Source of the DNA: Siphonodentalium dalli
Taxonomy: Eukaryota > Mollusca > Scaphopoda > Gadilida > Siphonodentaliidae
Direction: 5' to 3'
Length of the DNA stretch: 64,000 nt
Assembly (NCBI GenBank): GCA_032622095.1
Contig: CP136062.1
Coordinates: 228,050,578 to 228,114,577, forward strand
The translations under genes and the position numbers were made by a program. The notes below the pieces were generated by a model that was given only the letters and a program-made list of their open reading frames with translations, did not search any database and was not told where the DNA came from. The first letter of the stretch is position 1; each line of letters starts with the position of its first letter. Shown here piece by piece: positions 1 through 64,000 of the stretch.

Positions 1-240
1 TGTTAATCATTTCTAAACCGATAAACCGATCGATACCAAAAACTATACAGGTGAGGGGTGTTTCATTGTAAACACACACATGAAATTTGAACACGATCCG
101 ATAAAAATTACTTGAGTAATTGAATCGGATAGCAAGTGTCTACGGCTAGTCGGACGGACGGACAGATGGACGGACGAACGACGGATGGTTGATCCGGACG
201 TCAGCATTATGTGTACCATACATGGTATGGGTACACATAA
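1..240. repeat. Fragment of dispersed repeat ending in GACGGACGG tract
   Basis: The stretch ends in a run of CGGACGGACGGACAGATGG-type words followed by a short palindrome around TGTACCATACATGGTA. Similar GACGGACGG tails recur near 4,540, 23,580 and 25,440, always at the edge of a dispersed repeat. No reading frame of interest is visible. Confidence 0.4.
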
Positions 241-441
241 AAAGCGTTTGTTATCATTCCAGAAGATATGTGGGAAAATTGGTGTCTGATTTTAAAATAA
301 CATTCTAACCCCTCTATCCTGATTCCATTTATGACCTGTATAAACACGACGCAAAACACCTCTGACTAATACTCTTCCTATCATACCATGATTTTACCAC
401 AAATTTCCCACATATCTTTTAGACTGATAAAAACGCTCTTT
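240..441. mobile_element. Palindromic MITE with AAAGCGTTT / AAACGCTCTTT ends
   Basis: The left end AAAAGCGTTTGTTATCA with GATATGTGGGAAA inside is mirrored on the right by TTTCCCACATATC and TGATAAAAACGCTCTTT. The two arms are about 40 bp and the centre is unrelated. It has no coding capacity. The AAAGAGCGTT word recurs across the window at ends of other small elements, so this is one member of a dispersed family. Confidence 0.6.
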
Positions 442-604
442 GTTGATAATATAATTTATTATCCCCCTTTTAAGTGATCGTTCCAGACAATTCAGACTGC
501 ATCATCCATAATGTAATATTCAATCGCATAAATTGCCATAACTTCAGTTACAGGCAGCCTATCATAAAACTCTTTTCGACAACGTACTCAGTGGATTGGC
601 GGGC

Positions 605-701
605 ATCGATGAATGGCAACAAGCCATATTTCATCAAAAATCCTGAAATATTACCCATAATTCTGCCGTGGTTAAGGAGTCGATTATTTAGGGCATTACT
701 G
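605..701 (-). repeat. Half copy of the CAGTAAT hairpin MITE
   Basis: This segment contains GATGAATGGCAACAAGCC, CCATAATTCTGC and the end GGGCATTACTG followed by TA. It matches one arm of the full hairpins at 17,784-17,995 and 19,570-19,779. The opposite arm is missing, so it is a solo arm. Confidence 0.7.
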
Positions 702-910
702 TACATTTATTAGCCAATCATGGCTCATGGATTTCATATTAAAAACAGCCAAGTTTAGATCTAACAATTCACACTTCAGACTTCTGTCGCTCAAAGCTAT
801 AGAGAGTAATATGGTTGATGCGGTTATAGATATTGTGTCAACACTTATTTACATAATTCATGGTCAATACTTAAAAGTTCAAACTTCGCATCTATAACCA
901 GATCAGGCAC

Positions 911-1154
911 ATCCTGAAATAGGGTGTCTGTCATTTGCAGAATGAGGTCCCCAGAGGGTGAATTTAGTGATGCTAGCCCCGCATAGCGTCACCAAATTCA
1001 CCCTCTGGGGACCTCATTCTGCTTATACCTCAGCAGACTGAGGTTCCCAGAGGGTGAATTTGGTGATGATAGCCCACTATGCGGGGTAGCATCACTAAAT
1101 TCACCCTCTGGGGACCTCATTCTGCAAATGACAGCGACACTATTTCAAGGCTTG
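911..1154. mobile_element. S-family MITE (GCAGAATGAGGTCC hairpin pair)
   Basis: Ends CCTGAAATAGGGTGTCTGTC and GACACTATTTCAAGG are inverted. Between them lie two tandem hairpins whose arms read GCAGAATGAGGTCCCCAGAG and its complement, each with a small loop around GCTAGC. It is non-coding. Other copies are at 5,792, 16,774, 21,054 and 21,283. Confidence 0.75.
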
Positions 1155-1558
1155 TCTATTATGGTTATATTTAATTATTACGTGCGATCAGACAGATTCG
1201 TAGGTTGGTGTCACCCTACTCCGTTTCACTCCATGACGTCACCAAAAACGACGTAAAACCTCGTGGCGTTCTGACATTTTTACTGTGCCGCGTTTTTGCT
1301 ATGTTTATTTTATGTGTTGTTTTCGATTATTTGTTTGTCGCCGATATCGCCATTTGTCGGGATTCCCTGTTTCTATATTTAAAACTGGCATGCTAATTTT
1401 TATTATTGTTTATTACATTTTTGCGCACGTTGGCATCTCTCTGAGTGCATTCTAGTTATAGATGTATTTGATAATGTCGATTCCACCATTTCATTGTTTT
1501 TGTGGAAACTATGGGCTCGTGCATCCCAGAGCACAGCCAAATTGCACTTGTAGCAACA
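1155..1558. other. No gene seen
   Basis: AT-rich sequence with short chance reading frames only. I see no exon-like segment or repeat that occurs elsewhere in the window. Confidence 0.5.
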
Positions 1559-1958
1559 TTAACCCTTTACCCAACAAACCGGACAAAACCGGCCAAATAA
1601 AGCTTCAACAGCCTAAAATATCTTCGGTCTGTCTCAATAGAACCATACAAATATGGATATCATTGGAACCGGCTCCTTGACAACATTGTGATAGTTACAG
1701 TTATGCCCTGTGCCAATGCATTCTCTTATATATGCGAGTCGACCATAGGTCGCCTCGCATATATAAGAGAATGCATTGGCCTAAAATAAATCTTTTTTTA
1801 ACACTTTTTACCATTTTTTCTTACATTCTTTAACAATTTTATAATTTTTAATGTGTTAAGCCAATGCATTCTCTTATATATGCGAGGCGACCTATGGTCG
1901 ACTCGCATATATAAGAGAATGCATTGGCACAGGGCCCTTCTGTTGGGTAAAGGGTTAT
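1559..1958. mobile_element. P1-family MITE, TTAACCCTTTACCCAACA ends
   Basis: Terminal inverted repeats TTAACCCTTTACCCAACA and its complement bound about 400 bp. Inside are two copies of a 65-bp near-perfect hairpin beginning CCAATGCATTCTCTTATATA, in opposite orientation and separated by an AT-rich spacer. TTAA at the left edge fits a piggyBac-type target. The right edge reads TTAT. It is non-coding. Confidence 0.8.
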
Positions 1959-2321
1959 AGCAAATTTTCAGTCTCCTGGTCTATCGATAAAATTAATTTT
2001 GCAACCGTTTGTTCGGGCTTATTTTACTTAAAAATGACACGAGGATGCCTTTCTAAATGACATTAAACATGAGCATTGAATCGCTTCTTCATAACAATAT
2101 TTGGACCAATTTAATGATATTTGAGTTCCTTATCATCTGCCATCATGATTAATCATTCGCATGGAATCGATACATGTTATTTTGTCACATAAACAAAAAT
2201 TGTACGATTTAGTATGGCACTGTTTTTGAATATTTTTTTTGAAATATGACGGGTTATGCCTCTTGTATCGAATTCACAAATTTACCTATTATAGTTGAAT
2301 TCAAGGTGCGCCTCACCTGAT

Positions 2322-2627
2322 AACTCAATGTACAAAGAATGTCAATTAATTAGATCAGTGAATTCACTAAACTCAATGTACAAAGAATGTCAATTAATTA
2401 GATCAGTGAATTCACTAAACTCAATGTACAAAAAATGTCAATTAATTAGATCAGTGAATTCACTAAACTCAATGTACAAAAAATGCCAATTAATTAGATC
2501 AGTGAATTCACTATTCCATTTAATTATCAGCAAACATCTAGCCACCTGATAACTCAATGTACAAAGATTGCCAATTTCTTAGATCAGTGAATTCACTATT
2601 CCATTTAATTATCAGCAAACATCTAGC
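2322..2627. repeat. 48-bp tandem repeat, four copies plus a variant
   Basis: Units starting AACTCAATGTACAAAGAATG begin at 2,322, 2,370, 2,418 and 2,466. After the spacer TTCCATTTAATTATCAGC a fifth, shorter unit and the spacer itself are repeated. The unit length is a multiple of three, so it produces a repetitive reading frame that I do not regard as a gene. Confidence 0.85.
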
Positions 2628-2770
2628 CATTCGCGTGGAAATATATGGTATATAGAAGCCAGATGTCCGAAGTTGTTGGATCTAAACTTGGATAAAAACA
2701 AAATAACCTTTTCCAAATATGAGAATTCAAAATATTGTTCAAGGCTTAAGCGATGAAAAACAACAAATTA

Positions 2771-3014
2771 TTAACCCTTTGATGACGGGAGCTGCGCTGG
2801 TGCAGCGTTAAAGACCCGGTGCTAGTGCATTCTCCCATAGGGAGCCTCACATATATAAGAATGCGCTGGCTAACAAGGTCAATTTAAATATTGTTAGGCC
2901 AACGCAATCTCTTATATATGCGAGGTGACATATGGTCGACTCACATATATAAGAGAATGCATTGACACAGGGTTTTCGCAAAATTTCAGGAAGCTCCAGT
3001 CATGAAAGGGTTAA
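2771..3014. mobile_element. P3-family MITE (TTAACCCTTTGATGACGG ends)
   Basis: TTAACCCTTTGATGAC at the left and CATGAAAGGGTTAA at the right form inverted ends with TTAA borders. The sequence just inside contains GCTGCGCTGGTGCAGC. Two hairpins of the CATTCTCTTATATATGCGAG type lie inside. It is the fullest of four P3 copies in the window. Confidence 0.75.
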
Positions 3015-4265
3015 AGTAACAACAATTTAACAGACTTTGAGGTGACATACTAACATAATAGACGAGAGTTGAGTTATCTCCCTCATTTCATGTGCAATAT
3101 TCACGTTGGCCGAAAATATCATCTCAGTACTTTTATCCTGTTGAGATGTAACACATGGTAACCAGTCTCAGTCAACTTCAGTCACGTTATATTATAGTGG
3201 GTCTGATCACCTGTTATAGAGTTTCTATTTTATGAATGGGGGTAATGCACTGTCATCAGTGAGTCACATATTCAGAATATAAATTTACGATTGCATCACC
3301 CCCTTTCTTTGAAAAAAATGCTAAAGTCTATTTATAGTAACTTTATTTGCACAAAGTTTCCCTTGGTTTGGCATTTTTCAACTGGTACCTGAAAGTTTCC
3401 AACTATTGGCAAAATTCCAAGTAGAATCCCAAATTTTGTCAATTTCAGCCTAAAAATGTTTACTACAGTGTTCTATGTTCTAATCTGGTCATAAAAACAA
3501 TTAATTCAACCCTGAACTATTGGTTGTGAAATTAACAATTATACAACTATGAGCACAAAATTAATCTCAACCTGTTTTCGATCTGAAAAATATCTGATAC
3601 GTTAATTGGATGAGGCATGTAACAAATTGTTTTACAAATTTTGGAGATAAAATTGACAGCTCCTATCTAGATGCCACCCCAAAGATTCATATGAATTTTG
3701 CATTCTGGACTCCTCGACCCATGACCTCTGGGGCGAAGCTCTCTGGTGCAATTAGTAGTCATTTTTCGCGGATGATTATATACAGATCTGGAAGAAATAT
3801 GTCACTGCTCTATATCCGACGATCAGCATAACATAGTCCGTTTACGCGTGGTGTTATTTGACGAGTTACTCGATCCAATGTTTATGTATGGCTCATGTTC
3901 TTTGATCACCAAATATCCGGAAACATGTGTCAACCATCCGATTTTAATGCAATTGATAGCACCGATTTACGGTGTATGTTATGACCCGACAACGGCAAAT
4001 CTGCCTGACATTGTGTCACCTCGCAACAATTTTGCTATTAGACATGTCTACAGAAGTCAATTTAGGTCATGCGGTAATTTCATATAGATATTTTTTGGAC
4101 TATTCTATATCTGTGTTGTAAGAAAACACTTTTATGTTGTTCAATTCGAAGTTAAATGTAAATGTTTTCGTACCCACGAACCGACGGAATACAACTAAAT
4201 TCAAATTGGCGCACCTGTACTTGACCCAGGCACCGACCTAAAAATAATGTGAAATAGTTCGAACC
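3015..4265. other. No gene recognised
   Basis: This stretch is AT-rich. Weak similarity to the AATCCAAGATGG repeat family appears around 3,640-3,740 (CAAAGATTCATATGAA). Short reading frames at 3,610-4,087 have no recognisable motif or splice context. Confidence 0.4.
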
Positions 4266-4269
4266 AATC

Positions 4270-4640
4270 ATGTCGTCATATTAAAGCCGAGTCTGAAACG
4301 GTGATGGAATCAGATGAGGGATGTGGCCTGTAAAGTATGCCGAAGGATTTAGTCATGCAAAGAGTAAAATCCATTTTCCTATTACTCAATAAGGGCCATA
4401 ACTCCTGAAAAAATAAATGGACGAAACCCGCTGTTTGTAAATACTCTTTTTCCCCCATGTTGGTTCATCAAAATTCCGAAGATCATTAAAATCTGACTGA
4501 AGATGACCAAGATATAGAGCTTCAAAGTTTGTACTGGACTCACGGACGGATGGAGCCCATTTCTATATGCTCCACCAAACTTCGTTTGTGGGGAGTAATA
4601 AAGAACATTAACTCCTTCTACACATATGAAAATCAAGTTA
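4270..4640 (+). repeat. Fragments of molluscan-type AATCCAAGATGG / GGGCCATAACTC repeat
   Basis: The phrase GGATTTAGTCATGCAAAGAG followed by TAAAATCCA and then GGGCCATAACTCCTG, ending in a CGGACGGATGG tail, is shared with 11.7-12.6 kb, 24.6-25.5 kb and 60.8-61.3 kb. Confidence 0.6.
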
Positions 4641-4659
4641 ATGTGATCAACCTGACCTT

Positions 4660-5057
4660 AAAGATATGGTAAGCGTTGGCGGTGGGTATTGCTGTTAAAA
4701 TAGTCACATCCATTAAAACTGCCATAAACAGAAAGAATATTAAAATATAGACAGACCTTGTTCGTTTACCAATCATGAATATTGTGTATATACTATATTA
4801 TTGTCAAGTTTGTAAGCTTTGTTACAAAAACAAAAGCTAAAAAGGTTACAGAATCTTACTTTTGTTTACATAACACAGCATACGAACTTGACACCAACAT
4901 ACTTTTTATGCGATATTTATGATTGGTAGAACAAAACATTTTAACATGTCTATATTTTAACATGTCTATATTTTAACATTCTTTCTGTTTATGGTACATG
5001 TAGTTTTAATTGGTGTGACTATTTTGACAGCATATCCACCATGAAGGCCATCCGTGC
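4660..5057. mobile_element. Palindromic MITE, GTTGGCGGTGG / CCACCATGAAGGCC ends
   Basis: The left arm (ATAGTCACATCCATTAAAAC, CATAAACAGAAAGAATATTA) is mirrored by the right arm (TAACATTCTTTCTGTTTATG, GTGTGACTATTTTGACAGC). A related half copy lies at 59,850-60,080, where the outer end reads CCACCGCCAAGGCCAACC. It is non-coding. Confidence 0.65.
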
Positions 5058-5518
5058 CTTTGAGTGCCAGGTCCGATTTTTGTATCAACCCATATACCCT
5101 GTGCCAATGCATTCTCTTATATATGCGAGTCGACCATAGGTCGCCTCGCATATATAAGAGAATGCATTGGCATTCAATTTTTCGTCATTTGTTATTATTT
5201 TTTACAATTTAAAAAACAAAAATCTTATATTCTTTAACAGACTTATTTTGTAGGTTTAGTGCCAGGGAATCTTACGTTTTTCATGGGCATCAAAATTATT
5301 ACTATGCATACTTGGTGATAGTTTTGAGTTATAACATGCCCCTAAGGTTTTATCCAGTTTGTTTTTAAATTCGCTATAGCATGCTTAAGCATACCCAAAC
5401 AAAATTCAACCCAAAAAAATTCTAAAACAAATAAAAAAAATTTAATTTTTTTTAGGGTCGATTTTACAGACCGTAAATTAGGGCCGATGAGATTGGCCCC
5501 TGGCACTGAAAGGGTTAA
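5056..5518. mobile_element. P2-family MITE, TTTGAGTGCCAGG ends, enlarged copy
   Basis: It starts CCTTTGAGTGCCAGGTC and ends CCTGGCACTGAAAGGGTTAA. The shared 65-bp CCAATGCATTCTC hairpin lies near its left end at 5,104-5,171. Compared with the P2 copies at 13,146 and 61,917 it carries about 200 extra bases. It ends 87 bp from the last Rab exon, so it sits just past the Rab stop codon. Confidence 0.7.
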
Positions 5519-5604
5519 GCAGAGGAATCGTTGATGAGGAAATTAAGAAATTTGGTGGCCAATCACCTCCATGTAATAAGAGCTTAAATCTAGACCCAGT
5601 CGTG

Positions 5605-5738
5605 TCAAGATAGTTCTTCGTCGTTTGCTTTCTTGGAACAACAACCTTTTTTCTGCACACCGTTGGACTGCCGTAGATTAATAGAATTCTGTCTGTTATC
5701 ACCATAGGTATCCAAAGTGTCACTTGGCAGCCTCTTTG
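5605..5738 (-). CDS. Rab22/31-like gene, last coding exon
   Basis: The acceptor TTTAG lies at 5,739-5,743 on the minus strand. The first two bases complete an alanine codon, followed by KRLPSDTLD, a polar hypervariable tail, then KKGCCSKKANDEELS and a TGA stop at 5,605-5,607. The CC pair is the expected site of geranylgeranylation that anchors Rabs to endosomal membranes. In most Rabs CC lies within about four residues of the end, whereas here ten residues follow it. The exon sits between a P2 MITE (87 bp beyond the stop) and an S-family MITE (54 bp before the acceptor). No clear AATAAA is seen close after the stop. Confidence 0.82.
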
Positions 5739-8700
5739 CTAAACATGGAAGAGAGAGAATGCAATATAGTGAGGATAGCATCAACCCTTGACAAGCCTGA
5801 GTTTAGTGTGCCTGTCATTTGCAGAATGAGGTCCCCAGAGGGTACTTAGTGATGCTATCCCGCATAGCGGGCTAGCACCACTAAATTCACCCTCTGGGGA
5901 CCTCATTCTGCTTATGCCTTGTCTCCTCTGGAAGGTTTATTTATTATCAAATTTCTATAGAAACTTCTTCACATAGATTCTATATCTTTTTTAGTTTAGT
6001 TTCTCTATTTCCCCAAATTGGCAGACGGCACATTGCATAATCGAGGTTCCCAATGGGTGTACATCACAATATTCACCATTTGGGAACTTCAAACTGAGTT
6101 TATGTCTCCCATAGCAGATGAGGCCATGCAGAATGAGGTCCCCAGCGGGTGAATTTGGTGATGCTAGCTCACTATGTGGGATAGCGTCACTAAATTCAGC
6201 CCCTGGGGGACCTCATTCTACAAATGACAGACACACTAAACTAAGGCTTGAGCCTTGAAATAGTGTAAATGTGCTAAAAATTTTAAAGTATGTAAATCAC
6301 CACTAAGAAGAAATGGGGAAAATACATATTTTCATTGCCTCTGCGACAAAATTTTGCAGATAAGACTTATTTTTATTCAATCTTAATTAAAGCCACATGG
6401 CGGTTTGCGCTCCAAAATACACAAAATAATATTCGCTTTTGAAATTTTCCCGGTATCAAAATAGGTAGATAAATACCCAAACTACCTTTCTACGACCAAT
6501 ATATGTCCCATAAAGGCGCATTCAAGTCATGAAATTTACAACAAAATCGTACTGTTTGGGTACCGAACATTTTTTCCAACCTGCCATTTTGGATGATGCA
6601 ATTAACCACTGACAACAACCGAGGATTTCCGGGTGTATTCGTAAATAAGCTTCCCCAGCGTCTTATAATTTCCGGTACGCGATAAAGGGGTTTCAATTTG
6701 ATCGTATGTGTCCCTGTGAGAAAAATGGTCTCTGTTGACAAGAATTTAATGGTAGGACGGTCATCCTGAATATATCCGATGCGTGGCGATGGTGCGATTG
6801 GGGGAGGGGGTTCAGAAAGGAACATAATATTACTTATACATGTATAATAAGTAATTATGTTGAGATGCATTTGTATTTAAATTTCAATCCAACATCATTA
6901 TCGTAGTAAATTGCATGATTTGCACTATATGCTGAATATATTTCTTATAGAATATAGGAATGGGTCGCCAAGTATTAGATCATGTCATGATTTATACTCT
7001 GGCCACCGTAGAGATCATATTCAACCAGTTAAAAATATGGGAACGTTTTAATGTTCTGACGGAGAACTTTATAGCATTGAAAAAATAACTCAGTGACTAT
7101 ATATATTTATTTATTACTTGTTCCTTCATAATATATTTCACAATAGGGGGTGAGACACTCCAGATTGCATGATTTGTCTGTGACTTTTGTGAGTCGACCA
7201 GGGTTGTCAAAGTACCGACGGTACCACAAATTTCGGTACCGGTTCCGTACTGATGTTCAGTACCGCAAATCGCATCGGTATCGGTACTCATTGAGTGGTC
7301 TTTTACACTCCAAATTACTTTGGTTTCGTGGTTTCCATCATCAATTATTCGTTAAGTTCGAGGTTTAGTCAAACAATGAAAATAAAAATCGCAACGAGAT
7401 TTACAATTAAGTTGTTGTCTGCAGCAGTTTTCGGCAAGTCGCAAAGGGAGGATTTTTAAAAAGACGGAATACAGAGTGGAACGAATGTAGACATGCATGT
7501 TTGACTACTGGGCCGGCTAACATTGAGGCTTGTATCATATTGTATGGATACATGGTAGTGACGGTCACACAGTGTCACGGACTCAGTGACTCACGGTACT
7601 CCATATTATTTGTGTGGTAATTAATTATAGAACTCACTAATCGGCCATAAATTCATAATGCCGCCCTATTACTCGCATGTTGTAACTTGTAAATTTGTAA
7701 TTTCATAAATGATGTCACCCAAATTATGTCTACAGCGGCCAGTTTTCCTAAAAGTTCCGGTAAACTTTCCCTTTTAGTTTGGATAAATGGGCGTCAATGG
7801 CATCTGCTTAAATTTTGGAGTCGAACCTTGACCACTTGTCTGAACTTCCGAATCCACTGATATTTTGTGTTTTGTCGACAAATGTTTTTTCATTCCTGTT
7901 GTACTTCCCTTCGATTACAGTATTGCATTCAGCGCATCTGGCTTTCTGCGAGTCATTTTCGTGTGGGATAAAATAATCCCGGACGTGACGAGATTTCCAG
8001 GACGCCATCGTAATTCGTAAAAGGTAAAACACAACTTGACAGAGTAACAGACTCCTAGCTCTCAAATGATGCCTCGAAGCGGTACATCAGAACACTGCAG
8101 ACTTGCATCTGGCCGAATCAAAGAAATACAATCATCACAAGCTCACACACAATGTTGCATTCTGTCAATTTCGTGACAAGTTGTCATAGACTCATAGTGC
8201 GGCACACTGTGCCTTTTTAATCAACCCTTTACATTCGTTAATAGGTATATTAATAGAAATCAACAATCAGTACCGGGAACCGTCGGTACTCGACGTCAGA
8301 ACCGGTACAGATTTAATTCCTGATTACCGCCGGTTCCGGTACCGGTACCAGTACCTATTGACAACCCTGGAGTCGACCTCGACTCAACAAAGTGACATAT
8401 TTCATGCAAAATCGAGCTGGGATCTTCTTGAACCACGTACACAGTGAATACACTATATTAAGGATATTAACTAAGAATATATTAGCTGCACTGGTTTTTT
8501 TAAATGTTTATAAACTTCCCTATCTGAACATGAAAAATTTCACATTACTTGAACTGGAATAGAATTATCTCTATGGGCGTAGCCAGGGTAGAGATTCATG
8601 ATATGACCTAGCTAAGTATATATGCATATAGTTTTTCACAATTTACGTAGATCCGTCCATTGCATGTTTATATGTTGAAATCAACTGTAGACAAGATAGA

Positions 8701-11700
8701 CAGGGAGAGTGTGTACACACGCACGTAGCATTGGAACTGTGTTAATTATCTACTTGGATTAACTGTTTTGCATATATTCACACGGAAAAATTAGATATCA
8801 TATGAAAGTAGAAGATGTGAGCTTTGTGTTCCGCACTGCTGTATAATTTGAAAGTTGTGTCGTGGGAACAATTAATGTAGACACATTTTGAGGAAAAATA
8901 ATTTAAAACAAATCTAATCCTATTCTACTACTGAAACCGATGGTGAAGACACTGTTTTTGGTGTTATTTTTCATGTCTATTTTCAATACTATTCCAATAT
9001 CAAATGGGGTAACAGGTGTGATATGGCCATGTTGGGACAGACATTCTACATAATTATATGGTTTACGACTAAGCATTGTTGTGTATATTTCATTTTATTA
9101 CTAACTTGGAGATAGTTGGTGCACATAAAGCCACCTATCACATAAAATCAGCATTTTTTCAATACCAATTATTGTCATCATGGATGCCATTTTGAAAAGA
9201 ACATTTTGCTCTAAGCGGATTTATCAGATTTTGGATATGTTATAGAGGATATGATTATTATTCCTCTTCAAAATGGAATAAAAACCAACTTAGTCCAAAT
9301 ATTTTCTAGGTCAAAACTTTTATCGACAAGACTATTTTGTCTTTTCAGCATTTACCCCTGACCTGGAGGTCTTACATGTTTGTCCTTTTCCCACATTTCG
9401 TCTTGTGACTCAGAGGCAGGAGGTTTTAATTAAACTGATGGTGAAGTAAAATAAACGAATTTTGAGTGATCCAAGCAACCTATATGTACTGGTTGTGTCT
9501 ATAGATGTCTATATAGACTCTAAACTCCACACGGATGCCAGTATGTCACCAGGGAAGTGACAGTTTTCAATATCGTTCCTTTTTATTAGAGGCAGAAACA
9601 TATTTTCCCAATTTTCATTTCGGTCCTAAATTAGTGTTTCTCTGGCTTCGGGGGTTAACAAAATATTAGACTTGAGTCGAGGACCCACCAAAGCTCAGAG
9701 TTATCAGATATCGATTTTGATATATTTTATTTTTCAACACCTGGGTAGGTACTCAATCCGATCAGACGCTCCTAAATTACTATTTCTTTGGTTTCGGGGT
9801 AAATATATATTTGACTCGAGCTCAGAGTGATCAGATATCGATTGTTGAAGTTTGTTATTTCTCGAGATGTGTAATAATATGTGGCCAGAAACACGTGGTC
9901 AAACGGAGGGTCTCGGACAAAATTGCGGATGAAGATGGATAACTCTAAAGTCAAGTGGTAATACGGTAATTTCTTTTGATACTTTAGTGATAATACGGCC
10001 ATATTTTGTTGAACAAAATGTTGATAAACATCAAGTTTTGGGAAACTTCATACTATAGTTGACAGTGATTAGCATTATGTTGTTGCAATACATCGATTCT
10101 GATAACTAAAGCATATTTTGAAGAAATGTTGTTGCTGTTGTATCTTGATGGTATGGGGACCATCTGATCGGATTGAGTACCTTTAAAAAGAACTACGGAA
10201 TTTAACTAACTGCAGTTCATCGACACACTCAACTGAAAATTATTGCCTACAAAATTGTGATTAGAGTATATTTGAGAAAAATCAACGTGTTCCAAGGATC
10301 AATGTAAATGACTAAAATTCATGTTGACAATGTGTATCAAACTGGAAAACCGTTCTATCGTTACATCATTGTCAACAGAGGTTATTATTCTCGCATGGAC
10401 AAATAAAATCCAACCGAAACACATTATCGCAAACCGAAAATGATAGAGACGCTGGGGAAACTTGGAAAATATTACACAAACATGGCAGTATCGAGAATGC
10501 ACTTATTACTGAAAACACACGAGCGCTGCCCGCATCACTCGGAAGATCGACTGATTAGAAAAATTTAACCGGAACAGCGAAACGATATCAAATTTACGCA
10601 AAAATATAACTAACAAAATGCGTTTTTTAGCGCTATATCAACGAATTAGCTCGGGAATAGTTTGCATATGCATGTTTTGAGACCCCTTTTCTCGAATTAC
10701 GTATACATAAATTTTAGGGTTCGAATGAGCCATGTCCATTTAACCCTTTACCCAACAGAAGGGCCCTGTGCCAATGCATTCTCTTATATATGCGAGTCGA
10801 CCATAGGTCGCCTCGCATATATAAGAGAATGCATTGGCTTAACACATTAAAAATTATAAAATTGTTAAAGAATGTAAGAAAAAATGGGAAAAAGTGTTAA
10901 AAAAGATTTTTTTTAAGGCCAATGCATTCTCTTATATATGCGAGGTGACCTATGGTTGACTCACATATATAAGAGAATGCATTGGCACAGGGCATAACTG
11001 TAACTATCACAATGTGGTCAAGGAGCCGGTTCCAATGATATCCACATTTGTATGGTTCTATTGAGACAGACCCAAGATATTTTAGGCTGTTGAAGCTTTA
11101 TTTGGCCGGTTTTGGCCGGTTTGTTGGGTAAAGGGTTAAAGTTCAATATCAGCAGGTAGCCGTTATATATCTCTTTCTTCAGTCTATATCATGATGTTAA
11201 CCAACTCACATGTGGTTTGAATTATGAGCATCCTAACATTTGAGGCGTTGGCAGCATTACACTGATGTACCACATTATTTTATGGTACAATTCAGAATAT
11301 TTAGAATTGTACGAAAACAATGTTAATGACTTAATGTATCAATGGGACCAATCAGGACGAACCATGTATGCAGGTTTAGGCAAGGTCGTATTACAAAGAG
11401 TCGTAAACTCACCTATTTCAGTGAACAGCTGTTGTATATTTGTAGCAGTGAGAGCACTTGTTTCTGTGAATATCGCACCTATCCCTTCTGCATATTCTCG
11501 AGCATCTGAAATTTTCTTAGGTTTTATTACCCGTACAAATTTCTTAAACTGAAAATCTGTGCAAGACATTTTTTTGAAATTGTTACGATACCTTCTTTTC
11601 TATTTAAAATATTTCTCAGCTCTAACATAGCCCTATCAGGTGGAAGAAGCTTATTTACTGACAATCGATCTGTTTTTGTGTTGAAAATCGTAAATTTGAG

Positions 11701-14700
11701 TCAAATGAAAGTGTCCATGACACTCTAGCTCAACTTTTGCGAAGAAGATAAATTTTGTGATGAGCAATGAATGGGATGATGAATTGAATTTTGAAATCCA
11801 AGATGGTCGCTGGCAGCCATGTTTTTTTGTCGATTGGCCCCAAAATGACTCGTTCCCATCTACATGTTAATGTCAACATCCATGACAAATTTTATGATTA
11901 TCGGACCTGTAGCCCGTGTCAAAGGGTTTAGTCATGCAAAGAGTAAAATCAAAGATGGCTGCTGGCAGCCATGTTTTATGGCTAAATGACCCAAAAATAT
12001 CTCGTTCCCATTCACATGTCAAAATGAACATCCACGACAACTTTCATGATGATCAGATGTTTACTCCGGCCTGTAGCCCGTGCTAATGGATTGAATTTTG
12101 AAATCCAAGATGGCCACTGGCAGCCATGTTTTTTTGCCTAATGACCCCAAAATGACTCGTTTCCCATCTACTAGTACTTGTCAATGTCAACAGCCATGAT
12201 ACATTTCATAATGATTCGACCAAAGTTACGATTTTTAGCCCATGCCAAAGGATTTAGTCATGAAAGAGTAAAATCCAAGATGGCTGCTGGTTGGGCATGT
12301 TTTTTGGCCGAATGACCCCAAAACGACTCGTTGCCATATACATGTCAATACTAAAATCCATGACAAATTTCAGATGATCAGACAAACAGTACAGCCTGAG
12401 CCCGGGATAATGGATTGAATTTTGAAATCCAAGATGACCACTGGCGGCCATGTTTATTTGCCGAAAGACCCCAAAATGACTTGTTCCATCTACATTTCAA
12501 TGTCAACAGCCATGACAAATTTCATAATGATCCGACCAAAGGTATGACCTGCAGCCCATGCTAATGGAAATTGTTGACAGACGTCTCCACTCACACGCAC
12601 ACATGGACAACGGATACCAAGCCATGGCACTAGCTCAAACTTTACAAGTAAAGTTGAGCTAAAAATGGGTAATATTAAGTGTTTTGTGTGTGCAAACCAA
12701 GGGGCATAACTCTTGACAACTTGTATGAAGAAGCTAAAGTACAGACAATTGATAACATCTAACATTTCAGTCAAAAATAAAACATGCTTGATGGGACCTA
12801 TGCCAAAGTAGGGATCTGCGAATCGGGGATTTCGCATCGAATCGAATCTCGATATCGAATCTCCTTCCTGATATCGACATAGAATCGAATCTCGAATCGA
12901 ATCAGCTAGTGAGTGATAGACATATATTGTTCACCCGTGTGTATTTCGGTGTCTCATGATATAAAAAATAGCAAAATTCACTAGATACTACATTGTGTAT
13001 ATAACAATGTTAATCTCCTTAAACATCAGTTGGAACTTGTGTTTTTTTTTAAATCATGACATATATAGCGCTTGAGATATGTCACATTGAATTTCTATCT
13101 AGCTATGTGATGGCGAAAATGATACAAGAAGTGACAGTAAGACACTTAACCCTTTGAGTGCCAGGTCGATTTTTGTATCAACCCATATACCCTGTGCCAA
13201 TGCATTCTCTTATATATGCGAGTCAACCATAGGTCGCCTCGCATATATAAGAGAATGCATTGGCCTAACAAATTTTGTTTTGTTTTTTTTTACAATTTTT
13301 TACAATTTTAATAATTTATTCTTATATTCTTTAACAGACTTATTTTGTAGGTTTAGGGCCGATGAGATCGGCCCCTGGCACTCAAAGGGTTAAAGACAGT
13401 TCAATCAATGTATCACAAACCCCATGGAATGGAAGTCATTCATAATACAGATTTGACACACTTGGACATTGCTACACCGTTACAGCTATATAATTGTTGT
13501 AGTCCGATATCAATGGTAGTTATCTGTTAAACTGTTCACCCCACAATAGATCAAACACCTACTAGTACCACATCACATATTCAAAGTAGTTGTCTTACAA
13601 GTGTTAAATTATATTGAATGTTTCTGCAACGCACTTGGATTTCCCCGGAAACAGAAACTGAAAGTAGGAAATTGATAAGAACTCTGCCCCCAGTGTCGCA
13701 GATAACTGGTCGCACATGATGACATCCATTTAAGAACGTAAATTATAGTCCGATTGTTCTAAGGTTTCTATTCAATCCAATCTATGTTTTTGTCGCTCAT
13801 AACGGTGGCTGACATTGAAATTTATTCATATAATCTGAATTGGATATCTGAAGTTCCAAACATAAGGTATACATTTGAGTTCCACATCTAGAAATCACGC
13901 ACCGTGTGGACAATTTACATAGTGTCCATACAGACTACAAATATATGTGGCGATTGATCACCATCATGGGTTGCGATCGAAGCACATAATTTGCATAATG
14001 CCTGTCTATTCTGAACGGCATACATTCAAAATTACCTACTAGTATGTTGGCTAACTTATCAACCTTGTGCTTCAATTTTTGTAAGTTCAGGTCATTTGGC
14101 ATGTGTTATCTAGACGTAAAAAACGAGACTATGCCAAAGTAACACCGATTCGAAAATATCCGAATTAGCGGACCGATTCGGTGTCGATCTCGAATCGGGT
14201 GCCCGACATCGAATCGAATATTTGCAGGTCCCTATGCCAAAGATAATGTCTCAGCATAGACTTGAAGTACAGAACCCTCTTCCAGGTTGGTCAAAATTGC
14301 TGGAAATTGTGTCTTGCTACCTAAGGCATGAAGACGGCAAGATGCGTCCGTTATCTCGTGTCCGTTAACACATGGAATGGAGATATTCTATTTTCGATGC
14401 AACACAAGGTGCAATGCATATACCTTATATGGCATGCATCATGACATTTCTTGTTGATAAAAGATGGCGGCTGTCTTCAAAAGCGAAGCAAAATCAACTT
14501 GTGTTTTTGTCGATAAACTGTAAGTTATTGTGATTTGATAGGTTTGATATTATCATAGAATTAATTTATTACAGTTAGATTTGTTTGCAATATTGAATTT
14601 ATTCCAATATCAAACTAATTAGCTGGAATTATTTATCGTTATAACAGGGGGGGGGGTGAAAACAAAAATTCCGGCACGTATGCCGGGGTGGGTGGGTGGT

Positions 14701-17700
14701 CAAAGCCACCAACAAGCAATTTTTTCCGCAGCTAAAAAAAAAATTCCTGCTTGTTTTTTTACTGTTTTTGCAATGAGCTTGGCTTAAAACACCTTAAATT
14801 TAGAGAAATAATGTAATTCTAACTGCTAAACTAACTGCAGGCAGTTATCGTGTTGTATTTTGTTGAAAATTTTGAAATCCAAGATGGCCGCTGGTAGCCA
14901 TGTTTTTTTGGCCGAATGACCCCAAAATGAATCGTTCCTATTTACATGTAAATGTTAACATCCATGACAAATAGTATGCACAGAAATTCATACACAGCTG
15001 TTTACAGTGAATTTTCCCCCGCAAATCTCTGTTTTAGTGTTAAAAGGGGGGTGGGTGTCCAAAAATGGTCGGAAAAAACTGTCGAAAACGGAAAAAAATT
15101 TGGCGGTGGGGGTAGGTGGGTACAAAAAATGATCGAAAGGGAAAAAATGCCATACGTGCCTGAAATTTTTTTCCGACCCCCCCCCCCTGGTTATAATGCA
15201 ACAAACGGCTTAACACAGACACCGGACCATGTCAACACTATGCTCAGACCAAAGCAACAGATTCGTCTGAATGCTACCTAATGAGAGCTGCGCTGGTGCA
15301 GCATTAAAGACCCTATTCCAGGGCATTCTCTTATATAGGGAGCCTCTCATATATAAGAGAATGCACTGGCTTACAAGGTCAAGATAAATATTGTTAGGCC
15401 AATTTATTTTCTTATATATGCGAGTCTCCCATAGGGAGCCTCACATATGGCTGACCTTTGCGGTGGACCTCTCAAAGGTCAGTGAGAATGTGACAAATTT
15501 GAGGCTGACCTTTGTGGTTGACCTCTCAAAGGTCAGTGAGAATGTGACAAATTTTAGGCTGACCTTTGTGGTTGACCTCTCGAAGGTCAGTGAGATCACT
15601 TTTGTTTCCAGCTATGGCCATAACCAGATCTGTGGAAGCATTCTTCTTTAATTCCTTCACCCAATCCTTCACAGCTTTATACGTGGACTGTAAAATAAAT
15701 TATTATCATTAATAATGCTCAAAGCAGCAGATTACTACGATTCGGGCGACTGGTTAGATAGGGATTGGCGAAGCATTCTTCTTTTATTTCTTCACCCGAT
15801 CCTTCACAGCTTTATAAGTGGACTGAAAAATAAATTATTATTATTAATAATGCTCAAAGCGGCATATTACTACGAATTCCTTCACAGCTTTATATGTGGA
15901 CTGTATAATAATGCAGAAAGGGTCAGGCTACTATGACTGGTTGGTCATTGTCGCATGATATAGTGCAAAAAGACACCCAGGATCTCTCAAATGTGCAAAA
16001 AGACACCCGGGATCTCTCAAATGTGCAAAAAGATACCCAGGATCTCAAAGTATCGTTCGTCTGCCACAGTTAAATTCAACATGGGTGGAATACCCATTCA
16101 AATTCTTTTGGAAATCACAAACAAATAATTATTGTAAACATTTTTTATGAGATTTTGAGATCCTGGGTGTCTTTTTGCATGAAACCATGTGACAAGAACC
16201 TATTCAGCATTACTACAAATCGGGCGGCTGGTTGGATTAGGACAAGGACCATTCTCTTGTGCAAAATATGTTTATTCAAATGTCCAAATTTCTACTTCAT
16301 AGAAATAAAACACATTTTAATAACAGATTTTCATCTGAAAATTGATATAATTACTTAGTGAATGAAAATTGCTATCTGGCTGTCATCTGTCATGTCACTC
16401 TCATGTCTGTTTATTTGCACGCACTCAATGTCTCTGGTTCCTGGTCTAAAACTCAGAAAACATTGTAACCTGACCCCTCCAGCGTTAACACAGTAACACG
16501 ACCCTACATCGTTAACTTAATACAATATTTTGATATTATAAATTATAGTATTTTCTTATTAGCACATCAACTTGAGATTATGCCATTGATATATTAGTTA
16601 TTATATTGACAACGGGGGTGACAGGAAGACAGCCAATCCTGGTTATGCCACTCCCACACAATAATTACACTTGATTTTTGATATATTATTGTTGATTTGT
16701 TGTATTGTGTGAATAAAACATCTACATCTACATAGTAACCTGACCCATCCAGGTTTAGATTCACTTATGGTTTGTAAGCTTTGAAATTTTGTGTCTGACA
16801 TTTGCAGAATTAGGTCCCCAGAGGGTGACTTGAGTGATGCTATCCCACACAGCGGGTTAGCATAACCAAATTCACCCGCTGGGGACCTCATTCTGCTTTG
16901 GCATCATCTGCTATGGGAGACCTAGACTCAGATTTAAGTTCCAAGATGGTGATGTGTACCCATTGGGCACCTTGATTGTGCAATGTGTCATGTCCAATTT
17001 GGGAATATTGATACAATAAACTAAAAAACATAATTTGATATGATAAGTTAATTTTATAATTCCAGAGAATAAGATGATGCTTAAGCAGAATGAGGCCCCC
17101 AGATGGTGAATTTAGTGATGCTAGCCTGCTGTGCGGAGTAGCGTCACTAAATTCGCCCTTTTTGGACCTCATTCTGCAAATGTCCGGCACTATATTCTCA
17201 GGCCTGATGCGGGATAGCGTCACTAAATTCAACCTCTGGGGACCTCATTCTGCAAATGACAGACACACTATTTCCAGGATTTTTACTGAATCCACATGTA
17301 CAAAGAAAATAATACTGGTAATTCACTCTAAATATAGGGGACATTTCATGCTAACACCTGTAACAAGCACAATAGGAACTTACATCTCGTGTAACATCAT
17401 AGACAATGAGAACTTACATCTCGTGTAACATCATAGACAATAAGAACTTACATCTCGTGTAACATCATAGACAATGATAGCTGCCGCTGCACCTCTATAA
17501 TACATCGGAGCCAAGGCTCGATACTGAAATTCAGAAAGAAGATATTCAATAAGCTATTGATAACCCCAGTGCTAGAGAAAAGCTATTCATCTAAAGAACA
17601 AACCCATCCTAATATATGCACCTTGATGTACGGTACCTAAAACTTTTGCAAGAAGGAAAATATTCAGCAACAGTGGGGGGGGGGGGGGACACCTTTAACC

Positions 17701-20700
17701 CCACTGTGGATCACAAGGATACATGTTAATCCACAGTGATCTTTAGTGGGGTGGATTAATCAACAGAAAATCCTGTAGACTTACAGTAATGCCCTAAGTA
17801 ATCGACTCCTTAAACACAGCAGAATTATGGGTAACTTTTCAGGATTTAGTCGGAAATATGGCTTGTTGCCATTCATCGGAAAGCTATCAGGGAGAGCTTT
17901 CCGATGAATGGCAACAAGCCATATTTCCGACTAAATCCTGAAAAGTTATCCATAATTCTGCTGTGTTTAAGGGTCGATTACTTAGGGAATTACTGTACCA
18001 GCCCTAGAATCACTGAGAATTGGCACAAAATACAGACAACTACTTAGAATATTCTACGCCATGTCAATTTATTGTATAACAGTATTATTAAACTAAATAT
18101 TGATAATAATCTTGTCTTGAATTGTTCAAACTTTTAATGACCATGAAAATGACAATTGTTGGAAATTTTAGACCTTTCTGTATGCAATGCGATATGGTCG
18201 AATATATATGAGGGTTGGATATAACTGCTACCATCAAGTTGATTACATCATAGTGCTAGCTTATCTTCACCATTTTGCTTATCAAACACTCTTTACATGC
18301 TGTAGACAACCTCATTCTCGGTTATCCCTGACAACTCATTAACCCTTTACCCAACAAAACCGCCAAAACCGCCCATATAAAGCTTCAACAGCCTAAAATA
18401 TCTTGGGTCTGTCTCAATAAAACCATACAAATATGGATATCATTGGAACCGGCTCATTGACCACATTGTGATAGTTACAGTTATGCCCTGTGCCAATGCA
18501 TTCTCTTATATATGCGAGTCGACCATAGGTCGCCTCGCATATATAAGAGAATGCATTGGCCTAAACAAAATCTTTTTTTTAACCATTTTTTCTTGCATTC
18601 TTTAACAATTTTATAATTTTTAATGTGTTAAGCCAATGCATTCTCTTATATATGCGAGGCGACCTATGGTCGACTCGCATATATAAGAGAATGCATTGGC
18701 ACAGGGCCCTTCTGTTGGGTAAAGGGTTAAAGGGAAATATATTATGTACTCATTGTGCATGCAGTCCTCAAAATTGGCCTTGGCAATAAGCATTGCCATG
18801 GCAACATGTGCTTATAGCACACACTTTACATACTGTAGACAACCTCATTCTCTGTTATGTAGTCCCTGATAAATCATTAATCTGAACAAGATTATGGACT
18901 CATTATTGTGTAAGATATATTTAATAAGTTTATGACTAAATTCTAGCTCCTAGTCATAATTATAATCATAACTCTACGATTTTTGTCCACATACATGTAG
19001 ATCATAGCCGCCAGCTCATTTTAGACATATCATTAATGTATGGGAGGCCAAATTCACATTTAATAATGAATTGCGCTTAAGCGCAATTGATTGCGCTTAA
19101 GCGCAAATAATTGCACTTAAGCGCAATGAATTGCGCTTAAGCGCAAATACCACATATTGTGCTTAAGCACAAATAGGGCATTTACGCTTAAGCGTAATTA
19201 ATTACGCTTAAGCGTAATTAATTACGCTTAAGCGCAATTAATTGCGCTTAAGCATAATTGTGACTACTATCTAACCTACCCATAAACTATTAGCATGACC
19301 TGGTGTATCACCTAGCAACACAAGATGAGCATTGGGCTAATTTTGACCTGTACTCAACAGTCAACTGTGAGTATGTGTTCAACAAGGAGAATCCCTAATT
19401 ACATATTATCATCATCCCTCTATCCAAAGAATTGATGTCGCCTTCCCGGAACTCTAGTAATGTTTTGTATGATGTTTTTAATGTATTTTTGCACAGATTT
19501 TAGCCTTTACTGTGGTAATATCCTATACATGCATGCGGTGTCACTGTATGAGGGCTTTCTTACCTCATACAGTAATGCTCTAATTAATCAACTTATTAAC
19601 CACAGCAGAATTATGGGTAACGTTTCAGGATTTAGTCGGAAATATGGCTTGTTGCCATTCATCGAAAAGCTCTTGAGAGCTTTCCAATGAATGGCAACAA
19701 GCCATATTTCCGACTAAATCCTGAAAAGTTATCCATAATTCTGCTGTGGTTAAGGAGTCGATTAATTAGAGCATTACTGTATGGTTTACTTATTGACTTA
19801 AATCAGGGGGAAAAAACCCTATTTTCATATTATCAGCATCCCTGTCCAAAAAATGGTGTGTAATCACTGAAGCTTTGGTGTCTCAGTCCTGGAGCTCTAG
19901 TTTTTCTTATTAAATCAGCATCTCTTGCACAAATCTATAGTATTTGCATGATCATATGTGGTGTCACCGAGGGCTTGCTTCCCTCATTTGGTGTGCCTGT
20001 ATACTCGAAAATTTAAGAAAATCAATGTCGCCCCGACTAATACAGAAAGTAATGCTATTGCAAGTAGCCCCAACTAATATATACCGAAGATAATATAATG
20101 CTATCACGAGTGTCGCTCCAACTAAAACAGAAGGTGATACTATTGCGAGTCAGCCATTTTGATAAAGAAGTTGGGCTAGCTCCCTACCCAATCAAACCAA
20201 TGAAACCAAGAGGTGACATGTCAATAGGAGTTAATGCTAAGTTATGGAGAAACCTATTTATTCACCAGGGGTGTTTTGTTACATATAACCATGAATTGCG
20301 CTTAAGCGCAATTGATTGCACTTAAGCGTAATTATTTGCGCTTAAGCGCAATTGATTGCGCTTAAGCACAATTAATTATTAAATGTGAATTTGGCCTCCC
20401 ATATTAATGTTATGTAAAGCAATACATAGATAGGTATATGAGTTTAATCAGTCTGATAATACACATGTAATGTATACAATGTAGCAGAGGTGATGCTCTA
20501 TAGATATAGATACTCGAGTCTCGAGATGGAACTGAGTAAGCATACTTTGTTAGTGAATCGTGGTGTTTTATATACTATTTGGGGTGCATATTAAATGAGG
20601 TACTTTGGTAATACACCTCAGGATTGGCTCTTCTGTTATGGTAGTGTCCCACAACCATATTTGGAGGTGGTGCTTCATTGTATGATAATCGGTGCTTGCG

Positions 20701-23700
20701 GTTGGGCGTGATGTCCTTGGAGGGCCGAGCGTCTGTTATTCAGGTCTATGTTCCATGTATTAGTTGATATGGTTATTGTTATTTGTCCTTGAATCAAGCG
20801 CTATGAATCTAGTGGGGGTTCTAGTAGATGTATAGGTAATTACATGACATTAACAGTTCATACAATATTAGGGAGAGGAGGGTATTCTAAGTGATTTAGC
20901 ACTTGTCCTCCAATCCCTTTTGTCATAAACTAATTTTGTTTAAACAAAACAAAAAATCTCAAAGATTCAACCTAGAAAATTCAATACTTCATATTTATCT
21001 TAATAAAAAACATATTCTGTGAAATACTATGCTACGCTTGTCAAATGAGTACATCTTGAAATAGTGTGTCTGACATTTATTCTAGCATCCCTATATTCAT
21101 CTTCTTGGGGGGGCCTCAGAATTCCAAATACTTCCCAGACCTAAGCAGAATTTGGTCACCATAGGGTGAATTTGGTGATGCTAGCCCACTGTGTGGGATA
21201 GCATCACTAAATACACCCTCTGGAGACCTCACTCTGCAAATGACAGACACACTATTTGCAGGCTTGTAAATGGAACTTTCACCAAGCCTGCAAATAGCGT
21301 GTCTGTAATTTGCAGAATGAGGTCCCAGAGGGTGAATTTAGTGACGCTATCCCGCATAGCGGGCTAGCATCACTAAATTCACCCTCTGGGGACCTCATTC
21401 TGCTTAGGCCTCATCTTCTGGGAAGTATCTATGGTATCAAATTAACATTGTTTTTAGTTACGTTTTCCCATCTGGGAAGTTTCTATATCCCCTAATTCGC
21501 AGAAGATAAAATCCATAATCGAGGCGCCCAATGGGTGAACATCACCAACTTCAACTGGGGAACTTTAATCTGATCCTAGGTCTGCCATAGCAGTTGAGGG
21601 CCTTAGCAGAATGAGGTCCCCAGATGGTGAATTTAGTGATGCTAGCCCGCTATGCGGGATAGAGTCACTAAATTCACCCTCTGGGGGACCTCATCCTGCA
21701 AATGACAGACACACTATTTCCAGGCTTGTAACTATCACTCACTCTTTCCTGCCCTGCTGTATCCCAAATCTGGAACTTGAAGACCGTCTGCCCGACTGTC
21801 ACCGTCTTCGTCATAAAAGATGCTCTGAAAGATTCATTAATTCCATTATATTAAAGGTACTCAATCCGATAAAACTCCTCTCAATTACTATTTAAATGGC
21901 TTTGGGGGTCAAAAATATTTGATTCGAGTCGAGAAAGCCACCCATCAAAGCTCAGATTTTTTAGATATCGATTTTAGAAATCTATTATTTTTCATTATCG
22001 GGAATACATTCTGTCCCAGAACACAGTCAAAATTGCGTTATTATTACCACTTGATTTTAGCGTTATCCATCCTTGTCTGTTTGAATAGTGTTTTGGTGTA
22101 CACATCTCGAGCAGATTACGAAATTGAAGGCAATTATTAGTACTCATCTCGAGAAAATAACAAATTTCAAAAATCAATATCTAATAACTCTGAACTTGTT
22201 TGATGGGTTCCTCGACTCGAATCAAATATGTTTTACCCCAAAAGCCAAAGAAATAGTAATATAGGACCCTCTGATCGGATTGTTGTTGTTGGAATCTGTT
22301 GAGATGGGGACCCTCTGATTGGATTGAGTACCTTTAAAGATGATCTGTCCGATTCGACACCAAATTAGTCAATATTTCTTAAAGACATATTATGTACTTG
22401 TTCTGGTGCGTTAAACTGCTCCGTTAGTATCCAGGTGCTATGTCAACTGAAGGAATGTAGCATTCTACTAACATTGCAGAAAATCTGAAGCAAATTGACC
22501 GTTCCACTCCATAGAAAACATCGTCTGAACTACGCTCAATTGTAAATATTTACTACTCGATTCGGGACGCATCTATCGGCGATAAACTAACGAAAACGAT
22601 TTCGCCTTCGAGAGTCACTGCATTTAATTAATATATAAGAATGACGGTGTGTGTTGTCAATTTGGATATAATATTTGTAAAAATTACTACTTTGAACAAG
22701 GTTATTCTCCAATTATATTTGATGATCACCCTACCGGAGAGTTTCACATCACTTTAACCCAATCATGACAGAAGCTGCGCTGGTGCAGCATTAAAGATCC
22801 TGTGCCAGTGCATTCTCTTCTATATGTGAGTCTTCCATAGGGAGCCTGGCATATATAAGAGAATACACTGGCTTACAAGGTCAAGGTAAATATTGCTAGT
22901 TAGGCTAATGTATTCTCTTATATATGCGAGGTTCACTATGGGAGACTCGCATATATAAGTGAATGTACTGGCACAGGGTTTACAGACGGACGCATGTAAT
23001 CCAGTATATCAACAAAAGAATCGACTAAAAGTCATTCTTGTTCATCCCCAGTGGTTAGAGGGTTCGTAGAGTCTCTTCCTGATTTTTCTCCCAGACCCTG
23101 GACTAATTTCAACCAAATTTGGTGTGGTGATTTGAGGTACCCCAGTGGATGTTATAATGAAAAATAAAAAATGAAAAAAAAATCATATTTTCTATGGTTT
23201 TTTTTATTATTTGAAAAAGATTTTCATTGTTTTCTTTTTTTGTTTAATTAAGCAAGTACTTCAATCTAAAAAAATGTTTTTTATAAGAGTTATGTACCTG
23301 GCTCCGCCCCTATTTAACCCAGTGACACCATTAGAACAAATCTGAATCCCAGTCATCCAAGGACCCTCCATACCATATATAAGATAAATAGCTCTGATAA
23401 TTCTTGAGAAGTTGTTTTAAGAACTGTTATGGAGGGAAAGAGTTACGGCCCTGGCTTCGCAACTATTTGACCCAGTAACCTCATTTTAAAAAATCTGAAT
23501 GTGAGTCACCTAGGGAACATCCACACCAAAGATGAATCCATTCGTTCCTGTGGTTCCAGAGAAGAAGATGTTTTAAGAATTGTTGACGGACGAACGGATG
23601 GATGGACGGAAGAGGAGTGATGACATAAGCTCCACCGGTGACTTTGCCTCAGTTGAGCTAACAAAAACCAATCGCTCGCATGCTTTTCTAAATGATTTGG

Positions 23701-23886
23701 CCTGAGAATTGAAAATGGACTTTGCATTACCTTAATTTCTGTCAAAACAGGAGGATAATATGACATACCTTGTAACATTATAAAAGGATTCCAATATTTA
23801 ACTCACCCAATGGTCATCTCATGGTTTGGTTTGAATGTATCCATCACAAATCGCATGACAATACTGGACTTTCCAACACCCATGTC
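5605..23886 (-). CDS. Rab22/Rab31-like small GTPase gene, six exons found
   Basis: The joined exons, read on the minus strand, are 23,886-23,807, 21,824-21,743, 17,523-17,452, 15,687-15,564, 11,505-11,413 and 5,738-5,605. All junctions keep frame and give about 194 residues. The missing N-terminus would be roughly 12 residues, typical of a Rab. Seen in order are the P-loop GVGKSS, a switch I threonine (MTIG), ASFMTKTV, the WDTAGQE switch II, the NKSD base-binding motif, ETSA and a CC near the C-terminus. The ASFMTKTV and AIAGNK words are those of Rab22A/Rab31 in the Rab5 subfamily, which acts in early endosome and recycling traffic. The paralogue name is inferred from short words only. Introns run from 1.8 to 5.7 kb and are full of MITEs. 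Oddities are a leucine after ETSA, and a CC followed by ten residues. Confidence 0.88.
5792..6250. mobile_element. S-family MITE, long form
   Basis: Inverted ends CAAGCCTGAGTTTAGTGTG and CACACTAAACTAAGGCTTG enclose two GCAGAATGAGGTCC hairpins. Between them is a third, more diverged palindrome around CCCAATGGGTG. It lies in the last Rab intron, close to the acceptor. Confidence 0.8.
6251..7190. other. Rab intron, no feature recognised
   Basis: A minus-strand frame of 126 codons at 6,490-6,870 has no recognised motif and no splice context. I see no repeat with a partner elsewhere in the window. Confidence 0.4.
7191..8377. mobile_element. hAT-type transposon remnant, 8-bp target duplication
   Basis: GAGTCGAC at 7,191-7,198 and 8,370-8,377 is a perfect 8-bp target duplication. 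The element between (7,199-8,369) starts CAGGGTTGTCAAAGTACCG and ends TACCTATTGACAACCCTG. CAGGG ends with an 8-bp duplication are the hallmark of hAT elements. Subterminal regions are dense in GGTACCGG words. Inside is a minus-strand fragment of a BED zinc finger but no transposase core, so it is an internally deleted copy. Confidence 0.88.
7904..8008 (-). pseudogene. BED zinc-finger fragment of hAT transposase
   Basis: The minus-strand frame reads MASWKSRHVRDYF, then KARCAECNTVIEGKYN. This is the aromatic W..F start and first CxxC pair of a BED finger, the DNA-binding N-terminus of many hAT transposases. The distal His/Cys ligands are not found and the frame soon ends, so the domain is incomplete. 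Its position inside hAT-type ends agrees with the call. Confidence 0.65.
8378..9600. other. Rab intron, no feature recognised
   Basis: AT-rich sequence with no exon-like frame and no repeat partner that I could see. Confidence 0.4.
9610..10190. mobile_element. R-family MITE, GGTACTCAATCCGAT ends, with a second partial copy
   Basis: From about 9,746 to 10,186 the ends GGTACTCAATCCGATCAGA and TCTGATCGGATTGAGTACC are inverted. A partial second copy precedes it (GACTTGAGTCGAGGACCCAC, AGATATCGATTTTGA at 9,660-9,720). Full copies with TTAA borders are at 21,850 and 57,399. Confidence 0.7.
10740..11139. mobile_element. P1-family MITE, opposite orientation
   Basis: TTAACCCTTTACCCAACAGA at the left and TTGTTGGGTAAAGGGTTAA at the right, both bordered by TTAA. 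It carries two 65-bp CCAATGCATTCTC hairpins, and the unique part (ACAGACCCAAGATATTTTAG) is reversed relative to the copy at 1,559. It lies in the last Rab intron, 274 bp from exon 5. Confidence 0.85.
11413..11505 (-). CDS. Rab22/31-like gene, exon with G5 motif
   Basis: The acceptor AATTTCAG precedes 11,505 and the donor GTGAGT follows 11,413. Two bases complete an aspartate codon, then AREYAEGIGAIFTETSALTA and NIQQLFTEI follow. ETSA is the G5 loop that contacts guanine, and the helix after it ends the GTPase fold. The usual lysine of the SAK triplet is leucine here. The closest family words I know are AKDYADSIHAIFVETSA in Rab22A. Exon phase is 1 at both ends and matches its neighbours. Confidence 0.88.
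11730..12620. repeat. Tandem, degenerate AATCCAAGATGGCNGCTGGCAGCC repeat
   Basis: Units of about 180 bp contain AAATCCAAGATGG, CTGGCAGCCATGTTTTTTTG, AATGACCCCAAAATGACTCG, TACATGTCAATGTCAACA and CATGACAAATTTCA. At least five units run in the same orientation. Other copies are at 14,866, 46.3-47.5 kb and 60.8-61.3 kb. It is non-coding and of molluscan style. Confidence 0.75.
12801..14242. mobile_element. hAT-like transposon remnant, 8-bp target duplication TGCCAAAG
   Basis: TGCCAAAG at 12,801-12,808 and 14,235-14,242 flanks an element starting TAGGGATCTGCGAATCG and ending ATATTTGCAGGTCCCTA. Both subterminal regions are rich in GAATCGAAT words in inverted orientation. The 8-bp duplication and short ends fit hAT. 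No transposase frame is visible. A P2 MITE is nested inside. Confidence 0.82.
13146..13393. mobile_element. P2-family MITE nested in the hAT-like element
   Basis: TTAACCCTTTGAGTGCCAGG and CCTGGCACTCAAAGGGTTAA are perfect inverted ends bordered by TTAA. It contains one 65-bp CCAATGCATTCTC hairpin and the internal inverted word GGCCGATGAGATCGGCC. Its position inside the hAT-like element shows that it inserted later. Confidence 0.88.
14638..15196. mobile_element. G/C-homopolymer-ended TIR element
   Basis: GTTATAA at 14,638-14,644 and 15,190-15,196 flanks an element starting CAGGGGGGGGGG and ending CCCCCCCCCCCTG. The next words CGGCACGTATGCC and GGCATACGTGCCTG (adjusted for a short gap) are also inverted. 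Inside, 14,866-14,975 is a copy of the AATCCAAGATGG repeat. It has no transposase. A hAT relation is possible but the duplication appears to be 7 bp. Confidence 0.65.
15283..15455. mobile_element. P3-family MITE, truncated
   Basis: It starts GAGAGCTGCGCTGGTGCAGC as in the copy at 2,771, followed by two CATTCTCTTATATA hairpins. It is cut off at the second hairpin, where the tandem copies of the Rab exon 4 end begin. Confidence 0.65.
15456..15563 (-). repeat. Tandem partial copies of the Rab exon 4 donor end
   Basis: The words CTGACCTTTG and GTTGACCTCTCAAAGGTCAG, followed by TGAGAATGTGACAAATTT, repeat at about 15,460 and 15,505 and continue into the true exon edge at 15,564. On the minus strand each unit recreates the end of exon 4 (REVNHK) with an AAAG/GTCAGC donor. 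The unit is about 54 bp. Confidence 0.75.
15564..15687 (-). CDS. Rab22/31-like gene, exon with NKSD motif
   Basis: The acceptor TTTTACAG precedes 15,687. The reading is STYKAVKDWVKELKKN, then LVMAIAGNKSDLTDLREV, ending NHK plus one base at donor GTCAGC. NKSD is the G4 motif that recognises the guanine base. WVKEL and AIAGNK are strongly Rab22/Rab5-like. The incoming phase is 0 and the outgoing phase is 1, matching the exons either side. Partial copies of both edges lie in tandem next to it, at 15,456-15,563 and 15,766-15,906. Confidence 0.9.
15766..15906 (-). repeat. Two partial duplicates of the Rab exon 4 acceptor end
   Basis: GAAGCATTCTTCTTT with CCTTCACAGCTTTATA and GTGGACTG near 15,770-15,830 copies the exon 4 start with its acceptor. 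CCTTCACAGCTTTATATGTG at 15,886-15,905 is a second, shorter copy. Minus-strand frames do not extend far, so they are unlikely to be used exons. Confidence 0.7.
15938..16208. mobile_element. TIR element with GCAAAAAGACACCCAGGATC repeats
   Basis: Three tandem units of GTGCAAAAAGACACCCAGGA at 15,963-16,045 face an inverted unit at 16,150-16,180. Outer words GGTCATTGTCGCATGA and CATGTGACAAGAACC are inverted. It is related to the larger element at 27,446-28,054. Confidence 0.65.
16774..17280. mobile_element. S-family MITE, compound
   Basis: It starts TTGTGTCTGACATTTGCAGA and ends CAAATGACAGACACACTATT. Two full GCAGAATGAGG hairpins and a third half hairpin (17,210-17,255) follow one another. It lies in the Rab intron, less than 200 bp from exon 3. 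Confidence 0.7.
17377..17451 (-). repeat. Tandem copies of the Rab exon 3 donor
   Basis: AACTTACATCTCGTGTAACA plus TCATAGACAAT (31 bases) occurs at about 17,377 and 17,412 and again overlapping the true exon edge at 17,446. On the minus strand each copy gives TATGATGTTACACGAGAT followed by a GTAAGTT donor. Three identical donor sites therefore lie within about 75 bp. Confidence 0.85.
17452..17523 (-). CDS. Rab22/31-like gene, exon YRALAPMYYRG
   Basis: The acceptor AATTTCAG lies before 17,523 and the donor GTAAGT after 17,452. It is 24 codons in phase 0 at both ends, containing YRALAPMYYRGAAAA and IIVYDVTRD. This is the switch II helix and the following core strand of Rab5-class GTPases, directly continuing WDTAGQER from the previous exon. 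The donor is repeated twice more just downstream. Confidence 0.92.
17784..17995. mobile_element. Long hairpin MITE, CAGTAATGCCCTAA ends, TA borders
   Basis: It is an almost perfect inverted repeat with arms of about 100 bp (AGCAGAATTATGGGTAAC, GATTTAGTCGGAAATATGGC, TTGCCATTCATCGGAAAGC) and an 8-12 bp loop. TA flanks both ends. A second full copy is at 19,570 and a solo arm is at 605. Confidence 0.88.
18339..18730. mobile_element. P1-family MITE
   Basis: TTAACCCTTTACCCAACA and TGTTGGGTAAAGGGTTAA ends with TTAA borders, in the same orientation as the copy at 1,559. It carries two 65-bp CCAATGCATTCTC hairpins. Confidence 0.88.
19039..20403. mobile_element. TIR element with CTTAAG palindrome arms
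   Basis: TA at 19,039 and 20,402 borders an element starting TGGGAGGCCAAATTCACATT and ending with its complement AATGTGAATTTGGCCTCCCA. Just inside each end lie arrays of a palindrome of about 19 bp, ATTGCGCTTAAGCGCAAT: about nine units on the left (19,069-19,255) and four on the right (20,292-20,378). The interior is AT-rich, with short frames only and one nested hairpin MITE. The TA target suggests a Tc1/mariner-like mobiliser, but no transposase is present. Confidence 0.82.
19568..19781. mobile_element. Long hairpin MITE nested in the CTTAAG element
   Basis: A second full copy of the CAGTAATG hairpin, with arms of about 100 bp and TA at both borders. It inserted into the element at 19,039-20,403. 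Confidence 0.88.
21054..21268. mobile_element. S-family MITE, half-degraded
   Basis: It starts CTTGAAATAGTGTGTCTGAC and ends CACACTATTTGCAGGCTTG. The right hairpin (GCAGAATTTGGTCACC) is intact enough to fold. The left hairpin has been replaced by unrelated sequence. Confidence 0.7.
21283..21728. mobile_element. S-family MITE, long form
   Basis: CAAGCCTGCAAATAGCGTGT and ACACACTATTTCCAGGCTTG are the inverted ends. Two GCAGAATGAGGTCC hairpins lie inside, with a central palindrome around GCGCCCAATGGGTG. It ends about 15 bp from Rab exon 2. Confidence 0.82.
21743..21824 (-). CDS. Rab22/31-like gene, exon ASFMTKTV to WDTAGQER
   Basis: The acceptor ATCTTTCAG lies before 21,824 and the donor GTGAGT after 21,743. 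One base completes a glycine codon, then ASFMTKTVTVGQTVFKF and QIWDTAGQER follow. This holds the end of switch I, strands 2 and 3, and the DTAGQ catalytic motif whose glutamine positions water for GTP hydrolysis. ASFMTKTV is typical of Rab22A and Rab31. The 82-bp exon is wedged between two MITEs, with 25 bp on the acceptor side and 14 bp on the donor side. Confidence 0.93.
21850..22337. mobile_element. R-family MITE with TTAA borders
   Basis: TTAAAGGTACTCAATCCGAT at the left and ATTGGATTGAGTACCTTTAA at the right are inverted and end in TTAA. Subterminal words GATTCGAGTCGAG and CTCGACTCGAATC are also inverted. It is non-coding. Confidence 0.85.
22617..22756 (+). repeat. 140-bp dispersed repeat
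   Basis: AATATATAAGAATGACGGTG, TTGTCAATTTGGATATA, ACTTTGAACAAGGTTATTCT and GATCACCCTACCGGAGAG recur in reverse orientation at 60,339-60,470. The function is unknown. It runs straight into the P3 MITE at 22,754. Confidence 0.7.
22754..22980. mobile_element. P3-family MITE, right end lost
   Basis: It starts TTAACCCAATCATGACAG and contains GAAGCTGCGCTGGTGCAGC, then two CATTCTCTT hairpins and CACAGGGTTT. The terminal AAAGGGTTAA is missing. Confidence 0.65.
22990..23655. repeat. Molluscan-style degenerate repeat ending in GACGGACGAACGG
   Basis: Phrases such as TTTAACCCAGTGACACC, AAATCTGAATCCCAGTC, GAACATCCACACCAAAGA and TTGTTTTAAGAA are repeated imperfectly, and the block ends in GACGGACGAACGGATGGATG. 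This is the style of old repeats in bivalve and gastropod introns. It is non-coding. Confidence 0.55.
23807..23886 (-). CDS. Rab22/31-like gene, P-loop exon
   Basis: The acceptor TTTCTCAG lies before 23,886 and the donor GTGAGT after 23,807. The reading is DMGVGKSSIVMRFVMDTFKP, then NHEMTI plus two bases of a glycine codon. GVGKSS is the G1 loop that binds the phosphates. T in MTIG is the switch I threonine that coordinates magnesium. Rabs read LLGD before this, so the preceding exon should end in a glycine codon in phase 0. I could not find it with confidence. Confidence 0.92.
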
Positions 23887-24580
23887 CTGAGAAAAAAAAT
23901 CAGAATCAACAGATTTATCAAATGTTTTCCTCCTCCTAGAAAGTATCATATAAATTCTAGAGTATAAAATGGTGAACATGATTTGAAGACACCTGCCCGG
24001 AAAACGCTTCTATCATATACTACTGATTTGATTTCTATTTTTCTGGGATAATAAATACACCCTTCTAGGAGAGTTTTACAGGTTATTTATAGAACAGAAA
24101 TTTTTGACGGTCTTGCAGAAATGTTCAGAGCATACCTGGAGCGTATCAAGAGAGAGAACTCTATCTTGTTAGCACCCTCAATCATGGAAATTGTTTTTAT
24201 TGACAAATAAAATACACAATCTTCAGTTTTATCTGTATTTTATTCACAAACAAGATCATTGCTAGGGCATGGCAAAATACGCCCATTAGCCATTTTTAAT
24301 TGTATTACCGCCAATTAAAATAACAATTTGAGCTTACAAAGAATATCTGATATACCCCTAATTTCAATGCAAAAGGCGGCCAAATTCTAAGTAAAATAAA
24401 AGGCCGCTCAGCCACAGTGTCCCCCGAACCGGTGGCTTCATTTGGAGCGGAGGCTTTGTAGAAGTATACTGTATGGATAAGACACCTGTGCATTGTCTCA
24501 TAACTGACATGCATACAAATAACCAAATCTTTAAAAAAAACTCTTAAAGTCAAAATATATGGTAACCTCAATTTGGCATA
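23887..24580. other. Expected region for the first Rab exon; nothing secure
   Basis: AT-rich sequence. A minus-strand ATG at about 24,185 starts MIEGANKIEFSLLI and meets a GTATGC donor, which looks like a first Rab strand, but its phase does not fit the P-loop exon. No other candidate was seen. Confidence 0.3.
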
Positions 24581-24589
24581 AAATGAAGA

Positions 24590-25505
24590 AATTTACAAGA
24601 AATTTTTTATTTTCTAAGTCGAAAAGCCCATTGTTTGCATATAAAAATTGGCATGGCGGAACACAAAATCGAATTTGATCTGTCTTTTGTGCTAGTAAAC
24701 CTACATATACCAAATTTAATTTCATTCAGTACACATTTACTAAAGTTATCATCCGGAAACCTCAAATTGGCAAAAATTCTAAGTAAAAAAGGGACATAAC
24801 TCTGGTGAAAATTGGCGGGCGGAACCCGAATTCGAACTTGACCTGTGTTTTGGGAGAAAGACACATACCAAATTTGGTTTAAATCTGATTAACTCTACTA
24901 AAGTTATCATCCGGACACCAACTTTTGGGGTTTTATATGTCGGGTCGGCGGACAAAAAAAGGGCCATAACTCTCGCAAAAATTATCGGATTAAACCGAAA
25001 TTCGAACTTGAGATGTATTTTGATATAAGTAATCCACACAAAAAACGGGTTTTGCATATAAACAATCCAAAATCAAGTTATCATCCGGAAACCAAAAAAC
25101 AGAAGAAAAACTGAATTTTCTATGTCGAAAAAGGGGCATAACTCTGCAAAAAATGGCCGGGCAGAACCCAAGTTCGAACTTGACCTGTGTTTTGCTGGGA
25201 GAAAGTAATATACCAAATTCGGTTTGAATCCGATTAACTCTACTAAAGTTATCATCTGGAAACCAACTTTCAGGGGTTTTCTAAGTAAAAAAAGGGCCAT
25301 AATTCATGCAAAAATGGGCGGAGCAAACCCATATTCGAACTTGACCTTTATTTTGGTCTGATAAACTCACCTATGAAATTTGCTTTTGATCTAATAACCG
25401 AAACTAAAGTTATCATCCGGAAACCATTTCCGGACGCACGCACTCACGGACGGACGGACACCGGCTATTTTAATAGTCCCCCGAATTATTTTTTTCGGGG
25501 GACAA
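24590..25505 (-). repeat. Tandem degenerate repeat with GGGCATAACTC and AAAGTTATCATCCGGAAACC
   Basis: About five units of roughly 180 bp contain AAAGGGGCATAACTCTG, CGGAACCCGAATTCGAACTT, GACCTGTGTTTTG and TAAAGTTATCATCCGGAAAC. It ends with GGACGGACGGACACCGG and TCCCCCGAATTATTTTTTTC. It is non-coding. This repeat style is common in bivalve introns and gives a hint to the organism. Confidence 0.75.
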
Positions 25506-25639
25506 AAAAGGGCTGTAACTCATGTAAAAATAATTGGACGGAAACCAATATTCAAACTTGGCCTGTAATTTTAGCTCGGAAATACACATACCAACTTTGC
25601 TTCAGAACAAATAATCCAAACTGGAGTTATCGGTCAGAA

Positions 25640-25860
25640 CAGAATCGCTACCATATTGGATCCTGCACAGTTCCCCGCATTCAGTGCTACAGGTCAAAGT
25701 TCTGGAGTAGCATTCCATATATGGAGCTTTTGAATATTCATGAATTCATGAATATGGAATTTATGAATATTCTAAACTCCATATATGGAATGTTACTCCA
25801 GAACATTTACCTGTAGCACTTAAACCGTGGAATGGATGGATCCAATATGGTAGCGACTCA
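25640..25860. mobile_element. Hairpin MITE, CGCTACCATATTGGATCC ends
   Basis: Arms of about 100 bp (CGCTACCATATTGGATCC, GGTCAAAGTTCTGGAGTA, CATTCCATATATGGAG) are mirrored to GGATCCAATATGGTAGCG. The centre is the nearly perfect word GAATATTCATGAATTCATG. It is non-coding. Confidence 0.8.
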
Positions 25861-26906
25861 ATGATCTCGCTTACAGTGATGGCCAAATAATAGTGATGTG
25901 TGGAATTTTTCAGGGAAATAAATAAAATAGTGATGTTTTGATTTTTTCGTTATTGCTCATCTAGTTTGTCGGGCCAAATTTTACCATTTAGATGGCTTCA
26001 TATAGCTAGTATACAGCACATAACGGAGCCAAAATGGTTTTAAACAGTAAATTAATAACATTTGATTAACAAATTCAATCTTAACCGGTGAATTAATTCC
26101 AGGAATTCCCAAATGTCTGAGGGCACTTGTGAGAGAAATATCCACCAACCCACAGATTTATTTAATTACAAGAGAAAATACTCATCAAAACTGTCAAAAG
26201 CTTCCGGGAACAGTAAAATTTATGGAAATGCAATTTAATAATGCTACATTCTTATCATAAACAGGTAGTCATACTCACAACAATCCCCATGGGCACCCAA
26301 ATTAAAATGGTATGCCTGAACAACTCTATCAATAAATGGTAGCGACCGATTGATACCTCTGTCATAGGAAGATTTCATTCGTGCACAAAAAGTAGGGGTT
26401 TAAATTCATTGCTGAGCGATAATGCATGTGTTGCACTGTGCCATGTGTGAATGATCACAATACATCGCACAATGAAAGAACGTCTTTAAATCTTGTGGAC
26501 TAAACATATTTTGGCAATTGAGTCAAAGTTGGCTTCAAGTGAAAATTAATAAAAGTAGGGTCCCGAATAAGGAGCATACTAGTATGGGGGAATTTTTGTT
26601 TAAAAATGAATAAGCGTACGGTATGCTTATTTGGGTCATGAGACTAACTTGTAAGATAGGAGGATGAAATGACACATTATTCGAAGTCGAACCCTTTGAT
26701 GCCCTGTGTCATATGCGTAAACACGGGCATGAAATTCTTGCAGTAACATGATCGAATCGACTGTTCAAGCTGAATTTTTATCATAATTGCCTTGGTGTCA
26801 ATGCTCCCTTTTGCCTCAAAATAAATAATCGTGATGAGTCTTAACAATCGTGATTACCTGCCAATTATACTAGAAATTAATATAAATCATGAAGTTACGA
26901 TTATTA
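25861..26906. other. No gene or repeat recognised
   Basis: AT-rich stretch with no reading frame over 60 codons and no partner repeat that I could see. Confidence 0.45.
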
Positions 26907-27093
26907 GGCAGATGAGAGTATATGCGAGTCTCCCATAGGGAGCCTTGCATTCGCATATGTAAGAGAATACATTGGCCTAACAATATTTACCTTGACCGTG
27001 TAAGCCAGTGCATTCTCATATATGCGATATATAAGAGAATGCACTAGCACAGGGTCTTTAATGCTGCACCAGCGCTCATCATGAAAGGGTTAA
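26907..27093 (-). mobile_element. P3-family MITE, left end lost
   Basis: In reverse orientation it ends GCTGCACCAGCGCTCATCAT then GAAAGGGTTAA. Two CATTCTC/GAGAATGC hairpins are present, shortened. The outer left end is missing. Confidence 0.65.
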
Positions 27094-27445
27094 ATAATAT
27101 CATGAGTACTGAGACATCCTTAATTTCTGTCCCGTATAAGAGGTCAGAATGAGAAAATATTTCCCTCCCCCTGGGAGATCACATCACTGCATACCGGTAT
27201 ATCCCCAACATTTTGACTCATGAGCTAAAATAAGAAATTTCTCTCACAATATTGATATGCACCATATGCCTATTTGCTTATTTGGACACCGAGAGTGGGC
27301 TAATAAAAATGTCAGACATTGCTCGATTAGAAATAAAGAACAGGGAATTGTCAATGTCGTGTTCAAATAATGCCTTTAACAGTTTAACTTAAGAAGGGTA
27401 ATTTGAAAATATTTGAATTGATCGAAATTAAACTGGCGCTGAAGT

Positions 27446-28054
27446 GGCTGAATTGGTCATTGTCACATGATTTTGTGCAAATAGACACCCAGGATCTCCT
27501 AAACATGCAAAAAGACACCCAGGATCTCCCAAATGTGCAAACAGACACCCAGCATTCCAAAGTCAATTCAAAGATACAGAACTGCGGTGCAAGTCAAACT
27601 CAAAGCGAACCAAATTTCTATTCTGTATCTGTATGTGTACGTCCCAGTGACCAGTTTGGCTTTTATGGGATGGTGGAGAGAGCGCATCTATTTTTCTCTC
27701 CTAGTGAGCGCCGCTTTGAATGTTTCGATGTCTGTGGCGTTGACCGTGTCATCATCAAGTTTATTCCAGTCCAAGATGGTGTGCGGGAATAAGGAATACT
27801 TGAACTGGTCTGAGTTTGTCTGGATTGGTTGAAACAATTTTTTTGTTGTTGGTCTCAGACTGTTCCACGATGTTGGTATAAACACAGACGACATATCTAA
27901 AATCATCTTTTTTGATGAGATATCAATTGTGCTGGATGAATTTTTTGCACATTTAGAATTTTGGAGATCCTGGGTGTTTTTTTCAAGTTTTTGCATGTTT
28001 GAGAGATCTGGGTGCATTTTTGCGTTTTAACATGCGACAATGAACAATTCAGCC
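27446..28054. mobile_element. TIR element carrying a LINE fragment
   Basis: GGCTGAATTGGTCATTGTCA and the complementary TGCGACAATGAACAATTCAG are inverted ends. Just inside are tandem GCAAAAAGACACCCAGGATC units, three on the left and two inverted on the right. The middle holds the 3-prime end of a LINE ORF. It is related to the smaller element at 15,938-16,208, which has no LINE fragment. Confidence 0.72.
27690..27900 (-). pseudogene. C-terminal fragment of LINE reverse-transcriptase ORF
   Basis: The minus-strand frame contains LRPTTKKLFQPI, then FKYSLFPHTILDWNKL and VNATDIETFKAAL before a stop. The pattern (K/N)SFFPRTI.(D/E)WN.LP ... F..AL is the characteristic last stretch of ORF2 in CR1/RTE/Jockey-type LINEs, after the reverse transcriptase. 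Only about 70 residues are present and no RT motif remains. The clade cannot be assigned from this piece. Confidence 0.8.
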
Positions 28055-29143
28055 GAACTGGTAGTCCAAAATTGACTACATATATATTATCCCATAGATT
28101 TTCGACTACCAAACTGGCAGTTGGATTTTCTGGTCACTATGAATACCGAACACAACCAAACATAACCGAATACAACCGAAAACAAGTTAAAATAAGGGTT
28201 AAAAGACGGAAATATAAGAACTAAACTATGTAGGGGTGGGTGCGTATATATAAGCTAGTGATATGTGAAGTTTGATGCAATTTGGCCGATTAAAAGTTAC
28301 GTTAATGAAAGTTTTATGTTATTTCACGCCGAGTCAGAGTTCGGCGTGATGGTGGCTAACTCTATGAATACCGAACACAAGTCCAAATAAGGCGTATATA
28401 AGGGAAATATATGAAATAAAGTATATAATGATATGTGTGTATATGTAAGTTAGTGATATGTGAAGTTTGATGCAATTTGGCCGATTATAAGTTTAGTTAT
28501 TGATAGGTTTATGTACAATATTAGCTGTCGGCACGTAAACCAGAGTTCGGCAAGATGGCGGCTAACTCTATGAATACCGAACACAAGTTCAAATAAGGCG
28601 TATATAAGGGAAATATATGAAATAAAGTTTATAACGATGTGTATTTATATGTAAGTTAGTGATATGTGAAGTTTGATGCAATTTGGCCGATTAAAAGATT
28701 AGTTATTTGTAGTTTTATGTACAATATTAGCTGTCGGCACGTATAAACCAGAGTTCGGCGAAATGGCGGCTAACTATATGAATACCGAACACAAGTTCAA
28801 ATAAGGCGTATAAAAGGGAAATATATAAAATAAAGTTTTAATGATTTGTATGTATATGTAAGTTACTGGTATGTGAAGTCGGCACGCAAGCGAGAGTTTG
28901 GCGAGGATTTCTATGAATACCGAACACAAGTCGAAATAATAAGATGATTAAGACATCAGCGATATAGGTGATAATTAATTTCCCCTAACATATGGCACTG
29001 CGCAGTAGAGCCTTTGTTGCTGATTAATTACCGATGTGCGATCGCGGATTACTCTGGCTTATTGAAAAGATTTCAGGGATGTTTTGACAGTGATATTCAA
29101 GCAAGGTTTCACAGGTTTCATAAACCAAAATGGTTGAATAAAC

Positions 29144-29850
29144 AATATTGTGTTCGGCACCGATGACGAGATTGCTCTTGTGAATGCAATATCGACATGT
29201 TTTCCCGGGAGCACACACACATTGTGTACTCGCCATCTAAAGGAAAACCTCATGAGAAATCTGAGTAAAAAAGGGAGCCAAGAAACGGTAAGTAAACTAG
29301 TAGGTAAGATAGGCCTCCTCACAATAGATAGTAAGTTGATTTACGAGGAGGTCGAGGGCTGACATCATGACGAAAAATAAAAGTAAATATATTGAGTCTT
29401 TCATGCTCAGATTAAGGTCCAAAGTCTTCGAGGCTCATTACAAAATAATGTAATTCCCAAACTTTGGACCAATAATAATTGTGAGAGTTTAAACCATATT
29501 ATCAAATTGGAAAATGAGTGGAAAACGTTGCGACTGACCGACTTAACAGACAATTTATCAGACATAGTTGACGATCAATTACGGGACATTAGAGGTGCTT
29601 TACATGCATGGCTGTGGAAATTTTCAATTAGCGAATCAGGCAATATCATTAAAAATAAGCAATAGTACATGGGTAAATATGACAGCAGACCAACGTGACC
29701 GACGACTAATGACGTATGTTTATGCATGATACTGCTAAACTGCAAACATCAACGGACGGACGTCTGACTATTCCGAAAACAGCGGCTATTGCCAAAAAAC
29801 CGGGACAAGTAAAACGAATAAAATCTTGCAAAACAAAATCAGTTGGCAAT
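29144..29850 (+). pseudogene. MULE transposase, broken C-terminal half
   Basis: The first frame reads FGTDDEIALVNAISTCFPG, then THTLCTRHLKENLMRNL. This is the conserved D...A...FP.A.H..C..H segment of the MULE transposase domain. After a frame change, KLWTNNNCESLNHIIKL and LTDLTDNLSDIV, then LRDIRGAL follow, the usual downstream region. A last piece near 29,757 reads DGRLTIPKTAAIAKKPG. Stops and frameshifts separate the pieces and the N-terminal catalytic aspartates are not seen. It is inactive. Confidence 0.85.
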
Positions 29851-30326
29851 AAACGTCAAAGGGGCGCTTGAGAGTTGTTTAGGAATGAATGCTTTAATGC
29901 GGAGAAACAAATTAATGAGTAACATGCAATAACACATATACAATATTTTATATAGAATATGTACACGATGGAAATATAAAAATATATATAAGTTATATAA
30001 GTATATATATATGAATATTGGTATGCATTTAGGTAATTTTTTACAGAATATCATTATTTTCTTTTTTGTAGCATATCATTTATCTAACATGCATATGTTA
30101 AAAAAAAAGTCCCAAAGGGCAATGTCACACACTCCCCTTCAATGGGGTAATTGTGCCAAATCGGCCAAATTGCATCAAACTTCACGTATCACTAGCTTAC
30201 ATATAAATACACTATAAATCTTTATAAACTTTATTTCATATATTTCCCTAAAATACCCCTTATTTGAACTTGTGTTCGGTATTCAGCCGCCATCTTGCCG
30301 AACTCTGGTTTACGGGTATACAGACA

Positions 30327-30437
30327 TTTCCTCTCCGGACATTTCCCCACTTTCAAAAGCGGACATTTCCCCACCCGGACATTTCCCCACCGGACATTTC
30401 CCCACCCGGACATTTACCCACCGGACATTTCCCCACC
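30327..30437. repeat. CGGACATTTCCCCACC minisatellite
   Basis: About seven imperfect units of 16-17 bp, CGGACATTTCCCCACC, inside the MULE-type element. It is open in several frames by composition only. Confidence 0.85.
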
Positions 30438-30715
30438 CTGCTAATAAAATGCGGACATCAAAGAGTTTTTTCACTTATCAGTGAAGCCTGGTCAGTGAGG
30501 CCATCTCAAGCGATGTCAACTCAGCTGATGTAATGTTTTGACAGACATGAAAGCGTGTTTTGACAAACATGAAAGAGTGTTTTTAGGATAGTTTGGGACA
30601 TCAACGCAGTTGAAACAATGTTGTGACAATTATGATCACAGTGTGAATTCTAGTGAGTGAACTCTAGACAGCTATATAACCTTAGCAAAGTTATCATGGA
30701 ATCATATCTTCAATC

Positions 30716-30868
30716 ATGGAACTTATTAAGAAGAATCGTGGTGGTGATAAATTGTGTTTCGAAGGCCATGCATACACCAAAAAGAAAGTCAACAAATCGT
30801 CTATCAGATGGGAGTGTTCGCAGCGAAAAACTCTCTCATGCAAGGGGTGTGTCACAACTGATGACGAG
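30716..30868 (+). pseudogene. FLYWCH zinc-finger exon
   Basis: It reads MELIKKNRGGDKLCFEGHAY, then SIRWECSQRKTLSCKGCVTT and ends at a good GTAAGT donor. L.F.G..Y ... W.C ... C.G are FLYWCH landmarks. FLYWCH fingers often form the N-terminus of animal MULE transposases. Here the exon lies 0.9 kb downstream of the transposase tail, on the same strand, so the expected order is reversed. It may be left from a second copy or a rearrangement. Confidence 0.72.
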
Positions 30869-30899
30869 GTAAGTCTCAATTTCCTTGATGTTAATTCAT

Positions 30900-31165
30900 T
30901 TTCTGAAGAACAGATATAAAGAGCGTTCTTAGTTATTTATCCAATAATATGTGTGCAAATTTCTATGATGAACATTTAATTTGATATTTTTCTGAAGAAC
31001 AGATAATTTCTATAATGAACATTTAATTTGATATTTTTTCTGAAGAACAGACATAAAGAGCGTTCTTAGTTAATTACCGGTATCCAATAATATGTGTGCA
31101 AATTTCTAAAATGAACATTTAATTTGATATTTTTTCTGAAGAACAGATATAAAGAGCGTTCTTAG
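30900..31165. repeat. Three tandem copies around AAAGAGCGTTCTTAGTTA
   Basis: TTTTCTGAAGAACAGATATA, AAGAGCGTTCTTAGTTA, CCAATAATATGTGTGCAAAT and AATGAACATTTAATTTGATA repeat about three times, with truncated units between. AAAGAGCGTT is also an end word of other small elements in the window. Confidence 0.75.
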
Positions 31166-31624
31166 TTATACTTATATATATATACTTTATTTCATATATT
31201 TCCCTTATATACACCTTATTTGGACTTGTGTTCGGTATGCATAGAGTTAGCCGCCATCACACCAGACTCTGACTCGGCATGAAATTACATAAAACTTTCA
31301 TTAATGTAACTTTTAATCGGCCAAATTGCATCAAACTTCACATATCACTAGCTTATATATACACACACATCATTATAAACTTTATTTCATATATTTCCCT
31401 TATATACGCCTTATTTGGACTTGTGTTCGGTATTCATAGAGTTAGCCGCCATCACTGACTCGGCGTGAAATTACATAAAACTTTCATTAACGTAACTTTT
31501 AATCGGCCAAATTGCATCAAACTTCACATATCACTAGCTTACATATACACACACATCATTATAAACTTTTTTTAACCCTTATTTTAACTTGTTTTCAGTT
31601 GTGTTCAGTTATGTTGGATCGGTA

Positions 31625-31925
31625 TTCATCAGGTCAGGGAGAACCCAAAATCGATGTACTAAACCTCGATTTGTGTTAAAACCTCGATCGAGGTTCTACG
31701 AGATCATGTGACCACTGGTCAAAATATATACACCAATGATATAAGGGGAAACACTCTAGACCAAATATGATACTAATGGAAGTAATATAGTGTGGAGTAT
31801 TTCATCTTACATTATGGTAGTGAGTCCATGTAACTGATCACATGATCACAAAGAACCTCGATCGAGGTTTTTAATACAAATCGAGGTTTAGTACATCGAT
31901 TTTGGGTTCTCCCTGACCTGTTCAT
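31625..31925. mobile_element. MITE with 65-bp inverted ends inserted in the MULE right end
   Basis: TTCAT at 31,625-31,629 and 31,921-31,925 flanks an element starting CAGGTCAGGGAGAACCCAAA and ending with its complement. Inverted words ATCGATGTACTAAACCTCGA and AACCTCGATCGAGGTTCT extend the arms to about 65 bp. The insertion splits the MULE terminal word GGTATTCATAGTG. Confidence 0.85.
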
Positions 31926-31941
31926 AGTGTCCCGGATTTTC

Positions 31942-32629
31942 GAATTGAATCTTCTAAGGCCCCGGCGTAGTTTATTTTCAATATTATTATTGGAATTTGT
32001 TCATTTCATACTATAACTAGCTATGATGAGCGTTTATTTTGTCGATAGTAGTAGAAATTAGAATCGCCGCCCAAATATTGAAAGAACAACCGAAACTTAC
32101 ACCCAACAAACACAGTTTCACTTCACGCATCGGCATTGTCTCGATTTATGTAGAAATGTTCATTATTTCGTAGTCACTTCAACGCACAAAACGAGAATAT
32201 TAACAATAAAAGTATATTTGAATCAGTGTCATTGCGAAGTTTGTTATATTTGTTCTAAAAATTCCAAAACAAAGTCTCTTCCGCATTGATAAACATTCTC
32301 CATATTGACCTAAGTCACATGACAGTCACGTGACACATATAAGGACTACAAAGGAAAACAAGAAGCTCCAGGGATGACGTCCGTCTAAATCGTTACGATA
32401 TCTTAAAGGTACACATTCCTTTTCGGTGGTCCCCGTGACATCAGATTTCAACAACAACAACAACATTTCTTCAAAAGATGTTTTACTATCAGGATCGATT
32501 AATTGCCAAAAGCTAATGCGAGCCACTGTCAATCCTACAGTATTATTTTTTTTTCCAAAACGTGTTATACATGTATATCAACATTTTGTTCGACGCAATT
32601 TGGTATCGAGAGTAGGCCTACAGGTATCT
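31942..32629. other. No gene recognised
   Basis: Mixed sequence with CAACAACAACAACA near 32,445 and no frame with recognisable motifs. Confidence 0.4.
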
Positions 32630-32708
32630 GGAGAAGTCGGCCCCGCGCGAAGTCGGCCCCATACGAAGACGGCCCCGCGCGAAGTCGGCCCCAGAGAAGT
32701 CGGCCCCA
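32630..32708 (+). repeat. Outer inverted repeat A, left copy
   Basis: GGAGAAGTCGGCCCCGCGCG, then CCATACGAAGACGGCCCC and CCCAGAGAAGTCGGCCCCAT are mirrored at 42,107-42,186 with about one mismatch. The arm itself is built of GAAGTCGGCCCC direct repeats. It forms the outermost pair of a nested symmetric structure. Confidence 0.85.
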
Positions 32709-33334
32709 TTAATTAGAAGAGATTAAATCGGCTTAATTTTATTGATATAGTGTTTATTTAGGCAAATTATGAGGTCCCCAACTTAATTTGATTGAGTTAG
32801 TGTCGTGTTTGTGTAGGCTAATTGTGAAGTCCGCAGTGTTTTCTTAGTTGTAATAACAAAATGAACTTCACTTATGGACAGTCACTGACAGCGGCTAGCT
32901 CAGTTATAAAAACAATGATGGTTGCCGACAGACAATGAAAGAAAACGCTAAGTACTGTTGATTGCTGCTTAGCGAACGAAGCCATTAGCTCATTATTCTC
33001 ATTTCGGATTTATAGACGTATATAAGGTTAGCCCAGCTATCCGATTTTCAAGTCAGAAATCAACTACTCACCACGAAAAAGACAAAGTCCATCCTACAAC
33101 TAGACGCAACAGACATACCCATATAACCTCGACAGCACATGACGACTCCACCACGCTTCCGCCGCTTTGCCTCCAACCACAGTAACCACGACAGCCACAA
33201 GATCGATCCCCATCGAAAAATCAAGAAAGGGTGAAGGGACTTGCACACTGCAGTCCGACCACCCTACCCGGCCTTCGGCCGGAAACGACTCAACAACCGA
33301 TTTTCATACATTCCTCAATTCAGCACAATGCCTG
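32709..33334. other. Between inverted repeats A and B, no gene recognised
   Basis: Short frames on both strands have no family signature. I see nothing repeated on the right side at the matching place. Confidence 0.4.
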
Positions 33335-33402
33335 TAGTCCAAGTCTTCTTGTACTAAAACCAGCTAAGATATTGGGATGGCGATGCTGGTGTTTAGTCCA
33401 AG
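33335..33402 (+). repeat. Inverted repeat B, left copy
   Basis: TAGTCCAAGTCTTCTTGTAC, CCAGCTAAGATATTGGGATG and CGATGCTGGTGTTTAGTCC are mirrored without obvious mismatch at 41,711-41,778. It is open in frame by chance on both sides. Confidence 0.85.
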
Positions 33403-35189
33403 ACCACCCTATATGCTCGCTTATGACACGGCTTAAGCGTTAGTGACCCGCTCAAATAAAACCACAATTATATGAAATAAAATATAACAATTACGACAAT
33501 AAACGGATATTTTCCGCAGAAGACATGCTATTTTATCTGAAACCCACATCAGTTGTGAATTTAAAACGGTAATTTAATGCGAAAAGAGACATTTACCTCA
33601 ATGTTTACAATTTTTTTAAAGTATGCGAACTCGGTTGACCTCGCGAACTGTGTTCGGCATTTTCCGTTGAAAATATTCCGTAGATTTTGGACAACAACGC
33701 AAATTACGATGAATTCTCCATTGTAATCGTAATTATGTGTGTCAATAAATAAAATAATAAATAGATTAATTAAACATTGGAGATATAAATGTAATACACT
33801 AAATAAATGAACCTTAAGTTTGAAAAGTCCCACTAAAACGGAAGAACTATATTTCGAAACTGTGTGATTCGGTTCTCCGATTATTTTATCAACACAGATG
33901 TCAAAATGCACATCACACGCATGGCAAGTCAGACACAAGAGTTCTAATTTGCTCCAATTTTGACAAGTTGCTTGCGATAATTGTCAACAAAACTACCGTT
34001 CTGATCCTCCATTATGTCATTAAGTTTTTAGTGCGGGAATTGTTCTGAAAGCACATAGAAAACTGGACTTTCGGGCGATCGGTTTTCGCCATTTTTGTTC
34101 GGAAAACCCGCGCTATATATAGAAACGGAAAGTAGAATTATCCGGTACGTATAAAAGCCGAACACAACCGAACACAACCGAACATAACCGAACACAAGTC
34201 CAAATAATGGGAAATGTAACGAATAAAGTTGATAGGCATGTGTATTCATGTTCACACTATTACTATACGAAGTTTGGTGGAGTTCGGGCCAATAATAAGT
34301 GTTTTATTCGATATTTTGTAAAACGCGTTCTGTGTTCGGCATAGAAAAGCCGAACACAAATTTAACTTCTGTCGTGGATTAGTCTAACGGTTGTCTAGCT
34401 AGGTGATAATTAATATCTGTAACTACCACCATCGCCTATCTTACTATATAAATAAAGCCATCTGTTTAAATTTTACATTTAATCAACACCTGTTGATTAA
34501 AGGCGCCTACTGTTGACTAAACTTCGCAGAGTGGATTAAACATTCTTCATACAATTTGAACGGAAAAGTGTTTATCCATAGCATTGTAAAAATCGTGGCA
34601 TAAACACAGTGGATTAAAACTTTCTCCATATACAATTTGAACGGAAAAGTGTTTATCCTTCGCATTTTGTTTCTGAATAAAAATGTTTCTGAAGCATTAG
34701 TTGAATAATTATTATCTGGCTAATTAAGTCATCGTGTTTTGATTGGACGTATATATTTCTAACGGTCATCTCTGCGTTCTGATTGGTCAAATAGTAATGT
34801 CGGGTTTTATGCAGAAGAAATTAAGAAATAATTTATTTGGTTTTGTGATTATTTGCATTAATTCTAATTCTAATTAACAAATTATAGCGTTCTGTATTGC
34901 TATATTACTACCACAATTGTAATACTTGACTTGGGCTGTGTAAACATTTTAATAAAATATATATAGCCTCAATAAAAATAAATCGAGAATACTAATTAAG
35001 TATACTCATAAATAATTCACAACAATAAATTAATTATTTAAAGTTTCCATCGGATCGGTAATATCTGTCCACGAAGCCAGTGAGATAATCCTCTTACTTT
35101 CCGGATCAGAAATCACGTAATTTTAGTTAGGCTTCATCCTCAAAGTATCACTAAGCAAACAAACCCATCAGATTTCGGAAATTAATTAT

Positions 35190-38525
<3,336 letters not shown>

Positions 38526-38910
38526 TAAAAAATATATGCAAAGTAACATCTAACATGATCATTTAGTGGTATCAATCCATTTTATCAGTCAATAAATCAT
38601 GTAGACCTACTATATATTGCATTACTGCGGGGACCTACGCGAATTGAGTGACCTACGGAGAGCTACGCAAATCTAGGGACCTACTGCATAACGCAGTACC
38701 CCATATGGTCACTAAGCCGAAAGGCTTTAATTGTTGTTGGTGGCGGTCTCTCACCTATTGTAGTTCAGTGTTTTGAAAGACAACGATTGTAAGAACAACA
38801 GTTGAGTGACAAGAAAGTGAGTTCATGGTGTCATATCCGAGAAGTTCTATATAAGAATGTGGTATGATATTATTTGGCATTCTGATCACAGATCTGAACA
38901 TTCTACAATG

Positions 38911-39909
38911 TCTGATTCCAAATTGATTTACCCATGTGGTGTTTGTTCACAGGAATGTCACGAGATACGCAGCATCGGCTGAGATCTGTGTGACCGATGG
39001 TTTCACCTAGAGTGTCAGCAATTGAAAATCAGTGACTTTAATTTTTTTTACTAAGTCATCACTTAGCTACTTTTGCACACTGTGTATGTACATTCGTGAT
39101 TCTTTTGACTGGGATGCCGCTCATCTGCGTCTGATGGCGGGGGCAAACAATGGATCTGTTCTCAATGACGCAAAGAGAGAACAGATTTTCTTGCGTCTTG
39201 AAAATCGGAATGTCTTGTGCCTTCCGTTCAGACATATCATCCAATGAGTTCTCTCTCTGTTGATTCGTATTCTAAAAAGTTGTTGGGTAATCAGTGGAAG
39301 GGTTCTGTCCCTATTGATGTCGAAGGTAATGGCAATTGTTTGTTCAATTCAGTATCAGTTGGTTTGTTTGGCGACGAGTCTCATGTAACAGAGTTACGAG
39401 TTAGGACATGCATAGAGTTATCAATCAACAGGTCATTTTATAGTACATTTCACAAAGGTTCGAATCTTGGTTTGGTCAGCCCGCCACTGGATGAGGACAT
39501 CTTGTCATGCGCCCAGGCTGGAGGAGGTTCTAGAGCATACTCCTCAGCCTGGACCATGCATGGTGTCGCATCAGTGGTATGTCGGTCAATAAAATCTGTC
39601 TATCCCACAAAGAATGGACCCGGGGATCATTGTATCGGAATCTTAAACACGGTATTCAATCCTCGGGTTCGTTATAAACGTGTGGACTCAATTTCAATTC
39701 TGTGGTCTGGCAATGGTGCCTCCAAAGTTCACTGGATTCCGAATCATTTCGTTCCACTTCTCCCAACCATGGCTCTTCCGTCGCTGATTCAAGTTTTTTC
39801 ATCTGATTCCGAGTCAGAAAGCCGAGATGATGACTGTCCAGTTCGAAGTTATGCATCTGTCGTTTTATATTGTGCTTTATATTTTGTGCTTCACATATTT
39901 ATGTTTTAA
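38911..39909 (+). pseudogene. Broken PHD finger + OTU-like cysteine protease gene (vertnin-like)
   Basis: From ATG at 38,911 the frame reads LIYPCGVCSQEC, then DLCDRWFHLECQQL after a TGA, then in another frame SYFCTLCMYIRDSFDWDAA. Together these give a C4HC3 PHD finger. After another frame change the 230-codon frame from 39,217 reads PIDVEGNGNCLFNSVSVGLF, then ELRVRTCIELSIN, VASVVCRSIKSVYP and KVHWIPNHFVPLLP. GNGNC(L)F with a distal HF is the layout of OTU-family cysteine proteases, and the middle words resemble vertnin-like proteins. One internal stop and two frame changes make it a pseudogene. PHD fingers bind histone tails and OTU proteases remove ubiquitin; a role in the element is not shown. 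Confidence 0.78.
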
Positions 39910-40150
39910 GCTACGTGTGTTTTATACTCCTGACTCATGCATTGTATATAAGTGTATATAATATATTGTATAGTACATTTTTATGTTTTACGTACGCTAC
40001 ATGTGTTTTATACCACTGACTCATGTATTGTATATAAGTGTATATAATATATTATATAGCACATTTTTATGTTTTACGCTACATGTGTTTTATACAACTG
40101 ACTCATGCATTGTATATAAGTATATATAGTATATTGTATAGTATATTGTA
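39899..40150. repeat. Three tandem units of about 85 bp
   Basis: ATTTTTATGTTTTACG, CTACATGTGTTTTATAC, CTGACTCATGCATTGTATAT and AAGTGTATATAATATATT repeat three times just after the OTU frame. AT-rich and non-coding. Confidence 0.85.
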
Positions 40151-41710
40151 CATTGAACATATACTATGATTGACATCAATTCCACCAGAATTCCTTGCAC
40201 CACCACCAAGAGATGTTATGTCGGCAACTATAACACGACGTAGAATCGCCAGATCTATAACAAACATATGAAGATATCGCCTGATTGGATGTTGGCCAGA
40301 CACATACATGTCCTGGTGTTACGACGAAGAACCTAATAACGGTCTGTCTGTGTATAAACATGCGTGACGAAAACTAATATCAGTGTCGTCATACAGCTAT
40401 CAGAAATTGCTGCAGCATGTTAATCATTATATCTATGAACCAGGACATGTCGACACGATGTCACGAATAACAACTGTAAATCCAAATAACAGGCATGGTG
40501 ATCCAAAACAAAAAAACAGAGATGGTGATCGGTGAAAACAAAAGAGCTAGTCGGTGGTCATGAATAGAGAAGAGTACATTAACAAAGATCTATGTTTTGC
40601 ATATATATAATTTTACAATGTTTACTTATGATTGCAATAAACTATTTGAAAATTATTTGTTTTGTGGTTTGTATTATACTCTCCGAACCATTTCCGCATG
40701 AGTATCTTAACTCAGCAACCGATTTACTACTTCTTAGAAGTCCGGGCGTGCTGATATGTTTCCATTTGTCCACTATTATCCATCTAAACTTCCATATTGT
40801 ACGAATGGACTTGTAATAATAACGGGGGGGGGGGGTAACATTTTAGTGAGAATGCAGACGAAAATGGACAACACGTTTTTCTCGCGAATAAAGCCTGCCA
40901 AATCCCATCTGGCAGATATTAATTATCACCTATCAGCGGATAAACTAATCCATGAGACAGAAATTTGTGTTCGGCTTTTCTATGCCGAACACAAACGCGT
41001 TGTACAAAACATCTAACAAAACACTCATTATTGAACCACCAAACTTCGTATAGTAATAGTTTGAACGTGAATACATATGCCTATCAACTTTACAAGGTGG
41101 TCGTATATTTAGTAGACTGTATATAGAGTTATATATCTCAAACGCCAGCTAACGCCACATCTATGTGTTAATTAATTAACGGTGACTGAGTGTCGAACTA
41201 TAAGCTTGTGTTCGGCTTTTCTATGCCGAACACTAAACGCGTTTTACAAAATATCGAATAAAACACTTATTATTGGCCAAAACTCCACCAAACTTCGTAT
41301 AGTAATAGTGTGAACATGAATACACATGCCTATGAACTTTATTTGTGAAATTTCCCATTATTTGGACTTGTGTTCGGTTATGTTCGGTTGTGTTCGGCTT
41401 TTATGAGCTCCCTAATTCCCAGAACAAACAGCGGATTATGCCGAACTTATTCGGACCACTTCGGCTTTCGGTTAAAACGTAAACAAACAGAGAAACAAAT
41501 CGATGTTTGTGGCAATCAACCGGAATATTCTATGTGTAATTTAACATTAAAGTTAGATTAGTATACACCATTGTGACCATAAGATGTAAGCCTTTCCGAT
41601 GTATATAGCATCATGTATTGATTTGCTAGGTAAATCGAGTAAAATACACCACAAATTCCCGCCACAGATCGTGGGCGTAACTCGTGTGATAGGATTGGTA
41701 TACAAGCGGG

Positions 41711-41778
41711 CTTGGACTAAACACCAGCATCGCCATCCCAATATCTTAGCTGGTTTTAGTACAAGAAGACTTGGACTA
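41711..41778 (-). repeat. Inverted repeat B, right copy
   Basis: Mirror of 33,335-33,402 (CTTGGACTAAACACCAGCAT, CGCCATCCCAATATCTTAGC). It ends directly at the ATG of a PHD half-finger exon. Confidence 0.85.
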
Positions 41779-41881
41779 TGCCTGTTGACTGCGTTTATTG
41801 CAAATCTCTTGTCGGAGAATAACAAAGAGTCCATAGAATGCGACAGATGTTCTCGCTGGACTCATCGAATATGTAACACAG
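41777..41881 (+). pseudogene. PHD half-finger exon with one frameshift
   Basis: ATG at 41,777 reads MPVDCVYCKSLVGE and a stop. One base over, NKESIECDRCSRWTHRICNT continues up to a GTAAGT donor at 41,882. Together they give CxxC ... CxxC...HxxC, the first six ligands of a PHD finger. The start resembles the PHD of the gene at 38,911 in spacing but not in sequence. The continuation after the donor was not found. Confidence 0.6.
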
Positions 41882-42106
41882 GTAAGTGATTTAAAATTTT
41901 AATTTTGATAAAACTTTCCATTTTTTCTCAAGCATATGAACATTAATTTTTCAATATTTTCTCAAGTATATGAGAATATACTTAAATCTTGTATATAGTA
42001 ATATCGCCTCTATAATATATGTATTGCCATTATATTATCAGTTTCATATTTCATTTCATATCATAAAATAAATAAAGATTGATTTTAAACAATAGTTCTG
42101 TTATAA

Positions 42107-42186
42107 ATGGGGCCGACTTCTCTGGGGCCGACTTCGCGCGGGACCGTCTTCGTATGGGGCCGACTTCGCGCGGGGCCGACTTCTCC
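42107..42186 (-). repeat. Outer inverted repeat A, right copy
   Basis: Mirror of 32,630-32,708 (ATGGGGCCGACTTCTCTGGG, CCGTCTTCGTATGGGG, GGGGCCGACTTCTCC). Confidence 0.85.
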
Positions 42187-42829
42187 TGTATTCGGCCTAC
42201 ATGTATTTGTCGGTTGGCTCGTTGAATATTTGCTGGGCCGCCAAATATTCCAAGTGGTGAAAAATAATAGATTTCCGAAAAATCCGCGTTATCTGATAAC
42301 TCTGAGTTTTGATGTGTGGTATTCCTCGAATCGCGGCCAATCAAATATGTATACCCCCGAAGCCAAATCATGTAAATAGTAATTTAGGAGCGTTAATAGG
42401 ATTCCAAAGTTTGTCTTCTTAATTTGGAACTTGAAGGAGCCAAGGAGGTATATAAGATAGGTGGACAAAATATTGATATATATAGGCCTATACCGACTTC
42501 GTGTGCTCTGAAAAATACTTGCCTTGGTCACAGACATTTCCAAGCTGTTTTCAATTTTTCGCACTGAAGTGAAATAAACGCTCTTTATTTCTACCATATA
42601 AGGAATAGACTAATACGGAACATTCTTGTAGTTTTCGACAACAATGCGTCTTTCTGGGACATCTATAGGCCTAATGCTCGCAGAAAGGTATTTCAAGTAT
42701 TATTTATCAACCGGCTCGTTCGATATTAATATAAACGAGACAAATTTAAAAGCGAATTAATATTATTAGGTAATAATAAGATCACCAATAGGCCCTGTAA
42801 CCTACACACGCTGACTATCCAGAAAACCA

Positions 42830-43130
42830 CTCGAAATCCGAAACGATCTTCATTGCCACTCTCTTTTATCGGGGTCGGATAGCAAATTGCACCATAACCC
42901 AAATCATGCACCCCACCCACGACACATTGAGATTTACTGCGAAAATAATGAACCGTCCTCTGCATGCATCCCATGGCAATTGGCTTCCCAGAGTCCTATT
43001 CAAATCTACCCCTATCGGGGCCTCCCGGGGGTAATAATTTAAGTGATTCGATTAAGTGGGGATGGGTAGAGAATCTGAGGACCGACCAGAACCCAAATTT
43101 TCCATCCATACCACAAACAGACTGATGTTA
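42830..43130 (+). repeat. Copy of the upstream-repeat unit (matches 54.2-54.5 kb)
   Basis: CCAAATCATGCACCCC, GAAAATAATGAACCG, TTCCCAGAGTCCTATTCAAA, CCCTATCGGGGCCTC and TACCACAAACAGACTGA recur in the same order near 54,250-54,490. The unit stops exactly at the left end of the 43,131 element. Confidence 0.75.
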
Positions 43131-43612
43131 CCCTTATAAAAATTTACCGCGGTAAACCTTGCTAAAAAGTATCGCGGTGCTGTACCGGGGTTTTTTGGTC
43201 GAGGTAAACCGCGGTACATTTTACACAATGTACCGCGGTTCATTCACCATGGTAAACCACGGTTTACTGTGGTTAACCACGGTCTGTTTACCACGGTAAA
43301 CCACGGTTCATTTACTGTGGTTAACCACAGTAAACCGTGGTTTACCACAGTAAATATACCCTGGTTAACCACAGTTTACCGCGGTTAACCACAGCAAACC
43401 ATGGTTTACCACAGTAAATGTACCATGGTTAACCACAGTAAACCATGGTTTACCACATTAAACCATGGTTTACCACAGTAAATGAACCATGGTTAACCAC
43501 AGTAAATAGACCGTGATTTACCACAGTGAATGAACCATGGTAAATCGTGCCACATATACCATGGTTTACCTCGACCAAAAACCTAGATGCAGCACCGCGG
43601 TACGGAGTATGA

Positions 43613-45139
43613 TACTACTGATCTCTCCCTGAGTTACCATGGCTGGTTATTTAGAGGCGTCTGCACACTAATTAATTCTGGAGTATTGGAGATTTTGATG
43701 GAAATATCACATGTAGAATAAACATGGGCTTATAAATGAGAATTGTAGCAATTTGTAATATAATTTTATATAAGTCACTTTCAATATTGTAATCAATTAG
43801 TAGTCGTATATGCATTTCTCATCTTTTGACACATATAAAATCTTATGTCAGCTGGCTTCTTATGCGGGAAGTAGTATCTCACAACATCTGAAAAAGATAA
43901 CATAAACATACATGTTTTGAGTTTGTAGTTTGAAGCTATCGACTACCTTAAGTTTGTTCTTATACCCCAATATCTGAACTAAGGAAAAATGATCATAGAT
44001 CATTTATCTACCCGGTCAGCGTTTGCATGCATGTTCACAAATAAGTTTGTTCTCATACCAATCATAAATATTGCATAAATAGCATGTTATCGTTTCTATT
44101 AAATGGCTATGTAAATATAAATGTAAATGCGATACCAAGGTGTTAACAATTATATAATCCATCAGGTTTATATTGGCCGAAATAGTGGCTTACAATATTA
44201 ACAAACAAGTCAAGAAATGGACAATGAAAATAGGAAATTATGCAAGGGTTACATGTAATAATAAATGCATGCATTAATGAAGAAAGCTAAAGTGTATTCA
44301 GGATTACAACCAGTATGACAAGTTTCGAACAAAGTAGTGTATATCATTTACTTGCTTACTGCCAACTTGAAGTTATCGCTACGAATGAGTCATTATGTTT
44401 GAACACAATGTTATAGTAATGAAATTCTGTAATATATATAGTTAAAAGTAATAACAATTTAAAATAAAGGGATTTAAAACTATGTGCCACAGGAATTTTT
44501 TTTTGCCACTCATTTCTGGTGAGACCAGCCACAAAAACTGATTCTAAATTCATTCATCACAAAATGATATATTTGGATAGATTACACTTTCCACGCAGAA
44601 GAGAGTTTCGAAATGGTATAGCGGAAAAGATATTACGCATAATTGTGCAACTATACCCCTTTCGACATAGAGCTATCATAACTATTTTACACCTAGCTAA
44701 TACAATCGATATAAACTTATACCTCATTTTTTAAGAAACCAAAAGTCCAGGAACAATTATAGATATAACTTCAATGTGTCGTTTGTCCATACTGATTTCA
44801 CTTGGTGCAAATTTAAGTGAATCATGATAAAATGTTCAACAGTTAAATTGACGAGAACATTGAGTGATGAATATTACAGACAGATAAATTAACAGTAAAC
44901 TGTCAATTGATAGAGGGTATATATGAAGCAACATAAACATACATCCAGTCTAACAGCATGTGATATAGCCACATACCCAGAGCCACAGATTAATAGCCAC
45001 AGCCATGGAATCCTATCATAGCAAGTATCATATTACGCACAGGGGCCCTTTACCGAGCATGAAGGCTTAACAAGAAAACTAAGATGCATGCATCAGGTCG
45101 GCCGTGAACTATCTACCATAGAATTGTTGTAGCTATCGA
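43613..45139. other. No gene or repeat recognised
   Basis: AT-rich stretch with no frame showing a known family and no repeated partner seen. Confidence 0.4.
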
Positions 45140-46008
45140 TTATACATTTTGAAACACCTGTCTGTATGTATGTGTGTATGCGTGAATGCATGTGTGTATG
45201 TGTTATAGACTCTAACACTGCTCGAATTTGGTATTTAACGTGTCAACTTGACCTCGCTCATAGGCATGTTTCTGGACCTTGACCGATCCGACTAAAAATT
45301 TGTGTGTAGGACTACTTCGATCCCGGGAGCAATATGGACGGGTCCAATTTCACGTGGGACCATGTTCTCGAACGTGCTGATATAGGCATGTTTCTGGACC
45401 AATTGAACAATAGTTTGGCCAGACGCTGTATATACTGGGTACTGTCCAGATGGAGGCGATCACAAAAAAAATCCCTAACTAGCCCGAACGAAGTCGAGTA
45501 CATCAGCTAGTCTAATATATATTTTGGACATTTGTCTGTCTGTTTGTCTGTTAGCTATGGCCGGGAAAACTGCCGGACAGATTTGACGAAATTTGATACC
45601 TAGGGGAAATTATTTCCAGGGAGTATTTTGGACGGGTCAAATCTTGATCCCGACCTGACTTTGACATTCAAAAAGATCAATTCAAGGTCAAATCTGGTAA
45701 AACGGAAGTATTTCAACGAAATTTGATACCTACTGTTACTTTTGTCCCAGGAGTGTTTCGGGTGGGTCAAATCATGACCCTGACCTGATCTTGATATTCA
45801 AAATTGTCAATTCAAGGTCAAATCGGGTATAAAGCCGGGCGGATTTCGACGGGTACTTTTGTCGTGACTTTTGTCCGGGGAGTGTTTTGGACGGGTCAAA
45901 TCGTGACCCCGACATGACCTTCACCTTTAAAATAGTCAATTCAAGGTTAAATCGCGCATTTCTCCGAAAATCAGAGGGGAACATCCCGGACGAAGTGGGG
46001 TCCACGAG
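45140..46008 (+). mobile_element. Two adjacent Helitron-like remnants with GTCAAATC tandem units
   Basis: The first ends CGAACGAAGTCGAGTACATC, then AGCTAGT near 45,510. The second starts TAATATATATTTTGGACATT, then TGTCTGTCTG and ends GGACGAAGTGGGGTCCACGA, then GCTACTATTATAT. Within the second, three units of about 125 bp contain GGACGGGTCAAATC, GACCCCGACATGACCTT and CAATTCAAGG. Start-of-element ATAT with TGTCTG and a GAAG.GGGT.C.GCTA end are a common molluscan Helitron-derivative style. Confidence 0.5.
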
Positions 46009-46299
46009 CTACTATTATATATTTCTAGATTTAGTTACAAACTAAATACCTGTATATTGTACAAAGAAATGTTTGACAAATATATCTGTATCAATATTAC
46101 CATACGGGTCATTAAAATAGATACGACGAAACAAATTTTGAAGGGTGCATGTATCAGGTAAATTTTTATATTTCAAATGATGACAGGAATGCAGAAAGTT
46201 GAAGTACCTACGTAATACTGGCTATCCGCATGAAGAGATATACATGTATATAAAAACCAGATGAGGGATATGTCTGTACAGTTGCTAAACAATTCAGTC

Positions 46300-47470
46300 A
46301 TGCAAAAGAGGATCAAAGAGTAAGATACCAAATTGCTGCCTGTGGTAATGTTTTTTAACGAAATTCGGGAAAATTAGATTACTCTCACCCTGGTTATCCA
46401 GAAGATAATTGTGGAATCTGATGACGATCGGACAAGGGGTCTCGTCTGTAGGATCAACCAAATTATTTAGCCATAAAAATAGTAAAATTGAAGATCACCG
46501 CTGGCAGTGATGTCTTCACAAGGACAGTTTGAGAACAAAATATGGCTCACATCTAGCGGTGACCCAAAATATCCACATAAGAAAAAGTTCTCCAATAAAA
46601 GCTGGCTGCAGGGTGCGCCAATTGATTCAAATTCGAAATTTAGCAGGGTGTACTGCTTGTGGCCATGTTTTCCCCGCAAATTTGATAGACTGATGGACAA
46701 AACCACTGAATCCGTTGAATCAATATACATGTATACATGGATTAATTTATATGCATTGTTATACACAGTACTGGTATATAAAGGTACTGAAAATAACTAT
46801 ATTACTAGTATACACAAAATAAACCATATATCATGGCTATGGGTTCTAATATCCGAACATGACAGCTGAGAACTTGGTGTGAATTAAAGAGTGGTGGTTT
46901 CTCAAGCATATCTAACCCTCCACGTTATAAACATGCCATTAAATGTCATAAGTATAATCTAGCTTGAGGACAGAAGTGATCCATAAAACCCCCTTAATTC
47001 AACCAGGTCCTCGCGCGATATATGATCGATCACATGATGATCTAGGGGGATTAGAATTGATGTATAAAAACAGCACTGCGTGTAAATATAAAATAAAATA
47101 GTGCTACATCTTATTACAGATTATTGCCATATATAATCAGTGATTATACAGACAGTCTGACAAAATAAAGTTTCAGTGACACTCTATCCGAAGAGGGGAA
47201 TAATTTCATCTGTTACAGTCAATGGAGCAATTATGAATCTGGAAAGGTGAAATTTCTAAGTAATACTAGATATCGACATGACGCGATAAAATCTAACGTA
47301 AATGCAATATGGCCGCTGGCGACCATTTTTTCCTATGAAATTGAAAAAAATATTTGATAGCTCTCATCTGATAGATCAATATCAAGATAAATATGAAGTT
47401 TGGTGATGATCGGATGAGTGAAGTGGACTGTGGTCTGTGCTAAACGGTTTAGTAATGCTTGAAAAGATTC
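46300..47470. repeat. Scattered AATCCAAGATGG-family remnants
   Basis: AGTCATGCAAAAGAGG, AAGATCACCGCTGGCAG (46,490), ATATGGCCGCTGGCGACCAT (47,310) and GATGATCGGATGAG are degraded forms of the family at 11.7-12.6 kb. No coding sequence. Confidence 0.5.
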
Positions 47471-47755
47471 TTACCTTAATATTTGTATGTTCACTTTATA
47501 AACTTCACTGAGTCATCTTTGTCATGTATTGAGTTTGATATCTTTTGTTAACAGTTTATAAATCATATATGGCTCATGTTTGTTATTTTAATTTATGTGT
47601 TTATTATCATTAAATAAAGTTGCATTCCTTAAAAAGATTCTTACCTCAATGTTTTTATGTTCACTTTATAAACTCCACTGAGTCATCTTTGTCATGTATT
47701 GAATTTGATATCTTTTGTTAACAGTTTATAAATTATGTATGTCTCGTGTTCGTTA
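47460..47755 (+). repeat. Direct duplication of about 125 bp, 172 bp apart
   Basis: AAGATTCTTACCTTAAT, GTTCACTTTATAAAC, CACTGAGTCATCTTTGTCAT and TTTTGTTAACAGTTTATAAA occur twice. Confidence 0.85.
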
Positions 47756-48474
47756 TTATATTATATACACTTTATAGTGTGTTTTCAGAACGAAAACAAA
47801 TTGAATAAAATCAACAAATTTGTAAATTTAAAAACAATTCAAACGTTGTTGTATTCCATGTCCCAGCCCGGACATATACACCAAATTTCAATAATATTCA
47901 TTGAGAAACAACGGACCAAACGCTATATAACACCCGTATACATCTTTTATTCCGTATCGGACTCGGGTACATGTTATAGTAGGTACCGAATTGACACATG
48001 ATGTCGACTGGGCGAGTTGGCCCTGGGGCGATTAGATCGATTCCGGCACATTCTAGAATTTACCGTATGTATCCGTTTACGCGTAGTTTACTTTAGAAAG
48101 TTCCGCAATTAATACCGTAAATAGAGCGACCTTATTTGACAGAGAATGCCTCTGTTATTGATTATCAAGTTGCTGTACTTTAAAAACGACAAATTCACAT
48201 GCTCGTTCAAGCGCAGTTAGTCTATTTTCCCCATGTTAAAGGACATCCACAAATACTAAATAACGCTAACCTACTGCCGAATGTTTGACACGACAACTGT
48301 TAACATATTTGGGCTGAATTCATCTGACGCGGTATTATTCCTCAAAATAAACAACAAAACCATCGTTACTTGGAAATGTAGTTTGGGCTAACATTTACAT
48401 AAATCCTCCAGATCAATTATCCGACACACACGTCAGATGAAAAAGTCACATGAAGTAACCGGCCAAATTGGCCG

Positions 48475-48780
48475 AAATAAGCCTTCAACAAGGATTCGCC
48501 AAGGATTCGAGTGCTTATGTCAATCACAATAAGCATTCGCTTAGGACTCGAGTACTTATATCGATCACAGTAAGCACTCGCTTAGGACTTGAGTGCATAT
48601 ATCAATCACAGTAAGCACTCGCTTAGGACTCGAGTGCTTATATCGATCACAGTAAGCACTCGCTTAGGACTCGAATGCACTCGCTTAGGACTCGAATGAT
48701 TAAGATGCAGTGCAGGTATATATAAGCACTCGATAAGGAATCGAATCCTTAGGTCTCCCACATAAGCACTCTGGAAAATG
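48475..48780. repeat. Array of AAGCACTCGCTTAGGACTCG units
   Basis: At least five units of about 40 bp: CACTCGCTTAGGACTCGAGT, GCTTATATCGATCACAGTAA. Related AAGGCTT and GAGTGCTTA words form a second array at 51,985-52,390, so the two may be arms of one element. Confidence 0.8.
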
Positions 48781-49152
48781 AGGGCTTGTGGCGAAGGCTA
48801 ACATTTTCTGTTAACTAATAAAATTTATACTTCAGCCAGACATATGACTCTAAAATCAGCATTCAAATTAAGGCTTCAATATATTGTTGGCCTCTTAGCC
48901 CTCGATGCTCGATGCTCGACTTAGAATATTTCAATACAAAACTGTTCTGAATCTGAAGCTGCAAATTAACAAAGTCCAACATGGGGAAATATATGGAAAA
49001 ATTAATAATTATTTGGCAAATTTGTAGTTTTAACAATTTATTTGGCAATATACATTTGAAAATATTCAGAATTTATCAAGCTTTCACATGGAGAAATATT
49101 GTGGTTTAATCCGAATTTTAATAAATTAAAATTAATTAAATAATTAATACAA

Positions 49153-49752
49153 TTAAAGGGGTACTGTACGCCATTTTCAATAAATTCCCGGTGATAACAA
49201 CGATCTATTATCGATACTATATAGAAATATAAGTAATTTGAGTCGAAGATGTATTCTGTAAACGCTCAGGTTAATAGGCTATCTTAAAATTTAATAATTT
49301 AAAAGTTAATAATTTAATATAAATTGATTTTATGGCTCCAGCCATAAAATGGCGTCTCTTAAAATTCGAATTTCCGTGTGCAAAACGTAATCAAATTATA
49401 ATTGAGGGATACCGGATTAGGAACACAATTGCACACACGATCGTTTGAAACATTATGCTTATACGGGGAGAAAACCCAAGCCACTCATTAACTAGTGACG
49501 GTACACTAACTTAAATGAGTATATGGGACTACTAAGCATATAATATAATGTTTATTTGATTCATTTGGTTGAAAACTTTACAAAAATTACTCGACAACGA
49601 CAATTTGTATTTTTGCATTCCGGTAAATTTGCCATCCGTAACAATACTTCGTACTCAACAGACTTTCAAAAAATAGAAAAGTTGTTACCTTATTCTCCGA
49701 CTCGGGGATTATAGAAACCAACAACAACATCTTGGGTACAGTACCCCTTTAA
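49153..49752. mobile_element. TTAA-bordered MITE, AGGGGTACTGTAC ends
   Basis: TTAAAGGGGTACTGTACGCC at the left and GGTACAGTACCCCTTTAA at the right, 600 bp apart. A lone matching end is at 52,953 (TTAAAGGGGTACTGCAC). It is non-coding. Confidence 0.82.
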
Positions 49753-49779
49753 TAATTTTTCAACTTGTAGGACCCCATA

Positions 49780-51150
49780 TGGAAATGTCATATAGGAACC
49801 TATAGGAATCATATTGGAAATGACGATTCACATTAGGAAACTTATAGGATCGTATTTCCTATAGAAAAATTGCCATGAATAAGGACATGTTGAGACAACC
49901 TATAGCAATAAATAATTTTATAGGAGATTTTTCAATTTTCTCAAGATATGTTGGCCCACTGATAATTCAGAACAGCTAGTCTATATCATCCAAGGTACCA
50001 ATTGAGAAAATTTTAAATCAAAGCCCAAGGGGGAGGGTGCAATTTGTGGGTTTGGTGCAAGGGAGGAAATGTAGTTGGAAATTCCAAGGTGAACACTCCC
50101 TTGCCCAATGGAGACCCTTTAGCGACATCCCTGTATAAGTCTAATTCATCTCATTGCCAGTAATAAATCACTTTAACATTGTAATCAATCCTGCTATTTA
50201 ATTGGGACAACTGCTTTACTCTGTGTCTATGAGTACCTGTTATGTAATCACCCTGACTTGCCCTCAATGCAAATTGAGACCAGATGGAATTTTCTCAAAT
50301 TTCACACACTTTGGATAGCTCACAATGGGAAGTCATGGTTTACACTGGTTTTCTTTATGTCGCATGCAGGATTATTTACTGATAGTTTAAATTTAGGTGA
50401 GTATATACTTTGCATTTATTTTATCAAATTATAACATATAGGATGATGTTTATATTTATACTTTATTCGTAATTTAAGTATTATAAATCACTTGTAATTT
50501 AATTTATAGTTAATAACATTTTAAATTGACAGGTCTCCAAATTTTTTTGCTGAGGTTGCCTGACAGGTATACAGGTCAATTAATTGTCAGCATTACAATT
50601 TGCCTGAAGTTACAACAATAATGTTGGGGTCAGCAAAGAAAATAATGATACCATCTATTTAACTGTTATTTAAAAAATTCAGCATTAAATAGATGCATGG
50701 TATCATAATTTTTCTGTGACTTTAAAATAACTGCTCAATTTTGTGCGTTGATTTTTAAACTGACATTCTCCATCTGTTGACAATTAACTGCATGAATTGA
50801 TATTTGGGTAAATACTAAAAAGGTTGGGTGGACTTCTGGTGTTTTATGAATTTTCAGTGTACATAATCTATTTATTATTCATAATTAATTAATTATTAGT
50901 ATATGGTAACATCAATTTCAGAGGAAGATAATGTTGGCATATTGAACAAGTACATTATACACGTCTTGTTTGAACCTATGGTAATTTAAATGCAGGGGAG
51001 CCAATGGGTTCCAAAACTAGTAATATAGAGCGTTCTTAATCACATGATTGGACACGGGACGCGCCGCCATGTTGGATGTATATCCTATATGAGCATATTG
51101 ATATAGGAACCTATATGAAACCATATCGCTGGTCCAATGATTTCCTATTT
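49780..51150. mobile_element. Candidate element with CCTATAGGAA-word arms
   Basis: CATATAGGAACCTATAGGAA, CTTATAGGATCG and TTTCCTATAG at 49,790-49,920 are answered by ATATCCTATATGAGC, GATATAGGAACCTATATG and ATTTCCTATTT at 51,070-51,150. The middle is AT-rich without frames. Borders cannot be set. Confidence 0.35.
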
Positions 51151-52740
51151 AACAAGAAAATGACAGCAAAGGGCATTAATGCAAAAAGTAAGTTAAATTA
51201 GCATTATAAAAGTAGCATTATATTATAAATTGGATATCTTATTTTCTTATTATTTAAACCATTTCCTTCCAGTTAATGCACACATTTAGAATATCTAATC
51301 AGCTATCTAATCTCAATTTTGGATATGCCTGCATAATGATATCATAAACTGATTATCACTCAAAGATTGGTTTATCAGATGTCAAATCCACAAAAAACAT
51401 CACCAATCACTGCACCAATATCATTTTTTTGGCATTTTAATAGTTCAATGCTAGCTAAAAATATTAATATTCAGTCCAATACAATTTTGATAAATTTACA
51501 AACAACTGTATCATTCACATAACTCATTTTCTGAAACATAATATCATTTCAGTTATTTCTGATGTAAACATAATTTAAAATTTGTTTACTATTTCTCATT
51601 TCAGAATTTAAAAACGACTCCCAGAAAAGAAGACTGAGACTGCATGCATCGCCAGTGGAATTGACAAATCCTAAACAATTTATTAGCTAGGGGCGACCTA
51701 CACGGAGCCTGAGAGTACAGAAATCAAATTGCATTAAACATGGACATGATAGTGACAGCTAACATAAATTCTTGATATACCTATATACTCAAAATTGTTC
51801 ATTTCACAAATATAAAATTGTTATCACTTCATAATTGTTTTGTTATTTCTAGCATCTCCAGAATGGATATCCAATTTTGATGACACCACCCATATTCCCA
51901 TGCATCCTGCATAGATTTATCCCTCATTTCCATGCAGTATAGGTAACTCTATGAAAACAGGCCATCATTTCACCATAATCTTTAGAATTCGGGGACCAAT
52001 TTAAGGATTCGAGACATGGTTCTTAAGGCTTCATTTAAGCCTTCATCATTTGCATATAAGGCTTCAAAGCCTTAAATATAAGCATTCGAAGCCTTATATG
52101 CAAATTATGAAGTCTTATTTAGCCTTCGAGTGCTTACGGGAACCAACAAGCCTTCAATAGGGCCGACTTATTTAAATGAGCTAACCCCTCGAAGGCTTAA
52201 TAAGCCTTCGAGTGCTTATGGGAGTACTTAGCTCATTTAAATAAGTCGGCCCTATTGAGGGCTAAATTCTGTTTCGAGTGCTTATTTTGCCTGTAACTGG
52301 CCCATTGCATTGATTGAGATAAGGATTCATTTAAGTCTTCATTTGTAAGCATTCGAATCCTTCCTGAATGCTTACCGAGGGCTTGTGATTTCGGTAAGGG
52401 GGGCTATTTGGTTAGATAAATCACTGTGGCTTTTATATTGTAACTCTGTGCCAGGAACATGTGTATATAGCATTAGAGTTGGCCACATCTGGGGAAAATT
52501 AACAGTTACTAGTAAATTGACTAGCATGAGAGGAAGCTGATATCCACTGTAAGATTTTGCACAAACCATATCAACATTTTGAAGAGCGACTTATTGTATC
52601 TATCAACATTGCCTTATACCAGGAAAATAAAAAGGAAACTTACTTAATTTGTATGGCACAGGCATTGCAAAAATCCTAAGCATGGGATTATATGCTGAAA
52701 ATGAGTAAATGCGATCATAATTGAGAACGCTCTTTATTAT
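51021..52740. mobile_element. Candidate element with AGAGCGTTCT ends
   Basis: AATATAGAGCGTTCTTAAT at the left and ATTGAGAACGCTCTTTATT at the right are inverted. The AAGGCTT array lies inside. The ends are short, so the pairing is tentative. Confidence 0.4.
51985..52390. repeat. AAGGCTT / GAGTGCTTA array with a strong internal hairpin
   Basis: Many AAGCCTT, AAGGCTT and GAGTGCTTA words. CCTTCAATAGGGCCGACTTA then TTTAAATGAGCTAA near 52,153-52,187 is mirrored by TTAGCTCATTTAAATAAGTC then GGCCCTATTGAGG near 52,228-52,262. Confidence 0.75.
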
Positions 52741-53679
52741 ACCGGTATACCATTTCTGGATGACGGCATAAACGCTCTTTATCAGAGACGATCATTGGAA
52801 TTTTTGATAGGTAATTCAATGCGATATTTGGTTTTCAAAACAGCATATTAATAATGTGAGTATGGGTCTGATCTGTTCTCGTATAGCTAAAAAAGGAACA
52901 TATATGTGTATTGGGTATGTGGTGTCAAAACTCGGCCATTACATCTTTTAATTTAAAGGGGTACTGCACACTAAATCTGACCATTTATGGGACACTCTCA
53001 TGTTATACTCAGCAGAATGTATAGAACAAATGAATTTTAGCTACATGTATATGTATGGATCAGTTCAAAAATACACTTATGTGCTCCATGAATTAATGAT
53101 GCAAACAACATGGTAATTATAATGAAAATGAGTTTATGACTCGAATCCTATTATATAGCGGCCCTCAATACTGGGAAGTTATGCTGTTAATAATTTCTAT
53201 AATAATATCACCAAACACTAATCAATCGTAATGGCCTCCAAAATCATGTTATGTCTGTACCTAATGCATGGTTCACCTTGCATGTGGTGAGATGTGATAC
53301 ACACCTTGATGCACCATGATACACACCTTGATGCACCGTGGTACGTGTACATCTTGATGCACCGTGGTATACCAACATTATGTATAAGTATCTACATGTA
53401 GGTTATCGTGGTTTACCGTGGTATACACCTTGGTGCACCGTGATATACCAAGGTGTTATGCTGGTGTACCTTGGTTTACCGTGGTACACCACGGTGTGCA
53501 CCGCGGTAAACCATGATGCTATGCTGATGTACCTTGGTTTACCGTGGTAAACCGTGGTACACATCATGGTGCACCGTGGTATATCAGGGTGTTACGTCTA
53601 TGTACCTTGGTTTACCACGGTAAACCATGGTTTTATCGTGGTTTACCACGGTACTTTTTTATAAGGGTACCAATACATT

Positions 53680-55260
53680 TTCATTAGCACTGGAACAAAA
53701 AGTCGAAAGACTTGTTCCATGATTATGATGATGTTGATTAAAAAAAACAGCGAACTGGCTGCTGATTACTAATTGGCTTTCCTATTCAAAATCAAAAACG
53801 CTCTTCATGGTCCCTCCCATTTGTTTTGCGAATTTTACCAACGGGATAGTGTTTCTATCAGTCTGGAGTAAACTACATACCCACATATAAAAAATTGTAT
53901 CAGTATGAATCTGAGTGTATGTTTACATAGACTGTGTTTCTATGTGCTTTGAAGCCCACACCCATGCAGTTTCACATTCAATTTAACAGCCCAATGCCCA
54001 TATCCTGCACCCTCTCATCGGACCCTCTCTGGGAATATAGGATCTATACAGAGGGGCGCAGTGATATTTGCGCAATACAATAGCAAACCCATCGTTAATC
54101 TTACCGGCCAACACAACGACAGCCAATATGCGCATTGGCGAATTGGATTATGGTATACTATTCAGAATCATATTCGAAATCCGTCCCTCCCCGGGATATA
54201 AATCATTTGAAGTGAGGTCGAGTAGAAGAGCCGCCAATGGTCCAGAACCCAAATCTTGCACCTCCTCCCAACGACAGATTGATAATTACTGCAAAAACAA
54301 CGAACCGGCATCTGGCTCCTAATTGGATTTCCAGAGTCCTATTCGAAACTCCGCCTCTATCGGGGCCTCACTGGGGTCATAAGTGATTTAAGTGGGGATC
54401 GAGTAGAGAATATACCGACGGATCGACCATGCATGCAGAACCCAAATATTTCACCCTACCACAAACATACTGAGATTAATTAAAGAAACAACGAACTGGC
54501 TTCTGGTTGCCAATAATTGGCTTTCCAGAGTCCTATTCAATATTATTGTATTATAGTGTTTCTATATGTGGTTTGAATCCGCACCCAGTTTAACATTTAA
54601 CTTCCGACACCGACCGCTCATCTCATGCACCCCTCATCGGACCCCCCCGACGAATATATATAGGCTTTATACGGATCGAGAGCCGCAGTGATATTTGCGC
54701 ATAGCCTAATTGGAATAGCAAAACACACCGTGCACCTCACCGGAAACTCAACGACAGCCAATTCGCGAATTGATTTCTGGCGATCTATTCAGAATCCTAT
54801 TAGAAATCCGTACCTCCCGGAGGTCATTTGCCATCTGTAATGGCACAGAACACAAATCCTGCACCCCTCCCACCAACAGATTGCGAGTTAGGACCGACTG
54901 CGAAAACAACGAACCTCTGCCTCCCATTCGAAAACTAAAACGCTCTGTATGGTCCCTCCCATTTTTTGTGAATGTTATCAACGGGATAGTGTTAATATAT
55001 GGTTTGAACCATGCAGTTTCTTATTCAGCTTCCGACACCCGGCCACCCTCTCCTGCACCCCTTCCTCGGACTATCCCCGGAGATCTAGGCTATACATAGA
55101 GGGCGCAGGGATATTTGCGATCAAATGGAATAGCAAACTCATCGTGTACCTCCCGCGGGCAATTCGAGAATTGGCGAATTGAATTATGGCGTACTATTGC
55201 GAATCATATTAGAAATCGGCCCCTCTCGGTCCCTCCCCATGCAGGTGCATGTCAAAGCAA
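53680..55260 (+). repeat. Locally repeated sequence upstream of the SOX30-like gene
   Basis: Words such as CCAGAGTCCTATTC, GAAATCCGTCCCTCC, CAGTGATATTTGCGCA, CCAATTCGCGAATTG, AACAACGAACC and CTCATCGGACCC recur in the same order three times, with units of about 450-650 bp. Another unit is at 42,830-43,130. Frames of 70-110 codons here are not conserved between units, so I do not call genes. Confidence 0.65.
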
Positions 55261-55469
55261 CAGAGACAAACAGAGACTTCCCGAATTATGTTCGTCGATA
55301 TTATACTATTGAGGCGAAATATTAAGGCGACCCCCTCTTTAAAGCGGAATTAACCAATGCCGTCGCGATGACGTCAAATTGCAACGTCTTTCTCCAAATT
55401 AGCTTGAGAGGAAGCTCCATATTACAACACTATCCTAACTGATCTCAAGCGCGTGTTGCTAGTCCAGCG

Positions 55470-55827
55470 ATGACTGTCATCAAAGTACCAGAGGAAGCCA
55501 AGACGCCCGATAAAGGGACTGGAGGAGATATCAATTATAACATAGAAACAAAGCAGAATGCAACACTAGCTGGGAAAGAAAAACCGAAGGTCATATATAC
55601 ATCAAGGCCAGCTGTCGCCAGTACTGTAAGTTCAACAATCCCAGGACAAAGTAAAATAAAGTATGTCTATTTGGGAAGTGCCAAGACTCAACAGGATCCA
55701 GAAGGCCGACTTGGCGGTGTACCGACAAGCAAAAAGGTTGTCCTTTATAGGTCAACATCCAATGTCGTGAGCTCTCCAACTAATGGGACCCAACTCACGC
55801 CAAATGTTCAAGTCTTAGGAAATCAAG
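55470..55827 (+). CDS. SOX30: SOX30-like gene, exon 1
   Basis: From ATG at 55,470 ([20 protein letters not shown]) to QVLGNQ plus one base, followed by the donor GTAAGC. 119 codons, polar, with no known domain. The upstream 100 bp is less AT-rich than most of the window, and the local repeats end at about 55,260, so the promoter probably lies in 55,260-55,470. The true 5-prime end cannot be placed. Confidence 0.8.
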
Positions 55828-58800
55828 GTAAGCATCAACACTATTGTAATTGTAAGCAGACGTTTGCCGCTATTGTCCTCATTCAGCTAGTAATTGGCTC
55901 AAATACGAATTTTAAAATGCATGGCGATATCACGTATAGCCTCGTGCATCATTGCACGCATGTTCGCGATTAGCACATAAGTTGTCATAATCTGTCAATA
56001 AATCCTACTCTGAAAATTATAACTGGAACCAACCAACAAATTAAGTCAACATTGAACAACAACGAGTATAGCATATCATGATCTATCATCTGGTGAAAAA
56101 TTATGCTCTTCGTGGACATGACCTATAACTGCAAGTGAACTCCAATCAATCACCCCTAAGTATATATTGAATCTGGATATTTACCAGTAAAGGCTGAAGT
56201 TATTATTTAACAAAGAATGGTCTATATACTATTCAAGTATCGGTCATGGTATAGTAACTTATACAAAATATCAGTCTTCATTTCAAATTGACAGAGAAAA
56301 TTTCATAACATATTATAGTATATATAAAAACCGACACAATGTCGCATTTCCTTTGGCAATATTCGGGTCCATTTTTGAGACCGAAGTTGCAACAAATTTG
56401 ATTGTTTACACTGCAAATACTGATCAATGGTGTTGGTTTTGTTTGACAGTTCTCACAACGGAAGGTGTTCACAAAGGAACGTCCGTCATAGTGAAACCAG
56501 GAGGCAACCCAGCTGTAATATACAGCACCATGCCAAAAACACCATTGAACAAAACCCCGGTTGTCAGGAGACATCCAGACATGATTGCGACACCAACATC
56601 GACATTGTACCAAAGAAGTGCAAGCGTGCAAAGGGTTGGAGTTGGTACGTATATGGACCAAAAAGAGACGAAGAGCGCCACAGACTCCTTATCGGCTATA
56701 CTCGAGGGAGCCAGGGATACTCTGGGCTCGTCCGTTGGTACAGCACTACGAAACTCTGCGGGTGGCGGAACCGACAAAACAAAAACAAAGGAAAGAGCCA
56801 ACGATATCGCTGAAGCCAACAAAACGTTGAGATATGTGAGGCAGAATTTGACGTTTGTTGGAAATCCGAATACGAACACAACACCGTTCACGGTTACGTT
56901 GGGTTCCGAAACTACTGGAAGGAAACCGGAGGCGAATGCTACCCAGAAGGCAACCATCGTTTCGTCAGTGAGACATATTTCGCATAACTCACCATCTATT
57001 ACATCGTGCTTGGGTTCATCTCTCAGCAGTGGAAGTGGATACTCTCTACTCAATAAAAATTCTCCGTTATTCGACATCGTAAGCCCTTCAGAGACGGGTC
57101 GACATGGGATGATAAAGTACATGGCGTCAAACCCATCACCCGACCAAGAAGCGACATCGACAACGAGTAGCGGATCAGGATCTACGAAACCGGCTCATGT
57201 TCCAGGTACACAATAATACTACAATGTTCACGGGCTAACATTTAATCTCATGCCGAATAACAATACTTATTATATTTGTTCTGGGTTCAAATCATAATCA
57301 TCTCAGAAGTTCTTGTTACTTTATTATAAATCTTTTTTTCTTTTCTTTCATACATTTCAACTAGCCTGAGACTGAGAATAAGATAAGATAAATTGTATTT
57401 AAAGGTACTCAATCCGATAAAACTCCTCTCAATTACTATTTCAATGGCTTTGGGGGTCAAAAATATTTGATTCGAGTCGAGGAAGTCACCCATCAAAACT
57501 CAGATTTGTTAGATATCGATTTTAGAAACCTATTATTTTTCATTATCGGGAATACTTTCTGGCCCAGAACTCAGTCAAAATTGCGTTATTATTACCTCTT
57601 GATTTTAGAGTTATCCATCCTTGTCTGTTTGAATTGTGTTTTGGTGTACACATCTCGCGCAGGTTACGAAACTGACGGCAATTATTAGTACTCATCTCGA
57701 GAAACTAACAAATTTCAAAAATCAATATCTAATAACTCTGAGCTTTGTTTGATGGGTTCCTCGACTCGAATCAAATATTTTTTACCCCCAAAGCCAAAGA
57801 AATAGTAATATAAGACCCTCTGATCGGATTGTTGTTGTTGGAATCTGTTGAGATGGGGACCCTCTGTTCGGATTGAGTACCTTTAAAAATCGGAGGTAAA
57901 AACAATATACCAACACAAGCTCTGTTCAAAGAGCTTTTGACAGATTGTAAAACACATACATATATATATAAACTAGATTTTTCTCGAATTCCCGGTGGGA
58001 AATTCGTATGTATCCATGTAACGTTTTCCTGTTTCACTTCTTATATAATTCTTCTCGCCGTCTCGCTTTATCTCTTTCTCTCCATATCTCTGTCGCTCGC
58101 TCTCTTGTTCGTTGTCTAATTATCCAGATATGAACCATCGCTTTCGTTTATCGTAGTTCATAGCAAGCAGTTGCGAAGAAAATATATTCTCACTTTTAGT
58201 TTGCTGTTTATAATCCCTCCAGCTCACAATAGTCTTCTCTGTTGGTGTATTTATTAAGAAAGCAGAAATATCACCAGGAGGTGTGCACAGCTGTATAGCC
58301 GAATTAAATTCGGGCATCCTAACGGTTCGAAATTGGGCAATGAAATGCACATATATATATATAGTCTCTTGGTTGTATCATGAAGCTATCGGTTTGTTAA
58401 TTTCACTATATGTTGGGTTGAGTCGAATATGGTCTACTTATATACTGTGTCATGGTCACGCACCGAGTCGTGATGGCATAATACATGTAGGTGGGTGGAA
58501 CACCGGGTTTAGTGATGACGATGCAGCTCCTATTGCAATAGCTTGGAATTTATCAGGATTAGGTTGCATACCGTTGGATTTAAACCATTTCACCAAAATA
58601 TCTGACTCTATTTGAAGTGTGTCGAAACGTGGATAGGTTCATCGACTCAAATCTAATTTTTTTTTTTTTACCCCCGAAGAAATAGTAATTTAGGTTTATG
58701 TATCTTTAATATCTCGTGTCATTTCAGGAACTGATCTGACCTATCGCACGCCAGGTGCCAGCAACCTCAACAAAAGTGGAAACATCAAGAGACCGATGAA

Positions 58801-61800
58801 TGCTTTCATGGTGTGGGCTAGAAAATATCGATCAAAACTCGCCAATACGATGCCGAACGCCACAAACTCGGAAATAAGTATAAGGCTTGGACAAGTTTGG
58901 AATGAGATGACGAATGACGACAAACAGCCGTATTACGATGAAGCAGAGAAGATCAAACACCGACATCGAAGTGATTTTCCAGGCAAGTGTTTTCAACATA
59001 AAAAAAGCTTTGTATCCAGAGAATATAATATAGTTTGAAACGAACAAGAGGTCGAGAAAATAGAATGAAACCTTCAGATTTTGTGGTAATATTTCGTAAT
59101 TAATCCACGTGTTTCATGCATGTATAACAAAAAGCAGTGAGCGTTCTAGACAGGTAATCTATAGCATGAAATCACAGCAGTTTATAATCCATATCAGATA
59201 TACACACTAACGCTGATACGGTAAAGTTAAGTAGCAGTCCTTCCCAGGAGATGGGTGCAATTCCTCTCGCTCCCGTCAGCACCGGAAAAAAACAAAATCA
59301 GTATACGGGTGACAACATGCGCTATTTACTGACGGTCAAGTCTGTCAAAATTGACCACGTGTTTTGTAATCATTGAGCCTATCCCAGACAGCACACATAT
59401 GTTGGGTCAACATTGGTGCCATGCATCGTCATTTCTATCGGCGGGCTAACATTGACCATTGCCGCTGGCTCGACGTCAGATCCCGTCGTCGATTCGACGC
59501 CGTGGATCGACGTTGGTTTGCCGCACATGTGCAAGGGCGTGTTGTTTAAACGAGTAAAATATAAATTAAAAAATATCAGTTTAAAGGCACGTGAGGCCTT
59601 AGTTGTCGAAAATATTCATATTTGTTCCAATCACCGTAAACAGAAAAACATTAAAACGCATACAGTTTCGTTCATATGTACCATGACCATCGCGTAAACA
59701 GCATGTTATCATAAAGATTTACTATATTTTACCTAAGCAAGAGCCTGATTGTGTTACAGAAGACAGCACAATGCTGCTTGCTAATCACACGCAAATGGCA
59801 TAAACGCTCTTTTTTCGTTCCATATCAGGAATTCACCAACAAAGAACGCTCTTTATGTTTACCATCATAATATAAACAAACACCAAAAAAGTAACTTTTT
59901 ATGCTTTTGTTTACATAACAATGGTCAAATATATGACAATAACATACTGTTTATGCGATATTTCTTATTTGTATACGGACAAAGTCTGTCTACATTTTGT
60001 TGTTCTTTCTGTTTGTGGCGGTTTTTGACGGGTGGAAATATTTTCACAGGATAACCACCGCCAAGGCCAACCGTACCTTTAAAACCAGCCTGCCACTTAA
60101 ATTTTTTGTTTGTTATTGTTTATCGATACACTTTTTTAAAGTGGCACGCCCGTTTTAAACTGATATTTTAATTTTATTTTACTCGTTTTAACGACACGAC
60201 CATGTCGGGCGCACGTTATGTTGAACAGATGTCGAACCAACGGTGAATATACCACTATATAAATACCACGGATTTGGGCGCTGGCAGATCAAGGTTCCAT
60301 TCGCAGGGACGGTGTCCCTAACATATTGGCGTCCTTAAAGTGATGTGAAACATTCCGGTAGGGTGATCAAATAGAATGTAGATTATTCTTGTTCAAAGTA
60401 GGTATTTTTTACAAATAATATATATCCAAATTGACAACAAACATCGTCATTCTTATATATTAATTAGATTCCACCACGATCTTACGATCAATTCAAACCA
60501 ATTTATTATGCCTTTATACAAGGGGTGGGGGGGGGGGGGGGGTGGTCAGGAAAAATGTCCTGACACTAGGCACAATTTTTTCCCCCTGCCCTCTGGGTAC
60601 CCACCACCCCCTAATTTTTATGTTTTCCCGATTCGGTGATAGGGACACACCCCCTCCAAACTGCTTCAACTGACTAATTTACTAATTTTTCCTGATCTTA
60701 TCCGATCAATATTATGTAGCATGATTATAGAAGCATTCCTACTTTTTATTTACCAACAATACTGTAAAGTTTCAAAATAATTCTCCAATAAATGTGGGCT
60801 GCAGGGTCTGCTGATGGATTGACATTTGAAATCCAAGATGGCTGCTGGTGTCCATGTTTGTCTTCAAAAAATTTGGCGGAAAAAATGGAGGCTCCCATCT
60901 AGAGGTCACCTCGAAGATCCATATGAAGTTTGGTGACGATTGGATGAGAAATGTACGTGACCTGTCAGGTGTGCAAAAGGATTTGGTCATACAAAGAGTA
61001 AAATCCAAGCATGATGGCCACTGGCAGCCATGTTTTTTTTACAAAATGCGGGACAAAATGGTAGGCACCCATCGAGAGGTCACACCGAAGATCCATATGA
61101 AGTTTGGTGATGATCGGATGAGGGATAAGTTCTGCAGGGTGTGCTAAAGGATTTAGTGATGCAAAGAGTAAAATCCAAGATGGCTGACAGCGGCCATATA
61201 TTTCATCAAAAATCATTCAAATTTTACATCTCCCATCTAGAGGTGATCCTAGACCCATATACCAAGGTCAAAGTTTGTTTTAACACCTTTGTTTTATTTT
61301 ATTATGGTTTTTTGAATAGTCTATTTTTATTTGAAGAGTTCATTGACGATTAATCAAGTTTACATATATTTGAAGAATCTATTAGTGTTATGTTTTCATT
61401 TATATCAGGTTGAATAAATTATTTTTAATAGAACTATTTAAATCTGAGCCTCTCCATGTCAATGTGCATTAATTGATAGATCCTTGATGAAAACATTTAG
61501 CAAGCTGACATTTTTATTGCCCCTTGATCCCTCGTCATTAACTGATGGTGAACTCAAACCCCCCTGCCAAGAGTTAAGTGCATACCTATTACATAATAGA
61601 AGCATTTTAAAACCTTTTGTCCCATTATTTTGAAGAAAAATGACTCTAGAAAAAATTTACAGGGCCAGGAAAAATTTACAGGGCCAATCTTCACTTCGAT
61701 CTGTATTTTTTCACAAAATAGCTATTTGTAGTCTTAGAATTGGGATTTATCAAAATGTTTGTTGTTGTTGTAATTGTGGTCCAGAATAGATATCTAGACC

Positions 61801-63510
61801 ATCTTCAAAACACTAATGAGTGAAAATTGTGTGACATGACTTCACAGGAGCACTGATTCTTTCACCAGAAAAGAGCTTAACCATATCTATACTAAATGGA
61901 TTCTCCCGTTCAGTTATTAACACTTTGAGTGCCAGGTCGATTTTTGTATCAACCCATATACCCTGTGCCAATGCATTCTCTTATATATGCGAGTCGACCA
62001 TAGGTCACCTCGCATATATAAGAGAATGCATTGGCCTAACATATATTTTTTTTTTGTTGACAATTTTAATAATTTATTCTTATATTCTTTAACAAACTTA
62101 TTTTGTAGATTTAGGGTCGATGAGATCGGTCCCTGGCACTCAAAGGGTTAAGGTATCAATTGAAATGGTCTATTATTCATCTGGAGGGATGATCATAAAA
62201 TATAAGCAGACGACAGACAAAAAACATTATAATACAAGTGCAGAAGGATTCTTATACAAACGACATGGCATTTGTTGCACTTACATTAGTATCTGACCAG
62301 TTCATATGGGATAACTATCAATGAGTATTTGTTATAGAAAGGGGTAATATGCTAATTGTTGATTACCGGTAATGTTTCAGGTTGGGTTTATTGTCCGAAC
62401 AAGAACAAAAAGAAGGAAGAAGGGACTCATTCGATGCTCTGGGCACGATATAACAACAACGCCATATCTACCTATCAGACAACTATTCAAACAACGCCGC
62501 TGACTCCAGCTGGCAATGCCGGTACTAGATTCATGCCGCTTCCGTCTGGAAGTTTAACTCCAACAACGCCGGTTGCCAATGGAAATCTTACGTCAATGGT
62601 AAATGCAGCTACACTCAAGAAATTGGCTGCAAAAAGGTTCTCGCCACAACCTATTCGACCCAAGATCGAGCTTTTACAAAATAAACGTGAGATAATCCAC
62701 ATTATATCATTCAGACCACAGTATCAACTTCCGACGATCGTTTGAATTGGGCCAATATTCTTATTTGGCCAAAAAGAACACACAGGGAACAATGTACACT
62801 GTCATGTAGATGGCGTCCTTCCGATTCAGCATTGAATAATTTTTAATTTAGGCTCTTTCGCGGTCTGCGTGTCATCTGCGATTTCCTCATCTGATGCAAT
62901 ATCAATATAATTGGGTCCCTTTGCTGTGCCCCGGAACAAAAGGAACGCAAAGCAATGACTGCATGGTTCGCTGATACAGCTTGCATCTTTTACTGAATTA
63001 GAACAAATTAAAATCATTGAACAAAAATAAAAACCTTCAATACATTCATTCAATTATAGATCCAATAAAACTGTGATAAAATGGAATTTGAATATTTACT
63101 AATGCATATTAAGCATAATTCAAGGCAGTGTTGAAATTAGAGTTATTCTTGGTGTGTTAGTCATTATGACTAACCCAGAGTTAGTCATATAGTGACTCAC
63201 TGAAAGGTGTGGGTTAGTCAAAGTGACCCCAAATTGCTTGACAAACCATAAGTTAGTCATATTGATCTGATTGTTTTCTCAGTTTGGTCCAAAGTGATTT
63301 AGGTTATGGGCTGTATATTATCAATACACAATTTAGTTGATAAAATTACAACATCACAAAAATTTTCTTTTTGCAGCACGAGTGGTGACAGTTGAATCTA
63401 TTACAAGAAACAGATCCCAAACGAACAACCCTGCTTCGGCGGCAACAGAGGCGAATGGTGGAGACAGATCGGGAGCTCAACAAAATGGAATCGGTGAAGC
63501 CAAAGAGTAG
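55470..63510 (+). CDS. SOX30: SOX30/SoxH-type HMG-box transcription factor, five exons
   Basis: The exons 55,470-55,827, 56,450-57,205, about 58,728-58,982, 62,381-62,686 and 63,377-63,510 join, each junction in phase 1, into about 600 residues. The HMG box starts [20 protein letters not shown] and continues [34 protein letters not shown], then [11 protein letters not shown] across an intron. FPGWVY right after the box is the mark of SOX30 (group H); other SOX groups differ. Vertebrate SOX30 is a testis factor for spermatid development, and a similar male-germline role here is inference. The flanks are Ser/Thr-rich and probably disordered. Start: first ATG of an open exon with GTAAGC donor. 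No AATAAA seen after the stop. Confidence 0.92.
55828..56449 (+). other. SOX30-like intron 1
   Basis: GTAAGC donor and TTTGACAG acceptor. AT-rich, with no recognised repeat. Confidence 0.75.
56450..57205 (+). CDS. SOX30: SOX30-like gene, exon 2 (disordered linker)
   Basis: The acceptor TTTGACAG lies before 56,450 and the donor CCAG/GTACAC after 57,205. 252 codons, starting [19 protein letters not shown] and ending STKPAHVP plus one base. It is rich in Ser, Thr, Asn, Gly and Lys with no fold that I recognise. Long, low-complexity N-terminal regions before the HMG box are usual in SOX30. The 217-codon minus-strand frame over the same bases is a shadow. Confidence 0.85.
57399..57886. mobile_element. 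R-family MITE in SOX30-like intron 2
   Basis: TTAAAGGTACTCAATCCGAT and TCGGATTGAGTACCTTTAA ends with TTAA borders. Very similar throughout to the copy at 21,850 in the Rab intron, so activity in this genome may be recent. Confidence 0.88.
57887..58727 (+). other. Rest of SOX30-like intron 2
   Basis: A 110-codon frame at 58,283-58,615 has no recognised motif. A degraded R-family piece (ATCGACTCAAATCTAATTTT, AGAAATAGTAATTTAGG) precedes the acceptor at 58,630-58,695. Confidence 0.5.
58728..58982 (+). CDS. SOX30: SOX30-like gene, exon 3, most of the HMG box
   Basis: The acceptor is probably TCGTGTCATTTCAG, ending near 58,728. A second CAG ending at 58,754 would also be in phase and skip about nine codons; I could not count one base at 58,740 securely. 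The exon encodes [17 protein letters not shown] through HRSDFPG. The FM wedge that intercalates in the DNA minor groove and the conserved W and PYYDEA are present. It ends CCAG followed by GCAAGT, a GC-type donor. No GT donor in the right phase is seen near. Confidence 0.9.
59388..60260. mobile_element. Repeat starting CCCAGACAGCACACATATGT
   Basis: CCCAGACAGCACAC followed by TTGGGTCAACATTGG at the left, and ACCATGTCGGGCGCACGTTA with GTCGAACCAACGG at the right. This resembles common invertebrate MITE ends but a clean inverted partner is not seen. Nested at 59,850-60,080 is a half copy of the MITE at 4,660. AAACGCTCTTT and GAACGCTCTTT occur at 59,801 and 59,845. Confidence 0.4.
60339..60470 (-). 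repeat. 140-bp dispersed repeat, reverse copy
   Basis: Mirror of 22,617-22,756 (CATTCCGGTAGGGTGATCAA, TTGTTCAAAGTAGG, ATCCAAATTGACAACA, GTCATTCTTATATATTAATT). Confidence 0.7.
60790..61260 (+). repeat. AATCCAAGATGGCTGCTGG repeat, about three units
   Basis: GAAATCCAAGATGGCTGCTG, AAGATCCATATGAAGTTTGG, GATCGGATGAG and AAGGATTTAGTGATGCAAAG repeat in tandem. Same family as 11.7-12.6 kb. Open frames here are not genes. Confidence 0.75.
61917..62151. mobile_element. P2-family MITE in SOX30-like intron 3
   Basis: TTAACACTTTGAGTGCCAGG and CCTGGCACTCAAAGGGTTAA, TTAA at both edges, one 65-bp CCAATGCATTCTC hairpin. It lies 229 bp before exon 4. Confidence 0.88.
62381..62686 (+). CDS. SOX30: SOX30-like gene, exon 4
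   Basis: The acceptor is AATGTTTCAG and the donor is GTGAGA. It starts by completing glycine, then [14 protein letters not shown], the end of the HMG region with its basic tail, a likely nuclear localisation signal. The remainder is Thr/Pro/Asn-rich ([25 protein letters not shown]), then a basic stretch [17 protein letters not shown]. The family's C-terminal activation region is usually of this composition. Confidence 0.88.
62820..63005 (-). CDS. Unrecognised antisense frame with good acceptor (candidate exon)
   Basis: On the minus strand a strong pyrimidine tract and TTCTAATTCAG precede [20 protein letters not shown], then [19 protein letters not shown] and a stop. The acidic tail and acceptor look exon-like, but no partner exon was found and it lies inside SOX30-like intron 4. 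It may be chance or a piece of a mobile gene. Confidence 0.2.
63130..63290. repeat. TTAGTCA-word cluster
   Basis: GTTAGTCA, TGACTAAC and TTAGTCATAT recur in both orientations in about 130 bp of intron 4, making small hairpins. Confidence 0.6.
63377..63510 (+). CDS. SOX30: SOX30-like gene, last coding exon
   Basis: The acceptor CTTTTTGCAG lies before 63,377. The reading completes proline, then [20 protein letters not shown] and [20 protein letters not shown] with a TAG stop at 63,508-63,510. It is polar and disordered, with no domain. The phase matches exon 4. An alternative later end outside the window cannot be excluded. Confidence 0.8.
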
Positions 63511-64000
63511 GTTTTCGTAACTTCGCATAATGGACTAAGTACTACTGATAATGATTGCGAGTACGGTACTATATACGTCACTATAATTTGTGTTATTTCT
63601 ATTGTTGTCATTTTTCATGCATACCCCTATCTATAGTTATGATTACGGTTTTGAGAAGTTAAGCAGGGACACGCTAGCTTTGCATGCAACAACCATTGAG
63701 CCTACCACTGACTATGACCTTTTAACAACAAAATTGGACCAAATATTTATGGCACAGAACCACATCACCTTACTGCGAGTGGCAATATTTTTATTATGAA
63801 CGGCACTATATTTTTTCACAAACGCACTCTATAGTTATCAGTTCAGCAAACATATTTTTGGACCAGCCGAAAAAATTACAACATCTATTATATAGCTGTT
63901 CGTAATTGTTATCAGTAGTAGTTCATTAATGGAAAGGTGCTGTTCATGATCAATTAATATATATGTTACCATGGTACTAAATATCTGTGTAAAGCTGCGC
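63511..64000. other. Downstream of SOX30-like stop, no feature recognised
   Basis: Possible 3-prime untranslated region. AT-rich; a 69-codon frame at 63,590 has no recognised motif. No canonical AATAAA was noticed. Confidence 0.4.

Follow-up and report, generated by a model that had tools for sequence, protein, structure and literature searches.

The DNA analysed here, the window, is a stretch of 64,000 nucleotides from contig CP136062.1 of the scaphopod Siphonodentalium dalli, and it presents a puzzle in two adjacent mobile elements: one carries a remnant of a MULE transposase and the other, with related ends, carries a gene for a PHD finger and an OTU-like protease and no transposase. Is the protease a passenger that a MULE has picked up, as the first-pass annotation proposed, or a part of the transposon's own machinery? 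We conclude that both elements very probably belong to an animal MULE lineage encoding a single PHD-OTU-MULE transposase, and that both are decayed and have lost internal sequence; opposite losses in the two copies make the window mimic a cargo element beside a transposase element.

Borders and ends of the two elements

Element 1 (28131..31933; ends TGGTCACTATGAATACCGA / GGGACACTATGAA) is a MULE that has undergone internal deletion; its family is sister to that of element 2. It is flanked by identical 8-bp target duplications, GGATTTTC, on the left (28123..28130) and on the right (31934..31941), and the limits first proposed for it are correct. The transposase remnant first read in it is also there, on the + strand at 29138..29862, matching residues 830-1074 of protein P0001 in three pieces (68% over 159, 35% over 134 and 71% over 45 positions), with the catalytic D at 29162 and E at 29483; comparison with P0001 found no PHD-OTU part in this remnant. 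A less-deleted relative, L062 (matching element-1 positions 4-1020 at 89% and 1015-1733 at 91%), has PHD, OTU and MULE all present. A FLYWCH sequence considered as the DNA-binding domain of element 1 was rejected as a separate high-copy repeat, with 508 candidates in the genome, of which the 40 scored show 92-100% identity.

Element 2 occupies 34143..41412 (7,270 bp including nested inserts). The repeat that it invaded occurs elsewhere with this site empty, which fixes these borders; they replace the slightly narrower limits (34,149-41,402) given earlier. The site is empty in five other copies of that outer repeat, four of which hold a single copy of GAATTCCC. We had considered that element 2 might lack a target duplication; the empty sites resolve the duplicates, which are GAATTATC on the left (34135..34142), eroded, and TAATTCCC on the right (41413..41420). 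The left terminal inverted repeat (TIR) arm runs from 34143 to 34419 on the + strand, and the right arm, made of two sub-units of the inverted repeat, from 40913 to 41412 on the - strand; 197 nt of the two (34168-34364 / 41201-41397) are 95% complementary. Nested within is a foreign, Helitron-like insert (35190..38525) that starts with TC, ends with CTAG and lies between A and T, and for which L022 provides the empty site. Two further candidates were set aside: an outer 71-bp inverted repeat (33335-33405 / 41708-41778) forms the ends of the host repeat, which has its own copies, and a PHD half-exon at ~41,780-41,889 belongs to another dispersed repeat.

The ends and an inner word had been described as common to both elements. 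This holds for GAACACAAGTCCAAATAA (28373 and 34190; reverse at 31216, 31411 and 41358) and for AGGTGATAATTAAT (28966 and 34401; reverse at 40918), and fails for GAACACAACCGAACATAACC, which occurs in element 2 only (34170; reverse at 41376), element 1 having the near variant GAACACAACCAAACATAACC. The similarity exceeds the low-complexity CCGAACA words, since the arm interior beyond them aligns with a score of 42, whereas 300 shuffles averaged 17.8 (sd 2.9) and reached 28 at most. Common mobilisation of the two elements, as first suggested, is supported: their families are sisters, their arms are related, both show 8-bp duplications and their transposases are of one type.

Duplications of 8-9 bp were sought at the copies, and nine insertions have a perfect one of 8 bp: six of the nine family-A copies with both ends visible, together with L057, L059 and element 1. 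In six of these nine insertions neither side allows a ninth duplicated base; in L031, L039 and L051 one is possible if a single terminal base is shared. Long TIRs with duplications of 8-11 bp are a Mutator/MULE trait, seen here as the 197-nt, 95% complementary arms and the 8-bp duplications.

A probable single gene with separate deletions

The PHD-OTU part of the transposase gene lies in element 2 at 38821..39864 on the + strand, matching P0001 residues 1-348 at 81% identity, with stops. The description of this gene as broken applies to its PHD part, where stops and a frame shift interrupt the frame; through the OTU part the frame stays open, for 235 aa (39202..39909, + strand), with the Cys codon at 39337-39339 and the His codon at 39745-39747. 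Matches to L052, a fuller copy of the same family, end at 39865 and resume at 39863, placing the junction of an internal deletion, with a 3-base overlap, at 39863..39865. What the deletion removed, the linker and the MULE transposase, amounts to ~2.9 kb in L052. Beyond the junction a 3' non-coding tandem repeat (39863..40147, + strand, units of 82-86 bp) forms a minisatellite before the 3' TIR, as is also found in L052.

Fuller genome copies do hold both the transposase and the OTU domain, and hold them in one frame. In L052 one uninterrupted frame of 1,076 aa holds the PHD finger, the OTU-like domain and the MULE DDE domain together, and in L057, of another family, a frame of 1,008 aa does the same; both genes are enclosed by terminal inverted repeats, outside which stand perfect 8-bp target duplications. 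Genome copies place the OTU gene within the repeat borders. Two more frames are open: that of L058 (961 aa) ends short of the C-terminus, and that of L059 (934 aa) has an in-frame loss downstream of the catalytic E. The PHD-OTU order and single frame recur in families A, C and D, and OTU is present also in family B, in the family of element 1 (L062) and in a deeper, apparently intron-split family, where an OTU stretch lies upstream of its MULE. Among the 51 strongest of 130 PHD/OTU matches, 20 have a same-strand MULE match within 6 kb downstream, where ~0.007 would be expected by chance (our own arithmetic, assuming uniform placement). A cargo reading of PHD-OTU finds no support: in full copies it makes up the N-terminal region of the transposase polypeptide, and because PHD, OTU and MULE stand in a single protein, the protease belongs to the jumping machinery.

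The fullest copies encode a PHD finger resembling that of Pygopus, a cysteine protease domain of OTU type, a variable linker, a region that probably binds DNA, and the MULE DDE domain; the gene is flanked by long compound TIRs that make the 8-bp duplications. In our model, transposition would be by cut-and-paste in the usual MULE manner. The PHD finger may read histone tails close to where the element inserts, and the OTU domain may deubiquitinate the transposase itself, or else chromatin or repair proteins. Separate internal deletions left element 2 with the PHD-OTU end and element 1 with a C-terminal transposase piece, after which both could have moved only in trans.

Domain conservation and alternative readings

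The domains differ in how well they score. Pfam PHD matches L059 at 30.5 bits (cut-off 24), and the best solved-structure match to the PHD finger is that of Pygopus (E 2.8e-7); its C4HC3 zinc ligands were read by eye in the alignment. The Transposase_mut and MULE profiles both match all seven alignment rows at E<=0.1, L052 scoring 30.6 bits with the former (cut-off 21) and 26.4 bits, just below the cut-off of 27.6, with the latter. Both Ds of the DDE domain are present in 7/7 rows and the E in all six that reach its position. In P0001 these residues are D764, D834 and E946, with C855/H858 as a CxxH among them; a C..H signature is a mark of MULE transposases. Structure prediction for PHD-OTU yielded no usable fold (mean pLDDT 28.9).

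Pfam OTU scores 29.6 bits in L059 and 38.9 bits in the deep-family stretch L077 (cut-off 23.3), and falls under the curated cut-off in families A and C. These weak scores, and an NGSC motif in family C where others have NGNC or DGNC, could mean that the domain keeps the OTU structure as an enzymatically dead binding module. We consider this unlikely, the catalytic Cys being kept in 7/7 rows and the His in 6/6 rows that reach it. Between families A and B, dN/dS is 0.04-0.10 for PHD, 0.09-0.14 for OTU and 0.39 for the linker, values which, with the caveat of a high dS, suggest purifying-like selection on PHD and OTU.

The same ratios argue against a host PHD-OTU gene taken up as cargo in the style of Pack-MULEs, as do the order and single frame shared by families A, C and D and the occurrence of OTU in family B, L062 and the deep family. 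Plant MULEs are described as capturing gene fragments (PMC6431247), and an OTU gene between arms without a transposase is what the window displays; even so, we regard capture as highly improbable. Nor do we give much credence to PHD-OTU-only copies having been retained as regulators, dominant-negative or ubiquitin-editing, rather than as debris. The N-terminal part alone is matched in five of the nine family-A copies with both ends visible (element 2, L029, L030, L031 and L039), as such retention would have it; however, stops are present in element 2, L031 and L039 and a frame change in L029, while what remains in L004 is a C-terminal piece alone and in L028 parts of both ends. DNA transposons, moreover, commonly undergo internal deletion. 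Decay by separate deletions from a PHD-OTU-MULE transposon remains our preferred reading.

Relation to known transposons

Parts of this combination are already known. MuDR-6_HM, a Hydra MULE of group 14, appears in Table 1 of PMC6446971 with one ORF and an 'Ovarian Tumour Gene'; by that description it is likewise an animal MULE with OTU, and differs in that neither a zinc finger nor a TIR is given for it, where the present family has a PHD finger and long TIRs. Rehavkus, as described in the same source, shares the PHD in the transposase, the minisatellite before the 3' TIR, the long TIRs and animal hosts, and differs in its 9-bp duplications (8 here) and in having no OTU listed. Phantom MULEs are animal elements with duplications of 8-10 bp, some with fold-back-like compound ends and some with a minisatellite past the ORF; the fingers listed for them are FLYWCH, SWIM or none (PMC3169594, PMC6446971), unlike the PHD-OTU found here, the FLYWCH in element 1 being a foreign repeat. 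Ginger1 transposases carry OTU or Ulp1, with PHD in one family, and differ in a Gypsy-integrase-like DDE and a C-terminal protease (PMC2836005), where ours have a MULE DDE and OTU toward the N-terminus. Mutator transposons of plants, hydra and lancelet are similar in that they are described as encoding a ubiquitin-like-protein protease, which is Ulp1-like and not OTU. Kaonashi is reportedly among the Mutator elements with such an Ulp1-like protease. Passages of PMC13359780 mention none of OTU, PHD and FLYWCH. With OTU known in one MULE and PHD in Rehavkus, the triple combination in one transposase is apparently undescribed, no paper with it being found among the open-access matches listed.

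A bolder proposal, which we rate as rather unlikely, is that of a deep animal MULE clade whose transposase acquired its own deubiquitinase before the families split and has a chromatin reader in most lineages; such a transposase would edit ubiquitin at the chromatin that it reads and cuts, and amplified PHD-OTU-only copies would act in trans.

Ubiquitin/SUMO proteases recur in unrelated transposons, among them Ginger1, Helentrons, Ulp1-bearing Mutator elements and Hydra MuDR-6. In the present case transposase and protease form one protein, in which the protease keeps its catalytic residues and stands beside a histone-reader-like finger, in copies with intact ends. This fusion, with its conserved residues, intact ends and perfect target duplications, makes the question of why transposons carry such proteases a testable one.

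A transposase gene with PHD, OTU and MULE domains

The window occupies C2:228050578-228114577 of a nine-contig host genome of 2.23 Gb. The host is an animal: 41 Wnt-family matches exceed the cut-off in this genome, against none in 14 control genomes. The genome was searched with a terminal inverted repeat arm, for which 40 matches were scored of 1,295 candidates, and with the OTU stretch, for which 40 scored of 234 candidates gave 54 matches. Twelve places were common to these best-scored candidates. At nine of them the PHD-OTU query starts 476–549 bases inside the arm; it lies deeper at C3:51.6 Mb (2.0 kb), at C6:132.9 Mb (2.8 kb) and in the window (4.8 kb).

In L052 (C5:248310000-248316050), a copy from family A, the family of element 2, one 1,076-aa frame, our reference protein P0001, runs across a PHD finger (residues 39–88), an OTU-like domain (Cys173, His309) and a MULE DDE domain (D764, D834, E946). 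L051 is almost identical, with a break near residues 776–820. The family C copy L057 has a 1,008-aa frame (54% identity over 1,049 positions) inside inverted repeats, with GAAAATGC on either side; the family D copy L059 has a 934-aa frame without a piece after the catalytic E, and GCTAATTT on either side. L058 holds a 961-aa frame that ends before the C-terminus, the parts recur in family B (L037/L054, L038/L053, L043/L056) with broken frames or missing pieces, and L050/L055 has them with many stops.

Between families A and B, dN/dS is 0.04 (NG86) or 0.10 (YN00) for PHD, 0.14 or 0.09 for OTU and 0.39 (NG86 only) for the linker, at high dS (1.3–3.2); the MULE part has dN 0.29 and no usable dS. 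Constraint was not seen between the near-identical L057 and L058 (17 changed and six silent codons), as expected for copies after insertion.

Searches with the 477-aa C-terminal part and the 325-aa PHD-OTU part gave at least 94 and at least 130 matches. When all 94 MULE matches were compared with the 51 strongest PHD-OTU matches, at least 20 of the 51 were followed on the same strand by a MULE match no more than 6 kb downstream, and at least 25 of the 94 had one of the 51 upstream, both lower bounds since the best candidates alone were scored. Some of the remaining unpaired matches are probably deletion copies. In a deep group (L060, L061), with MULE identity to P0001 of about 40–42%, sequence that lies 3.3 kb upstream of MULE in the C1 copy scores 38.9 bits for OTU. 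The OTU-end motif (N/D)HFVPL occurs on C1 and C4 in an open stretch between the OTU and MULE stretches; no PHD match was found in the deep-group stretch read, nor an OTU core upstream of MULE on C4. We infer that these OTU and MULE pieces are exons of one gene. The OTU–MULE fusion thus seems, from order and similarity rather than a tree, to predate the split of these families.

Borders and damage of the window elements

Element 1 (28,131–31,933) is flanked by GGATTTTC on either side. Element 2 (34,143–41,412) has 197-nt arms, 95% complementary; its genome copies with an end in view have approximately CGGTACGTATAAAAGCC at one end and GGGAGCTCATAAAAGCC at the opposite end. The first-pass annotation held that the two elements share their ends, and the relationship extends beyond simple words: arm interiors align with a score of 42, against at most 28 in 300 shuffles. 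Two of the three words it quoted are common to both elements; the third is exact in element 2 only. The 8–9 bp duplications that it proposed as a check are present, as perfect 8-bp repeats, at element 1, L057, L059 and six of the nine family-A copies for which both ends are visible (L028, L030, L031, L039, L051, L052); the other three are imperfect (window copy 5/8, L004 6/8, L029 3/8).

Element 2 splits a high-copy repeat with 71-bp inverted ends (33335–34142 and 41413–41778), whose 288-bp right-hand piece has 1,960 candidates, with 99–100% identity among the 40 scored. Five listed copies of this outer repeat cluster on C5 (140.026–140.055 Mb). Since the site is single in five other copies (GAATTCCC in four, TAATTCCC in one), the borders of element 2 are exact, and the window's GAATTATC and TAATTCCC are best read as its eroded duplicates.

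Element 2 matches P0001 over residues 1–348; stops and a frame shift interrupt the PHD part. From there the sequence passes directly into the 3′ non-coding repeat, and the two matches share three bases (39,863–39,865). Element 1 matches 830–1074 only. Its less-deleted relative L062 (89–91% DNA identity) keeps all parts in broken frames (PHD stretch 61%, OTU 59%, DNA-binding and MULE parts 66–75%). Judged by these matches, the two elements are therefore opposite deletion products of one design. In six family-A copies a C-terminal transposase piece adjoins the arm without PHD-OTU, the match starting at P0001 residue 852 (L003, L006, L007, L020) or 912 (L002, L004); both ends are in view for L004 only. 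Because breakpoints are shared, these seem to be deletion copies that multiplied in trans.

Other repeats are nested or adjacent. Element 2 contains a Helitron-like non-autonomous insert (35,190–38,525; TC start, CTAG end preceded by a hairpin-like stretch, between A and T) with a long CTGT microsatellite; L022 is its empty site. Element 1 contains a separate high-copy repeat with a FLYWCH-coding fragment (30306–31169; 508 candidates, 92–100% identity among 40 scored). A small palindromic repeat (31630–31920; 52-bp inverted arms, 98%) is inserted in its right arm. A PHD half-exon (41780–41889; Pfam 20.6 bits), followed by GT, belongs to another dispersed repeat.

Novelty and putative mechanism

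Table 1 of PMC6446971 lists an ovarian-tumour gene for MuDR-6_HM and a PHD finger with a minisatellite for Rehavkus, whereas the lineage here combines PHD, OTU and MULE. The open-access literature matches listed describe no such combination, but Repbase may hold such entries; the lineage is therefore best seen as a variation on the OTU-MULE (MuDR-6_HM) and PHD-MULE (Rehavkus) kinds already known.

Ordinary MULE cut-and-paste transposition is likely, because terminal inverted repeats, 8-bp duplications and DDE are present; for the animal MULE Muta1, PMC5225508 gives duplications of 8 or 9 bp in yeast. The Ginger paper (PMC2836005) proposes a role in transposition for OTU and Ulp1 domains, for example via repair factors. 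In the lineage described here, the PHD finger may serve to read histone tails, and the OTU domain may remove ubiquitin at the insertion site or from the transposase itself.
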